Origin: Sphaerochaeta globosa str. Buddy
GTDB lineage: Bacteria > Spirochaetota > Spirochaetia > Sphaerochaetales > Sphaerochaetaceae
Reading direction: 5' to 3'
Assembly (NCBI RefSeq): GCF_000190435.1
Contig: NC_015152.1
Span: forward strand, 626,458-690,457
Length of the DNA stretch: 64,000 nt
Part shown: positions 1 to 64,000 of the stretch, piece after piece
Layout: each line of letters begins with the position of its first letter
How positions within the stretch are numbered: position 1 is the stretch's first letter
The notes under the pieces: model-generated
What the model saw: only the letters and a program-made list of their open reading frames with translations
Told to the model about the DNA's origin: nothing
Database searches by the model: none
Translations under genes and position numbers: made by a program

Positions 1-753
1 ACCGCTGTAGATCAGGTTCATTCCGATGCACTCCCCGTCATCCTTCTTCAGGAATATGCAGGGATTGTGATCGGCACTGGATACACCGGTTTTGCTGTCG
101 TTGATGTAGATACCTGGAAGCAGCGCACGTTCATTCATGTACCGTTCACGCGCCCAAGTTCCGTCGAAGGTTACCAGATTCCAGTCATCGGCATCGAGGT
201 CGAGCTGTGCCGAGGCAAGGTTCTTGATACGGACGCTGCTTGTGCTGTCGTTGTAGATGGTTGCCCTGCGAGTGATGACGTCGCTGTCCTCAAAGACGGT
301 ATAGGTAAGGGTCATTCTGATCGGTAGGCAAGTCTCCTTCAGTGTTATCTCCAAGGTGGTGCAAGTACTTTTATCCCCGTAGGACTCGGGCAGTCCGCTG
401 AACGTTCTCGGCTTGCCGGGAAGAATGCGGAAGCTTTTAACGATGAAATCGAGGGTTTGCATACCTTTGGTGTATTCAATAGTGACCGAACACTCTCGAT
501 AGTCGCCCTTTCCCATGGTAGAATATTCCATACAGAGGTTTGTGAGAAACAAGGTGGGGTGGTCGCTGTCGTATGCAGTGCTCGTTCCGATGTTCAGGCT
601 CCGCTTCTCAGAAAGGGCATCGACACTAATGGTTGGATTGGATAGGAACCTTCCATAGTAGAGGTGCTCCAAATGGCCCGTTTCGGTTATGGCAAACAGA
701 TAGGAGGTATGCTTGGTCGAAAGGTTGAACAGTCGGTCCTTCTTGGAAATCAT
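1..753 (-). CDS. Alpha-galactosidase, GH36 family (N-terminal part; gene runs off the left edge)
   Basis: The minus strand is open from an ATG at 753 to the window edge, giving 251 residues. An AAGGAG ribosome site lies nine bases before the ATG. The translation reads like the N-terminal beta-sandwich of GH36 alpha-galactosidases: LFNLSTKHTSYLF near the start, then GHLEHLYYG, and SAQLDLD followed by WNLVTFDGTWARER, which are typical of the family before the catalytic barrel. Family knowledge: GH36 enzymes hydrolyse terminal alpha-galactosides such as melibiose and raffinose, usually in the cytoplasm; no signal peptide is seen here. The catalytic aspartates lie outside the window, so activity cannot be checked. 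It is divergent from the unknown gene at 845. Confidence 0.85.
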   Translation of the reverse strand, partial: MISKKDRLFNLSTKHTSYLFAITETGHLEHLYYGRFLSNPTISVDALSEKRSLNIGTSTAYDSDHPTLFLTNLCMEYSTMGKGDYRECSVTIEYTKGMQTLDFIVKSFRILPGKPRTFSGLPESYGDKSTCTTLEITLKETCLPIRMTLTYTVFEDSDVITRRATIYNDSTSSVRIKNLASAQLDLDADDWNLVTFDGTWARERYMNERALLPGIYINDSKTGVSSADHNPCIFLKKDDGECIGMNLIYSG

Positions 754-844
754 GAATCTGCACTCCTTGCGTAAGTAAGCGGTATCGAGTAAGAGTATAC
801 TGTCATTAGCGGCATTTTAACACCATGTAATGAGGAGAAACGAG

Positions 845-2089
845 ATGGATATCCGTCGTCTGAGATTGTGGGAGAGTCGCAATGCTACTGTGTTGTCGAA
901 CGACCTGATCAGAGCATTAATCGAAGACCAAGGGGGGATGGTGCTGGAACTCAGTGCTGTTGCCCCTCAGGGCGGCAGGCTCAACGCGCATCTCATTCCC
1001 CATTATCGCGGGACCGGCACGTCGGTATTCAGTGATGAAAATGCCGATTACTGGAAAAACAGCCCCTATCTCTACCAGAAAGGGGGCTCATACTTCAGCT
1101 TTCCCAACTACGGTCCTGCCTATGAGTCCGATCAGGGTCCCCAAGAGCAAAGCGGCTTTACTGCATCCTCCTACTGGATGGTTGAACGCTATGGGACCGA
1201 TCCGGAGTTTGGCGGGGTATGGCTGATGAGTATGGTGCGCAACCGTAAGTCCCGTTGGACAGCGCGCAAGATTGACATGTTGCTGCCCAACCAACCTGTA
1301 CACTATACCGCAATATTCATCACCAACAATGCCCAGGAGGACCTCATCGCCAATACGGCGTGGAACAATGAGCTGGGCGCTCCGTTCTTGGAGTCAGGCT
1401 GTGTGCTCAATGCCAGTGCCAACCTCTGGGCTACAGGATCCGATGACCAGCTTATCGGGGCAACTTCGCGCCTCGTATCTGAAACCCAGTTTGAAGATTG
1501 GAAGAAAGCCCCGCTGAAAGAAGGGGGGACTGTCGACTTGACCGATGTTCCTCCTCCGATCGGAAAAACAGACTTCATCACCGGTGTTGTACCGAGAACC
1601 GCAAACCTTGGTTGGTCGAGTGTGATCAACCCGCGTCAACAGATGGTGTACTTCACCTTCTTCCCCGGACCTGCTGCCTTGGAGGAAGAAATGCTGCCGA
1701 TCAACTTCAATAATTTTCTCTTCGACTATGGCGGAAGAACTGAAACACCATGGGCTTTTTACAGTGGCGGCATGAGCCATCAGTACTCGCTGAACTGTGG
1801 TTCAGGGACCAACCACCTGTATAAAGGCCTCAAGGATGCCCAAAACAGCGATGCAATCCTGGGCGCAGAGACCACGGTGACGATAAAACCGGGAGAGACG
1901 CGAAGCCTTTACTATGCCACAGCCTTCGCCCCCTATGACAACAACCGCATCGGAGGCAACTTCTACTCGGTTGAGCAGGTGGTAGAGGGCATTGTGCTTA
2001 AACGGACCAAGTCGTACGCCTTTTTTCCAGCCGACTCAACCTTCCACTGCCTCAAGATGCTTTGCAAAAGGCTTTTGGCAACGGAGTAA
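845..2089 (+). CDS. Conserved hypothetical protein, possibly a carbohydrate-active beta-sandwich (mutarotase-like) protein
   Basis: 414 residues from the ATG at 845, preceded by GAGGAG seven bases upstream. The ATG at 830 overlaps that ribosome site and is unlikely to be used. No signal peptide or membrane segment is visible. The sequence is rich in Gly, Asn and aromatic residues, with stretches such as GGMVLELS near residue 30, then FSFPNYGPAY and YTAIFITNNAQ. The spacing of these resembles galactose-mutarotase-like beta-sandwich proteins, but I do not recognise a named family. Its position beside a divergent GH36 alpha-galactosidase makes a role in oligosaccharide use plausible; that is inference from context only. 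Confidence 0.6.
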   Translation: MDIRRLRLWESRNATVLSNDLIRALIEDQGGMVLELSAVAPQGGRLNAHLIPHYRGTGTSVFSDENADYWKNSPYLYQKGGSYFSFPNYGPAYESDQGPQEQSGFTASSYWMVERYGTDPEFGGVWLMSMVRNRKSRWTARKIDMLLPNQPVHYTAIFITNNAQEDLIANTAWNNELGAPFLESGCVLNASANLWATGSDDQLIGATSRLVSETQFEDWKKAPLKEGGTVDLTDVPPPIGKTDFITGVVPRTANLGWSSVINPRQQMVYFTFFPGPAALEEEMLPINFNNFLFDYGGRTETPWAFYSGGMSHQYSLNCGSGTNHLYKGLKDAQNSDAILGAETTVTIKPGETRSLYYATAFAPYDNNRIGGNFYSVEQVVEGIVLKRTKSYAFFPADSTFHCLKMLCKRLLATE

Positions 2090-2091
2090 AG

Positions 2092-2123
2092 AAAAAGGCC
2101 ACCTCAAGGAAGGTGGCCTTTTT
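2092..2123. terminator. Bidirectional intrinsic terminator
   Basis: A stem AAAAAGGCCACCT / AGGTGGCCTTTTT around a six-base loop, with A and T runs on either side, separates two convergent genes. Both strands give a hairpin followed by U residues. The core GGCCACCT stem recurs after the paralogous genes at 3131 and 5624. Confidence 0.85.
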
Positions 2124-2136
2124 CAGCAATATTTGA

Positions 2137-2676
2137 TTACGTTGCAGTATAGGTGAAGGTTACGGTGCCTTCGTAGGTTCCTTCAACAGCAGCATCGAAG
2201 CTCGTCTGGTCGACCGAGAGGGAGATTTGATGGGACTCGCTGGAAAGGCCGGTCAGGCTGGCTACAGTGATAACATCAACAGCAGTGCCAGCAGTCGCTC
2301 CATCGGTGGTAAACGTAACGCCGTTCACTCCGACGGTGTAATCGATGTAGGCGGTGATGGAGCTGACAGTGCTGGCCATGGCGGTGGCTTCCATGGTCAC
2401 CGTGTATCCGGTACGGTTGTTGGACAAGGTGGAGAGATACGCATCAAAATCCTGTGACCCTGCCTCAGTCACTCCCAGAGGACTATCAAATCCATCAGCA
2501 GTATTAAAAGATCCGGGAGAAGTCCCTGTGAAAACTTCGGCTGTGATCTTCATCTTGTTGATACCTTGAATGGTGGTGCTCACATCGAAGCTTGAATCAG
2601 CAGGATTGGTGGCAGCGAAGAGGCCAACAGTGAATATGGTTACTATCAGAAGTACGGCTATGATGTTCTTTTTCAT
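2137..2676 (-). CDS. Small exported protein, paralogous family member A
   Basis: 179 residues with a clear signal peptide (MKKN, hydrophobic run, cleavage after LFA near residue 21). The mature part is Thr/Ser/Ala/Val rich, has no cysteine, and looks like an all-beta fold. It aligns with the products at 3131, 5624 and 23861: all share INKMKIT near residue 40, SNNRTGY-type in the middle and a G-Y-x-G-T-V-T-F-T-Y ending. That last strand resembles the closing strand of spore-coat-U or pilin-type Ig sandwiches, but this is only pattern resemblance. Start chosen because AAAGGAAC precedes the ATG. Monocistronic with its own promoter and terminator. Function unknown; a periplasmic or surface protein is the likeliest role. 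Confidence 0.8.
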   Translation of the reverse strand: MKKNIIAVLLIVTIFTVGLFAATNPADSSFDVSTTIQGINKMKITAEVFTGTSPGSFNTADGFDSPLGVTEAGSQDFDAYLSTLSNNRTGYTVTMEATAMASTVSSITAYIDYTVGVNGVTFTTDGATAGTAVDVITVASLTGLSSESHQISLSVDQTSFDAAVEGTYEGTVTFTYTAT

Positions 2677-2690
2677 TTTATGTTCCTTTC

Positions 2691-2780
2691 GAAGCTTTCA
2701 GCTCCGCTACAAGGCTGCTAATGTTCTGTTCAATTCCTTAAGCACATCTATACTATAGTAAAACACTAGACTTATGTCAA
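2691..2780 (-). promoter_or_regulatory. Promoter and leader stem-loop of family member A
   Basis: On the minus strand TTGACA (2775-2780), a 17-base spacer and TATAGT (2752-2757) form a near-consensus housekeeping promoter. The transcript would begin near a conserved GATGTGCTTA segment. Just before the ribosome site, GGAGC-TGAAA-GCTTC (2691-2705) can form a five-pair hairpin including one G-U pair. Confidence 0.8.
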
Positions 2781-2891
2781 CATGAAGAAGGCAAATTTGT
2801 ATTTCTAGCAAGGAAACCAAAAATATTACAGTATTAAATATAATAAAGCTATATATAAAAAAGAAAAAACAATCTTTATGATTTTTCTAGA

Positions 2892-2998
2892 CATGTGACA
2901 TAATGCAACAGAATTGATAGGATTTTAAGGAGATTCTAGAAAAATCAGTGTTGCATAGGCCTATTTATTAACTTGAAAATTGGAGCTCTGACATAAGC
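2892..2998. promoter_or_regulatory. Upstream boxes of family member A in an AT-rich spacer
   Basis: The spacer 2781-3074 is very AT-rich and contains no gene. It holds CATGTGACATAATGCAAC at 2892-2909 and TCTGACATAAGC at 2987-2998. Both resemble the ACTTRTGACA box found at the same distance upstream of the other paralogues. No regulator is known from the sequence. Confidence 0.45.
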
Positions 2999-3074
2999 AA
3001 ACCTCATGTCTTTACCCAGTAAATTGTGGGCATTGATGGCCTTCCTCCCCGTTGCCCCCATCTAGGAAAAGAAG

Positions 3075-3101
3075 AAGGCCACCTGCTGGACAGGTGGCCT
3101 T
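3075..3101 (-). terminator. Terminator of family member B
   Basis: AAGGCCACCTG / CAGGTGGCCTT with a five-base loop, followed on the minus strand by a short pyrimidine run. It is almost identical to the hairpin after member C. Confidence 0.75.
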
Positions 3102-3130
3102 GGACAGACAAGTTTATAGTGGTGGTTCTG

Positions 3131-3664
3131 TTAGTTGGCAATGTAGGTGAAAGTCACCGTTCCGGAGTAGTTGCCCTCGACTGCTGCATTGAAGCTGGTC
3201 GCATCGACTGACAGAGTGATGGGATGTGACTGGCTGGTAAGGCCGGTCAGGCTTGCAACGGTGATGACATCTACAGGAGTAACAACGGTTGCACCTGCAG
3301 TGGTGAGGGACTTGGTGTTAACACCAACGGTGTAGTTGATGTAGGAGGTGGTCTGACCTGCGACTGTACTGGTCATGGCCGTTGCACCCATGGTTACCTT
3401 GTAACCCGTGCGTTTGTTGGACATGGTGGACAGGTATGCGCTGAAGGTTTGAGCTCCCGGGGCTGTCACGGTAAGCGGGCCTGCATAGATGATTGCATCG
3501 TCGAAGGATACAGGAGTGGCTCCGTTGAAGGCGGCTGTGGTGATCTTCATTTTGTTGATGCCGGCGACAGCAGTAGATACGTTAAAGCTGGCGGGGTCAA
3601 CAGCGAAGGCAGAGACGGTGGAGAATACGATTAACAGAAGTACGGCGATGATGCTCTTTTTCAT
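3131..3664 (-). CDS. Small exported protein, paralogous family member B
   Basis: 177 residues; signal peptide MKKSIIAVLLL with cleavage after SAFA near residue 20. It is very close to member C (5624-6157) over its whole length, for example FNVSTAV, FSAYLSTMSN and the identical SYINYTVGVNTKSLTTAGAT block. Members B and C are therefore a recent duplication, while A and D are more distant. The mature domain has no Cys and only isolated aromatic residues, ending GNYSGTVTFTYIAN. It has its own promoter, leader hairpin and terminator. The role is unknown; strong regulatory signals suggest an abundant product (inference). Confidence 0.82.
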   Translation of the reverse strand: MKKSIIAVLLLIVFSTVSAFAVDPASFNVSTAVAGINKMKITTAAFNGATPVSFDDAIIYAGPLTVTAPGAQTFSAYLSTMSNKRTGYKVTMGATAMTSTVAGQTTSYINYTVGVNTKSLTTAGATVVTPVDVITVASLTGLTSQSHPITLSVDATSFNAAVEGNYSGTVTFTYIAN

Positions 3665-3679
3665 GATGTAATCCTTTTC

Positions 3680-3770
3680 GAAGCTTTCCGCTTCGGTGCA
3701 AGTTTCTATGTGTCCTGTGCCTTTTTCCTAAGCACATCTGTACTATACTGAAACAAGAGACTTATGTCAA
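3680..3770 (-). promoter_or_regulatory. Promoter and leader stem-loop of family member B
   Basis: TTGACA (3765-3770), 17 bases, TATAGT (3742-3747) on the minus strand. The leader carries GAAGC-GGAAA-GCTTC (3680-3694), a perfect five-pair hairpin directly before the AAAAGGAT ribosome site. Confidence 0.85.
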
Positions 3771-3880
3771 CAGATACTAAAAAAATCTGTAAAAAAAATA
3801 AATAAAATAGTATAATAGAATATATAAATGATGCAATTTAATATTATATATAGAAATAACAAAGTATCATTCGTTTCTCT

Positions 3881-3980
3881 TACTTATGACAACAATGCAC
3901 ATACAAAGAAAGACTGTTGAGAAGTCTCAAGAGAATTGATATATGTTAAACACTATAAAAGTCTGAACTATGACAGAAGT
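3881..3980. promoter_or_regulatory. Upstream boxes of family member B
   Basis: TACTTATGACAACAATGCAC at 3881-3900 and AACTATGACAGAAGT at 3966-3980 lie in an AT-rich spacer (3771-4183). The same two boxes recur almost letter for letter upstream of member C. The spacer must also hold the promoter of the divergent metallophosphoesterase gene, which I could not place with confidence. Confidence 0.5.
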
Positions 3981-4183
3981 ATGAATTGTCTCTTGACTAG
4001 GTTCCGAGCCCTGTGCTTTGGCGCAATTGCTGGTTGTGCAGAGAATTCCTCATGGGGTTCTGTACTGTGTGATATACTCGGAAATGTCACTTAATCTCTG
4101 TTGCTTGTACGGTAGGAGGCCTTGGATTGCATGCTGCCGGTAATAGGTTGGTATGAAGTAATTAGAAAAGGAGAATTTACTCT

Positions 4184-5482
4184 ATGAAAAAACGTTGGGT
4201 GGTATGTGGCTTGATCATCATGATCGTAAGTCTTCTTGGGTGTAAGCAGCTTGCAAGAACGGAGCAGGCAGTTCCTGGATCTGAGGCCTTATGGTCGGTG
4301 CAAAGTGAAGTAAGAAATAAAGTGGTGGTCGTAAGTGACCTTCATTTTGGAATTGATGATAGATACTCTGAGACGATTGAGAATCGCAAGGTGTTCATCA
4401 CCTTCTTGGAACGTCTTGGAGCCATGAGCGATGTAAGCGAGTTGGTTCTTGCTGGAGACTTCCTGGATGATTGGTACCTGCCTCTGACGTATCCTGCGTA
4501 TACGGACTCGGATGCCTTCTATCGGCAAGTCATACAAACCAACCAGGAAGTATTTGATGGATTGCAGGCGCTGCTGGATAAGGGGATACGAGTAACCTAT
4601 GTACCGGGAAACCACGACATGCTTTTGGAAAGTGCTGTTTTGCAGGAGGCGTTGCCCGGTATCAACCAAGCACGTGATGCCCGCGGGTTGGGTGCCTATG
4701 TGACAGGCCTTCGGGATGAGATTGTGATAGAGCATGGACACCGATACGATGTGTTCTCTGCACCTGAGCATATAGCCAATAAGGATTTGACCGTTGGCGT
4801 AGATTCCATGCTTCCTCCGGGATATTTCTATGCGCGCTTTGCAGCAAGCTGGGTCTTACAAGGAAAGCCTCTGATCAAAAAGGATTATCCGACGATCACC
4901 CAAGTTCCCGATCCCAAATCGAACTCCGATCAGTTTGGTGCCTATCTGTACTATAGAATATGGAATAGTGAATTGGGCAACCGGATCACTCCATTTGAAC
5001 GATTTGAGGATAAGGTTCTCGAGATGCAGCACAATGGATACAACGGTAACTATTCGATTGCAGATTTCTATCCTGTAGTACAGCGTGATGGTACAATTAG
5101 TGCCCCGACGCTTTTCAGGAATTTTCAACGTACATGGGATAAGAATCAGGAAATCAATCTGGTCGAGCATAAGACATCCTTCATCGAGAGCGTGGCGGGA
5201 ACACTGGACGGCGACTATTTCTTCAAACAGGCTAAGAAACAGTATTTGCTAAACCCCGAGAAAAAAGTGGATGTAGTGGTATTCGGCCATACCCATAGAC
5301 CGGGGCTAGAGAAACTACCCGATTATGATGGTAAGTACTATGTGAACAGTGGGACCTGGATCGATCATAACACCTACCACCCGGGTGCAAGCACCTTTGT
5401 GGTGATTACCTCGTCTGAGACTGTCGATACCGCTCAGCTCTACGAGTACTACAAGGATGGAACGGTAACATTGCTGAAGTAA
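4184..5482 (+). CDS. Lipoprotein metallophosphoesterase (calcineurin-like)
   Basis: 432 residues. A lipoprotein signal ends in LLGC with Cys20 as the likely lipidated residue, so the enzyme should be anchored in an envelope membrane. Metal-binding motifs of the calcineurin-like fold are present in order: SDLH (Asp52, His54), AGDFLDD (about 90-96), GNHD (about 145) and GHTH near residue 370. Family knowledge: such enzymes use two metal ions to cleave phosphomono- or diesters; the DLH/GDFLDD pattern is like UDP-diacylglucosamine hydrolase relatives. The substrate cannot be read from the sequence. AAGGAG precedes the ATG. It sits alone, opposite in direction to the exported paralogues on both sides. 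Confidence 0.85.
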   Translation: MKKRWVVCGLIIMIVSLLGCKQLARTEQAVPGSEALWSVQSEVRNKVVVVSDLHFGIDDRYSETIENRKVFITFLERLGAMSDVSELVLAGDFLDDWYLPLTYPAYTDSDAFYRQVIQTNQEVFDGLQALLDKGIRVTYVPGNHDMLLESAVLQEALPGINQARDARGLGAYVTGLRDEIVIEHGHRYDVFSAPEHIANKDLTVGVDSMLPPGYFYARFAASWVLQGKPLIKKDYPTITQVPDPKSNSDQFGAYLYYRIWNSELGNRITPFERFEDKVLEMQHNGYNGNYSIADFYPVVQRDGTISAPTLFRNFQRTWDKNQEINLVEHKTSFIESVAGTLDGDYFFKQAKKQYLLNPEKKVDVVVFGHTHRPGLEKLPDYDGKYYVNSGTWIDHNTYHPGASTFVVITSSETVDTAQLYEYYKDGTVTLLK

Positions 5483-5525
5483 TGGAATAGGCTAGCGTGA
5501 AGACACAAAGAGAAAGAATCAACTA

Positions 5526-5551
5526 GGGGAGCCGAGAAGGCTCCCCCTTTC
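5526..5551 (+). terminator. Terminator of the metallophosphoesterase gene
   Basis: GGGGAGCC / GGCTCCCC with a short GAGAA loop followed by CTTTCT, 43 bases after the stop codon. Confidence 0.8.
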
Positions 5552-5567
5552 TATCAGGACCAAAGAG

Positions 5568-5594
5568 AAGGCCACCTGCGAAACAGGTGGCCTT
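5568..5594 (-). terminator. Terminator of family member C
   Basis: AAGGCCACCTG / CAGGTGGCCTT with a five-base loop. The stem is identical to the one after member B, so the duplication included the terminator. Confidence 0.75.
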
Positions 5595-5623
5595 GGACAG
5601 ACAAGTTTGCATTGTTGGTTCTT

Positions 5624-6157
5624 TTAGTTTGCGGTATAGGTGAAGGTTACCGTCCCGGAGTAGGTGCCCTCGACTGCTGCATCGAAGCTGGTTGCATCGA
5701 CTGACAGGGAGATTGCATGAGACTGGCTTGCAAGGCCGGTCAGGCTGGCTACGGTGATGACTTCTACAGGGGTAACTACAGTTGCACCTGCAGTGGTGAG
5801 GGACTTGGTGTTAACACCTACGGTGTAGTTGATGTAGGAGGTGGTCTGTCCTGCGACTGCACTGGTCATAGCGGTTGCACCCATAGTCACTTTGTACCCA
5901 ATTCTGTTGTTGGACATGGTGGAAAGGTATGCACTGAAGGTCTGAGGTCCAGAGGTGGTTACCCCAAGAGGTCCGACGAATGCAAGCGCAGAATTGAAAG
6001 ATGCAGGAGTGGTTCCGCTGAAGGCGGCTTGCGTGATCTTCATCTTGTTGATGCCGTTGACAGCAGTAGAGACGTTGAAGCTGGCAGGGTCAACTGCGAA
6101 GGCTGATACAGTGGAGAGGGCGATTACCAGAAGTACGGCTACGATGTTTTTTTTCAT
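5624..6157 (-). CDS. Small exported protein, paralogous family member C
   Basis: 177 residues with signal peptide cleavage after SAFA. It differs from member B mainly in the exposed-looking segment around residues 45-70 (FSGTTPASFNSALAF instead of FNGATPVSFDDAIIY) while the rest is nearly the same. Such patchy divergence suggests that one loop or face is under different selection, which is inference. It ends GTYSGTVTFTYTAN. It has its own promoter and leader hairpin and a terminator shared in sequence with B. Function unknown. Confidence 0.82.
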   Translation of the reverse strand: MKKNIVAVLLVIALSTVSAFAVDPASFNVSTAVNGINKMKITQAAFSGTTPASFNSALAFVGPLGVTTSGPQTFSAYLSTMSNNRIGYKVTMGATAMTSAVAGQTTSYINYTVGVNTKSLTTAGATVVTPVEVITVASLTGLASQSHAISLSVDATSFDAAVEGTYSGTVTFTYTAN

Positions 6158-6172
6158 GATGTAATCCTTTTC

Positions 6173-6263
6173 GAAGCTTTCTGCTTCGGTGCAAGTTTCG
6201 TATTGTCCTGTGCCTTTTTCCTAAGCACACTCATACTATATAAAAACAGACGACTTATGTCAA
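6173..6263 (-). promoter_or_regulatory. Promoter and leader stem-loop of family member C
   Basis: TTGACA (6258-6263), 17 bases, TATAGT (6235-6240) on the minus strand. The hairpin GAAGC-AGAAA-GCTTC lies at 6173-6187 before the ribosome site. Confidence 0.85.
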
Positions 6264-6374
6264 CAGATTTTAAATAAAATAGTAAAAACTATTGAAAATT
6301 TTAAAAAACCATGAATGAAATATATTTATATTAATATATTATATATAAATAATGATGTTTGGCGCAGTTGTTAT

Positions 6375-6483
6375 ACTTGTGACAACAATGAACATTGGTG
6401 GAATGATTTTTCCCCTATTGTGCAAAGTATTAAGAAGATTGATAAAGATGAAACAATCAAGAAGTAACAACTATGACAGAAGT
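6375..6483. promoter_or_regulatory. Upstream boxes of family member C
   Basis: ACTTGTGACAACAATG at 6375-6390 and AACTATGACAGAAGT at 6469-6483, spaced as in member B. The rest of 6264-6555 is AT-rich and I see no gene or clear terminator in it. Confidence 0.5.
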
Positions 6484-6555
6484 TACAGACTTATTACAGG
6501 ACCTTCTGTACTCTGTGTATTGTTGATATCGCTGAAGGTAGGGATAAACAGAAAC

Positions 6556-7212
6556 TTATTGCAGCGTGAAACGAATTGGATAGCGTAAGGTTACCGCTAC
6601 CGGAGTATCCTGGTACAAAGCAGGAGAAGTCTTGAATGAGGTGAACGCTGCTATGGCAGCTTCAGCCAGGCCGTACCCGGGATCCTCTTCAACCACAATT
6701 CGTTCAACCAATCCGCTCTCTGCAATGAAAAGCCTGACTATGACCAGACCTTCCTTGCGTTGTCTCTTCGCTAGAGGTGGATATACTATTCTTGCAGCAA
6801 GCAGAGCCCTGTCAAAGACAGGAGCTAGGGTAACTGACTCAACAGGATAGTACCCATCGATAAGCATTGGTGTGTTTTCTTCTGCCTGTTCTGCTGCTGC
6901 TTGCTTCTCAACCTGCTGAACCATAGGCTCTTGTGTTTGAGTATGGCTTTCCGTTTGTTCCTGGATAGGCAGATTCTCTGGTTGGGGAATTGGCGGGACT
7001 GATGGTTCCTCTTTCAGAACTTCCTCTCTAGCCGGTGTTGTCTCTTTCGTGGAATGCTCAACAGCAATCCTGTCCACCAGCGAAATCGTTGCCGCCTTTG
7101 CTGCTGCAACTGGGATTGGTTCTTGTATCTGAAAGGAAATTGGGAGGAATAGGAAAGCAGTCAACAAAGCTGTTACTCCAATACCCAGCAGGAATGCATA
7201 GCGCAGTTTCAT
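6556..7212 (-). CDS. tonB: TonB family energy-transducing protein
   Basis: 218 residues. One N-terminal membrane anchor (about residues 5-27), then a Pro/Glu/Gln-rich linker that would span the periplasm (about 45-125), then a C-terminal TonB domain (about 130-218) with YPPLAKRQRKEGLVIVRLFI and a closing YPIRFTLQ strand. The YP-x-x-A-x-x-x-x-x-G-x-V-x-V pattern is diagnostic. It passes proton-motive energy from ExbB/ExbD to an outer-membrane receptor. Last gene of the operon that begins with the receptor at 10182; it overlaps the preceding exbD by four bases, which implies translational coupling. Confidence 0.9.
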   Translation of the reverse strand: MKLRYAFLLGIGVTALLTAFLFLPISFQIQEPIPVAAAKAATISLVDRIAVEHSTKETTPAREEVLKEEPSVPPIPQPENLPIQEQTESHTQTQEPMVQQVEKQAAAEQAEENTPMLIDGYYPVESVTLAPVFDRALLAARIVYPPLAKRQRKEGLVIVRLFIAESGLVERIVVEEDPGYGLAEAAIAAFTSFKTSPALYQDTPVAVTLRYPIRFTLQ

Positions 7213-7562
7213 TCTTGCTCCTCCACCAAAAGGTGCACTGTCTCCACACCTATTGCTTTCAGCTCTTCAATGATCGGATGAAGCGCTCCATACGCCGTTG
7301 CCTTGTCAGCAAGCAGGGCATATACAGATTTTTTTTCAAGCATGTCCAACGTGATACGCTTGCCTTGCTGATAGACCTCCCCATTCTTTGCAATGAACAA
7401 GGTAGGGATGTTCGCAAGGTCAATGACCTGTCCCTGTGTTTGGGCTGGATCGAGGGGTACAGGAGTCTGAAACGAGGTTATTGCCATAATGAGGAAGAAA
7501 AGCAGCAAGAGAAAGGCAATATCGGTAAGGGCGGAGGGTGGGGTAGGTCGCTTCTTCCTCAT
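7209..7562 (-). CDS. exbD: ExbD/TolR family biopolymer transport protein (second copy)
   Basis: 117 residues with a cytoplasmic start MRKKRPTPPSALTD, one membrane helix (IAFLLLLFFLIMAIT) and a periplasmic domain. The conserved helix aspartate is present in the LTDIAFLLLLFF motif. With ExbB it forms the proton-driven motor for TonB. It overlaps the upstream exbD by four bases and the downstream tonB by four. The periplasmic part differs from the other ExbD, so the pair may form a hetero-oligomer. Confidence 0.88.
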   Translation of the reverse strand: MRKKRPTPPSALTDIAFLLLLFFLIMAITSFQTPVPLDPAQTQGQVIDLANIPTLFIAKNGEVYQQGKRITLDMLEKKSVYALLADKATAYGALHPIIEELKAIGVETVHLLVEEQE

Positions 7563-7912
7563 GGCATTACCTCTAGGCTCAGCGAGCTGAGTGGATACTG
7601 CTCAAGCAGTGACATAAGCGAAACAACCGTCTGCCAATCGGTCTTGGCTTCGATGGCAAGGCTTAGGTGAGGTTCCTGGTTGAGGAAAGGAGTCAATTCA
7701 GCATTCTGTAGAACTCTATCCTGGAAGAGAAGTGTTCCATCGTGTTTGAGCGTTAGCTCTAGGGGATCTTGGGCTTCACCGATAAGAATTGCACTGCTGC
7801 TCATGTTCAGTTCCAGGCTGTGCGAGGCCGCAACTCCTGAGAGCAGGAGAAAGAAGATAATGAGAAGGAAAGCAATGTCGCTGCTTTGGCCTAACTCTTT
7901 TCGTTTTCGCAT
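7559..7912 (-). CDS. exbD: ExbD/TolR family biopolymer transport protein (first copy)
   Basis: 117 residues: MRKRKELGQSSDIAFLLIIFFLLLSG gives the cytoplasmic tail, the membrane aspartate and the single helix. The C-terminal domain of about 75 residues is periplasmic. It begins inside the 3' end of exbB (22-base overlap) and its stop overlaps the start of the second exbD. Two consecutive exbD genes are common in bacteria with dedicated Ton motors. Confidence 0.88.
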   Translation of the reverse strand: MRKRKELGQSSDIAFLLIIFFLLLSGVAASHSLELNMSSSAILIGEAQDPLELTLKHDGTLLFQDRVLQNAELTPFLNQEPHLSLAIEAKTDWQTVVSLMSLLEQYPLSSLSLEVMP

Positions 7913-8310
7913 AGAGCCTCAATGGCAAAGTCGAGGGCGAAGCTTGCGATGGTTGCCACAATGGATATGATCAGACCGAAGGCAGTGGTGAAGAGGGCTT
8001 CATACAGTCCTGCTGCAACGACTTGCAGCTGGACTGAGGAAGCTTGTGATACCGACCTGAACGCCGTGATCATCCCGGTGACGGTTCCCAGGAATCCGAG
8101 GACCGGGGCGATCATGGCGATGAGGTCGAGAATGCTCAACGGTTTTTCAACCTTCGCTTTTATCACAGGTTCTTGCTTCCTGACGAGGAGTATCAACGTG
8201 ATGGTCCTCTCAATACTAAGCACGACGGTGATAACCAAAAGGGCATAGAGCGGCCACATGACCGCTCCTCCTTGTTGCATGATCGAGATGAGGTTGGTGG
8301 TAGTTTTCAT
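7891..8310 (-). CDS. exbB: ExbB/TolQ/MotA family proton channel protein
   Basis: 139 residues, short for the family. Membrane segments are visible at about residues 17-35, 65-85 and 105-130, and the typical glycine-rich GFLGTVTGMITAF motif of MotA/TolQ/ExbB proteins is present. It is the stator-like channel partner of the two ExbD proteins encoded directly downstream. Only three bases separate it from the receptor gene stop, so it belongs to the same transcript and to the same cobalamin-responsive control. Confidence 0.88.
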   Translation of the reverse strand: MKTTTNLISIMQQGGAVMWPLYALLVITVVLSIERTITLILLVRKQEPVIKAKVEKPLSILDLIAMIAPVLGFLGTVTGMITAFRSVSQASSVQLQVVAAGLYEALFTTAFGLIISIVATIASFALDFAIEALCENEKS

Positions 8311-8313
8311 AGG

Positions 8314-10182
8314 CTAGAAAAGGAGCTTTCCGCCGATGCGGATCTTGGTCCCCGGCATCGGGTACCCTGATGAGAGCTCGTACTCGGTATTCAGCAGGTT
8401 GTCCAAGGCAAGGTATGCGCTCACTGTTTCGGTAATCTGCATGTTCATGCTGACATTGAGTAGGAATGCACTCTCTAGTGAGCTGGTCCTGCCCAAGTAC
8501 TCGGCACTGAATACAGACTCAAAGCGGTTCAGCTTGAAGAATAATGAGCCTTTTGCTGTGTGCTTTCTGATGTTTGCAACCTCGACATTGTCTGAGAACG
8601 TCTTGCCTCCTGAGATGTCGTAGCTCTTGTTGTAGAGGTAGCTGACCTGGAAGTTGATGAGCTTGGACAGTTCCATGGACAAGGTCTGTTCCGTTCCCAG
8701 GTACACGCTATGGGCAATATTCTGGGGAATCCAGGAGGAGTCGTAGCCGATGTCGTTAAAGATGTTCCTGCCAAACAAGGTACTTTCATAGGAAAGATTA
8801 TCCAAGGTACCGGAGAGGCCAAGTTCTCCATTCAGACCCTTCTCCGTCTTGAGGTTCGGGTTGCCCATGAACGGCCAGTAGAGCTGGGAGAAGGAGGGAA
8901 CGTTCTCTGCATAGCTGATCGTGGCCTTCAGGTCGAGATCTTTCATCGGAGTATAGATGGCACCCAGCGAAGCATTGGGCGAGAGGGTTCTCAGGTCGCT
9001 GAGGTAGGCAACATTCAAACTGGGATGCAGGGAGAGTGTTCCATCCAGCAGGTAAATGCTGCCATTTGCAGAGGTTGAGATGGTATGACGCGTATTCTGT
9101 CCTACATCGGTGCTGTCTACGTAATCGAGACTGTAGAGCAGGTCTGTATTCAGCGTATAGGACTGGCCAAGGTTCCAGATACCTTTCAATTGTGCAGATG
9201 CTTTATGTTTACTGTGAGTGCTGTCTTGGTAGTCGGCATCGTGGTAGAAGGTTTGGCCGTAGGCATAGTGCAGGTAGGCAGTGAGTGTTTCCAACGTTGA
9301 GCTTACTTCTGAGAGTTCGATGGTATTGCTGGTGCTTGCAACCAGGTCATTCTGATAATCATCGGGTGTAAGGCCGAAAGCGAGGTTGCCTGGAACTCCG
9401 AGGTTCTTGTAGGTAACCAGATTCTGGGTGGTGAACTGCAGCTTGTCAGATAGGTTGCTGGTGAAGTTCACCGCACCATGTGCCTCATAGACCTGCGCAT
9501 TGTCCCTGAGTGCAGCACTATCGTTGTAGGTGTAGGCATTCTGTGCTGTAAGGCCGCCGACTGAGGCAAGCAGACCGTCGTTGGTGTAGGTGAGGTCGAG
9601 TTTCTGGCTGTCCAGCAGGGAGAGCCAGTGATGAGTATTACTCGTGCCATAGGAAAGAGGAAGGAAGGACCCGTTCTCGATGGTAAGGGAGAAGGGCGTT
9701 TCACTTTGCTGCCCTCTCTTGGTTATGATGTTCACCATGCCCCCGATGGCGTTGGTTCTTCCCAGATTACCTGGTCCGCTTTTTACGACTTCGATGCGAT
9801 CGATGATCGAGATGGGGATGCTGGAGAGGTCAACAGTCCCGTCATGGGCTGAGGAGAGCAGTACTCCGTCAAGGTAGATGAGGTTCTTGGAGGAGGTAGC
9901 TCCCCTGATTACCACTGACTGCAGTGAACCAAGACTGCCTACGGAGTTGAAGGATACTCCGATTGCTTTTCCTACAAGCTCGGCAGTGCTCTGGGCGTTG
10001 TAGGTGCCGATCTGCTGTTCGGTGATGACAGAAACGGAAGAGGCTGTGTTGGTTTCAGCTTCTGCAAGTGAGTTTTCAGCTATGACCAGTTCATAGGCTG
10101 TTCCAAGGTCGGTGTTTGCTTGTGCTGCAAAGAGTGTCGAAAGGGCGAGCAATAGGACAGAGAAGATTCCGCGCTTCTTCAT
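8314..10182 (-). CDS. btuB: TonB-dependent outer-membrane receptor, probably for cobalamin (BtuB-like)
   Basis: 622 residues from the ATG at 10182, chosen because GGAGG stands six bases upstream and a signal peptide (MKKRGIFSVLLLALSTLFAAQA) follows at once; the longer reading frame has no such features. The plug domain (about 45-165) includes SVSVITEQQIG, VVIRGA and LIYLDGVLLSS followed by GGMVNIITKRG. The remaining residues form a beta-barrel ending in IRIGGKLLF with the terminal aromatic residue. BtuB-type receptors carry corrinoids across the outer membrane. The substrate call rests on the cobalamin riboswitch directly upstream, not on the protein alone. No btuCDF genes are seen in the window. 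Confidence 0.88.
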   Translation of the reverse strand: MKKRGIFSVLLLALSTLFAAQANTDLGTAYELVIAENSLAEAETNTASSVSVITEQQIGTYNAQSTAELVGKAIGVSFNSVGSLGSLQSVVIRGATSSKNLIYLDGVLLSSAHDGTVDLSSIPISIIDRIEVVKSGPGNLGRTNAIGGMVNIITKRGQQSETPFSLTIENGSFLPLSYGTSNTHHWLSLLDSQKLDLTYTNDGLLASVGGLTAQNAYTYNDSAALRDNAQVYEAHGAVNFTSNLSDKLQFTTQNLVTYKNLGVPGNLAFGLTPDDYQNDLVASTSNTIELSEVSSTLETLTAYLHYAYGQTFYHDADYQDSTHSKHKASAQLKGIWNLGQSYTLNTDLLYSLDYVDSTDVGQNTRHTISTSANGSIYLLDGTLSLHPSLNVAYLSDLRTLSPNASLGAIYTPMKDLDLKATISYAENVPSFSQLYWPFMGNPNLKTEKGLNGELGLSGTLDNLSYESTLFGRNIFNDIGYDSSWIPQNIAHSVYLGTEQTLSMELSKLINFQVSYLYNKSYDISGGKTFSDNVEVANIRKHTAKGSLFFKLNRFESVFSAEYLGRTSSLESAFLLNVSMNMQITETVSAYLALDNLLNTEYELSSGYPMPGTKIRIGGKLLF

Positions 10183-10307
10183 GAAGGGCCTCCAGAGAGT
10201 GGTGTCTGGATATAATGCTTCGTGGAATAAAGGGGAATTCAAGAAAGGCTATACCTATGCGGTATACCCGTACGTAATGCTGTCTCTTTTTCCACGAAGA
10301 AATTATT
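10183..10307 (-). promoter_or_regulatory. Expression platform between riboswitch and btuB start
   Basis: On the minus strand CTTCGTGGAA just after the aptamer can pair with TTCCACGAAG further down. Nearer the start codon, CCAGA and TCTGG flank an eight-base loop, the second arm reaching the GGAGG ribosome site. No intrinsic terminator with a U-run is seen, so control of translation initiation is more likely than transcription termination. The exact switch cannot be settled by eye. Confidence 0.5.
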
Positions 10308-10447
10308 ATCTGGAAACGTCTCCTGGCTTACGACTCTTTTTACTGACAGGCCTTCTCATCCGAAGAGGACAATGGCGTATCTGCGTTCATCATCGATTAC
10401 AGTGGCGGGACCGCCGGGGAATCACACCCCGTTCCGTTTTTCCAGAT
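10308..10447 (-). promoter_or_regulatory. Cobalamin (B12) riboswitch aptamer
   Basis: The minus strand carries the B12-box core GCCAGGAGAC (10317-10329), the conserved GCGGTCCCGCCACTGT segment (10399-10414) and the GGTGTGATTCC segment just before it. The ends ATCTGGAAA (10439-10447) and TTTCCAGAT (10308-10316) pair as the closing helix. This matches the adenosylcobalamin riboswitch family. Binding of cobalamin would be expected to lower expression of the btuB-exbB-exbD-exbD-tonB operon. Confidence 0.95.
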
Positions 10448-10459
10448 CCAGCGATTCCT

Positions 10460-10489
10460 ATCCTAGAAGAAGAGCGGGGGGGAGGTCAA
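10460..10489 (-). promoter_or_regulatory. Probable promoter of the btuB operon
   Basis: TTGACC (10484-10489), an 18-base spacer and TAGGAT (10460-10465) lie just upstream of the riboswitch and touch the end of the AlbA_2-type gene. Confidence 0.55.
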
Positions 10490-11838
10490 GACAGGGGTAG
10501 CGGGATGTAACGTGTAAACTTACCGCTTACTTGTTGGGTCAGCTGTCCTTCATCACACAATTCCTTGAGTAAACGGAAGGCTTTTGTAGTTTTTAACCCA
10601 ACGAGGTTCTCAACCTCCTTCCTTGAGATGAATCCCTTTTGTCTTGCAAGAAGCATGATGGATTGCTTTTCAGAATCTATAGACTCTCCAACCGTACTCT
10701 CGATTCGTTCTTGCTTCTGGGAATAGTGAACAATTTCGTTTCTGTTTGGAAGGATGCAGGAGAAAGCTCCCTCCACAGCTCTAAAAACTGGTTTCCTTGG
10801 GCAATCTTCATACAGGCGTATAATCTTTCGTATGCCTGTTCCATAACTTTCTACCAGCCGTAAGCGATAGAAGATAGCCGCTAGGTTGGGATTTCTCGAT
10901 TGGGATACACCCAATTGTATGGCTTCCATGGAGAGTCCCCTCACTAAACCACCAAGAGATATGAACTCCATATGGTCGTCATATACATTGATGATGATGC
11001 CTGCACAGAAGAGATAGTCGCGATGGATGAGACAGTTCAACAATGCTTCACGGATGGCATCTTGGGGGTAATCTAGTGTGTCTTCTCTCAAGAGTCCGGT
11101 GAAGCTTGCTTTTGTTTTATTATTGTTGTTGAGGTATTCATATACATCATTCAGTTGTTTCAAAATCGAACCGGAAAATTCTCTCCTATCCCGAAAGGTT
11201 GCATTATCACGACCTTGGAACACAGCAACTTTGCAGGTATAGGTGCATTGGTCTGAAAGCAGCATTGCGAGATTGGTGAAAAGTTTATCGGTACCAACCA
11301 TCTTGAGCGTTTCCATTTGTGCTTGTTCAAATGCGAGTTGTCGCATACTCATTTCGTTTTTCATTACAGTAAATGTCAGGTTTTGCTCGAAACTTCTACT
11401 CTCCTCAAATGATGTTCCAGACGTTTCCAACATAAGATTTCGAATCCCTGACTCATTCATCGGGACACATGCATTGCCAAGCCGGGTGTAGACTCCACCT
11501 GGCTTTAGTCCGAATTTTGCCAAGTAGTAGGGTCGTCCAGTTCCAACTGCTACTGAAGCCTTGACGATATTTTTTGCATCCATCTCAACAGTCCTGATTG
11601 AAATAAAGGGGGAGGCATCGGGTAGGATTGAATCATGAATTATGCTGGAGAGTCGATTGGAGGCATCATCAGCATCCTTAACACCACAGACACTGCCGTC
11701 ATTACGGATTCCTATAAATAGATCTCCTCCTTCGGTGTTCAAAAAAGCAACCAATGTCTTGCATACTGAATCCGGAATCTTATTGGTGTCATTTTCAAAT
11801 TCTTTGAACTCGATATTGATATTTTCAATACTTGCCAT
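10486..11838 (-). CDS. AlbA_2 (Schlafen-like) domain putative regulator / RecG-like ATP-binding protein
   Basis: 450 residues from the ATG at 11838, which follows AGAAGGAAAGAAC; the longer frame upstream has no ribosome site. The N-terminal AlbA_2 domain (about 1-120) shows IEFKEFEND, LVAFLNTEGGDLFIGI and GVKD. A GHKL-type segment (about 280-360) has REALLNCLIHRDY and GTGIRKII. The C-terminus (about 395-450) looks like a winged helix (FISRKEVENLVGLKTTKAFRLLKEL). Family members are often annotated as transcriptional regulators or RecG-like proteins, with real roles mostly unproven. It stands alone in a region rich in decayed genes. Confidence 0.8.
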   Translation of the reverse strand: MASIENINIEFKEFENDTNKIPDSVCKTLVAFLNTEGGDLFIGIRNDGSVCGVKDADDASNRLSSIIHDSILPDASPFISIRTVEMDAKNIVKASVAVGTGRPYYLAKFGLKPGGVYTRLGNACVPMNESGIRNLMLETSGTSFEESRSFEQNLTFTVMKNEMSMRQLAFEQAQMETLKMVGTDKLFTNLAMLLSDQCTYTCKVAVFQGRDNATFRDRREFSGSILKQLNDVYEYLNNNNKTKASFTGLLREDTLDYPQDAIREALLNCLIHRDYLFCAGIIINVYDDHMEFISLGGLVRGLSMEAIQLGVSQSRNPNLAAIFYRLRLVESYGTGIRKIIRLYEDCPRKPVFRAVEGAFSCILPNRNEIVHYSQKQERIESTVGESIDSEKQSIMLLARQKGFISRKEVENLVGLKTTKAFRLLKELCDEGQLTQQVSGKFTRYIPLPLS

Positions 11839-12090
11839 GTTCTTTCCTTCTTTCTTTCTTGCTATCCTTGGTATAGACGAGAAAGAGAGGTTATACAACC
11901 CAATCGTATGAGTCTGTCTACGTTTTGGTAGACAATCATTTTCGGTGCCGTTACAATCTTGCACTGCTCTGAAATTCAGCTGTTGGACAAGAATTTTTAA
12001 CTAGTAATCTATATTTTTATGTTCTTGAGCTGCTTATAGATATACAATGGTATCCAAGCGATTCATGATTGTTTGTACTATGACGGATGG

Positions 12091-12510
12091 ATGACTCCCA
12101 TGCAGCATTTTTCATTCTGGAATCCCACAAGAAGTATAGTTGGCAAGGGAACGATGTCGGAAGTCGGCAAGGAATATGCTACATAGGGCAAGAAGGTATT
12201 GCTCCATGGTTGTGACGAATCCATTGAGAAAAGCGGTGGATGTGTAATTGATTCTGCAAAAGCGATTGCTTTTGGTGTGAAGCTGCCATCTTCAGAGGAT
12301 GTCTGGCACAACTCTTATATGAAGGCTGAGTATTCCATCCGTGAAGCCCTGTCGCTTGGGGTAGTCCTGACAATTCCTTCAGCAGGTTCTGAAAGTTCCC
12401 TAGGCTCGGTCATTACTGATGCAGAGCATGGGTTTATGCGAGCAGTAAATAACGGAACCATCGTTTCAAAGTTTGTAGTGATCGATCCACACACAAGCTC
12501 TGCTTTATGA
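12091..12510 (+). pseudogene. Decayed iron-containing alcohol dehydrogenase
   Basis: One frame reads MTPMQHFSFWNPTRSIVGKGT, a TAG stop at 12184-12186, then KKVLLHG, GGCVIDSAKAIA and VVLTIPSAGSE. These are the N-terminal, NAD-binding GGxVIDSAK and TIPxxGSE motifs of Fe-ADH enzymes. A stretch of some tens of residues that should lie between KKVLLHG and GGCVIDS is missing, and the frame ends soon after the third motif, before the metal ligands. So it has a nonsense codon, an internal deletion and a 3' truncation. The stretch 12511-12724 holds no recognisable gene. Confidence 0.75.
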
Positions 12511-12724
12511 CAGAGAACGCCTTTGTCGGGGAGCGGGCACATTAGGGGGATTTCAAGATACTCTATGTCGACGATGTGCAGGAGATCTATTGACTAGCTT
12601 TGCAATCGTAAAACTTTTGAAGGTATAGGTTAGCTTCAGACAAAGGACAGAGCGTGGGGCGCTTTCGTTATCGTATTTCACAATTTTTACTGGTTTCACC
12701 ACAGTGGTGAAAGGAGTGTTTTTA

Positions 12725-13039
12725 ATGAAAGTGCATCCTCTTACTTATTTTCATGATTCCGGGTTTGGTCGACAATAGAAACGCCTTGGGCTTGACGATG
12801 ACGCACTTCAAAAACTCCTGGACCAAGTATTGGAGAATCCCAAGGCGAGCAATGTGATGAAAGGTTCAAAAGGATTGTGCGAGTTTCAGATTGGTTTTTC
12901 CGGTCGTGGGAAAAGCGGTAGTGGCCGAGTAGCATACCCAACAGCTATGAAGGGCAACCGGTCAGCTGAGGAAAATAAGAGAATCATGAACCTGATTGCC
13001 ATTCTGGAAAGAATATCCAAGAAAACAGTTGAAGCATGA
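12725..13039 (+). pseudogene. Decayed RelE/HigB-like toxin gene
   Basis: The frame begins MKVHPLTYFHDSGFGRQ and hits TAG at 12776-12778, then continues LDDDALQKLLDQVLENPKAS, KGSKGLCEFQIGFSGRGKSG and RVAY. The ENPxAxxVxxGxxGLRKxR...GRGKxGGxRVxY pattern is that of HigB/RelE-type toxins. After RVAY the sequence does not follow the family well, so part of the 3' end is probably lost. It adjoins the antitoxin remnant. Confidence 0.65.
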
Positions 13040-13138
13040 AAGTGTGGTAGAAATACACCACAAGGGTATTCTTGCAGGCTCCTTCAGTTAATCAGGGACA
13101 ATCCTGAGATGATTGTTCAATACGTAAATGAAGCGTAA
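13040..13138 (+). pseudogene. Remnant of a HigA-type antitoxin (C-terminus)
   Basis: Directly in frame after the TGA at 13037-13039, the translation GRNTPQGYSCRLLQLIRDNP matches the end of XRE-type antitoxins that pair with HigB (usual pattern W-x-x-GRRTPQGPAxxLLxxIxxNP). The TGA stands where a tryptophan codon TGG is expected, so a single nonsense change is likely. The helix-turn-helix part is missing. Confidence 0.55.
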
Positions 13139-13181
13139 TGGATGGAACATGGCTGGCCATTCGGGCCAGCTTCAGGCTATC

Positions 13182-13282
13182 GATAATAATTATGAGAAGA
13201 TAGTGCTTTCCACCGACTCCTTGATCAGCTTCAACTCAAGCAAAGGAATATCATCGACTTCCTGCTGGAAGGCGGCGGTTGA
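13182..13282 (+). pseudogene. Possible C-terminal remnant of an AAA/DUF4143 ATPase
   Basis: NNYEKIVLSTDSL followed, after a one-frame shift, by IDFLLEG resembles the closing residues of AAA_14/DUF4143 proteins; the intact gene at 32889 ends with KKLILTLD ... NVLDFLLE. Only about 33 codons are present. Low to moderate confidence. Confidence 0.35.
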
Positions 13283-13311
13283 CCGGTTTCTGATCGGATT
13301 ATTGTTGAAAC

Positions 13312-13376
13312 TAAGTTTAAACTGCTATCTTGCGGTTCCTGTGAACTTTATGGAATCTGTACCTGGTTTCAATGGT
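13312..13376. repeat. Dispersed intergenic repeat, element II (diverged copy)
   Basis: Contains AAACTGCTATCTTGCGGTTC and GGAATCTGTACCTGGTTTC, matching element II copies at 14.5 kb and 23.1-23.8 kb. It ends at the stop codon of the small minus-strand gene. Confidence 0.6.
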
Positions 13377-13593
13377 GATCCTTGTTGTTTTTAATAGAAA
13401 AAGAGTTAATTTTTTCTGGGGATAGTGCTGAAACTGATTGTTTTGTATCTTTTACATACTTGGATAAAGCACGCAGGTCAATTCCTAAAGAAGGTTTTGC
13501 TTTGTACGGGTTGATTTCTTTAATGAATGCCTGGACAGCGATATCTTTTTGTTTAGCTTCTCTGGAATTATAATTCTTCATTTGACCATTCAT
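13369..13593 (-). CDS. Small hypothetical protein
   Basis: 74 residues if started at the ATG at 13593, which has AGGTG seven bases upstream. Basic N-terminus (MNGQMKNYNSREAKQKD) then AFIKEINPYKAKPSLGIDLRALSKYV. No signal peptide or membrane helix. It overlaps the 3' end of the frameshifted gene upstream, suggesting the two were once co-transcribed. I do not recognise the family. Confidence 0.5.
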   Translation of the reverse strand: MNGQMKNYNSREAKQKDIAVQAFIKEINPYKAKPSLGIDLRALSKYVKDTKQSVSALSPEKINSFSIKNNKDHH

Positions 13594-14112
13594 ATGAATA
13601 CACCTCACGTATTTCTCTTGCCGATTCTTCCGGTATCACAAAATGATATGGATGAATTATTCCTGCAGGAACAGCTCCAAACTGATCAATGTAATGCTGA
13701 AGTATTTCTTTATCCATAGCAATGGCGTGAACGCAACCTCCATGCTTATGCAGCTCAGAAACCTTTGCGGCTATCGCAAAAAGATGACCTCCAACCCCTT
13801 CATACTTTTTTACACCATTTCTCCATGAGTTGTTTTCCGGAGAACAACTAGCCCAATTTATATATTCTGCATTGCTTGCATCGTCATCTGTTAATGCAAT
13901 AAGTCCCTGAATATCAACAGTACCTTTTAGAACCAAGGCATATATTGCAGTTTCTTCATCGAACTTATCCCAGTCACATACCATCCATTACTCTTATTGA
14001 ATTTGGAAAGAAAACTCTTTCTTTGGATTCTTATCACTTCAGTCTCAACAATATCACCAGTTGCAACGTGCTTGAGACAAGGAGTTATACTATCTATGGT
14101 GAATGGTATCAT
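13568..14112 (-). pseudogene. Frameshifted acetyltransferase-like gene
   Basis: Two minus-strand frames join into one plausible protein. The first starts MIPFTIDSITPCLKHVATGD at 14112 and runs to FNKSNGW; the second continues CDWDKFDEETAIYALVLKGT and ends in EYEWSNEEL-like YSYEWSNEEL at 13568. The switch near 13985 needs a single +1 shift. The second part has GVGGHLFAIAAK, similar to the coenzyme-binding loop of GNAT-like proteins. If this is a natural lesion the gene is inactive; a sequencing error would give the same picture. Substrate unknown. Confidence 0.6.
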
Positions 14113-14401
14113 TTTCTTCTCCTATGCGAATCTTACCACATAACCACCAAACAATACATCATTCCGGTGAAGACTATACCTCTTAACGCATTGAATCGAG
14201 AAATTGGAATGTTAACATTAACATGTTGTTTTCATTGAAGTTATTAAAAACTTGGATGGTCTGCAATTCTATGCCAAGAATGGATGATGGATGGATTGAC
14301 CAAAATCTCGTAACTTCGATGGAAATTCATGCCATTGAGGACATCCATGACATGAAGAACCAAAGGAAAAGCCTAAAATGAGCATTGAGAAGAAAGCACC
14401 A

Positions 14402-14584
14402 AAGGCAGACATTTCTGATCAGAGCTGTGGTTTTGTAGTCCTGCACCCCGGATTAATCCGGGGCATGCAAGGCTATGCGTGGTCTCCGAAGCAGTAGCTT
14501 GGCTCTTAGGTTCAAACACACATTAAAACCGCTATCTTGCGATTCCTGCGGATTTTTTGGAATCTGTACCTGGTACAGATGGTT
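14402..14584. repeat. Dispersed repeat: element I plus element II
   Basis: Element I (AGGCAGACATTTCTGATCAG, 14402-14430) and element II (AAACCGCTATCTTGCGATTC ... ACCTGGTACAGATGG, 14525-14582) flank a GC-rich hairpin CCCCGGATTAATCCGGGG. Element II runs straight into the stop codon of the duplicated permease fragment. The region 14113-14401 has no recognisable gene. Confidence 0.65.
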
Positions 14585-14909
14585 AGAACTTGATTCGCTT
14601 GGCTATGGTGAGTACTGCACTATTGGCTCCATACTATGCCAAGGCAACCAAGGTATAGAGCAGAATGACCTGATACGAATACTTGAATTTTCCCATACTG
14701 ATGGTTGCATTCATCATTAATTCCGATATCCCGACTACTTGCAGAAAAGAAGTATCTTTGAGGCAGGTTACAAACTGGCCGAGCATGGGAACCAGTATTT
14801 TTCTCAATGCTTGGGGAAAGATGATATAGCGAAGAGTCTTGTACCGTGAGAACCCTTGGCTAGCAGCGGCTTCCCATTGCCACAATGCCGGAGAATACTG
14901 CCTTGTCGG
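14583..14909 (-). pseudogene. Duplicated, internally deleted fragment of the amino-acid ABC permease gene
   Basis: This stretch is nearly the same as the 3' part of the permease gene at 15980-16645, including the stop codon and the flanking repeat. It then jumps from CTTCCCATTG to CCACAATGCCGG, skipping about 70 bases that are present in the intact gene. The junction lies at a CATTG shared by both sides, so the deletion probably arose by slippage between short direct repeats. The 5' half of the gene is missing. A few third-position changes show that the copy is not brand new. Confidence 0.85.
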
Positions 14910-14910
14910 A

Positions 14911-14940
14911 AGGCCGGCCATTGCTGATCAGAGCTGTGGG
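14911..14940. repeat. Dispersed repeat, element I
   Basis: AGGCCGGCCATTGCTGATCA followed by GAGCTGTGGG, at the broken end of the duplicated permease fragment. Confidence 0.6.
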
Positions 14941-14954
14941 GTTTATTCGGCCTT

Positions 14955-15302
14955 CTATCTGGCTTCGATGGCTGGCTTCGGTTTTTGGTAAATAATAATA
15001 CCAACACGTTCGATATGTGCTAATAAATCGGGGTTATCAATCTGAGACCATGAAGAAATGTCAAAGGAATACGGAAGGAGTAAATCATCGATTTCTTCTG
15101 CAAGCTTACCAACCAAGGAGTCTTCGAAATGCTCTCCTTTAATGGTAATATCAATATCGGAGCCTGGGCGATACGTTCCTTTTGCACGGGATCCGTAAAG
15201 TATTACAGCATCAATTTCTTTGTAAGATTTGAATAATATATCCAGTTGATCAAGAATTTCAGGTCGCAAGCCGAGTTCCTTGGCATCAGGTTTTGATTTC
15301 AT
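14955..15302 (-). CDS. MNT-type nucleotidyltransferase (minimal NTase, antitoxin of a HEPN/MNT pair)
   Basis: 115 residues from the ATG at 15302, which starts inside the end of the HEPN gene (17-base overlap). The signature YGSRAKGTYRPGSDIDI carries the GS motif and the two metal-binding aspartates of the minimal nucleotidyltransferase fold. Family knowledge: in MNT/HEPN modules the NTase modifies and silences its HEPN partner with nucleotides. The order, HEPN first and MNT second, is as in the HI0074/HI0073 pair. All active-site residues appear intact, so the module could be functional. Confidence 0.82.
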   Translation of the reverse strand: MKSKPDAKELGLRPEILDQLDILFKSYKEIDAVILYGSRAKGTYRPGSDIDITIKGEHFEDSLVGKLAEEIDDLLLPYSFDISSWSQIDNPDLLAHIERVGIIIYQKPKPAIEAR

Positions 15303-15714
15303 GAGCAAGGCCTTCGCAAGTTTTCTGAAGCTTTTTGAATGCGTGAATATACGTATTGATGACACGGCCGACAATTGCATTGGCCACTGCAATATTGTAT
15401 GTGTGGCTGCTCAGGTTGCGATCCCGTATCATCTCCATCCAAGTTTCCCCATCTTCAATCAAACCAACAGCAAAAGCTTCTCGAACAGTGTCTTTTGAAC
15501 CATAGAGTTGTTGTGTGCCTTGATCTTTGAGATAATCGCGAAGTACATTCCAACCCAATTCATGGGAGCATTCAAAACAGTGAACAACTCCGAATTGTTC
15601 CAATGAACTTAAGGTCCTTTGGTTTGCCAACGAGACGGCCGCATCTAATTGATCGAGAGCCCGAGAGTAATTAGATAGACGCTGAATCCAACGGATATCT
15701 TGCTGTACTTCCAT
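15286..15714 (-). CDS. HEPN-like nucleotidyltransferase-substrate-binding protein (HI0074 family)
   Basis: 142 residues, all-helical in appearance. FECSHELGWNVLRDYL and the C-terminal RDRNLSSHTYN carry the family's pattern; the R-x4-6-H arrangement (here RNLSSH) is the HEPN ribonuclease motif. Together with the overlapping MNT gene it forms a likely toxin-antitoxin unit. It is flanked by repeats and a pseudogene, which fits an acquired module. The spacer 15715-15979 contains element I and a short frame without a recognisable product. Confidence 0.8.
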   Translation of the reverse strand: MEVQQDIRWIQRLSNYSRALDQLDAAVSLANQRTLSSLEQFGVVHCFECSHELGWNVLRDYLKDQGTQQLYGSKDTVREAFAVGLIEDGETWMEMIRDRNLSSHTYNIAVANAIVGRVINTYIHAFKKLQKTCEGLAHEIKT

Positions 15715-15920
15715 ATATGCATGCTTCTCCTACATGCAAGCATGGCATGAAAACGGTTTTCTCTCAATTGATAAAGTCATCTTGGAAAAAGTGGGGCATT
15801 TGCCGAATATTCACAGCAACAGAGTGATTCTGTAGGGAAGCTCATCGACTTTGATACGTCATATCAGATTTACGTAAGCATCGTGGAAAGGGAATAAATG
15901 CTGCTTCGTAATAGACCGAA

Positions 15921-15981
15921 GGCTGACCATCTCTGATCAGAGATAGGGGATGAGTGGTTCTTGTACCTGATGCCGATGGTT
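15921..15981. repeat. Dispersed repeat: element I plus 3' end of element II
   Basis: GGCTGACCATCTCTGATCAG at 15921-15940 and TTGTACCTGATGCCGATGG up to the permease stop codon. Confidence 0.6.
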
Positions 15982-16645
15982 AGAACTTGATTCGCTTGGC
16001 TATGGTGAGTACTGCACTATTGGCTCCATAATATGCCAAGGCAACCAAGGTATAGAGCAGAATGACCTGATACGAATACTTGAATTTTCCCATAATGATG
16101 GTTGCATTCATCATGAGTTCCGATATCCCGACTACTTGCAGAAAAGAGGTATCCTTCAGGCAGGTTACAAACTGGCCGAGCATGGGTACCAGTATCTTTC
16201 TCAATGCTTGGGGAAAGATGATGTAGCGAAGAGTCTTGTACCGTGAGAACCCTTGGCTAGCAGCGGCTTCCCATTGTCCTTTGGGTATTCCGTTCAATCC
16301 TCCCCGTAGGATTTCGGCAACCATGGCACTGGTAAACACGGTCATTGCCACAATGCCGGAGAATACTGCCTTATCGGGAATACGAATACCCAATATGACC
16401 GATGGCAACAACAGCCGAAAGCTGAGTATGAACAAGAGCAGGGGAATATTCCGTACGGAATCGATGTATAGAGCGGCAAGCTTGGCTGCCGGCCCCTTGC
16501 CAAGGTATCGGGCGATCCCGAGGACTGAACCAAACACGAAACTGAGGCAAATGGAGATGAGTGCAATGAACAAGGTCATCCCCAACCCTTTGGATAGGAA
16601 TACCAGTACTTCGGGTATGCTGTAGGGATCAAACAATTCAATCAT
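15980..16645 (-). CDS. Polar amino-acid ABC transporter permease (second subunit)
   Basis: 221 residues with about five membrane helices. The EAA-type loop for contact with the ATPase is GGLNGIPKGQWEAAASQGFS near residue 125. It matches the HisMQ/GlnP group of permeases. Four bases separate it from the upstream permease stop, so the two are co-translated. It is the last gene of the ATPase-binding protein-permease-permease operon. A damaged copy of its 3' half lies at 14583-14909. Confidence 0.9.
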   Translation of the reverse strand: MIELFDPYSIPEVLVFLSKGLGMTLFIALISICLSFVFGSVLGIARYLGKGPAAKLAALYIDSVRNIPLLLFILSFRLLLPSVILGIRIPDKAVFSGIVAMTVFTSAMVAEILRGGLNGIPKGQWEAAASQGFSRYKTLRYIIFPQALRKILVPMLGQFVTCLKDTSFLQVVGISELMMNATIIMGKFKYSYQVILLYTLVALAYYGANSAVLTIAKRIKF

Positions 16646-16649
16646 TATT

Positions 16650-17303
16650 TCACCTCACCTTTGCTTCCATTCGCTTCACCAGCCTGCTCAGGGGAAGGCA
16701 AATACTCAAATACAGCAAACCTGTCACCAGAAAGGTGGGACCGTACACGGCAGTCTCGCTTGCCCAGGAATCTGAGCGGTACATGAGATCGCCCCCTGCA
16801 ATCATGGCAAGGACCGAGGAGTTCTTTATAAGGTTCACTGCTTGGTTTGTCAGAGAGGGAAGGGCGATTTTCATGGCTTGAGGGATTACCACATGCACCA
16901 TGGTCTGTAGGTAGGAAAAGCCCTGGCTCATTGACGCTTCTGATTGTTGCTTGGGAATGGCGAGTATGGAAGCTTCTACGACTGCGATGCCAAAGGCGCC
17001 GGTGTAAAGGGCCAGTCCCAGGCAACCAACTGCGAAGGGCGATAGGACTAATCCCATCCGAGGCAGTACGTAGTAGAAGAAGAAAATCTGCACTACCAAG
17101 GGAGTATTCTGAAAGAGGCTCATGTACAACCAAAGGCCCTTTCTCCAGATTCTTGCCTGTGAACAGCGAAGTATTCCACCGATCAGGCTGATAAGCAGCG
17201 TGAGGACGAGGGCAAGCAAAGAGACTGCCAGAGTCATCCCAAATCCAGCCAAGAAAATGGAAAAGTCAGTAAACAGGCGTTCCCACATCCACAATTTGAA
17301 CAC
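16650..17303 (-). CDS. Polar amino-acid ABC transporter permease (first subunit)
   Basis: 217 residues starting at a GTG (17303) with GGGAG six bases before it. Hydrophobic segments follow MTLAVSLLALVLTLL, and the EAA loop is ILAIPKQQSEASMSQGFSYL. It pairs with the product of the next gene to make the membrane channel for an amino acid of the glutamate, aspartate, glutamine or histidine type. The hairpin upstream separates it from the binding-protein gene. Confidence 0.9.
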   Translation of the reverse strand: MFKLWMWERLFTDFSIFLAGFGMTLAVSLLALVLTLLISLIGGILRCSQARIWRKGLWLYMSLFQNTPLVVQIFFFYYVLPRMGLVLSPFAVGCLGLALYTGAFGIAVVEASILAIPKQQSEASMSQGFSYLQTMVHVVIPQAMKIALPSLTNQAVNLIKNSSVLAMIAGGDLMYRSDSWASETAVYGPTFLVTGLLYLSICLPLSRLVKRMEAKVR

Positions 17304-17332
17304 AAAGTACTCCCTTACGAATGAAAATAAAC

Positions 17333-17358
17333 CCTACCCCCTTTCACAAGGGGGTAGG
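17333..17358 (-). terminator. Intercistronic hairpin after the binding-protein gene
   Basis: CCTACCCCCTT / AAGGGGGTAGG with a four-base loop lies between the binding-protein and permease genes. It lacks a clear U-run, so it more likely stabilises or attenuates the upstream message than stops it fully. Confidence 0.6.
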
Positions 17359-17375
17359 AAGAACAGAACTGATGG

Positions 17376-18173
17376 TTATCGCAAACCCCATGCGGTAAGC
17401 ATCGAACTCATGTGACCGGTTGCCTCCAAGTCGGCAATAGTGGCATTCACTGCTTCAAGCAATGCAGTGTTTCCTTTCTTGACTGCGATGCCGTAATCCT
17501 GTTTGGCAAATCGTTCGGTAAGCAGTTTTGTAGAGTCTTCCATGTACCCGTTCAGGATGGCGAAATCTACGCTGAAGGCATCCACCCTCCCACTGTCCAA
17601 GGCAACTTTAATCTCTGGATAGGTTGCGAATTCGTTGAACTTAAGTGTTATGCCAGCTTCTGCAGCACCGGCTTCCAGGCTCTTCTTGGTGGTGGCACTC
17701 TGTGCTACACCGATGGTTTTTCCTGCAAGGTCGGAGAATACTGCATAGGGCGATGCTTTCTTGACCATTACGGCTACTGCATCCACATAGTAGATGGTGG
17801 AGAAGTCCCAGCTTTTGCGGCGTTCTTCGGTTACGGTAAAGGTAGCAGCAACCATATCCAATTCACCGGTGTCCAACAAGGGGCCTCTGGTTTTTGCGGT
17901 GACTGGGGTGAGCTTGATGGCATTCTCATCGCCGAAAATTCGTTTTGCAACTGCCTTTGCGAGGTCTATTTCAAACCCTTCGATTTCTCCGGTATTGATG
18001 TTCTTATATCCAAAGGAGGGAACATCCACTTTACATCCGACACTCAGGTACCCTTTTGCCTTCAATGCGGCCAAAGGATCGGATACGGCAGACTCTTTCG
18101 TCCCTGCAGCAAACAGGGGTGAGAGCACAGCGATGAGCAGCAGGACAACAACAGAGCATTTGGTGTTCTTCAT
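17376..18173 (-). CDS. Polar amino-acid ABC transporter substrate-binding protein (SBP family 3)
   Basis: 265 residues from the ATG at 18173 (GAGGAA upstream). Signal peptide MKNTKCSVVVLLLIAVLSPLFAAG. The mature part has the family-3 hallmarks GYLSVGCKVDVPSFGYKN, IEGFEIDLAKAVAKRI and MVAATFTVTEERR. GFEIDLAKAVAKR is the classic signature. Close relatives bind acidic or amide amino acids; the exact ligand is not deducible here. Encoded between the ATPase and permease genes. Confidence 0.9.
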   Translation of the reverse strand: MKNTKCSVVVLLLIAVLSPLFAAGTKESAVSDPLAALKAKGYLSVGCKVDVPSFGYKNINTGEIEGFEIDLAKAVAKRIFGDENAIKLTPVTAKTRGPLLDTGELDMVAATFTVTEERRKSWDFSTIYYVDAVAVMVKKASPYAVFSDLAGKTIGVAQSATTKKSLEAGAAEAGITLKFNEFATYPEIKVALDSGRVDAFSVDFAILNGYMEDSTKLLTERFAKQDYGIAVKKGNTALLEAVNATIADLEATGHMSSMLTAWGLR

Positions 18174-18217
18174 GAGATTCCTCACTTGCAATAGATTCAT
18201 TCCCAGTAACACTGGTC

Positions 18218-18967
18218 TCAGGCACTTTTCAGAATTTTTGAGAGGAACTGTTTGGTTCTCTCTTGCTTTGGTGTATTGAACACCTCGGCAGGGCTTCCGT
18301 CCTCGACAATGCGTCCACCGTCAAGGAAGAGCACCCTGTCAGCGATGGATCTGGCAAACCCCATTTCATGGGTAACCACTACCATGGTTATATTCTTCTC
18401 ATGGGCTATGTTTTGCATGATTTCCAATACTTCGCTAATCATCTCGGGGTCGAGAGCGCTGGTTGGTTCATCAAACAACAGCACCGGGGGGCGCATGCAT
18501 AATGCACGGGCAATGGCGACACGCTGCTGCTGGCCTCCTGAGAGTTGGGCAGGGTAGGCATCGGCTTTCTCTTCCAATCCAACCTGCCTGAGGTGCTCCA
18601 TTGCACAATCAACTGCAGAAGAGCGGCTTTCTTTGCGTAGTTTCTGGGGAGCAAGGCACAGGTTGTCTAGTACTGTCATGTGGGGGTAGAGGTTGAATTG
18701 TTGGAAGACCATTCCTATTCCTTCCCGGATTTTGCACAGCTCCCGGCCTCGTTTGGTTGTCAGTTCATGTCCGTCGACAATTACGCATCCTTGCTGGGGT
18801 CGCTCAAAGAGGTTGATACACCGAAGCAGGGTGCTTTTACCTCCTCCTGAGGGACCGATGATTACAGTCTTTGAACCATGGGGGATATCGAGATTGATGG
18901 AATCGAGTACTTGCAGGGATCCGAATCGCATGGTCACGTCTCGTAAGCTGATGATTGGTGCATTCAT
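18218..18967 (-). CDS. Polar amino-acid ABC transporter ATP-binding protein (GlnQ-like)
   Basis: 249 residues from the ATG at 18967, with GGAGG upstream. Walker [10 protein letters not shown] near residue 35, Q-loop [16 protein letters not shown], signature LSGGQQQR, Walker [15 protein letters not shown] and switch histidine VTHEMGFA are all intact. It energises the two permeases downstream. First gene of the operon, behind a promoter and a terminator-like hairpin. Confidence 0.92.
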
Positions 18968-18990
18968 AAGATTTCTTCCCTCCAAGGAAT

Positions 18991-19035
18991 AAAAAAAAGA
19001 AGCCCAAGCACGCTCACTGCGTATTGGACTTCTTT
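18991..19035 (-). terminator. Leader terminator (attenuator) ahead of the amino-acid transporter operon
   Basis: Minus strand: AAAGAAGTCCAATACGC pairs with GCGTGCTTGGGCTTCTTT around a five-base loop and is followed by eight U residues, only about 24 bases before the first gene's start codon. It begins within a few bases of the predicted transcription start. This is a full intrinsic terminator in a 5' leader. No competing hairpin or leader peptide is obvious. Confidence 0.75.
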
Positions 19036-19046
19036 GTCTTTCGGCT

Positions 19047-19076
19047 ATTCTATACAAATACTGGATGTTTATGCAA
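19047..19076 (-). promoter_or_regulatory. Promoter of the amino-acid transporter operon
   Basis: TTGCAT (19071-19076), 18 bases and TAGAAT (19047-19052); TATAGA two bases upstream with a 16-base spacer is an alternative -10. Confidence 0.6.
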
Positions 19077-19141
19077 CGGGTATGTAAAAAGAACCTAAAT
19101 TATGTTGACAGCCTCCAAAAACCATGCATAAAGGGTAGCAT

Positions 19142-19759
19142 TCAAAGGCTTTCAGAGGAGACAGTACCTGGTATGGTTGTCCAAGTTGACTTGTAAGGAT
19201 CAAACTTGAGTAGTTGCGAAGATGAAATGATGTAACTCTCAAATTTCAGATCATCCACCCCAGCGATAGGGGCGTATTCGCCGATGAATAATATTGGATC
19301 AGAATTTGTATCCGAATCCGTCATACGGGTTTGATAAGCAAGTGCGTATGGGTCATACGATTCCGTAGTTTTTCCATACCCGACGAGAACCTTTGCATCA
19401 GCATCGATGAGCAGCAAATGAGAGAATTTTTTAGAGCTGCCAGCTTTGACGTCCAGCTTGTTGTCATGGTCGAAAGCCACCTGAATCCGCTTCAGCCAAA
19501 CTGTATCGACTCTATTCCCTATGCAGCACGTTTTAGGTACAAGATCTTCTTTGCTGTAAAAAGCATAATCCAAAGAATTGTATTCTGGCTGCACAAACAG
19601 GCCCAGTCTATCCGACAGTTCGAAGACAGTATTACGTATATAGGAGTTCATGGTTTTCTTTGACCGAAGTGCAGCGTAATACGCAGAGGAAGAATTCTTG
19701 TTGATTTCAATCCAAAGGCGATGAATCTCTTGCAATCTCTCCATAGCTTGTGTCTCCAT
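19142..19759 (-). CDS. Hypothetical protein
   Basis: 205 residues; GGAGGAG precedes the ATG at 19759. No signal peptide or membrane segment. An N-terminal helix-rich part (METQAMERLQEIHRLW) is followed by a mixed region with HLLLIDADAKVLVGYGK near residue 115. No family recognised. Monocistronic, flanked by repeat elements on its upstream side (19862-19935) and by the transporter promoter downstream. Confidence 0.6.
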   Translation of the reverse strand: METQAMERLQEIHRLWIEINKNSSSAYYAALRSKKTMNSYIRNTVFELSDRLGLFVQPEYNSLDYAFYSKEDLVPKTCCIGNRVDTVWLKRIQVAFDHDNKLDVKAGSSKKFSHLLLIDADAKVLVGYGKTTESYDPYALAYQTRMTDSDTNSDPILFIGEYAPIAGVDDLKFESYIISSSQLLKFDPYKSTWTTIPGTVSSESL

Positions 19760-19861
19760 TCACAACTCCTCCAAGGAAATACCTGATTTGAGGGTAGCAT
19801 TTTTCTCTCTTGAAAGAAAGAAAACAGCAATCAAAAACAGCAGCCTGACCCATAGACAAAC

Positions 19862-19935
19862 CGAAGGCCGACCATTGCTGATCAGCCTTGTGGGGTTAGT
19901 GGAATCCTTAAGCTTCTACCTGGTACCCTTCAATT
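19862..19935. repeat. Dispersed repeat: element I plus partial element II
   Basis: CGAAGGCCGACCATTGCTGA followed by TCAGCCTTGTGGGG, then GGAATCC and TACCTGGTACCC. Confidence 0.65.
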
Positions 19936-20035
19936 AGGTTGTCCGATGGTCCAGACCTCAAAGGTTGCAGGGCTATTGTTTTTGAAATCAGTTGATTGTA
20001 GTATATAAGTAAGAAAATCTTACAAGGAGATGTTT

Positions 20036-20308
20036 ATGGATATGCAAGTTCTAACAGTCTCATCAAAAGGACAAATTGCTATTCCTGTCGAAATGCGCAA
20101 GCGTCTTTCTATTACGAGTGGTACTCGTCTAGTGGCATACGCTTCGGGTGACGTTATTATGCTCAAGATAGTAAAACTGCCGACGATAGAGGACTTTGAT
20201 GTTGCTTTGAGTGAAGCTCAGAATCTTGCTGCTTCATCTGGTCTGAATGAGGATGATGTGAACACAATCATCAAATCGTATCGTCAGCGTAGAAGGATTG
20301 GTAAGTGA
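20036..20308 (+). CDS. AbrB/SpoVT-family antitoxin
   Basis: 90 residues from the ATG at 20036, six bases after AAGGAG; an ATG at 20030 overlaps the ribosome site. The N-terminus VLTVSSKGQIAIPVEMRKRL is the swapped-hairpin AbrB DNA-binding motif. The C-terminal half would hold the toxin-binding segment. It overlaps the downstream PIN gene by four bases (GTGA). Such antitoxins usually repress their own promoter. Confidence 0.85.
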   Translation: MDMQVLTVSSKGQIAIPVEMRKRLSITSGTRLVAYASGDVIMLKIVKLPTIEDFDVALSEAQNLAASSGLNEDDVNTIIKSYRQRRRIGK

Positions 20309-20706
20309 AGATTGTCATTGATACCAATGTTTTCATTTCAGGCATTTTCTTTGGAGGCTATCCAAAGAGAATTATCAGAGCGGTGGCTACGCAAGAGTTG
20401 GACGCTTGTGCTTCTCCCCAAATACTCGAGGAATATCAGGAAATCACCCAAGAAATGATTGCTAGACTTCAAGGTAAAATTGATGAAGACGCATTATCTT
20501 TATTCTTTCAGAATCTGGAGATGGTCTTGCCATCTGCACATATAGAACTGTGCAGAGATCCTGATGATGATAAGTTCCTTGCATGTGCAAAGGACTCAGG
20601 AGCTTTATACATTTGTAGTGGTGATAAAGATCTATTAGTCTTGGAGAAATTTGAGAATATTCAAATCATCACAGCAAGGGAATTCTGCGAAAGGTTTCTT
20701 GTTTGA
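20305..20706 (+). CDS. PIN-domain toxin (putative ribonuclease)
   Basis: 133 residues, starting at the GTG overlapping the antitoxin stop codon. KIVIDTNVFISGIF holds the first catalytic Asp; CRDPDDDKFLACA and GDKDLL supply further acidic residues of the PIN active site. Members of this subgroup are annotated as toxin components that cleave RNA. All acidic motifs are intact, so the pair looks functional. Confidence 0.87.
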   Translation: MKIVIDTNVFISGIFFGGYPKRIIRAVATQELDACASPQILEEYQEITQEMIARLQGKIDEDALSLFFQNLEMVLPSAHIELCRDPDDDKFLACAKDSGALYICSGDKDLLVLEKFENIQIITAREFCERFLV

Positions 20707-20742
20707 TAGTATCCTGTTATTGAGTGCTATTTAGCCTCATAA

Positions 20743-20804
20743 CCAAAGGCCGACCAGTTCTGATCAGCCTTTGGTTTATGGAATCCGTATCTGGTGCCGA
20801 CGGT
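20743..20804. repeat. Dispersed repeat: element I (perfect hairpin form) plus partial element II
   Basis: CCAAAGGC and GCCTTTGG form the two arms of a hairpin around GACCAGTTCTGATCA, followed by ATGGAATCCGTATCTGGTGC. Confidence 0.7.
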
Positions 20805-20821
20805 TATAACAATATACTTCG

Positions 20822-21046
20822 CTATGATTCTAAATACTTAATTAAAGCATCTTTTGATATGAATTGGCCATCTCTGGTACTTTTTACTCTCTTTGCATGT
20901 TGCCATTCGCCAACCAAATACGAATAGCGGGTTTTGAATTGCCTTCGAAGATGCAAAATCACCTCTTTCAGTTCTTCAATTGAAGCATTATCTAGATTTA
21001 ATTCCTCTAACAAATTCATCGCATCTAGTTCATTGTTGATTTTCAT
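20822..21046 (-). CDS. Small hypothetical protein
   Basis: 74 residues from the ATG at 21046, nine bases after GGAG. Leucine-rich acidic N-terminus (INNELDAMNLLEELNLDN) suggests a helical or coiled-coil segment; C-terminus is basic. No family recognised. The IS66 element has inserted about 40 bases upstream of its start and may have cut it from its promoter. Confidence 0.45.
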   Translation of the reverse strand: MKINNELDAMNLLEELNLDNASIEELKEVILHLRRQFKTRYSYLVGEWQHAKRVKSTRDGQFISKDALIKYLES

Positions 21047-21086
21047 AAGTATGTTCTCCAAGCGTGTCAAGATTGATTCCCATGTC

Positions 21087-22892
21087 GTAACTACTCAGGT
21101 CACCTAACAGGCTGATTCAGAAAATCAAGAGAGAACGTACCTGCAAAGACCTGGGATAGTGCCTCTATTGGACCGAGCCCGTTTTTGCGGCAAGTATCGA
21201 TGATGGAGAATATGGTAGCGAAACGCTCCCCTCCATCACTTGCTCTGAACGTGCCAGCTATCTGTATTTTTTTCTTCGGAAGGCGATAAGACTTCTCCGC
21301 AATATTATTTGAGTACGGGACGTTGAAGTCAGTGAAGAATCTCATCACATCGGCCTTGAGTTTCTGCAACCTGTCCACCAAACTCCGGGCTGTACCCTTC
21401 CTTGGCCTTCCCCTGCCTTTTTTTAGCACCTTGGGGATGGGGTTCCTTCTGATCCCGCTCCCCACTATCTTGTCATACTGGTTACTGAAACCCTTGAGCA
21501 TGGTACTGGGGGCCTTGGTGACACCCTCGGCAAGAAGCTTGTTCTTGGTCACATACATACTCATCAGCAGCTTCTGGAACTGTCTTGCCCATCTTTGCTT
21601 GTAGTTGTCAGTGACACCCTGCAGCTCACGGTCTATATGGGCACAGCAGAGTGCGTGGGCAGCACCAGCATAGTCCTTGTGGTAATAGGAACTCCAGCAA
21701 TCGTGGACTGCCACACCCTTGAAATGAGGAAGCACCCCACAATCGTCGATACCTGGCTTGCCCCTTTTTGGACTGCTGACAAGGAGTGTCAGGTCCTTGG
21801 TGGATGCGGTATGCATCCAGTGGTTCTTGCCACAGACGCGGATGCCTGTCTCGTCAAAGCCGATGCTATGGGAGTCGAGCAGCAGCTTCCTGAGCTTGGG
21901 AAGCTGCTGCTTGCATTTGTCTGAGCAGGAAAGGATCATGTTGTTCACCGTCGCATCACTCATGGTGATTCCGGCAAGGGCATTGATTGTCTCTGCTATC
22001 CTGGACATGCTCATCATCCCAAAGGAACTCAGGGTGACAACCAGGGACTTGAGCGTATCACCGTACTGGAAGTGTGAATTGACACCTGCAGGATATTCCC
22101 CTCTGATGATCGCCCCTCCCTGTATGGGACAACTGTATTGCACCTGGTCAAATTGTGTCTGGTAAGCCTGTATGGCCAAATCGACGACATTACGCGAACC
22201 GACAACGGTGGCCTCACATTTGCCGAAAAGGGGACAACCTTCACAATCTTTGGGCAGACAGCGCTCAATTGCATCAGGTGCTGACTTGAGTTCCATTGTC
22301 TTGTCGGGATGGCCTTTCTGTCCGCCATTGGTCTTCTTGGTCGTACCTTTGCCATTCCTGCTATTGAGGGTGGATGGCTTCGGATTGGGCTTTTTGCAGA
22401 AATCCGTCGAGGGTGGCTTGCTGCTGTTGGAACTGTCCTTGTTCACCTGTTCCCTGAGATTGGCAAGTTCAGCATCTTTTTCCTTGATGATTGACTTGAG
22501 CTCTGTAATGGCTTTGGTGAATTCCTTGGCCTGTGCCTGACTGGATTTCTGCAGCTCCTTGTTCTGGCTGAGGAGTTCTGATACCTGGGATACCAATCGG
22601 GAATTGGACATGGCTAGCAAATCAATCTTATGATTGAGCTGCTCAAAATCCTTCCTGTTGTTCCCTTTCTGGTCCATCTAATTCCTCTCTTACAATGGAG
22701 TTAGTGTAATATAAAAGGGGTTTAAATGCAACTAGAAAACGATATATTACAAGGATTTAGAGCCCCTTTAGGGAAGGTTTCGAGCCCTAATTGCCAACGG
22801 TCAATAACTGGGGAAAAGAACTTTTTGGGTCTTTGCAAAGCAAAGGGACTGGCTCAAAAGAGAGAATGATGGTTAGACACCTGAGTAGTTAC
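21087..22892 (-). mobile_element. IS66-family insertion sequence with intact ends and target duplication
   Basis: Inverted repeats begin GTAACTACTCAGGT at 21087 and end ACCTGAGTAGTTAC at 22892. Both sides are flanked by the 8-base direct repeat CCCATGTC (21079-21086 and 22893-22900). GTAA termini and 8-base duplications are typical of IS66. The 1806-base element has a single gene, a tnpC-like transposase, without tnpA and tnpB, as in the ISBst12 subgroup. Perfect duplication implies recent insertion. Confidence 0.93.
21100..22677 (-). CDS. IS66-family (ISBst12-like) transposase
   Basis: 525 residues. An N-terminal coiled coil (about 10-85), a Ser/Pro/Lys-rich linker with SSNSSKPPS typical of IS66, a zinc-finger-like CEGCPLFGKC segment (about 150), and the DDE core. 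Catalytic residues appear in GFDETGIR, AVHDCWSSYY and AEKSYRLPKKK. Length is normal for the family and no break is seen, so the enzyme should be active. It fills almost the whole element. Confidence 0.93.
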   Translation of the reverse strand: MDQKGNNRKDFEQLNHKIDLLAMSNSRLVSQVSELLSQNKELQKSSQAQAKEFTKAITELKSIIKEKDAELANLREQVNKDSSNSSKPPSTDFCKKPNPKPSTLNSRNGKGTTKKTNGGQKGHPDKTMELKSAPDAIERCLPKDCEGCPLFGKCEATVVGSRNVVDLAIQAYQTQFDQVQYSCPIQGGAIIRGEYPAGVNSHFQYGDTLKSLVVTLSSFGMMSMSRIAETINALAGITMSDATVNNMILSCSDKCKQQLPKLRKLLLDSHSIGFDETGIRVCGKNHWMHTASTKDLTLLVSSPKRGKPGIDDCGVLPHFKGVAVHDCWSSYYHKDYAGAAHALCCAHIDRELQGVTDNYKQRWARQFQKLLMSMYVTKNKLLAEGVTKAPSTMLKGFSNQYDKIVGSGIRRNPIPKVLKKGRGRPRKGTARSLVDRLQKLKADVMRFFTDFNVPYSNNIAEKSYRLPKKKIQIAGTFRASDGGERFATIFSIIDTCRKNGLGPIEALSQVFAGTFSLDFLNQPVR

Positions 22893-23060
22893 CCCATGTC
22901 AAAGATATCACGCCTTCGGAGAAGGAGGGTATCCTTTTGAAAGAAATGAGAAAAGTCTGGATGGAGCTGTAAACCAGTATGGTCGCAGTCACTGGAAAAG
23001 TGTATCCAAATCGAGCTCCTGTCCATCAAAAAGTGTCTACCAAAACGTATGCATAGCAAA

Positions 23061-23290
23061 CCAAAGGCTGACCATTTCTGATCAGCCTTGTGGATTTATT
23101 GGACTTTCTAACTGGTACCCTATTCCCCGAAATCCTTCATTCAAACCGCTATCTTGCGATTCCTATGGAACTTGGGGAGGTTGTACTTGGTACCGATGGT
23201 TCCTCCCCTATTGCCCGAAATCCTTGATTCAGACCGCCATTCTGCGATTCCTGCGGACATTGTGGAAGTTGTACCTGGTACCGATAGTTG
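23061..23290. repeat. Dispersed repeat: element I followed by two element II copies
   Basis: CCAAAGGCTGACCATTTCTG at 23061, then AACTGGTACCC, then two element II units at 23136-23201 and 23222-23290, each ending in TGGTACCGAT. The surrounding 22901-23060 shows no gene. Confidence 0.75.
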
Positions 23291-23393
23291 CTTGCGCTGT
23301 TGATGCTGGGAGCTTTCTGCCTGTGACTCGGTTAATACTGAGGCATTCCTCTAATGGGGCAGCCATCTAAATAGCAACTTGACCTCTAGCAAG

Positions 23394-23534
23394 CCAAAGG
23401 CTGACCATTTCTGATTAGCCTTGTGGATTTATTGGACTTTCTAACTGGTACCCTATTCCCCGAAATCCTTCATTCAAACCGCCATCTTGCGATTCTTGTG
23501 AAAATTGTGGAAGTTGTACCTGGTACCGATGGTT
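23394..23534. repeat. Dispersed repeat: element I plus element II
   Basis: Almost a copy of 23061-23201 with small changes (GATTAGCC instead of GATCAGCC; CGCCATCTTGCGATTCTTG). Confidence 0.75.
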
Positions 23535-23673
23535 ATATGTCCCCAGAGCACCATCTGACGGCTTACAGAGCAATATATTTAAGATGGGCATCTTGACCTC
23601 GGTTCATTCCGGGAAATCCAAGGCTATCTGGGTTACTTCCCAAACAGTAGTTTTGCTCTTAGGCACAAAAACA

Positions 23674-23845
23674 CCAAAGGCCGATCATTTCTGATCAGCC
23701 TTGTGGTTTTATTGGATATTGTACCTGGAACCCTGTTTTTCAGAACCCTTCATTCAAACCGCCATCTTGCGATTCTTGTGGTAACTTTGGAATCCGTACC
23801 TGGTACCCATGGTTTTTTGGAATTCGTACCTGGTACCCATGGTTA
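23674..23845. repeat. Dispersed repeat: element I plus element II with a duplicated end
   Basis: Element I at 23674-23706, element II at 23748-23814, and the final TTTGGAAT-CGTACCTGGTACCCATGGTT unit occurs twice in a row, ending near the stop codon of family member D. Confidence 0.75.
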
Positions 23846-23860
23846 TCCGATGGTTAGTTT

Positions 23861-24460
23861 TTAGTTGACAGTATAGTTAAATGTGATATCACCAACATAA
23901 TTGCCTGCAGTCTTATTTGCTACGTTTGACTCTAAGGTAACTTGAACGGTTTTTACATCTCCCAGACGTAGGCCAGTACCTGCAGCAATTGTCATATAAG
24001 AAACAGCAGTTGTATTAGAAGCAGTGTTGTAAGGATTAGCACCTCCAGTGACAGTATAATCAATTGAATCAACAGTAGTTGTGACCTCAGTAGGAATTCC
24101 TTCGACATCTTGAGTCGTTGTAATGTTGTATTTAAGCTTGGATGCTTGAACTTTAACTTCAACTCCTAACCTGTTATTAGTCCTTGTCTGTAAATAACCG
24201 ACAATCTGAGCACTTGTCGAGCTAGTATTAACTGAATTAGCAGACAGTGCAGAATCATATACAGAACTAGATGCTCTAATTTCCGCAGCCTGCGCATTAG
24301 TCGTCCAACTAGTAGGAGTAGCAGCAGCTGTAATTTTCATCTCATTTATAGCATATACCGAAGTCTTAACAAATAATGACACATCAGCTGGCGCAGTAGC
24401 CGCAAACACACCAACCATTCCGATTACCAGGACCAACAGGATAGCAATTGTCTTTTTCAT
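23861..24460 (-). CDS. Small exported protein, paralogous family member D
   Basis: 199 residues from the ATG at 24460 (MKKTIAILLVLVIGMVGVFAA, signal cleavage near residue 21). The ATG further upstream lies in the leader hairpin and is not used. Mature part begins PADVSLFVKTSVYAINEMKIT, aligning with INKMKIT of members A-C, and ends AGNYVGDITFNYTVN. It is longer than A-C by about 20 residues and lacks the long spacer-free similarity of B and C. No cysteine in the mature part. Located 18 kb from the other three yet with the same promoter design. Function unknown. Confidence 0.78.
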   Translation of the reverse strand: MKKTIAILLVLVIGMVGVFAATAPADVSLFVKTSVYAINEMKITAAATPTSWTTNAQAAEIRASSSVYDSALSANSVNTSSTSAQIVGYLQTRTNNRLGVEVKVQASKLKYNITTTQDVEGIPTEVTTTVDSIDYTVTGGANPYNTASNTTAVSYMTIAAGTGLRLGDVKTVQVTLESNVANKTAGNYVGDITFNYTVN

Positions 24461-24476
24461 TTGTTCTTCCTTTTTA

Positions 24477-24567
24477 GGAGCTTCTTTTGCTCCTGTGCAA
24501 GTTTCGTTCTTTCGGCTCATTTCCCTGAGCACATTTGTATATTAGGGATAAAAGAGACTTATGTCAA
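24477..24567 (-). promoter_or_regulatory. Promoter and leader stem-loop of family member D
   Basis: TTGACA (24562-24567), 17 bases, TAATAT (24539-24544). Leader hairpin GGAGC-AAAAGAA-GCTCC at 24477-24493: the stem differs from members B and C but keeps pairing on both sides. Confidence 0.82.
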
Positions 24568-24664
24568 TACTAAAAATAAAAAAGTGATAAAATTTTGAAA
24601 AATATTTTGATAAATTATTAAATCATTAATTTGTATAGAAATACAAATATTCTCTTGTGCACCT

Positions 24665-24679
24665 ACTTGTGACAACACG
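24665..24679. promoter_or_regulatory. Upstream box of family member D
   Basis: ACTTGTGACAACACG, about 100 bases upstream of the -35, as in members B and C. The spacer 24568-25001 is otherwise AT-rich and must hold the liv operon promoter; TATAAT at about 24736 is a candidate -10 without a clear -35. Confidence 0.45.
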
Positions 24680-25001
24680 TTGTATGTAGTAGCAATCTAG
24701 CAAAACGTATGATACGAGAACGCTTCCTATTAGCTGTATAATACACAGCAAAACTCAAGACATACGTTAGAAGTTGAGTAGAAGATGAATCTGCATTATT
24801 TGCACTCTAGGTGTATGAATATTCACTCATGCTAGGGATATTGCCGTTTCAAACCGCAAAAATATTCAATTTGTGCGAAGATTGAAGAAACTTTTTTACA
24901 TTGTTACAGAAAATTTTTAAGTATATATGCACTTTTCACTTGTGCAGGAACCACAGAGAACGTAATAATAATTTCATCTATGTATATGGAGGGCTCTTGT
25001 T

Positions 25002-26165
25002 ATGAAGAAACTAACTGTGTGCTTGTTGGTTCTATTGCTAGCCTCTTCCGTGCTCTTTGCTGCCGGTGGGGCAGAACAGAAGAGTGGGGCAAAAGAAATT
25101 GTGATCGGAGTATTTGAACCCCTCACTGGTGAAAACGGCGGCGGCGGCTACCAGGAAGTCCTGGGCATGCGCTACGCCAACAAGGTCTATCCTACCGTTA
25201 AGATCAACGGTGAGACCTACAACGTCAAATTGGTCGAAGCAGACAACAAGTCTGACAAAACCGAAGCAGTCACCGCAGCCCAAAGCCTTATCTCCAGCGG
25301 TGCTTCCGTCATTCTCGGCTCCTACGGCTCAGGCGTATCGATTGCAGCCGGCGACATTTTCCTTGACAACAAGGTACCCGCCATCGGCGCATCCTGCACC
25401 AACCCGCAGGTAACCCTCGGAAATGACTATTACTATCGCGTATGTTTCCTTGACCCGTTCCAGGGCACCGTCATGGCCAACTTCGCTTGGCAGGAAGGCG
25501 CCAAGAAGGCTGCAGTCATTACCCAGCTTGGTGACGACTACTCCTCTGGCCTTGGTAACTTCTTCCTCAGAGCCTTCAAGGAACTGGGTGGCAACGTTGT
25601 CAGCGAACAACAGTTCCAGACCAACACCACCGACTTCAAGTCGATTCTGACTAACATCAAGGCAGCTAACCCTGACGTAATCTTCGCCCCGTCCTCCATC
25701 GCCACCGCTCCGCTTATCATTAAGCAGGCTCGCGAGCTGGGCATCACAGCCAAAATCATGGCTGGCGACACCTGGGAAAACTCTTCTATTATAGAGAACG
25801 CAGGCGCGAGTGCTGAAGGCGTTGTACTCTCCACATTCTTTGACGATGCAGACCCTGCAACCGCAGAAGCTGCAAAGTTCATCGAAGGCTTCAAGAAGTA
25901 CCTGGTAGAGAACAAGCAGCCGGACATCATCCCCGCAGTCTCCGCACTCGGATACGATGCCTACATCACCGCTCTGAAGGCCATCGAGTTGGCAAACTCC
26001 TCCAAGGGTTCTGCCATTCGTGACGCCCTGGCTAAAGTCGATGTAGAAGGCGTAACCGGTCGTATCGTATTCAACGAAAATGGTGATGCCAACAAAGACA
26101 TGGCTTTCATCAAGGTCGTTGAGGGCGGCCAGTTCAAGTTCCTCAAGACTGTAAGCGTTATCTAA
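25002..26165 (+). CDS. livJ: Branched-chain amino-acid ABC transporter substrate-binding protein
   Basis: 387 residues; GGAGGG eight bases before the ATG. Signal peptide MKKLTVCLLVLLLASSVLFAAGG, with no lipobox. The mature protein shows the family's IVIGVFEPLTGENGGGG, GASVILGSYGSGVS and the Tyr/Asp-rich YDAYITALKAIE near residue 325. It is the periplasmic receptor for leucine, isoleucine, valine or related ligands. First gene of the liv operon; a terminator follows, giving extra copies of the binding protein relative to the permeases. Confidence 0.92.
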   Translation: MKKLTVCLLVLLLASSVLFAAGGAEQKSGAKEIVIGVFEPLTGENGGGGYQEVLGMRYANKVYPTVKINGETYNVKLVEADNKSDKTEAVTAAQSLISSGASVILGSYGSGVSIAAGDIFLDNKVPAIGASCTNPQVTLGNDYYYRVCFLDPFQGTVMANFAWQEGAKKAAVITQLGDDYSSGLGNFFLRAFKELGGNVVSEQQFQTNTTDFKSILTNIKAANPDVIFAPSSIATAPLIIKQARELGITAKIMAGDTWENSSIIENAGASAEGVVLSTFFDDADPATAEAAKFIEGFKKYLVENKQPDIIPAVSALGYDAYITALKAIELANSSKGSAIRDALAKVDVEGVTGRIVFNENGDANKDMAFIKVVEGGQFKFLKTVSVI

Positions 26166-26176
26166 GCTCTTTTGCT

Positions 26177-26213
26177 TTGGCTGGGACAACTGTCCCAGCC
26201 AAGTCTCTTTTTT
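26177..26213 (+). terminator. Internal terminator between livJ and livH
   Basis: TTGGCTGGGAC / GTCCCAGCCAA with a four-base loop and a run of eight or more T. Probably partial, since livH has no other obvious promoter. Confidence 0.85.
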
Positions 26214-26345
26214 TTGTATTTTACTTTTAATTAATTTACTTATGTATTTTTTTTATTTTATTTTATTTACCTGTTTCAGTTTTTGTTTCTCTTTCTCTAT
26301 TTCTTTCTGTCTTCTCTCTCACTTCGCTATTTTCCCTATGTTTAG
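26203..26345 (+). other. Pyrimidine-rich spacer upstream of livH
   Basis: About 140 bases of the plus strand are almost only T and C with few A and G (TTTCTCTTTCTCTATTTCTT-like). It follows the terminator and precedes the livH ribosome site. No coding content is credible. Confidence 0.7.
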
Positions 26346-26371
26346 CTTGACTCAGGTATGGAGAACTACTG

Positions 26372-27253
26372 ATGAGTATGACAACAATCCTGCAGCACTG
26401 CCTGACAGGAATATCCCTGGGAGGAGCCTACGCCTTGATAGCCATCGGTTATACGTTGGTGTACGGCATCCTTCGACTGATCAACTTCGCCCATGGCGAT
26501 ATCTTCATGATGGCAGGCTACTTCATGATCTTCTCGCTTGCCAGCTTCCCCTGGCCGGTAGCCATTGTCATCACCTTGGTGGTAACCACTGCGATGGGCA
26601 TCCTTATTGAACGCATGGCCTATAAACCGCTACGCAGTTCACCCCGAATGTCCATTATGATCAGTGCCATCGGCGTTTCCTATCTCTTGCAGAACCTCTC
26701 AACCTATCTCTTCACCGCCATTCCCCGCGGCTATCCCGAAATTCCCATTCTCAAGCGGATTTTCCAGATGGGTGAGCTCTCGGCTTCCTTTGTAACCATT
26801 CTTACTCCGGCTCTCACCATTGTTCTGGTGATCATCCTGATGGTATTGGTCAACAAGACCAAAACCGGTATGGCCATGCGGGCGGTGAGCAAGGACTTTG
26901 AAACAGCAAAACTGATGGGTATCAACATCAACCGGGTCATCTCGGTGACCTTTGCCATCGGCTCCTTCCTTGCCGGTGTTGGTTCCATCCTCTATTTTAC
27001 CGACCGTATGTCGGTAACCCCGTTCTCCGGAACGCTTCCGGGCCTCAAGTGCTTCGTAGCTGCCGTATTCGGCGGAATCGGGAACATTCCCGGTGCTGTG
27101 GTGGGAGGCTTCTTTATCGGCATCGTCGAAACCCTGCTCGTAGCGCTGGGCTACTCAACCTTCTCCGACGCCTTCACCTTCTTTCTCTTGATCGTGATGT
27201 TGCTCGTACGACCGACCGGACTATTCGGCGAAAAAACGGTGGAGAAAGTATGA
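26372..27253 (+). CDS. livH: Branched-chain amino-acid ABC transporter permease
   Basis: 293 residues, eight or so membrane segments; GGAG eight bases before the ATG. GGAYALIAIGYTLVYGILRLINFAHGD-type N-terminus is the LivH signature, and the ATPase-contact loop contains MRAVSKDFETAKLMGI. Forms the inner-membrane channel with LivM. Its stop overlaps the livM start (ATGA). Confidence 0.93.
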   Translation: MSMTTILQHCLTGISLGGAYALIAIGYTLVYGILRLINFAHGDIFMMAGYFMIFSLASFPWPVAIVITLVVTTAMGILIERMAYKPLRSSPRMSIMISAIGVSYLLQNLSTYLFTAIPRGYPEIPILKRIFQMGELSASFVTILTPALTIVLVIILMVLVNKTKTGMAMRAVSKDFETAKLMGININRVISVTFAIGSFLAGVGSILYFTDRMSVTPFSGTLPGLKCFVAAVFGGIGNIPGAVVGGFFIGIVETLLVALGYSTFSDAFTFFLLIVMLLVRPTGLFGEKTVEKV

Positions 27254-28389
27254 TCAAGATCAAACGAAACAACATCTATACCATTGTCACCCTGGCCCTT
27301 CTCTTGGCATTCCTTTACTGGCTCAGTGCCAACCGCCTGCAGCACGGAATGCTTGTCTCGGTTCTGCAGAAGGGTGTCATTCTTGCCTTGGTGGCAGTCT
27401 CGATGAACCTGCTCAACGGCTTCACCGGGCTGTTCAGCCTCGGCCAAGCCGGTTTCATGTCCATCGGAGCCTATACCACCGCCATCCTGCTCATCCCGGT
27501 GCAGAACCTTGACGGTGTCTACTACATGAACGGTGTGCATCCGGCGATTCGGGCCTTCAAGACAATGGTTGCCTCGTCCCCCGAGCTTGTACGGATTGTA
27601 TTCCCCTTCGTCGCCCTGCTTCTCGGCGGACTGCTTGCAGCCTTTGCTGCTGCTTTTGTCGGCATTGCCGTCCTCAGGCTGAAGAGTGACTACCTCGCCA
27701 TCGCAACCCTGGGCTTGTCGGAGATCGTACGGGCTATATTTTCCTCCCCGCAATTCGACCAAGTCACCAATGGTTCCTATGGCCTGAACAAGATTCCCAA
27801 CTTCCCACCCATGCTTTGGGGAGCCATTCCTTCTCTCATTACCCCCTTCATTGTGGTTGCCTTCTGCATTGTTTTCATTATGCTCCTCATCAAGAGCTCC
27901 TATGGACGTGCCTTCAAGGCCATCCGCGAGGATGAGATTGCAGCTGAGGCAATGGGCATAAACCTATTCAAACACAAGGAGATGAGCTTTGTAATTAGCT
28001 CGTTCTTCTCAGCTGTTGCCGGTGGCCTGTTGGCCATGTACATGCGCTCCATTGAGGCGAAGACCTTCTCCATCACCCTGACCTACGACATTCTGTTGAT
28101 CGTTGTCATCGGAGGAATCGGAAGCGTCACCGGTTCGGTGATCAGCGCCTTTTTGGTAACCGCTGCAAAGGAGTGGTGGCTGCGCTTCTTCGATCAGCCG
28201 CTCACTATCGGAACCTTTGAGGTCCCGCTCTTCCGCACCGGCTTCAGAATGGTCATATTCTCCATCCTTCTGATGATCGTCGTCCTCATCTACCGAAAGG
28301 GTCTGATGGGAACCAATGAGTTCAACTGGGATAGGATAATCAACCGACTCAGGTTCAGAAACAAGAAGAAAGAAGGAGGCCAGGCATGA
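27250..28389 (+). CDS. livM: Branched-chain amino-acid ABC transporter permease
   Basis: 379 residues from the ATG at 27250, which overlaps the livH stop; a longer frame from 27049 lies inside livH and is a shadow. SMNLLNGFTGLFSLGQAGFM, LRLKSDYLAIATLGLSEI and FKAIREDEIAAEAMGI are LivM hallmarks. Between residues 95 and 120 it carries an extra loop (NLDGVYYMNGVHPAI) rarely that long. Its stop overlaps the livG start. Confidence 0.93.
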   Translation: MIKIKRNNIYTIVTLALLLAFLYWLSANRLQHGMLVSVLQKGVILALVAVSMNLLNGFTGLFSLGQAGFMSIGAYTTAILLIPVQNLDGVYYMNGVHPAIRAFKTMVASSPELVRIVFPFVALLLGGLLAAFAAAFVGIAVLRLKSDYLAIATLGLSEIVRAIFSSPQFDQVTNGSYGLNKIPNFPPMLWGAIPSLITPFIVVAFCIVFIMLLIKSSYGRAFKAIREDEIAAEAMGINLFKHKEMSFVISSFFSAVAGGLLAMYMRSIEAKTFSITLTYDILLIVVIGGIGSVTGSVISAFLVTAAKEWWLRFFDQPLTIGTFEVPLFRTGFRMVIFSILLMIVVLIYRKGLMGTNEFNWDRIINRLRFRNKKKEGGQA

Positions 28390-29225
28390 GTGACATCCTC
28401 CTGAAGACCGAACACATTACCATGCAGTTCGGCGGTGTGGTCGCCGTCGATGATTTGAACATTGAAATATCGAAGGACAAAATTACCGCCCTTATCGGAC
28501 CGAACGGGGCCGGTAAGACTACTGCCTTCAACGTAATCACCGGAGGCTATCAGCCGTCCAATGGTCGGGTGACCTTTGACGGTCTGGTCATCGGGGAAAA
28601 CTATCCGCGGTCGAAGATGAAGAAAATCTACAACGGAACCTACAAGACTCCGTTTGAGAAGCAAGTCGTCAACACCCCGGATAAAATTACCCGCCTGGGT
28701 ATGGCTCGTACCTTCCAGAACATCCGCCTTTTCAAGGACCTTACTGTTTTCGAAAACGTCCTGATCGCCAAGCACTGCCATATCAAGGCAGGACTCTTTT
28801 CCTGTACCTTCCGCCTCAACCGAGAGGAGGAACTGAAGATGTATCAGGACACCGAGGCACTCTTGGAGCGGGTGGGGTTGCTTGGCAGCCGGGATGAGAA
28901 GTCATCCTCCCTGCCGTACGGCAAGCAGCGCAGGCTCGAAATAGCCCGCGCCCTTGCAACCGGACCAAAGTTGCTTTTGCTTGATGAGCCGGCAGCAGGA
29001 ATGAACCCCAAGGAGACAGAGGAACTTTCGCTGTTTATTAAGGAGATCAAGGATTCGTTCAACCTGACCATTTTCTTGATCGAGCACCATATGAATCTGG
29101 TCATGGATATCTCGGACACCATCTATGTCCTTGACTATGGCAAGACCATAGCCCAGGGAACACCGGCAGAGGTGCAGAATGATCCTGCCGTCATCAGGGC
29201 ATACTTGGGGGTGGATGAAGCATGA
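28386..29225 (+). CDS. livG: Branched-chain amino-acid ABC transporter ATP-binding protein
   Basis: 279 residues. Walker A GPNGAGKTT (38-46), family insert with RTFQNIRLF, signature LPYGKQRRLEIARAL, Walker B LLLLDEPAAGMNP and IEHHMNLVM. All conserved positions are intact. Works with LivF to power import. ATGA overlaps on both sides. Confidence 0.94.
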   Translation: MSDILLKTEHITMQFGGVVAVDDLNIEISKDKITALIGPNGAGKTTAFNVITGGYQPSNGRVTFDGLVIGENYPRSKMKKIYNGTYKTPFEKQVVNTPDKITRLGMARTFQNIRLFKDLTVFENVLIAKHCHIKAGLFSCTFRLNREEELKMYQDTEALLERVGLLGSRDEKSSSLPYGKQRRLEIARALATGPKLLLLDEPAAGMNPKETEELSLFIKEIKDSFNLTIFLIEHHMNLVMDISDTIYVLDYGKTIAQGTPAEVQNDPAVIRAYLGVDEA

Positions 29226-29935
29226 GTGTATTGGAAATACAAGACTTGAAAGTCTGTTACGGTGGTATTGTAGCTCTCAACGGTATTTCATTCTCTGTTG
29301 ATGAAGGCAAAATTGTCACCCTCATCGGAGCGAACGGTGCCGGTAAGTCGACTACCTTGCGTTCCATTATGGGCTTGGTTCCCATAACCAGCGGCACTAT
29401 CACCTACAACGGGGTGAAGCTCAATGGAATGGATACGCGAAAGATTGTGGAAATGGGACTGGTATTAGTTCCGGAAGGCCGCAGGGTGTTCCCGAACCTC
29501 ACTACGCTGGAGAACCTGAAGATCGGGGGCTACCTCCAGGATAAGAGTCATGAGCAGCAAGGCCTGGAACGGGTCTATGAACTCTTTCCCCGGCTTAAGG
29601 AACGGCACTGGCAGCTAGCCGGTACCCTTTCAGGCGGCGAGCAACAAATGCTGGCCGTAGGAAGAGCCCTGATGGCCAACCCGAAGATGATCATGATGGA
29701 TGAGCCATCCCTTGGGCTGGCTCCCTTGGTGGTGAAGGATATTTTCTCCATCATCAAGAAAATCAACGAAGCTGGGGTGACCGTCCTGCTCATTGAGCAG
29801 AACGCCAACGTCGCTCTCAGAACCGCTCATACCGGCTACGTCATGGAGACGGGGAACATCACCCTCTCAGGACCGGGAAGGGAACTCTTGGAGAACGAAG
29901 AGATCAAGTTCGCCTATTTGGGGAAGTCAAAGTAA
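29222..29935 (+). CDS. livF: Branched-chain amino-acid ABC transporter ATP-binding protein
   Basis: 237 residues. Walker A GANGAGKST (36-44), LVPEGRRVFPNLT, signature LSGGEQQMLAVGRAL, Walker B MIMMDEPSLGLAP and LIEQNA. LivF is the shorter of the two ATPases. Last gene of the operon, followed by an intrinsic terminator. Confidence 0.94.
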   Translation: MSVLEIQDLKVCYGGIVALNGISFSVDEGKIVTLIGANGAGKSTTLRSIMGLVPITSGTITYNGVKLNGMDTRKIVEMGLVLVPEGRRVFPNLTTLENLKIGGYLQDKSHEQQGLERVYELFPRLKERHWQLAGTLSGGEQQMLAVGRALMANPKMIMMDEPSLGLAPLVVKDIFSIIKKINEAGVTVLLIEQNANVALRTAHTGYVMETGNITLSGPGRELLENEEIKFAYLGKSK

Positions 29936-29965
29936 CAAGGAATTTATTAGGTAAGGATTGTAAAC

Positions 29966-29990
29966 AGGGAGGGGGAGACCCCTCCTTGTT
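29966..29990 (+). terminator. Terminator of the liv operon
   Basis: GGAGGGG / CCCCTCC with a GAGA loop, followed by TTGTT. Confidence 0.8.
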
Positions 29991-29998
29991 GCAGAGTA

Positions 29999-30439
29999 CT
30001 AATAGTCCTGCATACCATCCCAGCTTTTTTGCTGTTCCTGCTGTAACTGTAAGACATACTCCCTATAGTCATCTTGACCAAGCTCAAGATACACATCCTT
30101 CTGCGGCAGTATTTCAAGAGGGAATTGCTCATATTCATAGCATTCGATTGAATCGGATTGTTCCGGCCACTTGCAATATACTTTCTTCCTACCCTTCGCC
30201 GTGAGCAAGGTGGAAACAGTTATTGAATCGTTGATAAGACTGATTAGTTCGGCAGCTGTTACTTCGATCACAAGCCATTCATAGTCTGGATGCCAGCTGA
30301 CGCAGATGGAAATATAATGATTACCCGCGATGTCAAGCAAGCTGAACACCAAGCGCAGTGTGTTATACGAGAGAAACGTTCGATCTAGTGAGAGACTGCC
30401 CCATGGGCTGTTTTTGAAATACTCTCCAGAATGCTCCAT
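29999..30439 (-). CDS. Hypothetical protein, downstream partner of the 30439 gene
   Basis: 146 residues. GAGGTGG stands four bases before the ATG, which overlaps the upstream stop (TAATG), so the two genes are coupled. The layout LVFSLLDIAGNHYISICVS followed by YEWLVIEVTAAELISLI loosely recalls DUF6575-type proteins. Gln/Glu-rich acidic C-terminus (LQLQQEQQKSWDG). No signal peptide. Function not known. Confidence 0.6.
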   Translation of the reverse strand: MEHSGEYFKNSPWGSLSLDRTFLSYNTLRLVFSLLDIAGNHYISICVSWHPDYEWLVIEVTAAELISLINDSITVSTLLTAKGRKKVYCKWPEQSDSIECYEYEQFPLEILPQKDVYLELGQDDYREYVLQLQQEQQKSWDGMQDY

Positions 30440-30960
30440 TATACCACCTCAAAATCTGTGAAAGGGCTCATCCCAGCAAATATCCACCAATCAACATGGG
30501 AATTCCCTTTCTTGTCAGACCAATCGTTCGTATGTGCCCAAAGACCAATTCCCTCACGGATTGTTCCAACTGCCAGCAAGGCTGGAGGATGGTGCTTTTT
30601 TAGCATGCACAACGTTTTATTCGCGTCCTTTTGAATAGTATAACAAGAAACAGACCAATCCGCCAAGCTTAAGGATGTAATACGGGTTGCCGCGTATCTG
30701 GTCCTATTCCGATCTTCCAGAATTGAGGGAAGGAAAAATGCCTGATCGATGATACCAGAAATTGCGATGCGATATACAACGCTACTCGTTTCAGAATGCA
30801 AAGATCCTGGATGCATAGTAAATAATTCAAGGAAATAACCAAAGGGAAAGCTCTCTGGGAATAATTGTCTATAGAGGCTCTTGGAAAATGAGGATTCATT
30901 GAGAATTTGAATCCATCCGACGATACTAATACCATTGATTAAGAGGAGCGAACCGTCCAA
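30439..30960 (-). CDS. Hypothetical protein; 5' end uncertain
   Basis: Up to 173 residues if the TTG at 30960 is used; that codon follows an in-frame TGA and has no ribosome site, so the natural start is probably internal or was lost to the nearby transposon. No signal peptide. Notable features are FTMHPGSLHSETSSVVYRIA and the C-terminal GLWAHTNDWSDKKGNSHVDW. I do not recognise the family. It is coupled to the next gene and lies between the liv operon and a transposase gene, which suggests an acquired pair. Confidence 0.5.
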   Translation of the reverse strand: MDGSLLLINGISIVGWIQILNESSFSKSLYRQLFPESFPFGYFLELFTMHPGSLHSETSSVVYRIAISGIIDQAFFLPSILEDRNRTRYAATRITSLSLADWSVSCYTIQKDANKTLCMLKKHHPPALLAVGTIREGIGLWAHTNDWSDKKGNSHVDWWIFAGMSPFTDFEVV

Positions 30961-31063
30961 TCAAGGGCTTCAAACGAGTAAATACGCCCGGTCCATCGAT
31001 AATCGAGTGCAAGAAGACACACCTACCCCACGATAGGCGAATGCATCATTGCTCTTTGTGGTG

Positions 31064-32176
31064 TTACGCAGTTTTCTGGATGCCCGGCAGGATGCAATAC
31101 TGCAGTATCATGATTGCAGCAAGGCACAGCACGCCGGTCATCAGGCAGTGGGAGACCTTCTCCGTCCCCCTGACCATGATCTTCGGCGGAATAAGCCAAT
31201 CCTTGAGGTGGGAGTTGGATCGTTCGACGGTCGAACGGATCCTGAACCGCTGCTTTTCAGAGGGGGAGAGGACCCGTTGCTGCTTGCGCCGCTTGTTCGG
31301 GTCGATGATGGGCATCCTGCCGTTTCCGATGATGAAGTCCTTGATGGGCTTTGCATCGTAGGCGCTGTCCATCAGCGAGTACAGGTGTTTGATCCGCTGC
31401 CCGGTCATCCGCTCCAAGGGAATCGCCGCTTGGCTGTCATGTACGTTGGCACCCGTGACGATGGTGCTGACGGGAATGCCGCTGTCGGTGACATCCAGGT
31501 GAAGCTTGTAGCCCTTCCAATAGTTGCGGTTGCCCTGGCTGTTGCGCTTGCATCCCCAGCTGCACTGGGAGTTCAATTCCTCGAATGCCTGTTCGGCAGT
31601 CTGGCCAAGTTGCTTCTGCAGAACGTTTTGCTTCTTGGTTTTCGACTCAGAGCCTTTCCTGGGCCTGCCGGGTTTCCCCCTCGGGATCACTTCCTTCTTC
31701 TTGTTCACGGCCTTCTCGCGCGCCTCGATGGCTGTGGAGTCCCGGCTGGCATGACCCACGATGCGGCCGTCCAGATAGGAGCTTACCAAGGGGCCCAGCG
31801 CCTTCTCCATGAGTTTTTGGCGTGCATGGGATGCAAATTTCCTGCTGAAGGTGGCCTCACTCGGTACGGAGGTGAACCCGCAGACCTGCCGCAGCGACGG
31901 ATCGCTGAGCAGGCGGTTGCGAAGCGAGGTGACGGTGGGAATCTTGAAAAACTGCTTGGCCAGGGCCGAACGGATCATCGCCGTCTCATCATAGCCTTTG
32001 CGCCCAAGCAGGCTTGCCTTGCCGTCGCACGCCGGCAGGAATTCCTCTAGCACCTGCAGCATCTGGATGAACGTACGGTGTTCGGCGGTCACATACCCTT
32101 CGAAAACCTCTTGGATGTCGAAAGAAATTCCGAATACCATCTGGCAACCGCCGAGGATTTCTGCTATGCTTTTCAT
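31064..32176 (-). CDS. DDE transposase, IS5/IS1182-like
   Basis: 370 residues; GGAG lies upstream of the ATG at 32176. N-terminal part resembles the DUF772-type helical domain (YDETAMIRSALAKQFFKIPT). The DDE core shows ASRDSTAIEAREK (first Asp), LMDSAYDAKPIKD (second Asp) and RIRSTVERSNSHLKDWL (Glu in the R/TVER motif). The GKPGRPRKGS insert is seen in related elements. The gene is intact. I could not find matching terminal inverted repeats or a target duplication by eye. Confidence 0.85.
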   Translation of the reverse strand: MKSIAEILGGCQMVFGISFDIQEVFEGYVTAEHRTFIQMLQVLEEFLPACDGKASLLGRKGYDETAMIRSALAKQFFKIPTVTSLRNRLLSDPSLRQVCGFTSVPSEATFSRKFASHARQKLMEKALGPLVSSYLDGRIVGHASRDSTAIEAREKAVNKKKEVIPRGKPGRPRKGSESKTKKQNVLQKQLGQTAEQAFEELNSQCSWGCKRNSQGNRNYWKGYKLHLDVTDSGIPVSTIVTGANVHDSQAAIPLERMTGQRIKHLYSLMDSAYDAKPIKDFIIGNGRMPIIDPNKRRKQQRVLSPSEKQRFRIRSTVERSNSHLKDWLIPPKIMVRGTEKVSHCLMTGVLCLAAIMILQYCILPGIQKTA

Positions 32177-32340
32177 GGACCTGCTCTCCTTCTAATCGTT
32201 TGTAGTTAATCATATTATAAAGGATTGTCAGGTCCATTTCTATACAAATATCCAAATAACGTGCTTGTTTGCAGCAAGGATGAGCTTCTGAAGCTGCCTC
32301 AAGTAGCTCAGAAGAATGAAAATATCAGGCATTTGCTATT

Positions 32341-32724
32341 TTGCAAGAGCCTCTTACAGAGAACCGCTATTCAGGCATTCCTACCATCTATAGCTCGATG
32401 AGGGAAGCTGGTAACCCGGACCCAGTTTTTGATTCATCACGTGGCCTTTTTACGGTAACCTTGTATAAACGAGCATCCTCGGTGGAGCAACTTGAAACCA
32501 TACAGGGCGAAGACCACTCCGATATTGAACAGTTGATTCTGGAATTCTGCAAGGTTCCAAGAACTAGGACTCAGCTGGCTGCTCACTTCAGTTTTAAATC
32601 GGTTTCCTATTTTTATTCAAAACATGTACTTCCTTTGATAGAGAGAGATTTGTTGGTAATGAGTAATCCCGATCGACCAAAGAGCACCAATCAAACCTAT
32701 ACAACAGCTGCAGCATTTCGTTAG
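32341..32724 (+). pseudogene. Truncated C-terminus of an AlbA_2-type ATP-binding protein
   Basis: The frame opens LTENRYSGIPTIYSSMREAG and continues PVFDSSRGLFTVTLYKR, the standard ending of AlbA_2/HATPase_c_4 proteins, followed by a winged-helix-like tail. The N-terminal DNA-binding and ATPase parts are missing, and the upstream frame is closed by TGA at 32317-32319. Insertion of the neighbouring transposase gene is a likely cause. An unrelated family member that is intact lies at 10486. Confidence 0.7.
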
Positions 32725-32763
32725 GGAGTGATACCCATCAAACATTTCTCACTCCGTTTGCAA

Positions 32764-32818
32764 AGGCTCTGCTTCGGACAAAATCCTACCGGTTGGGGAT
32801 AGTGTAAGAGCAGAGCCT
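32764..32818. other. Long-loop inverted repeat
   Basis: AGGCTCTGCT and AGCAGAGCCT are perfect complements separated by about 35 bases, between the truncated gene and the ATPase gene. It lacks a T-run on either side; a weak terminator or operator is possible. Confidence 0.4.
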
Positions 32819-32888
32819 ATTCTAATGGTAAATATTTGTTTTGAAAAGAAATAAGTACAAACTATGAAAAGTAGAGTATACTATAGGT

Positions 32889-34097
32889 ATGGAAATGCTC
32901 ATCAAAAAACGTGATCTCTACTTACATCAACTCATTGCTTACCGGGATACCCCTCTTATCAAAGTAATTACAGGCATTCGTAGGTGCGGCAAATCCATGT
33001 TGCTTGAACTATGGAAACAGGAACTGCTGTCCAGCGGTGTGCCTGCAAAAAACATCATTCATATTAATTTTGAATCCATGCAGTTCGACAACATCAGGGA
33101 TTACCGTGCTCTCTACTTCTTGGTGGAAAAGCAATTGCAATCAACTCGCAACTACCTCATGCTGGATGAGATTCAGCAGGTGATCGATTGGCAGAAAGCG
33201 GTAAACGCACTCATGGTGGACAAGGATATCGATATCTATATCACCGGTTCGAACGATAATCTGCTTTCTTCTGAACTCTCCACACTCATTACCGGTCGGT
33301 ATGTGGAGATTAAGATGTTCCCGCTCTCCTTCAAGGAGTTTCTGGATTTCAAGGAACTGGAAAAAGGTCTATCCCAGCAGGAGAATTTCGATTCCTACAT
33401 TAAGTACGGTTCAATGCCGGCAGTCTCTTCGCTCCCCTTGGATGGCCAGGTGATCGCGAACTTTTTGCAAGGAATCTACAATACTGTAATCCTCAAGGAT
33501 GTCATCCAGCGCAACGTGGTGAAGGATACCATGCTCCTGGAATCGGTGTTGCACTATCTCATGCAGAATATTGGATCCCTATTTTCCTCCAAGAAGGTCA
33601 GCGAAGCCTGCTCCATCGGGAGCCGGAAGACCAATCTTGAAGCGGTGGAAGAGTACTTGTATATGTTCGAACAGGCTTTCGTTATTTATAAAGCAGAGCA
33701 GTTCGACATCAAGAAGAATCTGATCAATCCCAATTTGGCAAAGTATTATATTGTTGATACGGGAATTTGGCATGCAATCCTCGGATATCATGCCCTTACC
33801 ACCAGTGTTTTGATTGAAAATATTGTCTATCTTGAATTGTTGAGAAGGAACTTTGAAGTTTTTGTAGGTAAACTCGATTCCAAGGAGATTACGTTCATCG
33901 CCAATCGTCACGACCTGCAGATGTATGTACAGGTTATGGCTACCTGTTCAGACGAGACCCTTCTTACTGAAAAGCTTGCATCCCTGAAGGAAGTCAATGG
34001 CACTTCCAAAAAGTTGATTCTCACTCTCGATTGCGACACCCTCCCTACCATTGAGGGAGTAGTAGTGAAAAACGTACTCGATTTTCTTTTGGAATAG
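32889..34097 (+). CDS. AAA-family ATPase with DUF4143 domain
   Basis: 402 residues. Walker A GIRRCGKSM near residue 28 and Walker B YLMLDEIQQV near residue 92 lie in the AAA_14 domain; ITGSNDNLLSSELSTLITGRY is the family's sensor region. The DUF4143 domain (about 200-350) ends with LLRRNFEVFVGK. It is common in gut and sediment bacteria, in many copies, with no established role. A TATACT box at about 32876 may be its promoter. Confidence 0.85.
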   Translation: MEMLIKKRDLYLHQLIAYRDTPLIKVITGIRRCGKSMLLELWKQELLSSGVPAKNIIHINFESMQFDNIRDYRALYFLVEKQLQSTRNYLMLDEIQQVIDWQKAVNALMVDKDIDIYITGSNDNLLSSELSTLITGRYVEIKMFPLSFKEFLDFKELEKGLSQQENFDSYIKYGSMPAVSSLPLDGQVIANFLQGIYNTVILKDVIQRNVVKDTMLLESVLHYLMQNIGSLFSSKKVSEACSIGSRKTNLEAVEEYLYMFEQAFVIYKAEQFDIKKNLINPNLAKYYIVDTGIWHAILGYHALTTSVLIENIVYLELLRRNFEVFVGKLDSKEITFIANRHDLQMYVQVMATCSDETLLTEKLASLKEVNGTSKKLILTLDCDTLPTIEGVVVKNVLDFLLE

Positions 34098-34127
34098 TGC
34101 TCACCACACAGGATGCCTATACTGCAA

Positions 34128-34847
34128 CTATGTTGCAGTATATTGTGGCAGAAGTCGTTCGAATTCTTCTCTCACTACTTCGTAGCACTCACACACCCGG
34201 GCCTCAAGCCCAGGACGATCCAACACCGTAATACAACCTCTACTATATTGGATTAACCCAGCACTTTGTAGCTTTCCTGCTGCCTCGGTCACGCCTTCAC
34301 GTCGTACACCCAACATATTGGCGATGAGTTCCTGCGTCATTCTCAACGTATTTGACGGTAATCTGTCCAGGCTGAGAAGCAGCCACCTACAGAGCTGTTG
34401 ATCGACTGTATGATGGCGATTGCAGACAGCAGTCTGCGCCATTTGGGTCAGCAAAGCCATGGTGTAGCGCAAAAGCAAATGCTGAAAAGCACCAGAACGT
34501 TTAAACTCGAGCTGCAAGTCTGCCGACGGGAGTCGATAGGCAATTCCCTCGCTTTGCACAACTGCTCGGTTGGGAACGCTATCCCCACCCATGAATAAGG
34601 CAATACCGACGATACCTTCATTGCCGACAACAGATATTTCTGCCGATGCACCATCTTCCATTACATAGAGAAGCGATACGATTGAGTCGATGGGGAAGTA
34701 TACGTATGCCAATTGCCCACCGGACTCGTACAGTGCAGAGCCGAGAGTGAGGGTGACCAGCTCAAGACGACTGGAAATGCGGTCATATTCCGCTTGGGGT
34801 AGAGCAGCGAGTAGTTTGTTTACTTTGGGATTGATTCGATCTGGAAT
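34128..34847 (-). CDS. Crp/Fnr-family transcriptional regulator, apparently with a rare ATT start
   Basis: 239 residues if started at the ATT (34845-34847), five bases after GGAGG. The first ATG/GTG/TTG codon in frame is a TTG at 34712, which has no ribosome site and would remove about 45 residues of the cyclic-nucleotide-binding-type domain, including NKLLAALPQAEYDRI that the family normally has. Beta-roll region up to about residue 150; helix-turn-helix in ELIANMLGVRREGVTEAAGKL. No Fnr-type cysteine cluster. Effector unknown. A strong promoter lies at 34890-34918. Confidence 0.75.
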   Translation of the reverse strand: MPDRINPKVNKLLAALPQAEYDRISSRLELVTLTLGSALYESGGQLAYVYFPIDSIVSLLYVMEDGASAEISVVGNEGIVGIALFMGGDSVPNRAVVQSEGIAYRLPSADLQLEFKRSGAFQHLLLRYTMALLTQMAQTAVCNRHHTVDQQLCRWLLLSLDRLPSNTLRMTQELIANMLGVRREGVTEAAGKLQSAGLIQYSRGCITVLDRPGLEARVCECYEVVREEFERLLPQYTAT

Positions 34848-34889
34848 ACAGTCCTCCCTGTATAATGTATAGTGAAATATTATAAGTAA

Positions 34890-34918
34890 ATAATAGGCTT
34901 TGATACCTTTTTTGTCAA
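34890..34918 (-). promoter_or_regulatory. Promoter of the Crp/Fnr gene
   Basis: TTGACA (34913-34918), 17 bases, TATTAT (34890-34895) on the minus strand. The spacer 34919-35088 is AT-rich and empty. Confidence 0.8.
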
Positions 34919-35088
34919 TGAAGAAACGCGAAAAATGATTGATAGTGATATTTAGTAACAGTATTTAAAAAATACTAATGGATTTTAATTTTTAAGCACT
35001 TTTTATGACAGATATTGAATTCGAGGATGGCATGTCTGCCGCTTTCGAATAAAGAGTTTCACAATTATTAAAAATTGCTGATTCAAAC

Positions 35089-35124
35089 AAAAAAGCGACG
35101 TTGAGTATGGAGTTCTCAACGTCG
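35089..35124 (-). terminator. Terminator of the first DUF3494 lipoprotein gene
   Basis: CGACGTTGAG / CTCAACGTCG with a nine-base loop, followed on the minus strand by six U residues. Confidence 0.85.
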
Positions 35125-35158
35125 GAAGTGATAGGTTCACTCTATCGGATGAAAGGGC

Positions 35159-36253
35159 CTACAGAGTAGGATTAGTCACCGTCGATTGGGCAATTGCAAT
35201 ATTGGTTTGTGCAAGTAATTTGCCGTTGATCGACGAGCCTGTGTTCATCGTAATATTTGTCTCACACAAGACAATGCCCTCGAAATGAGAACCGGTACCC
35301 ATAACCGTCTCTCCTGAAACCTGCCAGAAGATGTTCTTCGCTTGGGCTCCCCCACTGAGGATGACATCAAAATTACTGCTTATGGTGAGGTCTCCGGATA
35401 CCTGGAAAATCCAGACATCGTTTGCTCCACCGTTGATGGTAACATCCGACCCAATGGTGACTGAACTAGTCCATTTGTAAAGGCCTGGGATCAGGCTGAG
35501 AGAACCAATCTCTCCAGCACCATGGTCGAGGAAATTGGGAGTTGATCGGCCGGCTGCATCGGTATACGCAGTCATCATATCCTCAACCGCAGTAGTGAGA
35601 TTGGTGTTTGTAGGAGGTGCCATGTCAGCTGCATAGAGGAAACCAGCTACTTGGAAGGAAGTGGCATACCCGGTGGCATCGGTTTGGGAGAAGCCAGTCA
35701 TATAGGATTCTGCTGCAGGACTTATTCCTACATTGCCGGTGATGATGGAATCGGGAACGGTCGAAATTGCTGATTTTGCCAAAATTACATAGTTTGCAGC
35801 AGTTCTCAAATTCACCGGTGCGGGACCACTACCAGCGGCTGCCGTGGTGAACGTCCAGACTTTCGACTCCGAAAGGCCGGTCCCTTCAGTATTCTTTACG
35901 TCAGTCGTCAACGTTGCCGTGTAGGCTGTCGTATTGAGAAGGTTTGCCGAGGGGGCGAATATCGCTTTTTTGTTGGGAGCATCGTAGGTCACTATACCTG
36001 CAACACTTGTTGTCCCATCGCTTACCAGAAAGGTCCCGCTGGTGATGGTGGCGGGATCGACCGGTTCATTGAAGATTGCACTGATTGTCCCGTTGATGGC
36101 AGCACCCGTCGATGTATTGTCGGGGAGCGTGGAACTTACAACGGGGGCATCCAGTGTAAGGATGTCAGCTTTGCATCCAACGAAGGCTGTTGCAATCGTG
36201 AGTATTGCCAGCAGCACGATTAGGAAACGTTGCGTGATTTTTACTTTTTTCAT
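35159..36253 (-). CDS. Lipoprotein with Ig-like (Big_5) and DUF3494 ice-binding-type domains
   Basis: 364 residues. Lipobox AFVGC places the lipidated Cys near residue 27. A Big_5-type Ig domain (about 38-140; SSTLPDNTSTGAAINGTISAIFNE ... VWTFTT) is followed by DUF3494 (about 150-364) with LRTAANYVILAKSAIS, GNVGISPA, NDVWIFQVSGDL and SINGKLLAQTNIA. The repeated beta-helix turns are typical of ice-binding proteins. GGAGG precedes the ATG. First of three paralogues on this strand; it probably sits on the cell surface. An adhesin role is an alternative to ice binding. Confidence 0.88.
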   Translation of the reverse strand: MKKVKITQRFLIVLLAILTIATAFVGCKADILTLDAPVVSSTLPDNTSTGAAINGTISAIFNEPVDPATITSGTFLVSDGTTSVAGIVTYDAPNKKAIFAPSANLLNTTAYTATLTTDVKNTEGTGLSESKVWTFTTAAAGSGPAPVNLRTAANYVILAKSAISTVPDSIITGNVGISPAAESYMTGFSQTDATGYATSFQVAGFLYAADMAPPTNTNLTTAVEDMMTAYTDAAGRSTPNFLDHGAGEIGSLSLIPGLYKWTSSVTIGSDVTINGGANDVWIFQVSGDLTISSNFDVILSGGAQAKNIFWQVSGETVMGTGSHFEGIVLCETNITMNTGSSINGKLLAQTNIAIAQSTVTNPTL

Positions 36254-36384
36254 TGAAATCCTCCAGATTTCTCGTGAATGAAGGACGAGAGGCAGATGGT
36301 TTCCAAGCTATAGATGACTGGAAACAATTCCGCTTCACCTCTGCTGGAATCACAGGTTCGAAAATTGGTAGAAAGGAAAGGAGC

Positions 36385-36417
36385 CTGACGCTGAGGGGAA
36401 ATCCCGATCAGCGTCAG
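36385..36417 (-). terminator. Hairpin after the second DUF3494 lipoprotein gene
   Basis: CTGACGCTGA / TCAGCGTCAG with a 13-base loop; the following pyrimidine run is weak. Confidence 0.6.
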
Positions 36418-36462
36418 ATTCCAATGGCAAATCTGCCAGTTTACTGGAAAGAATCCAGGAGG

Positions 36463-37797
36463 CTAGAGAATCGTGGGTTCTAATACAGTCGCAGCATCAA
36501 GAGTGACCTGCGTCTGAGCCAACAACCTACCGTTGATGGATGAACCTGTCTGTAAGACGATATCGGTTTGACTTAAGATAACTCCTTCCATGTGGGAACG
36601 TTCTCCTAGCGTTGCAATGCCTGCAACCTGCCAGAAAATGTTCTCAGGTTTTGCACCTCCGGTCAGCAGGACTTCAAAGTCACTAGCCATGTTGAGGTCT
36701 CCAGATATCTGGAATATCCAAATATCATTCGCATCGCCGTTGAGGGTAAGGTCTGCACCGATTCCAACTGTGCCATCCCATTTGTAAAGGCCGGGAGCCA
36801 GTATCAATCCACCGATCGCTCCTGTACCCAAATTCAACTCATCAGGAGTTGGGCGAGCAGCTGCATCATTGTATGCAGTTATCATGTTTGCCACTGCCGT
36901 AGTGAGGTTTGCAGGTGTAGGATCTGCCATATCAGCTGCATAGACAGAGCCAGTGACCAGTGAGGAGGTAGCGTACCCGGTTGCGTCGACTAAGGCGAAA
37001 CCTGTAATGAACGTAGTAGCATACGGGCTTATTCCGAGATCACCAGTTACATGTGTTACACCTGTTGTGGAGATTAAGGTCTCAGCCAGGATGACATAAT
37101 CAGCTGCGGTACCGAGCTCTACACGAGCCAAGGGAGCTGCTGAAGTTGCAGGGAACACTGCAGTTACGACACCACTGTTAACAAGGTTGGTTGCTGTGTC
37201 TGCTCCACTTACCGTGAAAGCGTCGGCTGCAACACCGGTTGTGGTATACCCTGCTTTCGGTGCCAGGGTAATAGTCGCAGTATATACGGTTGAACCGGCA
37301 TAGGGACTGTCAGAAGGCGCCCATGTGATGGTTGCTGTATATTGGTCGGTTTCGACAACGGTCAAATCGGGGGTAACACTGCGTACAGGAGCTGTTACAC
37401 CAGTGATGGCTGCGATGTTGATTGCTACGTTCGGAGCAGTTACGGTGATCGTAAGAATTCCTTCGTAAGCGGAATCGTCATTCGCAGTCGCCTTGACGGA
37501 GACCGTACCTACTGCGGTTGCTGTGAGCAACCCTGTTGTGCTAATGGTTGCGGTTCCGCTTCCTGAAGCAACGGACCAAGTTACGCTTGCGTCGGTTGCA
37601 TCGAGGGGAAGAACAGCCGCACTCATTTGCAGCGTTTCGCCATTTGAAACGGTAATTGCATCAGCTGCTCCCGTGATAGTAATTCCCGTCACGTTAATGG
37701 GCAGTGTGGTGTCGTTTGAACACCCTACGGCAAACGAGAGAATGCCGACTATGGCAAAAAGAAACACATACTTTGTAAGATTTTTTAATGTATTCAT
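36463..37797 (-). CDS. Lipoprotein with Big_2 domain, linker domain and DUF3494 ice-binding-type domain
   Basis: 444 residues. Lipobox FAVGC (Cys near 26). Big_2 domain (about 35-117; GITITGAADAITVSNGETLQ ... VKATANDDS). A second beta domain of about 100 residues (ITWAPSDSPYAGSTVYTATI) resembles spirochaete surface repeats. DUF3494 from about 230 (LGTAADYVILAETLIS, GDLGISPYATTFITGF, NDIWIFQISGDL). GGAGG before the ATG with the same leader as the 35159 gene. Longer stalk than its neighbour. Confidence 0.88.
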   Translation of the reverse strand: MNTLKNLTKYVFLFAIVGILSFAVGCSNDTTLPINVTGITITGAADAITVSNGETLQMSAAVLPLDATDASVTWSVASGSGTATISTTGLLTATAVGTVSVKATANDDSAYEGILTITVTAPNVAINIAAITGVTAPVRSVTPDLTVVETDQYTATITWAPSDSPYAGSTVYTATITLAPKAGYTTTGVAADAFTVSGADTATNLVNSGVVTAVFPATSAAPLARVELGTAADYVILAETLISTTGVTHVTGDLGISPYATTFITGFALVDATGYATSSLVTGSVYAADMADPTPANLTTAVANMITAYNDAAARPTPDELNLGTGAIGGLILAPGLYKWDGTVGIGADLTLNGDANDIWIFQISGDLNMASDFEVLLTGGAKPENIFWQVAGIATLGERSHMEGVILSQTDIVLQTGSSINGRLLAQTQVTLDAATVLEPTIL

Positions 37798-37998
37798 TGA
37801 AATCCTCCTGATTTCTTGTGAATTAATGAAGGAGCATAGTGTTACACTCCTATCTGATCACCGGCATGAAGCCTCCAGGGGACTTCATAAACCTCCTTTT
37901 GAATTGTCACGTTGTTTCTCATAATTCCAACACGCAATGCTGAAAGCTGGTCCATTCAGAGGAACTGCTCAGAAAAACTTGGTTGCAAGAGAGGCTAG

Positions 37999-38028
37999 AG
38001 CATCGGGGATATTTCGATCCCCGATGCT
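37999..38028 (-). terminator. Hairpin after the third DUF3494 lipoprotein gene
   Basis: AGCATCGGGGA / TCCCCGATGCT with an eight-base loop; no U-run follows. Confidence 0.55.
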
Positions 38029-38039
38029 TTCGCGCGATT

Positions 38040-39986
38040 CTAGAGCGGGGTGACTGTGGCTGTGTCTAGGGTGACCTGCGTTTGGGCTAATAACTTTCCG
38101 TGAACAGATGAACCCGTCTCGAGAACTATCTGAGTCATACTCATAATGATTCCTTCAAAGTGTGCACCAGTTCCCAGGGTCACGATTCCCGCTACTTGCC
38201 AGAAAATGTTTTTGGCTTGAGCACCGTCGGTCAGCATAACTCTTGCTCCGCTGCTGGCGGTAAGATTGTCCGCAATCTGGAAAATCCAGACATCGTTCAC
38301 ACCACCTTGCAAGGTGATATCCGTTGCCATGGTGACAACCGTTTCCCACTTGTAAATACCAGGGGCAAACGTTTGTCCTCCGATGATTCCACCGGCAGTG
38401 CCGGAGACAATTGCATAATCCACTCTTCCTGCTGCTTCAACGTACGCTGCTTCCACATCCGAAATTGCTGTGGTCAATTTGGAAGGAGTAGGGGCCTGCA
38501 TGTCAGAAGCATAGATTTTACCTGTTACATAGATTGAATCTGCAGAGGTCCCATCCAGGGAAAGCGTCTCAGAGAATCCTGTCAGGTCGACAAGAGACTG
38601 TGGACTCACCCCGATATCTCCGGTGATCAGCGTATTACCTGTATTGGTGATTGCTGACTTCGCAAGAATGGCGAAGTTGGACGCAGTTCTCAGGTTGATG
38701 AGAGCCGGGCCGACTCCTGCAAGAACCGCAGAAGCAGTAGTGAATGTCCATACCTTGTCCTCTAGCATCTCAGCGCCGGCAAAATCAGTAACTGCAGCGC
38801 TAATCGTAGCAGTATAGAGTGTGTCGTAGAGCAAGTCGGTAGAAGGGTTGAAGGATACAGTTCTGTTGGCTACATCATAGGAGAGAACTCCAGAGATTTC
38901 ACTTCCAGCAGCACTCACGATGAAATTAGCGGGGATGACCACGGAATCACCATCCATGATCTCATTGAAAGAGGCTTGGATATCAGTGGTGATCGCGACT
39001 CCCGTAGCTTCATGCAAGGGGAAAGTGGAAGCTACGAGGGGACGAGCATTGACGGTAATCATCTTCGTACCTTCAACCAGTGAGTCGTCATTTGCCGTTG
39101 CTTTTACAATGACAGTTCCTTCACTCAAGCCAAGCAGCAATCCATGTATATCAATGGATGCAGTTCCTGTACCTGCTGCAACCGACCAAGTTACACTTGT
39201 ATCTTCGGCAGTAAGAGGGGCTACTGTTTTATTCATTTGCAACGTTTCATCAAGAATGACCTGGACGATGTCTCCATCGGTGGTAACCGTAATGGAAGCG
39301 ACCATCAATACCCCTTGCCTAACCGCTAATTCCACGGTTGGAACGGCCAGGTTATTGGCATTGGTAGCCCCTACGGGGAGATCACCCCAGACTGCAGTGA
39401 AGGTGTAATCAGCTGCTACCGCTGGATTGTACGTATCCGTATCCAACCAGGTCAGCGGCACATTCTTAATCTGTGCATCCTCCAAGGTCACGGAAATCTG
39501 AATCGGCAATACTGCGATTACCGCAGCTGCTTCGGCATATTGCACATTGTTGTTGGCTATATCTCCTGTTTGCGTAAGGGTTATGCCCGCGAACGATGCC
39601 ATCGGAGAGGGTAGTCCTGTATAGGCTGTTACCGTCACTTCAAGAGACCCCGTGATAGTGGATCCATCGTTGGCAGTCGCTATAACGCTAACCGATCCAA
39701 CTTCTGTCGCTGTCAACAATCCGCTTTCACTGATGGTGGCCAAACCTGTCCCTGCCTGTACCGACCAAGTGAAACTTGCATCAAGTGCATCATTTGGCAG
39801 GACTACTGCACTCATCTGCAGCGTTGATCCATCAACTACGGTGATTGCATCACCTGCTCCGTTGACTGTGATACTGGCCACACTGATCGGTGGTGTGATT
39901 TTTTCTGAACATCCCACCAGGAAAGTGAGACTGAGAAGTATCACAAAGGTGGTCAGTATTCTTAGATATTTCATTGTAGTGCTCAT
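38040..39986 (-). CDS. Long lipoprotein with two Big_2, one Big_5 and a DUF3494 ice-binding-type domain
   Basis: 648 residues, GGAGG before the ATG. Lipobox FLVGC (Cys near 26). Order: Big_2 (about 35-117), a linker beta domain (about 125-205), a second Big_2 (about 213-308), Big_5 (about 310-415; STFPLHEATGVAITTDIQAS) and DUF3494 (about 425-648; LRTASNFAILAKSAI, GDIGVSPQSLVDLTGF). The Big_5 plus DUF3494 half matches the 35159 protein and the Big_2 half matches the 36463 protein. It looks like a mosaic of the two with the longest stalk. Confidence 0.88.
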   Translation of the reverse strand: MSTTMKYLRILTTFVILLSLTFLVGCSEKITPPISVASITVNGAGDAITVVDGSTLQMSAVVLPNDALDASFTWSVQAGTGLATISESGLLTATEVGSVSVIATANDGSTITGSLEVTVTAYTGLPSPMASFAGITLTQTGDIANNNVQYAEAAAVIAVLPIQISVTLEDAQIKNVPLTWLDTDTYNPAVAADYTFTAVWGDLPVGATNANNLAVPTVELAVRQGVLMVASITVTTDGDIVQVILDETLQMNKTVAPLTAEDTSVTWSVAAGTGTASIDIHGLLLGLSEGTVIVKATANDDSLVEGTKMITVNARPLVASTFPLHEATGVAITTDIQASFNEIMDGDSVVIPANFIVSAAGSEISGVLSYDVANRTVSFNPSTDLLYDTLYTATISAAVTDFAGAEMLEDKVWTFTTASAVLAGVGPALINLRTASNFAILAKSAITNTGNTLITGDIGVSPQSLVDLTGFSETLSLDGTSADSIYVTGKIYASDMQAPTPSKLTTAISDVEAAYVEAAGRVDYAIVSGTAGGIIGGQTFAPGIYKWETVVTMATDITLQGGVNDVWIFQIADNLTASSGARVMLTDGAQAKNIFWQVAGIVTLGTGAHFEGIIMSMTQIVLETGSSVHGKLLAQTQVTLDTATVTPL

Positions 39987-40237
39987 GAATAACCTCCAGA
40001 TTATTTATGTTTCGTAATGAACATGATGTAGCACTTGTTCTGTGCCACGTATGGAGTCATCAAGAGATTTCACGTACCACCTTTCTCCAGAAAGTGTTAG
40101 CGTTATTGATTCCTTGTAGGCTCATGGATGGATCAGCTACCTAAAATATGAAAAGGGTTAGCTGACATCTTGTTTGCACGCTAAATACATACTGCACCAA
40201 GTCTTACACACTTGGTATAGTCAGTTTTCTGCTTATG

Positions 40238-40786
40238 TTAAAATCGTAATTTGGCACCTATTCCAATGAGACAGGTTTCTTTCAGATATTCCTTGTCCAA
40301 CGTGGATATATTGCTGAAGAACTCATCGACATCCGGAATCAGAAGGGTGATTCCAGGTCCGACTGAGAACCAATCGGTGATGTTGATATCGAAGCCTGCA
40401 CGAAAGTTGTAGGCGAAGTTGCTCGTCCCGCTTACTGAAGAATCGTCGGTTAGGGCTAAGAGATAGCCAGGCCCTGTTGCAACATAAGGTTCGATCAAGC
40501 CCAGGGGAGCGCGCAGCACTACTTCTGCTACTACTGAGAGATACTCCTGACCTCTGGAATAACCGGTAAGGGAGAATCCCAACCAAGGTTTCACATTCAA
40601 TTGGAATCGAAGTGTAGGTACATACTCCTCAAAATCCTGTTCCTGAAGATCGTCATAGGCATAGTTCATGACAACACCAATATCAAACTTACTTGCAGTG
40701 TCTTCTTCTGTTAGTTCTTCTGCACTGAGAAATCCAGCAAAAACAACCATTAATGCGAGAATGAGAACGAGTACCTTTTTATGCAT
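40238..40786 (-). CDS. Outer-membrane beta-barrel protein
   Basis: 182 residues. Signal peptide MHKKVLVLILALMVVFAGFLSA with cleavage near residue 22. The mature part alternates polar and aromatic residues (FDIGVVMNYAYDDL, LRFQLNVKPWLGFSLTGYSR, NFAYNFRAGFDINITDWFSVGPG) and ends in IGIGAKLRF with a terminal Phe, the usual export signal of outer-membrane barrels. An eight-strand porin-like or OmpA-like barrel is plausible. Not clearly in an operon with the lipoproteins upstream. Confidence 0.8.
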   Translation of the reverse strand: MHKKVLVLILALMVVFAGFLSAEELTEEDTASKFDIGVVMNYAYDDLQEQDFEEYVPTLRFQLNVKPWLGFSLTGYSRGQEYLSVVAEVVLRAPLGLIEPYVATGPGYLLALTDDSSVSGTSNFAYNFRAGFDINITDWFSVGPGITLLIPDVDEFFSNISTLDKEYLKETCLIGIGAKLRF

Positions 40787-41365
40787 AGTATCCCTCCGGG
40801 GATATTAATATCTTTCTGGAAGCATCCAGATCGATTAACCGCCATATAGTTGTTTGCTATAGATTTTGGAAGACTCAGTAGGCTTGGACTCAGGTCATCT
40901 GCTGCTAGAAACGTATTCTGCTCCTACCTTTTTCTTGGGGCAGGCGATACTGCGCAATGCAAGTTCATCCAGTCAATGGTATACATTGGGCTTTCGATGA
41001 AGTTGTCACTACAGTAGGGTGCTGATGATGCTGTGTTCCTGATGAAATTTGTGCCAGAGTATTGGCTGCAAGGACCTTTGCCTTGGAAACAAAACTGTTG
41101 GAAAACGTATGCCGGCTTCTGAGGGTGTTCCCGTATATGGGTTAGGTATCAGAAACTCTGGGAAGAAGCTTCATGCTCTGAAGATTCCTTCTCAACTACA
41201 ACTGTAGTGCATAAGTATATGAATGTCAATCAATAACTATCAATAACTAATAAATAAAATTAATATATATCAAAAAAAATTAGTAAAAGATAATTAACAA
41301 CAATATTTGTATATATTTAACAAATTTTAATATTTTACAGTATTTATCAGTTACTAGTTGATTGT
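40787..41365. other. Intergenic region without a recognisable gene
   Basis: The first half has ordinary composition with no convincing frame or motif. From about 41215 to 41350 it is extremely AT-rich with TAATA and ATATAT runs. No repeat element of the dispersed family is present. Confidence 0.6.
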
Positions 41366-41392
41366 TTGCTGAACATAGCTGATACTATTTGT

Positions 41393-41602
41393 ATGTTGCC
41401 AATAAAAGATGAAGTATTAACCTTGCAGGAATGTTCTGCCTATCTTAAGATTGCAGAATCAACAATTTATGTGCTCGCACGCAAAGGAAAAATCCCCTGC
41501 CAGAAGGTGGGGAGAAACTGGCGTTTCAGTAAAGACGCCCTGGATCGTTGGTTGAGAGGTGAGGATATTTTAAGTCCTCCTTCTGATTCTTCTATCCGAT
41601 AA
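41393..41602 (+). CDS. Small helix-turn-helix DNA-binding protein (excisionase-like)
   Basis: 69 residues from the ATG at 41393. VLTLQECSAYLKIAESTIYVLARKGKIPCQKVGRNWRF matches the HTH_17 family of MerR-like binders found in excisionases and small regulators. No ribosome site precedes the ATG, and a TACTAT box lies four bases upstream, so a leaderless message is possible. A TTG at 41366 is an alternative start. No integrase is near, so a regulatory role is as likely as a recombination role. Confidence 0.75.
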   Translation: MLPIKDEVLTLQECSAYLKIAESTIYVLARKGKIPCQKVGRNWRFSKDALDRWLRGEDILSPPSDSSIR

Positions 41603-41623
41603 TATAGATTCCTGCACTCAGGC

Positions 41624-41660
41624 AAAAAAACAGGGACTCTTTGGAGCCCCCGCTTTTTTA
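41624..41660. terminator. Terminator between convergent genes
   Basis: GGGACTC / GAGCCCC with one mismatch, an A7 run before and T6 after; works in both directions. Confidence 0.7.
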
Positions 41661-41729
41661 TCTATTTTAAATTTGCATTTCTTATCTCACCTGGAATGCA
41701 GTGTGAGTAATACCGTATACATAGAGGTT

Positions 41730-42512
41730 TTATTGTGCTAGGTATGATATTGCTACGCTTGCACTAACGGCCCTTCCCTGGGCATCGAATATATCCAGCA
41801 ATCGTAGATCGACAGATATATAGATTGCTTGTAAGAATTGGACTGGCCGTAGTCTCAATCCCATATTGAGCATTCCTCGGGATTTTGCATTGCCACCGCT
41901 TGGGGATGCGCTGTACGAAGCGTTTCCGAAATCAATCAGGAAATCGATTTTTCGATTGAGTGCTTTCGGTAGGAAGGGCATCTGATACCCCATTCCAAAA
42001 TCGATGTTGCTTGTCAAAGGACCGTCAAAGGTGTAGCCGATCAGAAGGGTGGTTTTTGAAGGCCACTCGATGAACGAACTGTTGAAGGTTGAAGCCAAAT
42101 AGAGTTGGGCAGCCAAGTTTGTGGTAGTTGTTGCATTTAATAGTTGTCCAACCACACCGAATGTCAAGGAACTATTCTGCCCCCGAGCGATTCTCCACTT
42201 CCCACCCAACAGTACATCGACCTCATTTGAAATATCCACAGCCAGGCTCATTTCCAGATTGCTGGCAAATCCCATTTGGATGTAGGGCACATGAGCATAG
42301 GTACCGGTAAAGATTCCAGAGTATCCGGTTGTGATGGATGTTCTTCTTCCACTCCAAGCCGTTTCGGCGCTGGGAATGACAATGTAGCCGTTTGCACCGC
42401 TGATCGTTGCATTGCCGGCATCTGATACTTGACCTGAAGGAAAATCGAGTGCAGAAAGAAAAACCGTCGTCAGCAACAGAAGGCTTATGCATAGATTTTT
42501 TTTCATTTGCAT
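41730..42512 (-). CDS. Outer-membrane beta-barrel protein
   Basis: 260 residues from the ATG at 42512, six bases after AGGAGG. Signal peptide MQMKKNLCISLLLLTTVFLSA. Mature part: GANGYIVIPSAETAWSGRRTSITTGY, then repeated amphipathic strands (LTFGVVGQLL, GLRLRPVQFLQAIYISVDLRL). It resembles the uncharacterised spirochaete barrel family that starts with a VIPSAET-type motif. The downstream end VSASVAISYLAQ lacks a terminal aromatic residue. Function unknown. Confidence 0.75.
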   Translation of the reverse strand: MQMKKNLCISLLLLTTVFLSALDFPSGQVSDAGNATISGANGYIVIPSAETAWSGRRTSITTGYSGIFTGTYAHVPYIQMGFASNLEMSLAVDISNEVDVLLGGKWRIARGQNSSLTFGVVGQLLNATTTTNLAAQLYLASTFNSSFIEWPSKTTLLIGYTFDGPLTSNIDFGMGYQMPFLPKALNRKIDFLIDFGNASYSASPSGGNAKSRGMLNMGLRLRPVQFLQAIYISVDLRLLDIFDAQGRAVSASVAISYLAQ

Positions 42513-42551
42513 GGTGATCCTCCTATCGAATTGCAATTCTGCATTTCGGAT

Positions 42552-42758
42552 TTAGGATCGTCCACCCATCAGAAGTATCAGACTGGTTACAACGGCTGCC
42601 GCCCCACCAATAAAATACCACAGAGTGTCTTTTGTTAAGCCCATTCCTAAGAAGGTGCGAACTGAGTCGCCCAATGAACGGGTGGCAAATATTCCACCAA
42701 CCACAAGCGCCAGTCCTCCGAAAAACAAGATGATTCCGAGTATTTTTGAAATGCCCAT
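42552..42758 (-). CDS. Small two-helix membrane protein, DUF3185-like
   Basis: 68 residues from the ATG at 42758, eight bases after GGAG. Two membrane helices (LGIILFFGGLALVVGGIFA and WYFIGGAAAVVTSLILLMGG) around a short loop SLGDSVRTFLGMGLTKDTLW. The layout, with a D-S-x-x-x-x-F loop and TKDTxWYxxGG, fits DUF3185, widespread with no known role. It may be co-transcribed with the barrel gene 40 bases downstream. Confidence 0.75.
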   Translation of the reverse strand: MGISKILGIILFFGGLALVVGGIFATRSLGDSVRTFLGMGLTKDTLWYFIGGAAAVVTSLILLMGGRS

Positions 42759-42844
42759 AGGTTCTTTCTCCAAAGTTTTTGTATCCCGAGATAAACTCGG
42801 AAGGTCCAGTTTGCGTTTTACATAACTAACGGGGATTTTTTTTT

Positions 42845-42862
42845 CTTGGCAGTTCTGCCAAG
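42845..42862. promoter_or_regulatory. Perfect palindrome upstream of the DUF3185-like gene
   Basis: CTTGGCAG-TT-CTGCCAAG, next to a run of nine T. On the minus strand the hairpin is followed by A residues, so it is not a terminator for that strand; an operator or leader hairpin is more likely. Confidence 0.45.
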
Positions 42863-43113
42863 GAATTAGTATCCCGTATTTTGAGTATAATCCTGGGGGA
42901 AAATTGGGTCTGTACGCAAACGAACATAGCAGAAGGATTTTTGAATTATTTTGATACTTGTTGATTAATGAGATCTATGATTGTTTGGTAAGGGGCAGAG
43001 GAATGCAATATACGCAGAGAAAACGGGTATGAGTATGAAGAAGAATGGATGCTGGAATGCTCTTTCCCTGAAGCCTGACGCACGGTAAATCTGCACAGTC
43101 GCTATAGTATGAT

Positions 43114-43141
43114 AAGAGCCGCTGATTATTCAGCGGCTCTT
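43114..43141. terminator. Hairpin downstream of tRNA-Cys
   Basis: AAGAGCCGCTGA / TCAGCGGCTCTT with a four-base loop, seven bases past the tRNA 3' end. Confidence 0.65.
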
Positions 43142-43147
43142 ATAAAA

Positions 43148-43218
43148 GGTGCCAATCGGATTCGAACCGATGCATCAAGGTTTTGCAGACCTTTCCCTTA
43201 CCGCTTGGGTATGGCACC
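43148..43218 (-). tRNA. tRNA-Cys (anticodon GCA)
   Basis: 71 bases on the minus strand. Acceptor stem GGTGCCA / TGGCACC, D arm CCC-AAGCGGTAA-GGG, anticodon arm AAGGT-CTGCAAA-ACCTT with GCA, and T arm ATCGG-TTCGAAT-CCGAT all pair perfectly. CCA is not encoded. The variable loop is five bases and the D loop is short, both normal for tRNA-Cys. Confidence 0.95.
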
Positions 43219-43299
43219 ATGCATTAGGCATTGTTGACCATACCAGTTTTCTTTTTGATAATCAAGGGGGAATCTGTAGGATTTTCACAAGGAGTTTCT

Positions 43300-43878
43300 A
43301 TGATCAAGCGAATACTTGTCGTTCTTTGTTTAGGTATCATTTTTCTGGCGCCTTTGTGTGCTTTTGGCAATGAGCGATGGTTGAGTACCAGTTTTACCGC
43401 CGATTATCACTACGGCAGTGCCTTGCCTGTAGATACTTCTTTAGGCCTGGATATCTCGTACTTCTTGTTCAGCCCCTTCCATGGCTCGGGCTTTGTAACC
43501 AAGGTGTCCACCACCTTCTCGAATTCGATCACGCGCATGGCCTTTTTTCTTGGGCCGGCTTACCGCTCAGTCCTGGCCGGGGGAGTGGAGGGCTATATTT
43601 CCTTTGGGCCTTCCTTTACCGATATCGAGAATCAGGTTCCCGGTGGCAGTGAGGAAATGCAACTTGGGGTTGGCTTGGACGTGGGCTCACGTTTTAGGTT
43701 TTCCAGTGCTGGTTCCCTTGATATGGCACTTGTTTTGGGCATTTTTGCTGATGTTTCGCTCCTGCATATCGTGGATGGGGAGTATCTAAGAGGGTGGACG
43801 GGGAATGTCGTCCCCTATGTCGGTTTCTCCTTTTCTTCAATTGTTCAGTATGGATTTCCTTCCTACACCATATATTGA
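43300..43878 (+). CDS. Small outer-membrane beta-barrel protein
   Basis: 192 residues from the ATG at 43300, five bases after AAGGAG; the longer frame has no ribosome site. Signal peptide MIKRILVVLCLGIIFLAPLCAFG. Strand-like segments GFVTKVSTTFSNSITRMAFFLGP and MQLGVGLDVGSRFRF; ends GFSFSSIVQYGFPSYTIY. Length and strand pattern fit an eight-stranded barrel. No family recognised. Confidence 0.7.
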   Translation: MIKRILVVLCLGIIFLAPLCAFGNERWLSTSFTADYHYGSALPVDTSLGLDISYFLFSPFHGSGFVTKVSTTFSNSITRMAFFLGPAYRSVLAGGVEGYISFGPSFTDIENQVPGGSEEMQLGVGLDVGSRFRFSSAGSLDMALVLGIFADVSLLHIVDGEYLRGWTGNVVPYVGFSFSSIVQYGFPSYTIY

Positions 43879-43986
43879 ACATTCTTGAACGTTTTTCATC
43901 TGTTAGTTGGACGTTTATTGTTGACATCTGAATGTTTTTGATTGTATTATGGCATTGTAACGCTTTAAAAGTACAAAAACATTCAA
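43875..43986 (+). promoter_or_regulatory. Promoter and repeated operator half-sites of the DeoR gene
   Basis: TTGACA (43921-43926), 18 bases, TATTAT (43945-43950). TTGAACGTTTTTC (43885-43897), TGAATGTTTTTGA (43929-43941) and the reverse complement AAAAACATTCAA (43975-43986) share one core; a partial copy TTGAACATTC lies at 43875. One site overlaps the spacer of the promoter, as expected for autorepression. Confidence 0.65.
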
Positions 43987-43996
43987 GGAAGTATTC

Positions 43997-44776
43997 ATGT
44001 CAACCATTCCTGCCAGCAGACAGCAATACATTCTCAACCTGATCAAGACTGAAGGTACGGTTACGGTCAGTCAGCTGGCAGACGAACTGGGAGTGAGCGA
44101 ACTCACCATCCGCCGCGACCTCGACCAGCTGGAGAAGAAAGGGTTGGTTGAACGTACGCACGGTGGAGCGACGGCAAGAAGAAACCTCCCGGTTGAACCC
44201 GATTACCTGCAGAAAGCATCAGAATTGCCCAAGGAAAAAGAGTCCATCGGACAAGCTGTAGCACAGATGATTGAGGAAGGGGACACGCTGTACATCAACA
44301 GCGGTTCCACCACGTTCGAGGTTATCCGCTCGGTAGCCGCACTGCAGAAGAAAGTGACCATAGTTACCAACAACATCGATGCAATTTGGCTGTGCAAGGA
44401 AAGCGAACACATCCGACTCATTCTTGCAGGCGGTGTATACCGCAGCCGAAGTCACTCCGTCTCCGGTTCTCTTTCTTCAATTCTGGTAAGTCAGATATAT
44501 GCCAACAAAGCGATCATCGGCGTCGATGGATTCTCTCCCTCTGCAGGTCTCACCACCCCCATTCTGGAGGAGGCCGAGACCACCCGTGCCATGATCGAAC
44601 ATACCGTAGGGACGGTGATCGTGGTGGCGGCATCGAACAAGATAGGGGTGGTTTCAAACTTCAAGACTGTTGGTCTTGATCAGGTCGATGTGTTGGTCAC
44701 CGATGAAAAGGGCGGTGAGATAGTCAAGCAAATGGAGATCCCTGAGGGTCTTACAATACAAATAGCAACTACATAG
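43997..44776 (+). CDS. DeoR-family transcriptional regulator
   Basis: 259 residues. N-terminal winged helix with VSQLADELGVSELTIRRDLDQLEKKGLVERTHGGA, the classic DeoR signature. C-terminal sugar-phosphate sensor domain has DTLYINSGSTTFEV and VDGFSP. AAGGAAG precedes the ATG. The two genes directly downstream encode an Ldh-family dehydrogenase and malic enzyme, so it probably controls that operon and itself. The inducing phosphorylated ligand is not known. Confidence 0.88.
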   Translation: MSTIPASRQQYILNLIKTEGTVTVSQLADELGVSELTIRRDLDQLEKKGLVERTHGGATARRNLPVEPDYLQKASELPKEKESIGQAVAQMIEEGDTLYINSGSTTFEVIRSVAALQKKVTIVTNNIDAIWLCKESEHIRLILAGGVYRSRSHSVSGSLSSILVSQIYANKAIIGVDGFSPSAGLTTPILEEAETTRAMIEHTVGTVIVVAASNKIGVVSNFKTVGLDQVDVLVTDEKGGEIVKQMEIPEGLTIQIATT

Positions 44777-44794
44777 GTGTAGGAGGAGTACCGA

Positions 44795-45937
44795 ATGAAG
44801 TATATGGATGAGTATGCCGAGCATTATAAGGATTGCGCTTGGGTCGGCTTCGAGGAACTGGAAAAGTTCATGGAAGAGGCTTTGATTCATGCAGGCGTTC
44901 CCGCCCCCGATGCAAAAATTATCGGTGATGTTCTGATCGAGAGCGACAAACGGGGCATCGACAGCCATGGTATCGGGCGCCTGAAGCCGATTTACATCGA
45001 CCGCATCGATATGGGCATCATGAACCCTGTCACCGAAATTGAGGTGATCAAGGACAAGGATGCAACCGCTGTCCTCGATGCACACAATGGTATGGGCCAT
45101 GTCGCCGGCTACAAGGCTATGGAAATGGCTATTGAGAAGGCTAAAAAGTATGGCTTGGGCATGGTTGTGGTACGCAACTCCAATCATTACGGCATTGCAG
45201 GTTACTTTGCCACCATGGCAACCAAGGCCGGTATGCTTGGCATTACCGGAACCAATGCACGTCCCTCCATCGCCCCTACCAACGGTGTGGAGAACATGCT
45301 TGGTACCAACCCCTTAACCTTCGGCCTTCCTACCGACGAGGAATTCCCCTTCGTCCTCGACTGTGCAACCAGCGTGACGCAGAGAGGCAAGATTGAAGTG
45401 TATGGAAGAGCTGGAAAGGCCCTTCCTGCAGGCTGGGTGCTCGACCATGAGGGAAAGACCAGAACCGATACGCAGCAGGTGCTTGAGGACCTGACGACCG
45501 GCAAGGCTGCTCTTACCCCCCTCGGTGGAATCGGTGAGGTTACCGGTGGCTACAAGGGCTTTGGTTACGCTACCGTAGTTGAGATTCTCTCTGCTGCATT
45601 GCAGGACGGTGCTTGGATGAAAGCCCTCAACGGCTTTGATGATGAGCATAAGGCCATTCCGTATCCACTTGGGCACTTCTTCATAGCGATCGACCCCGAG
45701 CATTTCATGGGACTGGATACCTTCAAGCGTATTGCAGGTTCCATTTGCCGCGAGCTGCGTGCGAGCAAGCTGGCTCCGGGTGAGGACTATATCTTCACTG
45801 CCGGTGAGAAAGAGTATCTTTCCTACCAGTTCCGCAAGGAGCATGGCTGCCCGGTTCCTCCTTCACTGCAGAAGGTCATGGTAACCCTGCGCGACCGTTT
45901 CAAGATGAATTACTCGTGGGATTTTGAGAAGAAATAA
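44795..45937 (+). CDS. Ldh-family (malate/L-lactate-type) NAD(P)-dependent dehydrogenase
   Basis: 380 residues; GGAGGAG precedes the ATG. Not related to the classical MDH/LDH fold but to the YlbC/DlgD group: ESDKRGIDSHGIGRLKP with the catalytic His, MVVVRNSNHYGIAGYFA, TNARPSIAPTNG and GGYKGFGY. Substrates in the family are 2-hydroxy acids such as malate, sulfolactate, ureidoglycolate or diketogulonate. The malic enzyme gene 15 bases downstream suggests malate or a related acid is made or used here. Confidence 0.88.
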   Translation: MKYMDEYAEHYKDCAWVGFEELEKFMEEALIHAGVPAPDAKIIGDVLIESDKRGIDSHGIGRLKPIYIDRIDMGIMNPVTEIEVIKDKDATAVLDAHNGMGHVAGYKAMEMAIEKAKKYGLGMVVVRNSNHYGIAGYFATMATKAGMLGITGTNARPSIAPTNGVENMLGTNPLTFGLPTDEEFPFVLDCATSVTQRGKIEVYGRAGKALPAGWVLDHEGKTRTDTQQVLEDLTTGKAALTPLGGIGEVTGGYKGFGYATVVEILSAALQDGAWMKALNGFDDEHKAIPYPLGHFFIAIDPEHFMGLDTFKRIAGSICRELRASKLAPGEDYIFTAGEKEYLSYQFRKEHGCPVPPSLQKVMVTLRDRFKMNYSWDFEKK

Positions 45938-45952
45938 GGAAAAGGAGAACTA

Positions 45953-47248
45953 GTGAAAATGCAAGACGATTTGACCAAGCGCGCGCTTGATTACCACATG
46001 ATGGACGGAGTACCGGGTAAAGTCTCGGTGGTTCCCTCCAAGCCCTGCCAGACTGCAGCCGACCTGGGCCTGGCCTATACTCCCGGTGTTGCAAAGCCTG
46101 TTCTGGCTATAGAAGCCAATCCCGAGGATGCCTACAAGTATACCTCCAAGGGCAATCTCGTTGCTGTCATTTCCAACGGGACGGCCATCCTCGGTCTTGG
46201 CGACCGTGGAGCTTTGGCCAGCAAGCCGGTTATGGAAGGCAAGGGTGTTCTGTTCAAGAGATTTGCCGACATCGACGTGTTCGATATTGAGCTGGACGAG
46301 AAAGATCCTGATAAAGTTATTGCAATGGTCAAGGCCATGACTCCTACCTTCGGTGGTGTGAACCTCGAGGATATCAAGGGACCTGAGTGCTTCAAGATTG
46401 AGCAGGAGCTGATCAAACAGTGCAATATCCCCATTTTCCATGACGACCAGCACGGAACCGCCATTATTGCAACCGCAGGTTTGATGAACAGCTGCGAGAT
46501 CCTGGGCAAGAAGCTTGAGGACATCAAGGTTGTGGTCAACGGTGCAGGAGCCGCCGGTATCAGCTGTGCGAAGATGTTTGTTGCAGCCGGTGTGAAGCGG
46601 GAGCACATCACCATGCTTGACAGCAAGGGTGTTGTCTACCAGGGCAGAACCGCCGGTATGACAGCTGAGAAGCAGGAGTTTGCCACCGCCGGGAGTGCCC
46701 GTACGCTCTCTGATGCCATGGTGGGCGCCGATGTATTCATGGGCCTCTCTGTTGCCGACTGTGTAACGCCTGATATGCTGCTTTCCATGGCCAAGGACCC
46801 GGTGGTCTTTGCCATGTCCAACCCTAATCCTGAGATCGACTACGAGTTGGCCATGTCCATTCGCAGCGATCTGATTATGGCAACCGGAAGAAGTGACTAT
46901 CCGAACCAGATCAACAACGTGCTTGGCTTCCCCTTCATTTTCCGCGGTGCTCTGGACGTACGTTCGGTCATCATCAGCGAAGGAATGAAGATGGCAGCTG
47001 CAAAGGCACTTGCTGCTCTTGCAAAAGAGCCGGTTCCTGCTTCTGTTGAGAAGGCTTACAACGGTCAGAAGTTCAGCTTTGGTCGCAACTACATCGTTCC
47101 CAAGCCGTTCGATCCCCGTGTCATTGAATGGGAAGCAGTGGCTGTTGCCAAGGCGGCCTGCGAGGAAGGTCTTGCAGAGAAGCCCATCACCGACTGGGAA
47201 GCCTACAGAGTCTCCCTGGTGAAGCGGATGGAGAAGTACTGGAAGTAA
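45953..47248 (+). CDS. NAD(P)-dependent malic enzyme (oxaloacetate-decarboxylating malate dehydrogenase)
   Basis: 431 residues, probably starting at GTG 45953 (AAGGAG five bases upstream); the ATG at 45959 is an alternative. It is the short bacterial form: AYTPGVAKPVLAIE, GDRGALASKPVMEGKGVLFKRFADIDVFDIE, FHDDQHGTAII with the metal-binding DDQH, and NGAGAAGISCAKMF for the nucleotide. No phosphotransacetylase domain follows. It converts malate to pyruvate and CO2 with reduction of NAD(P). In an operon with the DeoR and Ldh genes. Confidence 0.92.
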   Translation: MKMQDDLTKRALDYHMMDGVPGKVSVVPSKPCQTAADLGLAYTPGVAKPVLAIEANPEDAYKYTSKGNLVAVISNGTAILGLGDRGALASKPVMEGKGVLFKRFADIDVFDIELDEKDPDKVIAMVKAMTPTFGGVNLEDIKGPECFKIEQELIKQCNIPIFHDDQHGTAIIATAGLMNSCEILGKKLEDIKVVVNGAGAAGISCAKMFVAAGVKREHITMLDSKGVVYQGRTAGMTAEKQEFATAGSARTLSDAMVGADVFMGLSVADCVTPDMLLSMAKDPVVFAMSNPNPEIDYELAMSIRSDLIMATGRSDYPNQINNVLGFPFIFRGALDVRSVIISEGMKMAAAKALAALAKEPVPASVEKAYNGQKFSFGRNYIVPKPFDPRVIEWEAVAVAKAACEEGLAEKPITDWEAYRVSLVKRMEKYWK

Positions 47249-47278
47249 CGCATCGTTCCCGTGTGTCTAGCGTTGGAG

Positions 47279-47307
47279 GCCGTCCTGGTAACAGGGCGGC
47301 TTTCTCT
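47279..47307 (+). terminator. Terminator of the malic-enzyme operon
   Basis: GCCGTCCTG / CAGGGCGGC with a GTAA loop and one G-U pair, followed by TTTCTCT. Confidence 0.8.
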
Positions 47308-47376
47308 CATTTTAGGTGATAGGTTCTTGCCTGCCTTCCTCATTATTGTCTAGGATGGAAGGCAACGAAGGCCCAA

Positions 47377-47895
47377 ATGCACTGTATCGAATGTACGAGA
47401 TCCTATGCTGACCAAATTCTTGCCATCTACAACGATGCAATTTTGACTACCACTGCCATGTATGAGTATGTCAAGCGTCCCCAAGAGTCCATGCTCTCCT
47501 GGTTCGATGCAAAAGAGCAGGGTGGGTATCCGGTCATCGGCTTGGTCGATGACAATGACAAGCTTTTGGCCTTTGGGACCTACGGGCCTTTTCGCACCCG
47601 CCCGGCTTACCACTATACCATTGAACATTCGGTATATGTGCATAAGGACTATCGAGGTAAGGGCCTTGGACAGATAATCCTGTCCCTGCTCATCAAGAAA
47701 GCTATTGAACAGCAGTATCACACCATAATTGCTGCCATAGACTCATCCAACATAGCTTCCATCCACCTCCATGAGAAGGCCGGCTTTGAGCATTGCGGGG
47801 TTGTCAAGGAAGTGGGGTATAAGTTCGGCTTGTTCAGAAGTCTGGTTTTCATGCAGTTGCTGCTGCCCACTCCATCGGAACCGAAAGAAATCTAG
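47377..47895 (+). CDS. GNAT-family N-acetyltransferase (phosphinothricin-type)
   Basis: 172 residues. The acetyl-CoA loop is VYVHKDYRGKGLGQIILSLL near residue 90, and SIHLHEKAGFEHCGVVKEVGYKFG at the end is typical of phosphinothricin or methionine-sulfoximine acetyltransferases. Family members modify free amino-acid analogues. Single gene, weak GAAGG ribosome site five bases before the ATG. Confidence 0.85.
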   Translation: MHCIECTRSYADQILAIYNDAILTTTAMYEYVKRPQESMLSWFDAKEQGGYPVIGLVDDNDKLLAFGTYGPFRTRPAYHYTIEHSVYVHKDYRGKGLGQIILSLLIKKAIEQQYHTIIAAIDSSNIASIHLHEKAGFEHCGVVKEVGYKFGLFRSLVFMQLLLPTPSEPKEI

Positions 47896-47932
47896 CCTTT
47901 AAATAATCTGGAAGTTTTTATAAACAAAAAGA

Positions 47933-47966
47933 GAAGCCAGTGATGTTTCCCGCAACACTGGCTTCT
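47933..47966 (-). terminator. Terminator of the 48013 gene
   Basis: GAAGCCAGTG / CACTGGCTTC with a 13-base loop, followed on the minus strand by TCTTTTTG. Confidence 0.8.
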
Positions 47967-48012
47967 GATTATTTGCAAGCTTGTCTGTCCGGACGCGCTA
48001 TCTAGAAGCAAT

Positions 48013-48249
48013 TCAATTGGCAACCACGAACAAGGTCCTGTCCATTCCCTGCTCGGCGACCGAGTAGGTGAAGTTGTAGGCATTGGAGGCGACCGTAAAG
48101 CCGAACTCGTCGGCGCTGAAGGTAGTCCTCTCCGGGATGTATGCATGGAGCTTGAGAGTCACGGTGTCGTTCATGCCGGCGGCGAAGAGAGAGGAAGAGA
48201 GCAATGCCATGAGGATGATGGTAAGTGCGATGGTTGCTAACTTCTTCAT
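48013..48249 (-). CDS. Very small exported protein, possibly a short relative of the exported paralogue family
   Basis: 78 residues. Signal peptide MKKLATIALTIILMALLSSSLFAAG leaves only about 54 mature residues (NDTVTLKLHAYIPERTTFSA ... DRTLFVVAN). It begins like the mature ends of other secreted spirochaete beta proteins, but the C-terminal GTVTFTY motif is absent. It has the same upstream box type as members A-D. Ribosome site GAAGGAGAGAGC. Function unknown. Confidence 0.65.
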   Translation of the reverse strand: MKKLATIALTIILMALLSSSLFAAGMNDTVTLKLHAYIPERTTFSADEFGFTVASNAYNFTYSVAEQGMDRTLFVVAN

Positions 48250-48282
48250 ATGCTCTCTCCTTCTTGTCGTTGTTGTACTTGA

Positions 48283-48311
48283 AGAATATGGAATATGTGA
48301 GAAGAAGTCAA
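48283..48311 (-). promoter_or_regulatory. Promoter of the 48013 gene
   Basis: TTGACT (48306-48311), 17 bases, TATTCT (48283-48288). The leader has no GAAGC-type hairpin. Confidence 0.7.
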
Positions 48312-48445
48312 TACACGAAATACTATAATTTATTATAATAAAAGAAATTAGCGAATGTCATATGTACAAAGAAGTGACCTATAACATCTACCAATAACAT
48401 CTAACATAGCACAAGTTTTAACCGGTTTAGCAATCGCGATTGTCC

Positions 48446-48536
48446 ACTTGTGACAGAGACAATACGCTGAATTTGCAGGCATTCGCACATACGGCATCCT
48501 TTGTGCTTGTGGCATATCCTTTGCTGTGACAAGAGA
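48446..48536. promoter_or_regulatory. ACTTGTGACA boxes upstream of the 48013 gene
   Basis: ACTTGTGACAGAGAC at 48446-48460 and GCTGTGACAAGAGA at 48523-48536, in an otherwise empty 300-base spacer. They match the boxes of the exported paralogues at 2-6 kb and 24 kb. Confidence 0.45.
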
Positions 48537-48609
48537 CATGAACGAAGTATTGCACCGCTTCTGACAGGAGAGCGGTGAGCAAAGTGAACTGAACTTCTCC
48601 CATCAGGAG

Positions 48610-48639
48610 AAAAAAAGAACCTGCCGACATGGCAGGTTC
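48610..48639 (-). terminator. Terminator of the 48660 gene
   Basis: GAACCTGCC / GGCAGGTTC with a short loop, followed by seven U on the minus strand. Confidence 0.85.
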
Positions 48640-48659
48640 CTCTAGCTGGCAGCTCTCTC

Positions 48660-49259
48660 TTAGGCGATGCCGAGCATCTCCTTGATCTGGGCCTTGGCCT
48701 GGGTGAGAATATTCGTATATTGCTCATCGAGCTGAGAAAGTTGTTTGTCCAACAGCTTCATGAACTCAGGGTCCTGTTCGGGCCTGAGGGTGAAGTTGGG
48801 ACCATACTGCTTGCGTAGCTGTGCTTCCTTCTGTTGCAAGGCAGGAGCAAACTGCTGTTTCATACGTTCCACCAAGTCTTCCTGGTTCTCAAGATACTGG
48901 GTGAAAAAACCCTCAAGTTGTCCAAGCAACTGTACAACCTGATCATTTCCTTCTCCGAGAATGAGACCAAGGTCGAGAACCTTGGTAAAAGCATCCTTGA
49001 AGGCAGCATTCCTGGGAAGTGCAAGGTTGGAGAGCATGGTAAGCGTCATCCCTTCCTTGAACGCTTCTTTTTCTTCAGCAGGTACTGCGTCGTACTGCTG
49101 CTTAATTGCTTCCTTTGTTGCATCCATATCGCTGAGGAACGAGCCTGCCGACTGTCTGCCTTCCTTGACCTTTAGGTCCCGTTTGATCTTTATCGGGTCC
49201 ACCTGGAGTTTTTCTGTCTTTTCCAGAGCAAGTTCCCATGCAGATTTTATGATTGCCAT
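48660..49259 (-). CDS. Hypothetical cytoplasmic protein
   Basis: 199 residues from the ATG at 49259, six bases after GAGGAG; the longer frame overlaps the divergent gene. Charged and Gln/Glu/Leu-rich, mostly helical: MAIIKSAWELALEKTEKLQVD at the start and LLGQLEGFFTQYLENQEDLVERM in the second half. Resembles uncharacterised spirochaete proteins that start AIIKSAxELALE. No enzymatic motif. Divergent from the TRIC-type gene. Confidence 0.65.
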   Translation of the reverse strand: MAIIKSAWELALEKTEKLQVDPIKIKRDLKVKEGRQSAGSFLSDMDATKEAIKQQYDAVPAEEKEAFKEGMTLTMLSNLALPRNAAFKDAFTKVLDLGLILGEGNDQVVQLLGQLEGFFTQYLENQEDLVERMKQQFAPALQQKEAQLRKQYGPNFTLRPEQDPEFMKLLDKQLSQLDEQYTNILTQAKAQIKEMLGIA

Positions 49260-49338
49260 ACCTAACTCCTCATTACATAGCAAAGATAGTACAGTTCTGT
49301 GTCTTGGACAAGTCTTGGTTTGGTGATAGTCTCGAGCC

Positions 49339-49992
49339 ATGGAACTTGAACTGACCATCATCTATCTCTTCGACCTGTTTGGTACCTTTATCTTCGCCAT
49401 CACCGGCGCTGTAAAAGGAGTGCGATGCAAACTCGACATCCTGGGTGTGGTGGTGTTTGCCTGTACCGTCGGCTGTGGAGGCGGCATGTTTCGCGATATG
49501 TTGCTCGGAGCAACTCCGGTTGCCGCTCTGACCGATAGTGCCTATATTCTTATTTGTGTAGGAACAGGCCTCGCTGTATTCTTTCTTGCCCCCAAGTTTG
49601 TCGGAAAATGGCGGGTGATTCTCTTCGCCGATTCTCTGGGCTTGGGTGTCTTCACAGCCTTGGGTGTGGCAAAGGGTGCTATGTATGGCATCGGTCCGGT
49701 AGGGCAGGTGCTCTGCGGAGTATTCTCTGCCGTAGGCGGGGGTGTGGTAAGGGACATCATGAGCCGCTCGGTGCCCTCTGTTTTGACCAGTGACTTTTAT
49801 GCCACCGCCTCATTGATTGGAGGCATTGTATACCTGATTCTTGAAATGACTGGCTTGGGCATATTCTCTAAGTTCCTGATTGCCAGCGGCACAGTATTCA
49901 TCATTCGCCTGATTGCGATCAAATACCGGTTCCACCTGCCCGTAGCCGATACCGCCCTACCGGTGGATGACTACCTGACCATGCACAAATGA
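49339..49992 (+). CDS. Trimeric intracellular cation (TRIC) channel family protein (UPF0126)
   Basis: 217 residues with about seven membrane helices. Two UPF0126 repeats, each with the glycine-rich motif: CTVGCGGGMFRDMLLGATP and FSAVGGGVVRDIMSRSVPS. Prokaryotic TRIC proteins form trimers that conduct monovalent cations. Its position next to alaX and a VTT-domain gene suggests an operon by proximity only. Ribosome site is weak. Confidence 0.85.
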   Translation: MELELTIIYLFDLFGTFIFAITGAVKGVRCKLDILGVVVFACTVGCGGGMFRDMLLGATPVAALTDSAYILICVGTGLAVFFLAPKFVGKWRVILFADSLGLGVFTALGVAKGAMYGIGPVGQVLCGVFSAVGGGVVRDIMSRSVPSVLTSDFYATASLIGGIVYLILEMTGLGIFSKFLIASGTVFIIRLIAIKYRFHLPVADTALPVDDYLTMHK

Positions 49993-50007
49993 TTTGGAAG
50001 GAAACGC

Positions 50008-51192
50008 ATGCATTCATATCCGCTTTACTATAAACAACCGTATCAAAAAACCCATGCAGCAACCATCGTCGACATCGTCGATGGGGCGCTCGTTCTCGAT
50101 TCCACCATCTGTTATCCCGAAGGGGGCGGGCAGAGTGGTGATATTGGTACCATTTCAGGGGTAACGTTATTGAACACTACCAAGGACGATGACCATACCA
50201 TCTACCACCATGTTGCAGAACACTCGTTTGTTGTTGGGGCCCAGGTGGGAATTGTGCTGGACTGGAACCATCGTTACCACTATATGCAGATGCATACAGC
50301 CCAGCATGTTGCCAGCGGCCTCTTGTTCACCCATTTTAGCATCCAGACTGTAAGCGTACACCAAGGCGAGCGCATTCTCACCATTGAAACCGATGCTGTA
50401 GCGATAGAGCCTTCCCTCTGTTATCAGTTGGAGGACTTGGTGAACGATGTAGTCCGCCAAAACCATCCGGTGCACTACGAAGTACATACCCAGAGCTCGG
50501 CACAAACCCTGGGACTCAGGCGGTCGATAAAGGTAGAGGGCGATGGTGTTCGCCTGGTTGTCGTCGAACAAGTCGATACAGTAGCCTGCGGAGGTCTTCA
50601 TGTCGGCAACACATCTGAAATTGAGTTCTTTCATTATGCAGGGCAGGAGAAAATTCGTGGGCATATCCGCCTCATCTTCACCGTAGGTGCTCTAGCCAAG
50701 GAAGAAATCCGCAAGGTTGAGAACGTGGCCGCTGAACTTGGAGTACTCTTCTCCGCCCCGCTTCAGGACTTGGTGGATGCTGCAAAAGCAGTAGTCTCAT
50801 CAGCTGTCCAGCTTAAGAGTGAACTGAGAAAAGCCCAACAGCTTCTGGCCAAACTTTCGCTTGCTTCTCTTGTAGCGGAAGCCGAACTGGTTGCCTCGGT
50901 TCCGGTTGTCTATTGGAAGATTCCTCAGGAAATTGAAATGAAGGATGTCCCCCAAGCGTTTACCGAATATGATGAGCTGGTACTCTGTGCAGCCAAGGAA
51001 TCTGATGGACAGCTGTCATGGCTCGTCGGCCTGCAAGGAAAAGCTACAGGCTTGCTTGACTTCCCAGCAAAGAAACCTGCATTGCTGGCAGCAATCCAAG
51101 GGAAGGGGGGAGGAAAAGCCCCTCTTTACCAAGGATCCGCCAAAGCCGACTGCGACACCTTCTTTGCTGCCTTTGGAGCTTTGCTCAAATGA
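50008..51192 (+). CDS. Alanyl-tRNA editing protein AlaX, long form with DHHA1-like domain
   Basis: 394 residues. N-terminal part is the AlaRS-like beta-barrel (CYPEGGGQSGDIG, about 35-46). The editing domain holds zinc ligands HTAQH (His96, His100) and CGGLH (Cys194, His198). The C-terminal region (about 250-394) is alpha-helical then DHHA1-like with GGGKAPLYQGSA. It removes serine or glycine wrongly charged on tRNA-Ala. ATGA overlap with the next gene; the start follows GGAAGGAAACGC. Confidence 0.9.
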   Translation: MHSYPLYYKQPYQKTHAATIVDIVDGALVLDSTICYPEGGGQSGDIGTISGVTLLNTTKDDDHTIYHHVAEHSFVVGAQVGIVLDWNHRYHYMQMHTAQHVASGLLFTHFSIQTVSVHQGERILTIETDAVAIEPSLCYQLEDLVNDVVRQNHPVHYEVHTQSSAQTLGLRRSIKVEGDGVRLVVVEQVDTVACGGLHVGNTSEIEFFHYAGQEKIRGHIRLIFTVGALAKEEIRKVENVAAELGVLFSAPLQDLVDAAKAVVSSAVQLKSELRKAQQLLAKLSLASLVAEAELVASVPVVYWKIPQEIEMKDVPQAFTEYDELVLCAAKESDGQLSWLVGLQGKATGLLDFPAKKPALLAAIQGKGGGKAPLYQGSAKADCDTFFAAFGALLK

Positions 51193-51815
51193 CCGTCAAG
51201 GAACGGGTGAAAGCACTCTTTGCCAAGGAGACCTACCTGAGAGGTGATGGGTCCCTCGATACCAAGAAGCTGTTCAAGCGTACCTTGGTACTCATGCTCT
51301 TCATCTTCAGCCTCTACTTCATCGGGTTCCAATTCTATAGAAGGCTTGGATGGGACCAGAATGCCGTGGTACAGCAATTTATTGCCGACTTCGGTGTCAT
51401 GGGAGTAGCACTCTACGTATTTATCGTAGACCTCTTTGTGCTGCCCTTGTCGGTCGATCTGATGTGGCCTTTTGTCATGGGGTGGCACCCTCTCTTGGCT
51501 ATCGTGGTGATGGGAACGGCCTCGGTGGCCGGAGCCTTCTGTGCCTACCTCTTCGGTCGGCTGGTGGGTCTCATTCCCATCTTCAAGCGTTGGGTGCTCA
51601 AGCAGTCGGGAACCCACACCGAGCAGATCATCACCAAATATGGAATTTGGGCGATTGTAATCAGCGGCCTTACCCCGTTGCCATTCTCCACCATCTGTAC
51701 GGTTGCAGGCATTGTTAAACTGAAAGTCCACCACGTCCTGCTCTCCAGTCTGATTCGTTATGTGAGAATGGCCATCTACTATCTGATTTTTGCCGGGCTT
51801 ATCGTCATCGGCTGA
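51189..51815 (+). CDS. VTT-domain (DedA/SNARE-associated) membrane protein
   Basis: 208 residues. Membrane helices at about 35-55, 70-95, 105-130, 155-175 and 185-205. The F-x-x-R-x-x-G central motif appears as YLFGRLVGLIPIFKRW. VTT-family proteins are proposed lipid scramblases or flippases; the precise lipid is unknown. Its end overlaps the convergent purB end by 11 bases. Confidence 0.82.
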   Translation: MTVKERVKALFAKETYLRGDGSLDTKKLFKRTLVLMLFIFSLYFIGFQFYRRLGWDQNAVVQQFIADFGVMGVALYVFIVDLFVLPLSVDLMWPFVMGWHPLLAIVVMGTASVAGAFCAYLFGRLVGLIPIFKRWVLKQSGTHTEQIITKYGIWAIVISGLTPLPFSTICTVAGIVKLKVHHVLLSSLIRYVRMAIYYLIFAGLIVIG

Positions 51816-53208
51816 GCACTTCCCTGATTTCAGCAACCACCCTATGCGTTCGCTCTTCACTGTCACCGGTGTACAAAGTTGCGTCGAGCAGTGCAATAAT
51901 TGCTTCTTTGGAAAGGTAGGAGCGGATCTGCTTGTCCTCGCTGAGCATTTGCATGAGCGTGTTTGCCTTGCCTGTTTGCACTTCAGCCCAAGCCATGAGG
52001 CTGTGAGTGCGGATGAGTTCGTGCATTTCCTGGCGGTCTGCACCGTTCTTTCCCAGCTCCATCAAAAGCCGTTCGCTTGCGGCGAATATGCCATAGGAAG
52101 CCAGGTTGCGCTGGATGCCCGCAAGGTGGATCTGCATGCCCTTCACCACCTTTGTAGCAGTGTTCAGAATTTCATCAACTGACAAGAAGATATCGGGCAG
52201 TACCAGACGGCGGTTAGCACTGTCGTCGAGCGTCCGTTCGAGCAGGGTCGATGCGGCATTCTGCCACAGTACGCCCTCCTGTGCTTCTACAAAACGACAG
52301 AGGCTGTCGATCTTTTCACTGTTGATTGGATTGCGTTTGAACGGCATGGCGGAAGACCCTACCTGCTTGGAGCCGAAGGGCTCGCTCCACTCGCCGATCG
52401 GGGGGCTTTGAAGCAGCCTGAAGTCGATGAAAAACTTATAGAGGGTTGCACACAGGGAAGAGAGAGCTTGGCCGACTCTGAGGTCTTGTTTGCGGGTATA
52501 GACCTGGGTTGCAGCCGTATAGGCATGAAGTCCGAGGTCCTGCATCACCATCTCTTCGAGCTGGCTGGCTGAAAGCTTGGTACCTTTGAGCAACTCAGTA
52601 TAGCTGGCACTGGTACCCACCGCCCCCTTCATCCCTTTGCCCCTGATTGAAGCATGGACCTGCATCAGGTCCTGAAGGTCTTCCTTGAGGTCCTGGGCCG
52701 TCTGGGCGAAGCGATAGCCCACTGTGGTGGGTTCTGCAGGCTGGATATGGGTGAATGCCATGCAGGGCTGAGCCGCATAGGTTTCCATCTGGGTAATGAA
52801 TGCTTCAAGCAATGTCTTGGTTTGGGTGATGACAATAGCAAGGGCTTCTTTAAGGCGCATGGCATCCATATTGTCCAGAATGTCCATGCTGGTAGCCCCG
52901 AGGTGAATGATCGCCCCGGCTTTGGGGCATTGTTCGGCATACGTCTTGATCTCAGCCATCAGGTCGTGGCGGATTTCTGCTTCGATCTCAGTGGCACGGT
53001 CGATGTCGATATTTTCTTGGTTGGATATCAGTTCATCAAGCTGCTCTTGTGATACCAGCTTCGCCTCAAGCTGTGCTTTGGCCAAGGCAACCCAAATGCG
53101 TCTGAGCAGTTTTCGCTTGTGCTCTTCGCTGAAAATGGTTCGCATCTGCTGGCTGCCATAGCGCCAGGTAAAGGGGGAAAGATAGGTGTCATGGGTGAAG
53201 CTTTGCAT
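51805..53208 (-). CDS. purB: Adenylosuccinate lyase
   Basis: 467 residues. The fumarase/aspartase signature GSSAMPFKRNPINSEKI is intact (with the flexible loop Ser), and HLGATSMDILDNMDAMRL holds the other active-site stretch. It acts in purine synthesis, splitting SAICAR and adenylosuccinate. Long for the 430-480 range but normal for the group with an AB-type start (YLSPFTWRYGSQQM). Convergent with the VTT gene. Confidence 0.95.
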   Translation of the reverse strand: MQSFTHDTYLSPFTWRYGSQQMRTIFSEEHKRKLLRRIWVALAKAQLEAKLVSQEQLDELISNQENIDIDRATEIEAEIRHDLMAEIKTYAEQCPKAGAIIHLGATSMDILDNMDAMRLKEALAIVITQTKTLLEAFITQMETYAAQPCMAFTHIQPAEPTTVGYRFAQTAQDLKEDLQDLMQVHASIRGKGMKGAVGTSASYTELLKGTKLSASQLEEMVMQDLGLHAYTAATQVYTRKQDLRVGQALSSLCATLYKFFIDFRLLQSPPIGEWSEPFGSKQVGSSAMPFKRNPINSEKIDSLCRFVEAQEGVLWQNAASTLLERTLDDSANRRLVLPDIFLSVDEILNTATKVVKGMQIHLAGIQRNLASYGIFAASERLLMELGKNGADRQEMHELIRTHSLMAWAEVQTGKANTLMQMLSEDKQIRSYLSKEAIIALLDATLYTGDSEERTHRVVAEIREVLSR

Positions 53209-53255
53209 ACAGACCTCCGCTTACCCATGACTGTACTCTCTAACGCAAGTTCAGG

Positions 53256-54329
53256 TCAATTGACGTAACGGATCGTCTCCCAGGCCTTGTTGTACATCTC
53301 AAGGTATGGACCCAGGTCATCCTTCAACTCGTAGTTCTGCAGCATATCGACAGTGTAGAACGGCTTGGTGGTACGATACTTCTCAGCTTCCGTATTGACC
53401 GAGGCGGGGAAGTGGAAACGGTCCAGAAGCTGGGCATAATTTTCCGGCTTGTGGATGTAGTTGATGAACTCCAGAGCGAGGTCGTAGTTTCTTGCACCCT
53501 TGGGAATGCACATGGAGTCGAAATACATCGGACCGCCGTCGATGGGGAGGAAAAAGTCGATATCGGCCCACTGAGTTTCGGGAATCTCCTCGAAGATTGC
53601 CTCGGCATACCCATGGGAAACCCAATACTCGCCCGAGGCGAAGGACTTTGCAAATCCTTCGGCATCGAACTTGACCAAATTCGGCTTCCACTTGTCGTTG
53701 ACCAGCTTTCTCGCTTTTTCCAGCTCGGCAGCGTTGGTGGTATTGACCGAGTAGCCGAGGTAGGCCAAAGCATCGCCGAGAACTTCACGCATGTCGTCCA
53801 TCATGACCATGCGGCCGGCTAGCCGGGTATCGGCGAAGATATTCCATGTCTTCTCATAGTCCTTCACCATTTTGGTGTTGACGGCAATACCGGTTGCCCC
53901 AAGGTAGTAGGGGACCGAATATTCCATCTTCGGGTCGTAATAGGCCTTGGAGAGGGCAAAGTCGGTGATGTACTGCAGGTTGGGCATTTTGGAAGTGTCC
54001 AGTTTTTCCAGCATGTTCAGGTTCTTCATGATTGAAACGTAGTCGCCGGAGGGGAAAATAATGTCGTAGCCGGCTTCGCCGCTGGCCATCAATTTGGCGA
54101 ACATCTCTTCATTGGAGGCAAAATAGTCCAGAACCACGTCCACCCCATACTCTTTCTCGAAGGATTCGATTACCGAGTCGGGAGTATAGTAGGACCAGTT
54201 ATACACATACAGTTTCTTACTACCGGTGGTATTTTTCTCTGATGCTTTGGAGCAACCGAGGAAGAGAAGACTGCCCAGGACAACCAGGGCAAAAGCGAGG
54301 ATGAGGTGCTTGGTGGTAGGTTTGCTCAT
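53256..54329 (-). CDS. potD: Polyamine ABC transporter substrate-binding lipoprotein (PotD/PotF-type)
   Basis: 357 residues from the ATG at 54329, seven bases after AGGAGG. Lipobox LLFLGC (Cys near 25). Mature part begins KLYVYNWSYYTPDSVIESFEKEYGVDV, the PotD hallmark; DVVLDYFASNEEMFAKL and PSGDYVSIMKNLNMLEKLD follow. It should bind spermidine or putrescine in the periplasm. No potABC partner genes lie in the window, so partners must be elsewhere. The spacer 54330-54622 is empty. Confidence 0.88.
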   Translation of the reverse strand: MSKPTTKHLILAFALVVLGSLLFLGCSKASEKNTTGSKKLYVYNWSYYTPDSVIESFEKEYGVDVVLDYFASNEEMFAKLMASGEAGYDIIFPSGDYVSIMKNLNMLEKLDTSKMPNLQYITDFALSKAYYDPKMEYSVPYYLGATGIAVNTKMVKDYEKTWNIFADTRLAGRMVMMDDMREVLGDALAYLGYSVNTTNAAELEKARKLVNDKWKPNLVKFDAEGFAKSFASGEYWVSHGYAEAIFEEIPETQWADIDFFLPIDGGPMYFDSMCIPKGARNYDLALEFINYIHKPENYAQLLDRFHFPASVNTEAEKYRTTKPFYTVDMLQNYELKDDLGPYLEMYNKAWETIRYVN

Positions 54330-54622
54330 GGCTAAACCTCCTGTACTATGGTGATGTCTGCCCGTCCAGGTCAACATACGCCATTCCCTGGATCGGTGAT
54401 AGATTGTGAAGCCCCGCAAAGCAAGGCCCAATAGAGAATTCTAGGCTGGGATATAAAGGAGATTAATAGATTGAGAACAGCTGGTGCAGTGCATCGGATT
54501 CTCCTCTGATTTCAGCCCCATAATTAGGTATTTCTGTCAGTAGGTCAATCACTTGGCGGGACAAAACCAAAAATTGGCAAATTTTTTTTCCTTGTGAGGC
54601 AGAGCTTTCAGGTGTTGCATAA

Positions 54623-55474
54623 ATGAGCTTAATCACCGATACTTGCTCTCCAAGAACCATGAACATACAAACCTATTCCCAGGAGGTGGTTAACCTCCAT
54701 ACCCATAGCTTTTATTGCGGACACGGTACCGGTCAAGTCAGTGAATATGCCCAAGCAGCCATAGAACAAGGCCTTGAGGTGGTGGGCTTTACCGAACACT
54801 GTCCCGTACCTGACTCCCGTTGGGCCAGAACGCGGATGAGCTATGAGCAGATGTCCCAGTACGAAGAGGACATTCGACAGGTGCAACAGCAGGAAAAGCT
54901 AGCTGTTTTCACAGCCTACGAATGTGATTACCTTCCTCAGTATCAGAGTTATTACAAAGAGCTGAAAGAGAACGTCGATTACCTTATTTGTGCCATTCAC
55001 GACCTCAGTTTTGATAGTAATCGTGAGTACTCGGTTTTCTGGAACACCCTTACCAAGGAAGATCTCGGCCTGTACACCGACCTGTATTGCAAGGCTTTAC
55101 AATCGGGACTTTTCCTCTTTGGCGCACACCCCGATGTATTTGCCTATAATTATCATACGTGGGACGAAGAAGCGAAAGCTTGTTCGAAGGCCATTATCGA
55201 ATGTGCCGTCTCAGAAGGGGTTGCTCTGGAGATCAACGCGAACGGACTACGCAAGCGCAAGGTCAAGACGGCAGAGGGTGAGCGCTATGCCTATCCACTG
55301 CTTCCGTTCTGGCAGCTTGCAGGCGAATATCCGCTGAAGGTGGTCACCAACAGTGATGCCCATAAACCTGTGGAAATTCGGGCGGACCAAGACAAAACGT
55401 TTGCCCTTGCCGAGCAAGTAGGCCTTTCTTTTGTCTCGTACAGCCTTCAGGATGGCCAAATCCAGCTCGTGTAG
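54623..55474 (+). CDS. PHP-domain phosphatase (histidinol-phosphatase type)
   Basis: 283 residues from the ATG at 54623; the ATG at 54659 is an alternative, and neither has a strong ribosome site. Metal-binding PHP motifs: VVNLHTHSFYCGHGTG (His x His), VVGFTEHCPVP, AIHDLSF, LFGAHPDVFAY and VTNSDAHKPVE. The arrangement fits HisK-type histidinol-phosphate phosphatase. No other his genes are near, so a different phosphoester substrate is possible. Confidence 0.85.
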   Translation: MSLITDTCSPRTMNIQTYSQEVVNLHTHSFYCGHGTGQVSEYAQAAIEQGLEVVGFTEHCPVPDSRWARTRMSYEQMSQYEEDIRQVQQQEKLAVFTAYECDYLPQYQSYYKELKENVDYLICAIHDLSFDSNREYSVFWNTLTKEDLGLYTDLYCKALQSGLFLFGAHPDVFAYNYHTWDEEAKACSKAIIECAVSEGVALEINANGLRKRKVKTAEGERYAYPLLPFWQLAGEYPLKVVTNSDAHKPVEIRADQDKTFALAEQVGLSFVSYSLQDGQIQLV

Positions 55475-55485
55475 AAGAAAAGGGA

Positions 55486-55508
55486 CAGAGAGCATCGCCC
55501 CCTGTCCC
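55486..55508. terminator. Terminator between convergent genes
   Basis: GGGACAG / CTGTCCC with a short loop; T-run on the minus strand, none on the plus strand. Confidence 0.65.
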
Positions 55509-55527
55509 GGCATATGTTGCAGAATCA

Positions 55528-56424
55528 TTATATAAGGTTCATCGATTTCAGGAACTCAGTTGCAACGTTCTCCACAGATTCCCCTTCCACATCGACAAGG
55601 TAGTTGAGATCAGTCATCGTTGCATCGTCGAGCTTACCGCCGAGCATGTTCAATACAGTTTTCAGCTCAGGATGCTTATCCAGAACCTCCTTGCGCACAA
55701 TGGGTGCTGCATGGTAGGGAGGGAAGAATCCAAGGTCATCCTCAAGAATTTTCAGATTGTACTGCTTGATCGGACCATCGGTTGCAAAGGCATCCGTGAC
55801 ATCCATGTCGCCCCGCCCGATGGCCTGGTACTTCAGCGACGCATTGAGCTTCATTGGTTCGCCCTTGAACTGGAGGCCGTATACTTCGACCAAGCCATCA
55901 AAACCGTCCTGACGATCGAAGAATTCATGTTCTGCACCGAATACCAGTTCACCGGCATACGGTATCAGGTCACTGTAGGTTTCGACTTTGTACTGCTCAT
56001 AGACCTCTGGGGTGACCGCCAAGGTATAGGTGTTGTTAAAACCAAAGGGTTCTAGCCATACGATATCCCATTGCTTGAGAAACTCCTCGCTTACAATGCT
56101 ATAGGATTGCTCGGGATCGTTGACCACGTCCATTTTCAGGTGGGCGGTCAAACCGGTACCGGTATACTCCGGGTAGATGTCGATTTGGCCATTCTTGATT
56201 GCGTTGAAGTTGACGAACGTACCGCCGAGGTTGAGCTTGCGGTTTACCTTCAGGGGTGTGTGTGCTTCTATCAACTGGGAAAGCATTTCTGCAATGACGA
56301 TGTTCTCGCCAAAGTCCTTCGATCCGATGGTGATGGTATCGTCCTTGGCGCAACTGGTAAAAAACAGGATTGCGGCCAAGGCCAAGGTCAGTACTAGGGT
56401 GATTCTGGTTCTTTTTCTGTGCAT
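55528..56424 (-). CDS. opuCC: Glycine betaine/choline ABC transporter substrate-binding lipoprotein
   Basis: 298 residues from the ATG at 56424 after AAGGAG. Lipobox FFTSC near residue 25. Mature: TITIGSKDFGENIVIAEMLS, YPEYTGTGLTAHL, DVTDAFATDGPIKQY, all typical of OpuBC/OpuCC/ProX proteins. The aromatic ligand cage cannot be assigned by eye. Last gene of the ATPase-permease-permease-binding-protein operon; gap of 15 bases to the upstream permease. Confidence 0.9.
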   Translation of the reverse strand: MHRKRTRITLVLTLALAAILFFTSCAKDDTITIGSKDFGENIVIAEMLSQLIEAHTPLKVNRKLNLGGTFVNFNAIKNGQIDIYPEYTGTGLTAHLKMDVVNDPEQSYSIVSEEFLKQWDIVWLEPFGFNNTYTLAVTPEVYEQYKVETYSDLIPYAGELVFGAEHEFFDRQDGFDGLVEVYGLQFKGEPMKLNASLKYQAIGRGDMDVTDAFATDGPIKQYNLKILEDDLGFFPPYHAAPIVRKEVLDKHPELKTVLNMLGGKLDDATMTDLNYLVDVEGESVENVATEFLKSMNLI

Positions 56425-56439
56425 ATATCTCAATTCTCC

Positions 56440-57039
56440 TTAACGTGTGTGTTTTTGAAGTCGTTTTTCTGCTTTTCCCATGCCCCAATCGAAAATGAGG
56501 GCTATGACGACCACCGGAATTGCACCGAGCAGAATCCTTTCCATGTTGCGTTGCTGGATACCTCGGTAGATTATGTATCCCAACCCCCCGCTTCCAATGA
56601 GGACTCCCATTACTGCGATGGACAGTGAATTGACCAAAGCAACTTTTATGCCTCCGAAGATCATGGGGATGGAAAGCGGTATTTCCACCTTCACCAATCG
56701 CTGGGCCCTGCTCATACCCATGCCCCGTGCTGCATCGATGATATAGGGTGGCAATTGGGTCAGGGATGTGTAGGTGTTGCGGATGATGGGAAGCAGTGCA
56801 TACAGCACCAGAGCTACCCCCATGGTGAGATCTCCCAGACCGAAAATGATCATCAGGAGGGCCAGTAAAGCCAGCGATGGGATGGTCTGGATAATCTCGG
56901 CAAGGCTGATGATGAAACTTCCCAGTTTTCGTTTCCAATAGGAGAGGACTCCCAGTGCGATACCGATGATGGTTGCAAACACCATCGCTACGGCTACTAT
57001 ACTCAGATGCTCTGCAATTGCATGCATTAGTTCATTCAT
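56440..57039 (-). CDS. opuCD: Betaine/choline ABC transporter permease
   Basis: 199 residues, five helices. EAA loop ALVLYALLPIIRNTYTSL and DAARGMGMSRAQRLVKVEIP. Pairs with the other permease upstream (overlap of four bases). Together they form the inner-membrane channel for osmoprotectants. Confidence 0.9.
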   Translation of the reverse strand: MNELMHAIAEHLSIVAVAMVFATIIGIALGVLSYWKRKLGSFIISLAEIIQTIPSLALLALLMIIFGLGDLTMGVALVLYALLPIIRNTYTSLTQLPPYIIDAARGMGMSRAQRLVKVEIPLSIPMIFGGIKVALVNSLSIAVMGVLIGSGGLGYIIYRGIQQRNMERILLGAIPVVVIALIFDWGMGKAEKRLQKHTR

Positions 57040-57677
57040 GCGTTCCTCCTCAAAGCCCGCGGGGTGATAAGCTTCTGCAAAAAGCCGATGAGGGCACTGA
57101 AGGCAAAAGCCAGGATTGCAGAAGGAATGGCACCGGCTAAGATATAGTCAGTGTTGTAGGTAGCCAGACCTGTCCAGATCCAGTCTCCCAGCCCGCCCGC
57201 TCCGATCATACCGGCCAGCGTCGCCCAGCTGACGATGTAGACTGCTGAAATGCGGATTCCGCTGACAATTGTAGGAAGGGCGAGGGGAAGTTCGACCTTG
57301 AAGAGCACTTGGCTCTTGGTCATCCCGATTCCCTTTGCCGCATCCTTGTACGAGGGAAGCACTTCGGTGATACCGGTATAGGTATTCCTGAGGATGGGCA
57401 GAATTGAGTAGATGGTGAGCACTGCCAAAGCCGGCAGGGTTCCGATGCCCATGAATATCAAGGCAAAGCCCAACATGACCAGCCCCGGTATGGTTTGTAC
57501 GGTTCCTGCGAGGGCGAGGACTGTTGGAGCTGCTTTCTTGTGTCTGGTAAGCAGGATCCCCAAGGGTATGGCAATCACCATTCCCAGGCCCACCGAGATG
57601 AGGACCAAAGCAATGTGCTGGCCAAGGCTGGCTATCATAGCTTCTGAGTTTTTTGAAAAGAAGGTTATCAATCTCAT
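57036..57677 (-). CDS. opuCB: Betaine/choline ABC transporter permease
   Basis: 213 residues from the ATG at 57677, whose ATGA overlaps the ATPase stop codon. ILPILRNTYTGITEVLPSYKDAAKGIGMTKSQVLFKVELP is the coupling loop region. Similar in sequence to the downstream permease, as usual for OpuB/OpuC systems. Confidence 0.9.
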   Translation of the reverse strand: MRLITFFSKNSEAMIASLGQHIALVLISVGLGMVIAIPLGILLTRHKKAAPTVLALAGTVQTIPGLVMLGFALIFMGIGTLPALAVLTIYSILPILRNTYTGITEVLPSYKDAAKGIGMTKSQVLFKVELPLALPTIVSGIRISAVYIVSWATLAGMIGAGGLGDWIWTGLATYNTDYILAGAIPSAILAFAFSALIGFLQKLITPRALRRNA

Positions 57678-58801
57678 GCAGACAAGTCTCCCCACAGTGC
57701 TTCGCCCATCGCCTTTGCCGTACTGGTTCTGGTAATGATTCCGGCAACAGTGCGCTTGTCGTTCAGCACGACCACATAGTTGGAAGAGGAGGAGAGTAGC
57801 TTGTCCAGTGCTTCCTTCGCATCGTCCTTGCGCCCGACAGTCATGATATCGGTGTTGATCAGCTCCGCAATCGAGCGGCCGGCCTTTCCGCGAGCCTTGA
57901 TATCCTCGATGGAAACTGTTCCGAGATAGGTCTCATCGTCATCGATGACAACCAAGCTATTGATATCACGCTTGCTCATCATTTCAATGGATTCAAGAGT
58001 CTTGGTACTTTTATAGACTTTATAGACCTTCTTCTTCATGAAGTCCTCTGCAAGCAAAGGAGCGGCAGGGACATCATTGTCCATATGCTTGCCCATGAAG
58101 CTCTTGATACCTGCACTTGCAGGATGCTGAAGCATCTCTTCGGGACTTGCCATCTGCAAAATCTTGCCCTTGTCCATGAAAATGATGGTATCGGCAAGCC
58201 GAAGGGCTTCATCCATGTCATGGGTGACAAAGACAATGGTCTTTTTCAGTTTCTTCTGGATTCTTTTTACTTCTTCCTGGAGCGAGTCGCGGGTGACCGG
58301 GTCCAAAGCTCCGAAGGGTTCGTCCATCAAGACAATCGGTGGGGAGGCTGCCAGAGCCCTGAGCACCCCGATCCTCTGTTGCTGTCCGCCTGAAAGTTCC
58401 GATGGATATTTCTGTGCGTTCTCTTCATAGGGCATATCAACCAGTGCAAGAAGATCGCGTACGATAGTATCGCACTCCTGCTTTGAGTAACCCAGCAGCT
58501 TGGGAACTACGCTGATGTTCTGGCTTACGGTCATATTGGGAAACAAGCCGATTTGCTGGATTACGTAGCCGATCTGGCGGCGTAGTTCGACGGCGTTTTG
58601 TTTGGTTACATCCTTGCCGTCGATGAAGACTGTGCCGGTTTTGGGTTCAATCAGCCGGTTGATCGTGCGCAGGGTAGTGGTTTTACCGCATCCGCTGGGA
58701 CCTATCAGGACGACGAACTCGCCTGTTTTTATGGTAAAGCTCAAGTCCTGGAGAATGATATTTGACCCGTATCGTTTGGTCACATTCCTAAATTCAATCA
58801 T
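57674..58801 (-). CDS. opuCA: Betaine/choline ABC transporter ATP-binding protein with CBS domains
   Basis: 375 residues. Walker A GPSGCGKTT near residue 35, signature [15 protein letters not shown], Walker B VLMDEPFGALDP, switch VTHDMDEALR. The C-terminal third (about 250-375) holds two CBS repeats (SLVVIDDDETYLGTVSIEDI; NYVVVLNDKRTVAGIITRTS) that sense ionic strength in related systems. First gene of the operon. The leader up to 58900 contains the arms GACAACCTAA and TTAGGCAACC, which may be an operator. Confidence 0.93.
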   Translation of the reverse strand: MIEFRNVTKRYGSNIILQDLSFTIKTGEFVVLIGPSGCGKTTTLRTINRLIEPKTGTVFIDGKDVTKQNAVELRRQIGYVIQQIGLFPNMTVSQNISVVPKLLGYSKQECDTIVRDLLALVDMPYEENAQKYPSELSGGQQQRIGVLRALAASPPIVLMDEPFGALDPVTRDSLQEEVKRIQKKLKKTIVFVTHDMDEALRLADTIIFMDKGKILQMASPEEMLQHPASAGIKSFMGKHMDNDVPAAPLLAEDFMKKKVYKVYKSTKTLESIEMMSKRDINSLVVIDDDETYLGTVSIEDIKARGKAGRSIAELINTDIMTVGRKDDAKEALDKLLSSSSNYVVVLNDKRTVAGIITRTSTAKAMGEALWGDLSA

Positions 58802-59002
58802 TAATTATTGCTCCTCGTATGTCGGTGATGTCTGTTTTCTGTGCAAGATTAAGACAACCTAATAGTAATATATAAGTTGTCAGTTAGGCAACCCAATGCA
58901 AAAAATATGGGAGCATTACAGAGAAACCTGAAAATAGGATCGTCATTTGAGGGTATGCATAGCAAACGGCAACAAAAGTGTTCATAGAAAAATGAGGTCA
59001 GA

Positions 59003-59033
59003 TAAAAAAATTGCCCCAGCAGAAACTGGGACA
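59003..59033 (-). terminator. Terminator of the NifX/MinD operon
   Basis: TGTCCCAG / CTGGGGCA with one G-U pair, followed by seven U on the minus strand. Confidence 0.85.
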
Positions 59034-59053
59034 TCTATAGAACCATGGGTTAC

Positions 59054-59413
59054 TTACTCACCGCATTCATCGTGGTGGGAATGCTCATGGCAAATACTGC
59101 TGGTACTGGTGAGAGCGCCTGCAAGATAGGCCTTTACCGCTTCTTCACTGCTACCTTGGGCACCGAGGATTACCTCGATGTTGTGCTCATTGAAGATATC
59201 CACGGCACCACCGCCCATGCCACCGCTGATGATGGTATTCACTCCCAACTCATGAAGGAAATTGGGAAGGAATCCCGGGCGATGCCCTGGATTGGGAATG
59301 CTCTTGTTGGTAAGGATTTTCCCGTTTTCGGTATCGAAGACCTCAAACGTCTCACAATGACCGAAGTGGCCACACACCATTTTGTTCTCACTTGCTACTG
59401 CTACTTTCAACAT
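59054..59413 (-). CDS. NifX/NifB-like dinitrogenase iron-molybdenum cofactor family protein with a His/Cys tail
   Basis: 119 residues from the ATG at 59413, six bases after AAGGAG. MLKVAVASENKMVCGHFGHCETFEVFD is the NifX-family start, and GVNTIISGGMGGGAVDIFNE the typical loop. The last 14 residues, CHEHSHHDECGE-type, are rich in His and Cys and probably bind metal. No nitrogenase genes occur in the window; family members also exist in anaerobes without nitrogenase and may handle iron-sulphur clusters. Last gene of the operon. Confidence 0.85.
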   Translation of the reverse strand: MLKVAVASENKMVCGHFGHCETFEVFDTENGKILTNKSIPNPGHRPGFLPNFLHELGVNTIISGGMGGGAVDIFNEHNIEVILGAQGSSEEAVKAYLAGALTSTSSICHEHSHHDECGE

Positions 59414-59452
59414 TATTGACTCCTTCACTTAGTAAAAATCTAGGAAATTTTG

Positions 59453-60277
59453 TTACAAACTCAGGATAGACCCACCGGCCAAATACCGTACCTTATCCCC
59501 CATCGAGCGCTCAAGAGCGAGAAAGTTATCCTCTCCTGTGCAGTGACAGGTATAGAAGGTTGCCTTGCTTGCAAGCAGGGTGGAGGCGATGTGTTCAAGA
59601 ACCTCAGGTTTTTCCGGCTCCCCGGTTCGGTGGTTGTAGAGATGGAAGCCTCCGATGACGTGGGTGGGGTAGAAACCCCAGTGGTCGTAGTATGCCTTCA
59701 TGATATTGAGGATGCCACGATGCGAGCAGCCGCTTACAAGCAGTCTGACATCGCCTTCCTGGATGGCAAGGTATTGCTCATGACTAAAACCATCGACTAC
59801 GTAGGTGTCTCCTTCCTTCCTGTACAGGCTGCTGTTGCCTGAAGGAACACAGTCCGTACCATCCACTCTGGAAAACAGGGTGTGGTTGGGACAGATGGGG
59901 GTGAACGCCGAGGTGAATACAAGTCGGTTGCTACCCAGAAGAGACTTATCGACTCCGATATAGTGATAGTCACCGACGTTGCGTTCACTATAGAAAGGAC
60001 CGAAGGCTTCCTTACGGACGTAGAGTGGAGCATGGTTGTTCTTTTCAAAGAAGCTAGCAAGACCTCCGCTATGGTCATAATGCCCATGAGAGAGTACGGC
60101 CAAGTCAGCTTTCGCCAAGTCAATTCCCAACGCTTGGGCATTGTCCAGCAACAAGTCGCTTGCCCCGCTGTCAAAGAGAATGGCCTTGCTTTCTGTTTCG
60201 ATGAAGAGACTTAAGCCATGCTCAAATCCGAGATTGCTGCAGTTGGTAGTATTTTCCACCAAGGTTGTTATCTTCAT
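59453..60277 (-). CDS. MBL-fold metallohydrolase
   Basis: 274 residues from the ATG at 60277, which overlaps the upstream stop. LVENTTNCSNLGFEHGLSLFIE and AVLSHGHYDHSGGL with HxHxDH for two metal ions; further ligands in VSGCSHRGILN and ATFYTCHCTGEDN. It resembles archaeal and anaerobe MBL proteins linked to MinD-type ATPases, whose substrate is unknown (some act on methanopterin precursors or flavodiiron-like reactions). Confidence 0.85.
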   Translation of the reverse strand: MKITTLVENTTNCSNLGFEHGLSLFIETESKAILFDSGASDLLLDNAQALGIDLAKADLAVLSHGHYDHSGGLASFFEKNNHAPLYVRKEAFGPFYSERNVGDYHYIGVDKSLLGSNRLVFTSAFTPICPNHTLFSRVDGTDCVPSGNSSLYRKEGDTYVVDGFSHEQYLAIQEGDVRLLVSGCSHRGILNIMKAYYDHWGFYPTHVIGGFHLYNHRTGEPEKPEVLEHIASTLLASKATFYTCHCTGEDNFLALERSMGDKVRYLAGGSILSL

Positions 60278-61149
60278 TGCTGTACCCGCTCCTTCCATAC
60301 TTGGAGAGTCTTATCATAGATTCGTTTGATTGCATTTGATGCCGGAGTGTTCAGACAGGCCAGATTCTCACCTTTGTTCAATGATGCTATAACCTGGCTG
60401 TCATAGGGAATCTTTCCCAGGAAGGGAATTCTTTCCTTGAAACAGAATACCTCGATTTCTCCGGTGATTGTTGGATTCATGTCGAATTTATTCACAACCA
60501 CTGCAACCGGGACTTGCAGCTGCCTTGCGCTTGTGATGACGCGTTTCAGATCGGAGAACGCACTGACCGAGGGCTCTGCTACCATGAGCGCCAAGTCGAC
60601 TCCGCTCAGCGAAGCAATGACCGGGCAACCGATCCCCGGACTCCCATCAAGAATTGCGACCTCCGTTTCCTCTGTACAACTTTTCAGTTGTTTCTTTACC
60701 TCGCTTACCAATTTTCCGGTTGTACCGCTACCCATAGTAAGGGTGGCGGTTGAGAAGTGCTCTTCACCCCGTTCGTACAGCTTCAGATCACCTACCTTCA
60801 TTGGTTGTGTATGAATCGCCCCGACAGGACACACATGCAGGCAGTAGGTACACCCTTCACAAGTGATCAGGTCGATCCGGTACGTCGGACCGGGTATGAC
60901 CGCATCAAAGCGGCACACTTCAAAACATCGGTTGCAGGCAATACACAGCGAGCTGTCAATTACCGCTTTGGGAAGCCCGAAATAGTCGGATTTTTGTTCT
61001 TTCTCAAAACTACCCATGACCAGATGAAGGTTTGGTGCATCGACATCGCAGTCTGCATAAGCCTTGGCCTGTGAGAGGGCGATAAAGGTACTGGCAACGG
61101 TAGTTTTACCAGTGCCCCCCTTACCGCTGAGAATGAGGATTTGATGCAT
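60274..61149 (-). CDS. MinD/Mrp-type ATPase with embedded ferredoxin clusters (second copy)
   Basis: 291 residues from the ATG at 61149, six bases after GGAGG; 29-base overlap with the upstream gene. Deviant Walker A SGKGGTGKTT at residue 8, then two 4Fe-4S motifs CIACNRCFEVC and CEGCTYCLHVC (about 65-105) inserted before the switch II (ILDGSPGIGCPV). Members are called nucleotide-binding Fe-S proteins (Nbp35/Mrp-like with ferredoxin). They likely couple ATP binding to cluster transfer. Confidence 0.9.
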   Translation of the reverse strand: MHQILILSGKGGTGKTTVASTFIALSQAKAYADCDVDAPNLHLVMGSFEKEQKSDYFGLPKAVIDSSLCIACNRCFEVCRFDAVIPGPTYRIDLITCEGCTYCLHVCPVGAIHTQPMKVGDLKLYERGEEHFSTATLTMGSGTTGKLVSEVKKQLKSCTEETEVAILDGSPGIGCPVIASLSGVDLALMVAEPSVSAFSDLKRVITSARQLQVPVAVVVNKFDMNPTITGEIEVFCFKERIPFLGKIPYDSQVIASLNKGENLACLNTPASNAIKRIYDKTLQVWKERVQQ

Positions 61150-61978
61150 CTTCAACCTCCTGCAACAACTGGGAGAAATACTGGTGATACTTCTCACTTT
61201 GCTCGCTTGCCACCAAGCCTTCACTGGTACGATGTGCCAACTCTTGATCGTAGGGCAAGGATCCCAGAATTTTCAAATCGTGAGATTTTGCATACGTTTC
61301 CGATGGATTTGCCCCTTGCTGTGTTTTGTTCAGCAGTACTGCACAGGGTTTGCCCAAGAGCGTTGCCAGTTCATGGACCATGGCAAGGTTGTGTGCCCCG
61401 AAAATGGTGGGCTCGGCTACCAGAAGACAGAAATCAGCATGGGTGATAGCCTCTGTCACCAGACATCCGCTACCCGGAGGGCTGTCGATTATGGTAAGGC
61501 CGCTGTGCTTGTTTTTCATCAGGGCCTTGATGAGGGGAACAGCCGAGCTTTCTCCAATACGCATTTCAGCAGAAAGAAACGCGATGGAGCCGCTTTTTCC
61601 TTTGCGTACAATGCCCAGTGGTTTCTGTACCTCAGTTAAAGCTTTGCGTGGACAGATGTGCATGCAAAGGCCGCAGCTGTGGCAAATCTCCTCGAATATC
61701 AAAAGTTGTCCCCCGATTACGGCCAAGGCATTGAAGGCGCAGGCTTTGCTGCAGATTTTGCATCCATCGCACAAGGTTTGGTCTACTACCGGTTTTCCCA
61801 CGGTAACCACTTCTTCCTGCACATATGAGGGTTTGAGAAATAGATGTCCATTCGGTTCTTCCACATCGCAATCGATGTAGGTAGTATGCTGTGCAACAAA
61901 GGCAAGGTTGACACTGACCAGCGTTTTGCCGGTGCCTCCCTTGCCGCTGAGTACGGCAATGGTACGATCAGTGGGCAT
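61121..61978 (-). CDS. MinD/Mrp-type ATPase with embedded ferredoxin clusters (first copy)
   Basis: 285 residues from the ATG at 61978, overlapping the end of the upstream NifX gene by 11 bases. Deviant Walker A LSGKGGTGKT near residue 10, Fe-S motifs CDGCKICSKAC and CHSCGLCMHIC, switch TIIDSPPGSGCLV. Clearly a paralogue of the next gene; the two may form a heterodimer. Such tandem pairs are frequent in strict anaerobes. Confidence 0.9.
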   Translation of the reverse strand: MPTDRTIAVLSGKGGTGKTLVSVNLAFVAQHTTYIDCDVEEPNGHLFLKPSYVQEEVVTVGKPVVDQTLCDGCKICSKACAFNALAVIGGQLLIFEEICHSCGLCMHICPRKALTEVQKPLGIVRKGKSGSIAFLSAEMRIGESSAVPLIKALMKNKHSGLTIIDSPPGSGCLVTEAITHADFCLLVAEPTIFGAHNLAMVHELATLLGKPCAVLLNKTQQGANPSETYAKSHDLKILGSLPYDQELAHRTSEGLVASEQSEKYHQYFSQLLQEVEDASNPHSQR

Positions 61979-62330
61979 GATGAAATCCAGGATGGATTGC
62001 ATCCAATGCTACAAGCTTGTTTCCAAGGACTGCATTGATGTTGTCGGCGATACTGAGGTTCAGAGCCTTAAGCAGGGAAACGCCGGCTGTAGTAAGCACT
62101 TTTGCAGCGTTCTCTCCCAAACGGAAGGTGATGAGGGTGGTGATATTGGCGTCTACCAAGTCCTGGGCGGCTTGTATGCCGGCTCCACCGGGGCTTTGTG
62201 CTGCCTCATTCACGATGAAAATACTTTTTTGGGTTTCTGTATCGAACACACAATAATAGGGCGCTCTGCCAAATGAGACACATAGTGGACTATCCAATTT
62301 CTGTTCTTCTGCCGGTACTGCTACAATCAT
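61968..62330 (-). CDS. NifX/NifB-like dinitrogenase iron-molybdenum cofactor family protein
   Basis: 120 residues. MIVAVPAEEQKLDSPLCVSFGRAPYYCVFD is the family start; SPGGAGIQAAQDLVDANITTLITF the loop. It lacks the His/Cys tail of the other copy except for FHHAH at its very end. ATGA overlaps with both neighbours. Confidence 0.87.
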   Translation of the reverse strand: MIVAVPAEEQKLDSPLCVSFGRAPYYCVFDTETQKSIFIVNEAAQSPGGAGIQAAQDLVDANITTLITFRLGENAAKVLTTAGVSLLKALNLSIADNINAVLGNKLVALDAIHPGFHHAH

Positions 62331-62707
62331 ATTTGATCTTCTCCTTCTGGGTTATTCATTCTCTGACGCCATCGGCAACCTCGTCCGCATCTGCCTAGGC
62401 CTTGTCCGCTATGGTCGTGGAGGTGATACTCGCCTCCTTCAATAAGCAATGGTTTTCCATCCACCAAGGAAGCTGCCAGTTTTTTCCTTGCACTGTCATA
62501 CATCCCCTGTACGGTGGTTCTGGCTACCTCCATCTGTTCGGAACATTCTTGTTGCGTCATTCCCTCGTGGTCGATGAGTCGGATGGTCTCATATTCATCT
62601 ACGGTCATGATTACTGGTTGTTCTTCCTCCAGAGGTGACCCAAGTGGTCCGAACTTGGAATTTGGGGGAAGTGAACACACACTTCGCCATTTACGGGGTC
62701 TACTCAT
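62327..62707 (-). CDS. DUF134-family predicted DNA-binding protein
   Basis: 126 residues. MSRPRKWRSVCSLPPNSKFGPLG is the DUF134 start; TVDEYETIRLIDHEGMTQQECSEQMEVARTTVQGMYDSARKKLA is a sigma-70-region-4-like helix-turn-helix. The C-terminus has a Cys/Gly/Arg segment (GRCGRGCRWR). Likely the regulator of this operon, though that is inference from position. Overlaps neighbours by four bases on each side. Confidence 0.87.
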   Translation of the reverse strand: MSRPRKWRSVCSLPPNSKFGPLGSPLEEEQPVIMTVDEYETIRLIDHEGMTQQECSEQMEVARTTVQGMYDSARKKLAASLVDGKPLLIEGGEYHLHDHSGQGLGRCGRGCRWRQRMNNPEGEDQI

Positions 62708-62949
62708 ACCTTCTCCGACTGCCCAAGCAGTGAATCAACACGTTTCAGCTCTTCCTTAAGCAATTGTTTTCTCTCTGCGAGGGTAACAGGGGAGGCCGCA
62801 GCTGCGTAGGGCCCATTTCCCCGACCGCATCCTCTGCCTAAGCGTCTTCCCATTCCATACCCAATTCCAGAGTAATTGGTGCAACTACCCATTCCTCTTC
62901 CTGTCATCGGACCGACTCCAGCAGGACCTGTTCCATCTTTTCTTGGCAT
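62704..62949 (-). CDS. DUF5320-type small protein
   Basis: 81 residues. MPRKDGTGPAGVGPMTGRGMGSC is the family hallmark, followed by a Gly/Arg-rich stretch and a short coiled-coil C-terminus (LAERKQLLKEELKRVDSLL). GGAGG lies before the ATG. These proteins accompany NifX/MinD clusters in anaerobes; the role is unknown. First gene of the operon. Confidence 0.85.
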   Translation of the reverse strand: MPRKDGTGPAGVGPMTGRGMGSCTNYSGIGYGMGRRLGRGCGRGNGPYAAAASPVTLAERKQLLKEELKRVDSLLGQSEKV

Positions 62950-62988
62950 AGTGTGCCTCCTTGTACTAAGTTTGTTATTGACATATGT

Positions 62989-63031
62989 CAGTAACTATCT
63001 ATACACTAGGCATGTTTCCGACATATGTCAA
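62989..63031 (-). promoter_or_regulatory. Promoter with two palindromic operators for the NifX/MinD operon
   Basis: TTGACA (63026-63031), 17 bases, TAGTGT (63003-63008). The palindrome TGACATATGTCA occurs at 62989-63000 and its core GACATATGTC again at 63020-63029, the second overlapping the -35. Both are followed by RTAACT. Binding there would block transcription. Confidence 0.75.
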
Positions 63032-63108
63032 TAACTAAATAAAAAATAGTTTCTTTTTTTTGAATCGGGAAGCCAATACCGCAAGAAGTAGGGAATGCAT
63101 GCAAGGGT

Positions 63109-63276
63109 ATGACTTGGAAAGCTGTTGTACAGCAGGCTCGGCTGCAGCACACCCGTGAGGAAGTGAAAGGTCTGAGTATTTCCGACCTTGTCCGTCAATC
63201 AAGGTTTGAGCGTATCGAAAATGAATTTACTCTCCAATTCTATAAAAAAAACTGGATGGACATATCAGCCGATTGA
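63109..63276 (+). CDS. Short frame of uncertain status
   Basis: 55 codons (MTWKAVVQQARLQHT ... NWMDISAD) with an in-frame region upstream that is open but lacks a start. No ribosome site and no recognised family. It may be a gene remnant. The rest of 63032-63362 holds nothing else. Confidence 0.25.
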   Translation: MTWKAVVQQARLQHTREEVKGLSISDLVRQSRFERIENEFTLQFYKKNWMDISAD

Positions 63277-63362
63277 AGTGGTCAATGGCGGTATCGGATA
63301 GGTGATTCTCCTGACTTCATGTTGGCCATCCCAAGGATGTATTTACGTAGTCGCTGCAACAC

Positions 63363-64000
63363 TCATCGGACCTGGCTGTTGTATGAATCGGCAATCCTTG
63401 GCAGATACTGATCATGATTGACAAACAACTGACGTACCAACATACCCAAGCCTGCAATATTGACACCAAGACCGGCCACCCCTGTCCAAGCTGCCCAGGT
63501 TGGCGTTGTAGGAGGATCAACGCCGTCATTCATGAGAAAGAGTGGGGTGAGCATCATGCCCAAGCCGGCAAGTTCTGTAAGCAGTCCGGCTTGCATCCAG
63601 GCACTTTGCTTCTTCATCCCTCGTTCCAGTTCAGCAATTAGTTTGGAAGTCTGCTCATCCAAGTCTTGCGTCCTGAGTAGGTCAAAGAACTGCAAAACCT
63701 CGCTTTCCCTTCCCCAGCCGGTTTCCATGGTATAGGTTTGACCCTTGTAGGTATACCGTGGTGAAACCTCATAGGCTCCACCTTTTTGTCTTGGATGGTA
63801 GACGATTCTATTCCAATCGACGGCAATGAGACTCTCTCCATCGATGTTGGTTCGTGTAACCAGGATTTCATCGGGTGGATAGACAATCTGATTGCCCTTC
63901 AGGTCCTCGAACAGCAAAGGCTTGCCAGCCTCGTACGAAATAAGTGTACCGATCCGCATCGAGCCATCGACGAGCACAACAAGGTCGCTTGCCCACAAGG
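63363..64000 (-). CDS. Membrane protein with two helices near the C-terminus (5' end beyond the window)
   Basis: The frame is open to the right edge, so at least 212 residues. It starts in the window with WASDLVVLVDGSMRIGTLIS, which looks like the end of a signal peptide followed by the mature part. Two hydrophobic segments lie near LTELAGLGMMLTPLFLM and WTGVAGLGVNIAGLGMLV. No family recognised; a cell-envelope protein is likely. Confidence 0.65.
   Translation of the reverse strand, partial: LWASDLVVLVDGSMRIGTLISYEAGKPLLFEDLKGNQIVYPPDEILVTRTNIDGESLIAVDWNRIVYHPRQKGGAYEVSPRYTYKGQTYTMETGWGRESEVLQFFDLLRTQDLDEQTSKLIAELERGMKKQSAWMQAGLLTELAGLGMMLTPLFLMNDGVDPPTTPTWAAWTGVAGLGVNIAGLGMLVRQLFVNHDQYLPRIADSYNSQVR

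Follow-up and report, generated by a model that had tools for sequence, protein, structure and literature searches.

Chaperone-usher pili are usually taught as self-contained operons, and strongly expressed envelope protein mRNAs of the ompA type carry one hairpin near the 5′-end and another by the ribosome-binding site. The archaic (sigma) class of chaperone-usher systems is known outside the beta- and gamma-proteobacteria, and the non-classical (archaic and alternative) chaperones are marked by a super-conserved proline and an arginine anchoring the C-terminus (PMC4654587). Ushers in the spirochaete phylum are not new, since the usher family TC 1.B.11 is listed for Proteobacteria, Spirochaetae, Cyanobacteria and Deinococcus-Thermus in a survey table that gives no subunits, loci or genus for the spirochaete ushers (PMC4827864). 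No paper joining Sphaerochaeta with chaperone-usher systems was found among the papers searched.

Here, a stretch of 64,000 nt from the Sphaerochaeta globosa genome (the window) was analysed, in which four genes encode small exported proteins, named A to D. The proteins resemble the alternative (alpha) fimbriae of the CS1/CS17/CFA/I group, as CS17, CooA and CfaB were their best PDB matches by profile and fold, and they are predicted to be Ig-like subunits of about 150 residues with an N-terminal donor strand and a C-terminal last strand. The Sphaerochaeta chaperone is nearest by hhalign to EcpB of the E. coli common pilus (EcpABCDE). Unlike in alpha fimbriae, the putative subunit genes lie outside the operon, several per genome, and every one has a promoter and a leader RNA to itself; A-D have no Pfam Fimbrial_CS1 match (PF04449; 0/34 family members above the gathering score); the usher of about 1,100 aa has a long proline-rich N-terminal extension and is too divergent for Pfam; and no tip adhesin was identified in the Sphaerochaeta system. 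Archaic (sigma) pili such as Csu and CupE probably share the non-classical type of chaperone, and CsuE and CsuA/B were among the sequence or structural matches of A-D. They differ in that A-D gave no spore coat U (SCPU, PF05229) match, likewise in 0/34 members above the gathering score, and in the same separation of independently transcribed candidate subunit genes from the chaperone-usher operon. The leader of A-D is similar to the ompA type in having a 5′-end hairpin and a hairpin adjoining the ribosome-binding site, but differs in its conserved CUUGCAC, its GGGAAA loop, its genus-wide covariation and its restriction to one family.

Gene family and duplication history

The initial annotation placed small exported proteins A-C in tandem and D at about 23.9 kb, and the open reading frames, the signal peptides (on ORFs A, B and C) and the family profile agree with it (Table 1). 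The ORF of D spans 23861-24532(-), with a likely start at 24460 (MKKTIAI). Identity to C in aligned sequence was 83% for B, 67% for A and 34% for D; all four were recovered by one family profile and, as judged from their sequences, constitute one family. As single sequences against the PDB, and in Pfam and NCBIfam, A-D returned chance-level matches only (MtrH, AnkI, DUF7292). The family spans the genus, with members in 22 of 24 genomes; S. globosa itself has five close members and three or more distant ones, and the copy count bore out that there are several copies in the genomes of the genus. Congeners include one decayed and one frameshifted copy.

Table 1. Positions of features at the A-D loci (window coordinates) and of the chaperone-usher operon (genome coordinates)
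Feature	Position	Strand	Basis
A, exported pilin-like protein, 179 aa	2137..2676	-	ORF, family profile
B, exported pilin-like protein, 177 aa	3131..3664	-	ORF, family profile
C, exported pilin-like protein, 177 aa	5624..6157	-	ORF, family profile, fold
D, divergent exported pilin-like protein, 199 aa from likely start	23861..24460	-	ORF, family profile
Leader RNA of A, degenerate (hairpin 1 and CTTGCAC broken), 47 bits	2677..2750	-	
Leader RNA of B: hairpin 1, conserved ACTTGCAC, hairpin 2, Shine-Dalgarno	3665..3740	-	
Leader RNA of C	6158..6233	-	
Leader RNA of D	24463..24537	-	
Promoter of A, TTGACATAAGTC...TATAGT	2752..2780	-	pattern search
Promoter of B, TTGACATAAGTC...TATAGT	3742..3770	-	pattern search
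Promoter of C, TTGACATAAGTC...TATAGT	6235..6263	-	pattern search
Promoter of D, TTGACATAAGTC...TAATAT	24539..24567	-	pattern search
Putative operator-like site upstream of A, CATTATGTCACATGT, weaker	2891..2905	-	
Putative operator-like site upstream of B, TTGTCATAAGT	3882..3892	-	
Putative operator-like site upstream of C, TTGTCACAAGT	6375..6385	-	
Putative operator-like site upstream of D, TTGTCACAAGT	24665..24675	-	
Putative far operator-like site upstream of A, GCTTATGTCAGAGCT	2984..2998	-	
Putative far operator-like site upstream of B, ACTTCTGTCATAGTT	3966..3980	-	
Putative far operator-like site upstream of C, ACTTCTGTCATAGTT	6469..6483	-	
Putative far operator-like site upstream of D, ACTTCTAACGTATGT	24760..24774	-	
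Terminator hairpin GGCCACCT, common to A and convergent 419-aa gene	2097..2118	.	
Terminator hairpin GGCCACCT behind B	3077..3099	-	
Terminator hairpin GGCCACCT behind C	5570..5592	-	
PapD-like chaperone	genome 1,218,918-1,219,682		
Usher-like ORF, adjoining chaperone	genome 1,219,722-1,223,027		

The B/C repeats span from the terminator to the far upstream site in blocks of 89% and 84%, and the copies were duplicated together with their control signals, as had been proposed, promoter and leader (A-D) and terminator (A-C) being carried along. The description of B and C as nearly the same protein except for one patch was correct as to the patch, since residues 45-72 hold 16 of the approximately 37 nonsynonymous differences, but the two also differ elsewhere. 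The dN/dS of B and C was 0.18 overall and 0.28 in the patch, where dS is raised along with dN; this fits uneven recombination and not selection for variation, and positive selection on the patch was rejected. Inverted repeats of at least 30 nt were absent from the region and, together with these ratios, this leaves the suggested phase-specific expression without support, while condition-specific expression is possible in view of the shared operator-like sites and the leader RNA. The gene between B and C, said to have been left in place, encodes a metallophosphoesterase; it is missing from the same place in two relatives (G005, locus L040, and G013, locus L092), where a single family gene lies between the 419-aa gene and tonB. 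It may have been left in place or inserted between B and C.

Promoters, upstream sites and leader RNA

Each gene has its own promoter, TTGACA-17-TATAGT for A, B and C and TTGACA-17-TAATAT for D, as initially annotated, and the common terminator of A-C was likewise recovered, the GGCCACCT stem occurring three times in the window against zero expected, once behind each gene. A-D share the promoter element TTGACATAAGTC and upstream sites at fixed spacing. Ahead of each of them lies a two-hairpin 5′ leader with strong covariation (10/12 pairs), which was found in the S. globosa genome before A-D only and in nearly every congener, with no match in three congeners that have the usher (G008, G020 and G040). 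Rfam 15 gave no covariance model match over the A-D leaders, either at the gathering score or at E up to 1, and the two-hairpin leader RNA is previously undescribed. Control by CsrA reading the GGA-containing loop was rejected, as PF02599 is absent from the S. globosa genome and the control genomes were positive. Cobalamin control of A-C through the adjoining btuB-like operon was also rejected, since the riboswitch there belongs to the receptor operon; no riboswitch was found before A-D. A shared operator in front of the chaperone-usher operon was considered as well, but the sequence in that position probably serves as the -35 region of a divergent tRNA gene and was therefore set aside as evidence for common control.

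The element TTGACATAAGTC might simply be the optimal -35 region for strong promoters throughout the genus and the upstream sites mere remnants of duplication, a reading to which the TTGACACAAGT apparently carried at -35 by that tRNA gene and the relatedness of the family copies by descent lend something, but which we consider rather unlikely. The extended pattern TTGACATAAGNC-N10-12-TANNNT is confined to family genes, with six sites in the whole 3.3-Mb genome, five preceding family members and one a distant member (reversed pattern as control: 0 sites), and a search of 157 kb for TTGWCAYAAG gave 11 distinct sites, of which 10 belong to loci of the family or of the chaperone-usher pair. Against remnants, GTCATAAG and TTGTGACA came out on top of an unbiased upstream 8-mer count and are retained at two fixed distances in widely diverged family members. 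The leader probably sets stability or translation of the A-D mRNAs. That it does so passively, stabilising the 5′-end and enhancing translation without acting as a regulator, hairpin 1 shielding the 5′-end, hairpin 2 holding the ribosome-binding site open and CUUGCAC being part of the fold, is a view towards which we incline slightly; it concerns the leader alone and is compatible with a pilus function of the proteins. The distance from the end of hairpin 2 to the Shine-Dalgarno sequence is 0-4 nt in nearly all leaders, the promoter is strong, no alternative terminator was seen, and in many minimum-energy folds the CUU of CUUGCAC pairs with the AAG of the Shine-Dalgarno sequence. Sequence conservation of CUUGCAC and of the GGGAAA-type loop, however, goes beyond the need of a stabiliser, and CTTGCAC is also present in front of a distant array gene whose leader lacks the second hairpin. 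A dispersed pilus regulon, its subunit genes lying apart from an orphan chaperone-usher operon and co-ordinated by a dedicated regulatory leader RNA (a switch or small-RNA target, sensed through CUUGCAC) and a family operator set, in which subunits would be chosen at the RNA level, appears doubtful.

Pilin likeness and the chaperone-usher operon

A profile of 34 family members matched the CS17 major pilin (8ehs, 2.8e-5), CS1 CooA (0.054) and CsuE (1.3) in the PDB. The D-group profile alone also found CS17 (2.2e-4) and CsuE (0.03), and the A-C-like group profile alone found no pilin. Distant array proteins from S. globosa and another genus, homologous to A-D by hhalign (1.8e-18), matched CooA (0.031) and CsuE (0.079) as a profile. 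The AlphaFold model of C was mediocre (pLDDT 62.8, the other four models 30-38), and that of D (35.7) was unusable. For the C model of pLDDT 62.8 the top Foldseek rows were CfaB, FimA and PapA, and VIA-align rows 1-5 included CfaE, CsuE, CS17 and CfaB (Z 6.6-7.0), so that the model bears a modest resemblance to CfaB/CS17. Moreover, large hydrophobic residues make up 97-100% of family columns 27, 29 and 33, the positions between them being polar, and columns 166, 170, 172 and 174, in the last strand three residues from the C-terminus, are 100% hydrophobic. As patterns, both are consistent with donor-strand subunits, strand exchange itself being predicted.

The genome contains a two-gene chaperone-usher operon 0.59 Mb from A-D. 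The usher-like ORF occurs in 24 of 26 congeners (13/13 good genomes), one per genome, and the chaperone lies directly upstream in all usher loci holding that flank (23 matches). It was called usher-like on the basis of the adjacent chaperone and of a PF00577 match in one ortholog (9.3e-5; 21.9 bits, under the cut-off of 27.1); the S. globosa usher gave no Pfam match, no ortholog exceeded the PF00577 gathering score, the usher profile found no usher in the PDB, and hhalign with E. coli ushers was weak (10%), the proteins being too divergent for reliable alignment. PapD_N (PF00345) was detected in three of six chaperone orthologs, with 32.1 bits against a cut-off of 23 in the one from G017, which is 63% identical to the S. 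globosa protein, itself below PapD_N detection. The chaperone aligned with EcpB of E. coli K-12 by hhalign (4.1e-5), its conserved proline with EcpB Pro60; in the MAFFT alignment, the invariant arginine in ELSFRL is three columns off EcpB Arg89, which it would match if a gap were moved. Negative Pfam searches of the S. globosa genome (PF00577, PapD_N, TcfC) had pointed to absence of the machine; they were misleading, as the divergent orthologs surfaced through the weak PF00577 match of one congener.

Proposed assembly and alternatives

Based on the pilin profile matches, the fold of C, the strand patterns and a chaperone-usher operon without a subunit gene in the same genome, A-D are most likely dispersed subunits (pilins or pilin-like) of one non-classical chaperone-usher surface fibre under common control (probability about 0.75). 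The signal peptide would direct the export of each protein, the PapD-like chaperone would hold it in the periplasm, and the neighbouring usher would thread it into the fibre, where the N-terminal strand contributed by each subunit (residues ~27-41) would complete the Ig fold left incomplete in the next one. In contrast to the usual operons, chaperone and usher stand alone, and the putative subunit genes, scattered in arrays with each gene a transcription unit of its own, have been duplicated and diversified; they would be held together by the same promoter element, the fixed-spaced upstream sites and the two-hairpin leader by the ribosome-binding site. The partnership of A-D with the operon is drawn from co-occurrence and fold, since no subunit gene lies within it. 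The early guess of surface, coat or adhesin proteins is thereby sharpened to pilin-like subunits, and its phase-variable part is without support.

Donor-strand fibres without an usher exist, namely the cannula protein CanA and the archaeal 0406 filament, and both stood in the same VIA-align list as the pilins with similar Z. As middling Z values are common among beta-sandwiches and subunits and machine have no genetic linkage, A-D could instead be usher-independent coat or periplasmic proteins with a pilin-like beta-sandwich, secreted or envelope-anchored, the operon serving other subunits. This is improbable: no other subunit candidates adjoin the usher, the sequence profiles specifically indicate chaperone-usher pilins, and almost all genomes of the genus retain chaperone and usher, as they do the family. 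Even less credence is due to phase- or antigenically varying adhesins, switched singly or recombining to alter the surface, for which the near-identical tandem copies, the divergent B/C patch between homogenised flanks and the decayed and frameshifted copies in congeners might speak, whereas the lack of inverted repeats of at least 30 nt, the promoters, intact and in fixed orientation at all copies, and the low dN/dS with raised dS argue against them.

With the pilus reading of A-D, a single divergent chaperone and usher appear to handle the products of a set of unlinked subunit genes that undergo duplication and are tied by the promoter and leader RNA they share. The hosts are spirochaetes that are not model organisms and whose surface has received little study. 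Exported proteins that were 'hypothetical' genus-wide gain a family name and a route of assembly that can be tested. In addition there is a new structured RNA, its covariation good, the function of which is open to direct test.

Duplicated tandem and family distribution

Four genes for small exported proteins of one pilin-like family, A to D, are located in the window; B and C are 83% identical. In the initial annotation each gene was assigned a promoter of its own, and A to C a common terminator stem, within a duplicated block including control signals. All of this was confirmed: TTGACA-17-TATAGT or TAATAT precedes each of the four genes, within the window the GGCCACCT stem was found solely 3′ of A, B and C (expected number 0), and the match between the B and C units extends from the terminator to a site that precedes the -35 region by 220 bp.

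Family members in the window and leader elements defined by the covariance model
Feature	Position	Strand	Description
A	2137-2676	minus	small protein with signal peptide
B	3131-3664	minus	small protein with signal peptide
C	5624-6157	minus	small protein with signal peptide
D	23861-24532		small protein with signal peptide
Leader element 1			hairpin 1, GUGCUU/AAGGCAC, loop like AGGAAAA
Leader element 2			conserved ACUUGCAC
Leader element 3			hairpin 2, CGAAGC/GCUUCG, variants GGAGC/GCUCC and GGGGC/GCCC
Leader element 4			Shine-Dalgarno

B and C are sisters in the tree, with the single gene of genome G013 next to them, and A is older. Since G005 and G013 carry one family gene at the tandem's place, between a 419-aa gene and tonB, and the phosphoesterase is absent there, the A-C tandem is lineage-specific. 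In the window this lipoprotein-like metallophosphoesterase (4184-5482, plus strand) lies between B and C. An IS66-like transposase, recognised by eye (21100-22677, minus strand), separates the A-C array from D. A Cobalamin riboswitch (RF00174, 92 bits; 10296-10481, minus strand) precedes a BtuB-like receptor-ExbB-ExbD-ExbD-TonB operon; this receptor operon adjoins a family member in G017 and G016 as well.

The suggested phase variation left no sign. The dN/dS of B and C is 0.18 overall and 0.28 in their divergent patch (residues 45-72), where dS is doubled as well, so that the patch is better explained as the outcome of recombination homogenising its flanks.

By whole-genome search, the family is represented in 22 of the 24 genomes from the genus and in none of the 16 that belong to other families of the class; beyond the genus, weak members only were detected, in the same bacterial family and once in another family. 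Beyond A-D, the own genome contains a fifth close family member at 277 kb and, in one array at 3.234 Mb, three distant ones. This array is homologous to A-D (hhalign 1.8e-18) and shares synteny with an array (G262, L105) in a different genus of the bacterial family.

Upstream sites and leader RNA

Over 3.3 Mb, the pattern TTGACATAAGNC-N10-12-TANNNT is confined to five family genes and one distant member. When 8-mers upstream of 36 promoters were counted without bias, GTCATAAG, TTGTGACA, TGTCATAA and their relatives ranked top. TTGTCAYAAG sites lie 107-108 or 120-121 bp upstream of the -35 region, and those resembling ACTTNTGNCATAGTT lie 207 or 219-220 bp upstream of it. All seven TTGWCAYAAGT matches in the window are at A-D (expected 0.18), although such enrichment figures overstate independence because the members are related by descent. 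These sites look like candidate operators of one regulator. Two GntR-like regulator genes, recognised by eye, are divergent from the distant array at 3.23 Mb (L099, 13659-15570), with a similar gene near the syntenic array in the other genus; those beside the distant array are candidates for that regulator.

The leaders, two-hairpin RNAs before the family genes, could be aligned in all but the most divergent members. Among 31 distinct leaders, both-side changes were found at 10 of 12 pairs, covariation amounted to 51 cells versus 16.1 in shuffles, and 95.6% of cells were paired versus 35-52% in slid versions, all counted on an alignment that had been fitted to the model. RNAalifold returned helices identical to those of the covariance model, and with alignment-free folding, leader by leader, the two hairpins formed in 30 of the 31 sequences (mean z -1.86). 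When the best 150 first-look candidates of the own genome were scored, exactly four matched, those of A-D. The model also matched 23 of 26 congeners, nearly always 5′ of family members, and the exceptions inspected include a decayed member. No leader was found in members from outside the genus, and none matched Rfam. The copy of A is degenerate, and the leader is wholly lacking in a few members (the one at 277 kb and some of those in G017).

At L039 5059-5130 the leader is retained before a dead copy, a decayed pilin start with ATA for ATG, and at L039 14967-15180 (L031 1288-1501) a GC-rich repeat-like insert lies between the leader of a family member and its start codon. A distant array gene (L098 2300-2430, minus strand) has the promoter TTGACATATGTT and the leader GGGAAAGATCTTGCAC 5′ of AGGAGG, without hairpin 2. 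The most probable role of the leader is to increase or time the translation of abundant subunit mRNAs; less probably, its CUUGCAC is a switch or a small-RNA target.

Probable pilin-like subunits and a chaperone-usher operon

A-D had no match in Pfam, NCBIfam or by direct PDB search. A profile of all members retrieved from the PDB the CS17 major pilin (2.8e-5), CS1 CooA (0.054) and CsuE (1.3); D-like members gave CS17 (2.2e-4) and CsuE (0.03), distant arrays CooA (0.031) and CsuE (0.079), and A-C-like members alone no pilin. For the model of mature C (pLDDT 62.8, first 42 residues unstructured), Foldseek ranked CfaB, FimA and PapA first and VIA-align CfaE, CsuE, CS17 and CfaB, with Z scores of 6.6-7.0 that on their own could reflect the common beta-sandwich arrangement. 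Hydrophobic and polar residues alternate along the first strand that follows the signal peptide (97-100% hydrophobic at positions 27, 29 and 33), and 3 residues separate the end of the last strand from the C-terminus, a pattern as would be expected for subunits without their own last strand. A-D were judged to be surface proteins, as initially proposed.

Pfam usher, PapD and TcfC models gave no match in the own genome. A long ORF of G004 matched the usher model under the cut-off, and a profile built from it and its G007 ortholog detected one usher-like ORF each in 24 of 26 congeners, the own genome included at 1.22 Mb. At every locus that extends to the upstream flank of this ORF, a 254-aa protein is encoded directly upstream; its G017 ortholog matched PapD_N above the cut-off, all orthologs matched BcfB weakly, and hhalign against K-12 EcpB gave 4.1e-5. 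The super-conserved proline, a reference feature (PMC4654587), is found in this chaperone. A TetR-type gene lies upstream of the chaperone gene, and the operon contains no subunit gene. Within the genus, chaperone sequences share about 80% identity and pilins far less, the usual asymmetry of conserved machine and variable subunits. In the contig-rich G006 assembly the usher ORF (L122) has one in-frame stop. A tRNA-like gene (L140, about 2030-2140), oriented divergently to the TetR-chaperone-usher operon, carries TTGACACAAGT at -35, with a core identical to that of the pilin promoters.

Subunit genes and chaperone-usher operon are apart in the own genome. The data are most simply accounted for by a non-classical chaperone-usher fibre whose subunit genes are dispersed. 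Ushers in spirochaetes have been listed previously (PMC4827864), so that their presence in the phylum is not new; the novelty lies in how the genes are organised, in the subunit family and in the leader RNA.

Follow-up and report, generated by a model that had tools for sequence, protein, structure and literature searches.

DUF3494 lipoproteins of Sphaerochaeta globosa with Ig-like stalks and an altered ice-contact face

Sphaerochaeta globosa str. Buddy has three neighboring genes for proteins with a C-terminal DUF3494 (ice-binding type) domain, here named A, B, and C. The question is what these heads bind. The genus is described, in part of a genome note (PMC6284720), as mesophilic and non-motile, from freshwater sediments and other anoxic habitats. 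This agrees with the initial annotation, in which the host was taken for a likely moderate-temperature anaerobe. The ligands of DUF3494 proteins in ice-free places are a question raised in a passage of PMC7783341, which reports such proteins from the tropics and hot springs and states that they may bind various substrates. Our literature search found no paper joining DUF3494 with Spirochaetes, Sphaerochaeta with an ice-binding or antifreeze protein, or Cryosericum with an ice-binding protein. The genes were analyzed in a window of 64,000 nucleotides (NC_015152.1, positions 626,458 to 690,457), in a genome of a single contig (3,316,466 bases) with six PF11999 genes. The features are collected in Table 1.

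Table 1. Genes of the cluster, their neighbors in the window, and the other PF11999 genes of the genome (locus numbers precede the positions of the latter).
Feature	Position	Strand	Product and domains	Remarks
CRP/FNR-type regulator	34128..34712	minus	Pfam HTH_Crp_2, 2.6e-16	adjoins A; candidate regulator of the cluster
Gene A	35159..36253	minus	364-aa lipoprotein; Big_5 stalk domain aa 36-137; DUF3494 head aa 148-360	
Gene B	36463..37797	minus	444-aa lipoprotein; Big_2 aa 36-107; beta repeat of about 93 aa without Pfam family aa 125-218; DUF3494 head aa 227-439	
Gene C	38040..39986	minus	648-aa lipoprotein; Big_2, Big_4-like, Big_2, Big_5; DUF3494 head aa 431-647	
Small outer-membrane beta-barrel-like protein	40238..40786	minus	weak OMP_b-brl, E 0.0007, under its cut-off	upstream of C
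Paralogue D	L007:5124-5903		259 aa, stalkless; PF11999	
Paralogue E	L008:3778-5493		571 aa; PF11999	
Paralogue F	L009:5511-7535		three Big_2; PF11999	

The initial annotation had placed three DUF3494 lipoproteins at 35159-39986. Open reading frames were found at exactly these positions, and they matched the PF11999 Ice_binding profile at E values near 1e-73 (5e-73 for A, 7e-75 for B, and 1.3e-72 for C; 244-252 bits against a cut-off of 28.7). The three frames were intact, and each protein had one DUF3494 domain at its C terminus. The matches spanned profile positions 1-207/208, indicating that A, B, and C contain the whole domain. None of 14 control genomes had a PF11999 match. The NCBIfam equivalog IBP_CFB (NF045625, at least 400 bits) was not reached, with scores of 242.0 (A), 217.9 (B), and 206.6 (C) bits. 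The lipoboxes of the earlier description were found in all three proteins, with putative lipid-bearing cysteines at Cys27 of A (FVGC), Cys26 of B (AVGC), and Cys26 of C (LVGC), as predicted for bacterial lipoproteins. The heads were mutually 51-58% identical.

One, two, and four Ig-like stalk domains precede the heads of A, B, and C, respectively, so that the described series holds in the source genome. The Big_4 match in C was weak (E 0.0036, under its cut-off); the orthologue in genome G121 passed the Big_4 cut-off with two stretches. The longest protein had been read as a fusion of the other two stalks, and this reading held in part. The first Big_2 of C was 67% identical to the Big_2 of B, and its Big_5 was 41% identical to that of A, but the unnamed repeat of B is missing from C, which carries two additional domains.

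Structure prediction had been proposed as a check. In the model of A (pLDDT 84), the head has the fold of proven ice-binding proteins, a predicted discontinuous beta-solenoid braced by a long helix (residues 216-234). The model aligned with FfIBP (4nu3) at Z 36.8 and an rmsd of 1.4 Å over 223 residues, and with 5b5h, 7dc5, and 3vn3 at Z 36.4-36.6. Solenoid identity to proven ice binders was 49-54%, with Z above 30. The model of C was confident for the Big_5 domain and the head only, and pLDDT was under 50 in most of residues 24-306. The competence pilin ComZ (6qvi), a solenoid neighbor with a different role, aligned with the model of A at Z 14.0 over 194 residues.

In this fold, ice is bound by the b-face. 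Columns 1, 2, 4, and 6 of this face point outward ('out-out-in-out'), and in FfIBP its repeats follow the motif T-A/G-X-T/N (passages of PMC7277481). In a passage of PMC12337378, the small-residue column 2 is named as the ice trough, and its Ser, Thr, and Gly content is described as higher when the sequence comes from frozen sediment, subsurface, or rock. Six b-face rows were read off a single alignment that held 134 different domains plus four from the PDB. The column register was checked on EfcIBP, whose rows gave S, T, and A, as reported for column 2 in the same part of PMC12337378. The strands in the model of A (residues 333-336 and 351-354) also agreed with the register.

In the row order b1, b6, b5, b4, b3, b2, column 2 reads ANNEDS in A, LQDIDT in B, and AQQINV in C; the Gln ladder of C comprises Gln619 and Gln637. 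It reads AAGGSA in paralogue E, GAGANT in FfIBP, and ASAATS in TisAFP7. Residues A, G, S, or T thus fill two of the six positions in A and one of six in B and C, against five or six in FfIBP, TisAFP7, 9li0, and 9lhs and all six in E, although a small column 2 is no strict mark of type-1 ice binding, from which LeIBP and AnpIBP deviate. Column 4 reads SATVTT (A), STVTNG (B), and TTVTTT (C), with Thr, Ser, or Asn at four, four, and five of six positions, and the Thr/Ser columns 1 and 4 were largely retained in all three. Loss of a flat Thr-rich face had been named at the start as evidence against an ice-binding type of head; half of that loss was found, as the small column 2 is gone and the Thr/Ser columns mostly remain. 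The accompanying idea that the ligand may not be ice gained ground, in that the residues of A–C depart from proven ice binders at the center of the b-face.

The lowest small-residue counts of the aligned set were in A, B, C, and their orthologues (1-4 of six, mostly 1 or 2), and the highest (six of six) in E and its orthologues. Of 36 domains from Sphaerochaetaceae loci, 27 had a polar residue (NQDEKRH) at row b6, as did 4 of 7 from other phylum-search loci and 8 of 91 from named loci; the last figure is no census, as the 91 represent the best 80 loci among over 590 stretches that matched, a choice that is biased toward the query. Rows b5 and b6 were both small in 5/36 (all gene E), 1/7, and 77/91 of these domains, respectively. 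Among the named domains (best 80 loci of more than 590), some of the polar cases come from myxobacteria or other Deltaproteobacteria of soil (L097, L111, L129, and L133). Among orthologues, b6 was N, Q, or R in 10/10 of A, Q or D in 6/6 of B, and Q in 5/5 of C. In proven binders whose row could be read, b6 was A, S, or G, and none of them had Asn, Gln, or Asp there.

Bulky residues in column 2 do not exclude ice, because LeIBP (Phe at b5, Asp at b4) and AnpIBP (Leu at b5) carry them and still bind it. In Flavobacterium fryxellicola, Gln and Asp occupy rows b4 and b3 of this column. With a hysteresis of 0.35 °C, LeIBP is a weak yet real ice binder, and the AnpIBP changes S153Y and T156Y bring activity down to 17% (passages of PMC7277481). 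The published change A214Y on the b-face of TisAFP7 lowers activity.

Conservation of the face was then compared among orthologue groups A–F, hand-picked from tree and alignment with L019, L010, L020, L021, and fragments left out. The b-face columns of A and B were more variable than the average column, ranking at the 94th to 99th percentile against random sets of columns; the excess over random concerned column 2 in both proteins and column 4 in A. For A, B, and D, conservation failed as evidence of a used b-face, since column 2 varied more than random column sets. Column 2 of C, E, and F was weakly conserved against such sets (P 0.13-0.23); that of C was nearly invariant in 5/5 orthologues, all close relatives. 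Entropy of column 2 at b1, b6, and b5 was 1.25 in A, against a mean of 0.46 and a largest value of 1.14 in the same columns over 2000 draws of 10 from a 49-row Bacteroidota clade (mean identity 0.77 and 0.74), indicating that the constraint seen in Bacteroidota is absent in A. The high b-face variability of A and B is as compatible with relaxed constraint as with a new ligand.

A quick tree, with SH-aLRT support only, was built without the two central columns. A fell among Big_5 proteins of Spirochaetes, adjoining Bacteroidota and Deltaproteobacteria, in an 11-row starred set. B (6 rows, 98, starred) and C (5 rows, 100, starred) belonged to another starred set, of 21 rows; E and F likewise grouped with B and C rather than with A. 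The cluster therefore joins at least two DUF3494 lineages. A recent tandem triplication was rejected, as A is in a different starred set from B and C on this quick tree. On the same tree, no fewer than 10 changes are required for the polar pair. The heads may have switched several times from ice to a non-ice ligand, with the small b-face trough becoming an amide or acidic ladder in gene A of Sphaerochaetaceae, in B, C, or both, and independently in myxobacteria of soil (L111, L129, and L133); we regard such repeated switching as somewhat unlikely.

PF11999 matches were found in 9 of 26 genomes of the genus, the other 17 having none, in 16 of 139 genomes of the family (14 of these over the cut-off), and in 8 of 392 genomes of a phylum sample. 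Four further genomes, G091, G107, G108, and G121, share the order C-B-A, with the contig of G107 ending inside A; in G122, B-A lies at a contig end. The stalks of orthologues differ in units of complete domains. B has one copy of its unnamed repeat in the source genome, G107, and G108, five copies in G091 and G121, and four or more in G122. The B proteins have 442-445 aa in G108 and G107, 837 aa in G091, and 901 aa in G121 (start uncertain). C has 454 aa in both G108 and G107, where the middle domains are missing and Big_2 and Big_5 remain, 650 aa in G091, and 750 aa in G121, where the Big_4-like domain is doubled. Stalk length drifts through repeat gain and loss.

The initial annotation had likened the length series to adhesins of different reach. 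The one, two, and four domains of the source genome would suit a selected series that shows the same head at graded distances, but B is the longest protein in G091 and G121 with its five repeats, and B and C are about equal in G107 and G108. The heads are also not the same and belong to different clades. A reach ladder was ruled out, because the rank order of stalk lengths is not conserved among orthologues, and we consider this explanation hardly credible.

The flanks are collinear in G091, with an ATPase, the CRP-type regulator, A, B, C, the barrel-like protein, and the 41730 ORF. Assembly contamination is unlikely, given these collinear neighbors and the single contig of 3.3 Mb. The barrel-like protein is a syntenic neighbor of the cluster and, like the regulator, has the same place in G091 and G121. 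Within the genus, the regulator was found in the source genome (G000) and G091 only (2/26 genomes), both of which have the cluster. The link is not strict, because the regulator was not found in cluster-bearing G107 (93% complete) and G108 (88% complete). Its start is likely upstream of the listed TTG, possibly at ATT 34847. A TTGACA-17-TATTAT site lies before it on the minus strand (34918-34890). Promoters and terminators were no commoner than in shuffles (6 against a mean of 10, and 7 against 6.4). At Rfam gathering scores, tRNA-Cys was the only RNA element in 30000-44000.

We propose, at about even chances, that A–C are surface-anchored, adhesin-like proteins built on an ice-binding scaffold, with either weak affinity for ice or a different ligand, while E may bind ice. 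The lipidated cysteine would anchor each protein in the envelope; family membership and the order of parts are plain from the sequence, and the lipobox suggests export and display on the outer membrane. The Ig-like domains would hold the DUF3494 solenoid away from the cell, and the exposed b-face would be the binding site, as in all characterized members. In the cluster this face is altered at its center, with Asn, Gln, Asp, Glu, or Ile in column 2 and the Thr/Ser columns largely kept. Given the changed column 2, the heads of A–C most likely have little or no affinity for ice and would instead attach the non-motile cell to a different surface or polymer. E, with its all-small column 2, would be the likeliest ice binder of the six paralogues.

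Freshwater sediments can freeze, which counts against a non-ice ligand. A–C may be ordinary ice-binding lipoproteins of cells that meet winter sediment ice, holding the cell to the ice or taming it, with column 2 setting only plane preference or a lower activity. The close likeness of sequence and fold to proven ice binders, the Thr/Ser kept in columns 1 and 4, the bulky column 2 of active LeIBP and AnpIBP, and the reading of Ig-stalked DUF3494 proteins as ice tethers (a passage of PMC9957290) all favor this explanation. However, the Asn, Gln, or Asp at b6 is absent from proven binders with a readable row, and the genus is mesophilic and mostly without PF11999, so that we hold this explanation for a real but lesser possibility. 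It is improbable that A–C are decaying or relaxed paralogues, passive envelope spacers in which the b-face of A and B is free of ligand selection. Their above-random variability, and the b1/b6/b5 entropy far above that of the Bacteroidota clade at similar mean identity, point in that direction, but intact reading frames and an unchanged gene order are seen across genera, column 2 of C is almost unchanged, and the b6 replacements are confined to N, Q, R, and D, unlike random drift.

One genome thus holds a canonical ice face (E) and three altered ones (A, B, and C), all on lipoproteins of a mesophilic organism reportedly grown at 35 °C. Comparing E with A–C could show which binding on this shared scaffold is to ice and which is to other ligands. 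If A–C do bind ice, the column-2 rule for predicting activity from metagenomes would be wrong.

The model of A matches FfIBP of Flavobacterium frigoris (4nu3, 4nu2), TisAFP, LeIBP, and ColAFP in its whole solenoid, its long helix, and its capping region, and the Thr/Ser columns are largely common to A–C and type-1 ice-binding proteins such as FfIBP. A–C differ from these in having a lipobox, an Ig-like stalk, and a column 2 that is not small. Ig-stalked DUF3494 'tethering' proteins were reportedly described by Vance in 2018. As in A–C, Ig-like domains precede the DUF3494 head in SfIBP_1 of Shewanella frigidimarina (6bg8 head), read as a cell-to-ice tether, and in Big_5-Big_5-PF11999 proteins of Arctic sea ice (passages of PMC9957290). 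The head of A is 31% identical to 6bg8, and A–C differ from these stalked proteins in their lipid anchor and mesophilic sediment host. MpIBP (MpAFP) of Marinomonas primoryensis also projects its ice-binding head on many Ig-like extender domains (a passage of PMC5014055), but its ice-binding domain is unrelated and it has about 120 repeats and 1.5 MDa, so the comparison is one of working principle only. Bacteroidota lipoprotein-Big_5-DUF3494 proteins (such as L062, L064, L081, and L084) have the part order of gene A, and Bacteroidota DUF3494 genes also lie side by side (L060, L065, and L071), as in the cluster. In the comparison set A2 (24 sequences), the lipobox cysteine is at least 90% conserved. 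Column 2 of the 49-row Bacteroidota clade has Ala or Gly at b6 in 42/49 and at b5 in 43/49, whereas gene A has Asn or Gln. Lipoprotein, Ig-like stalk, and DUF3494 head together are a known architecture, common among the Bacteroidota found; the altered ice face is what sets A–C apart within this known kind of protein.

F, one of the six DUF3494 (PF11999) genes of the genome, lies outside the cluster of lipoprotein genes A, B and C. A fragment immediately upstream of F (G000:C1:740698-740817) showed 73% identity across 40 residues with the C-terminus of the barrel-like protein, whose full gene is located upstream of C. Judged by sequence, this fragment is a relic of the barrel-like gene. As the relic is placed before F like the full gene before C, the F locus appears to be derived by a copy of the upstream end of the A-B-C cluster.

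The stalk of B contains an unnamed beta repeat, also observed at loci L041, L047 and L050. B orthologues carry one to five tandem copies, and F and its orthologues carry a single copy. The Pfam search found no true family for this repeat. Epimerase matches in this region were weak, without any passing stretch.

Features in the window, with strand and description
Feature	Position	Strand	Description
DDE transposase	31064-32176	(-)	PF01609, E 9e-14
127-aa piece	32341-32724	(+)	adjoins transposase; matches ends of recG-C/Fic-like transcription factor
CRP/FNR-type gene	34128-34964	(-)	
Candidate ATT start	34847		GGGAGG precedes by five bases
Unnamed beta repeat, ~93 aa	37142-37425		gene B aa 125-218
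Long frames antisense to B and C	37493-37924, 38160-38537, 38920-39408, 39652-40017	(+)	
Barrel-like gene	40238-40786	(-)	

For the CRP/FNR-type gene, ATG, GTG and TTG starts were all absent before 34712, and both the open frame and the homology extended upstream past this position. The ATT is possibly a rare start codon; the orthologue in the related genome G091 has the identical GGGAGG and ATT. The antisense frames were also open in G091, three of them being 76-88% identical, and are most likely a coding-strand shadow rather than genes. The 127-aa piece is probably a gene remnant.

In another Sphaerochaeta (G106), two weak, adjoining PF11999 matches in different frames (L022 and L031, C86:6294-6568) were perhaps pieces of a decaying copy. 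Structures of DUF3494 proteins from Candidatus Cryosericum odellii were released in 2025 (PDB 9lhn, 9lhs, 9lhr and 9li0). In column 2 of the ice-contact b-face, 9li0 and 9lhs have Gln at b4, whereas b5 and b6 are Ala.
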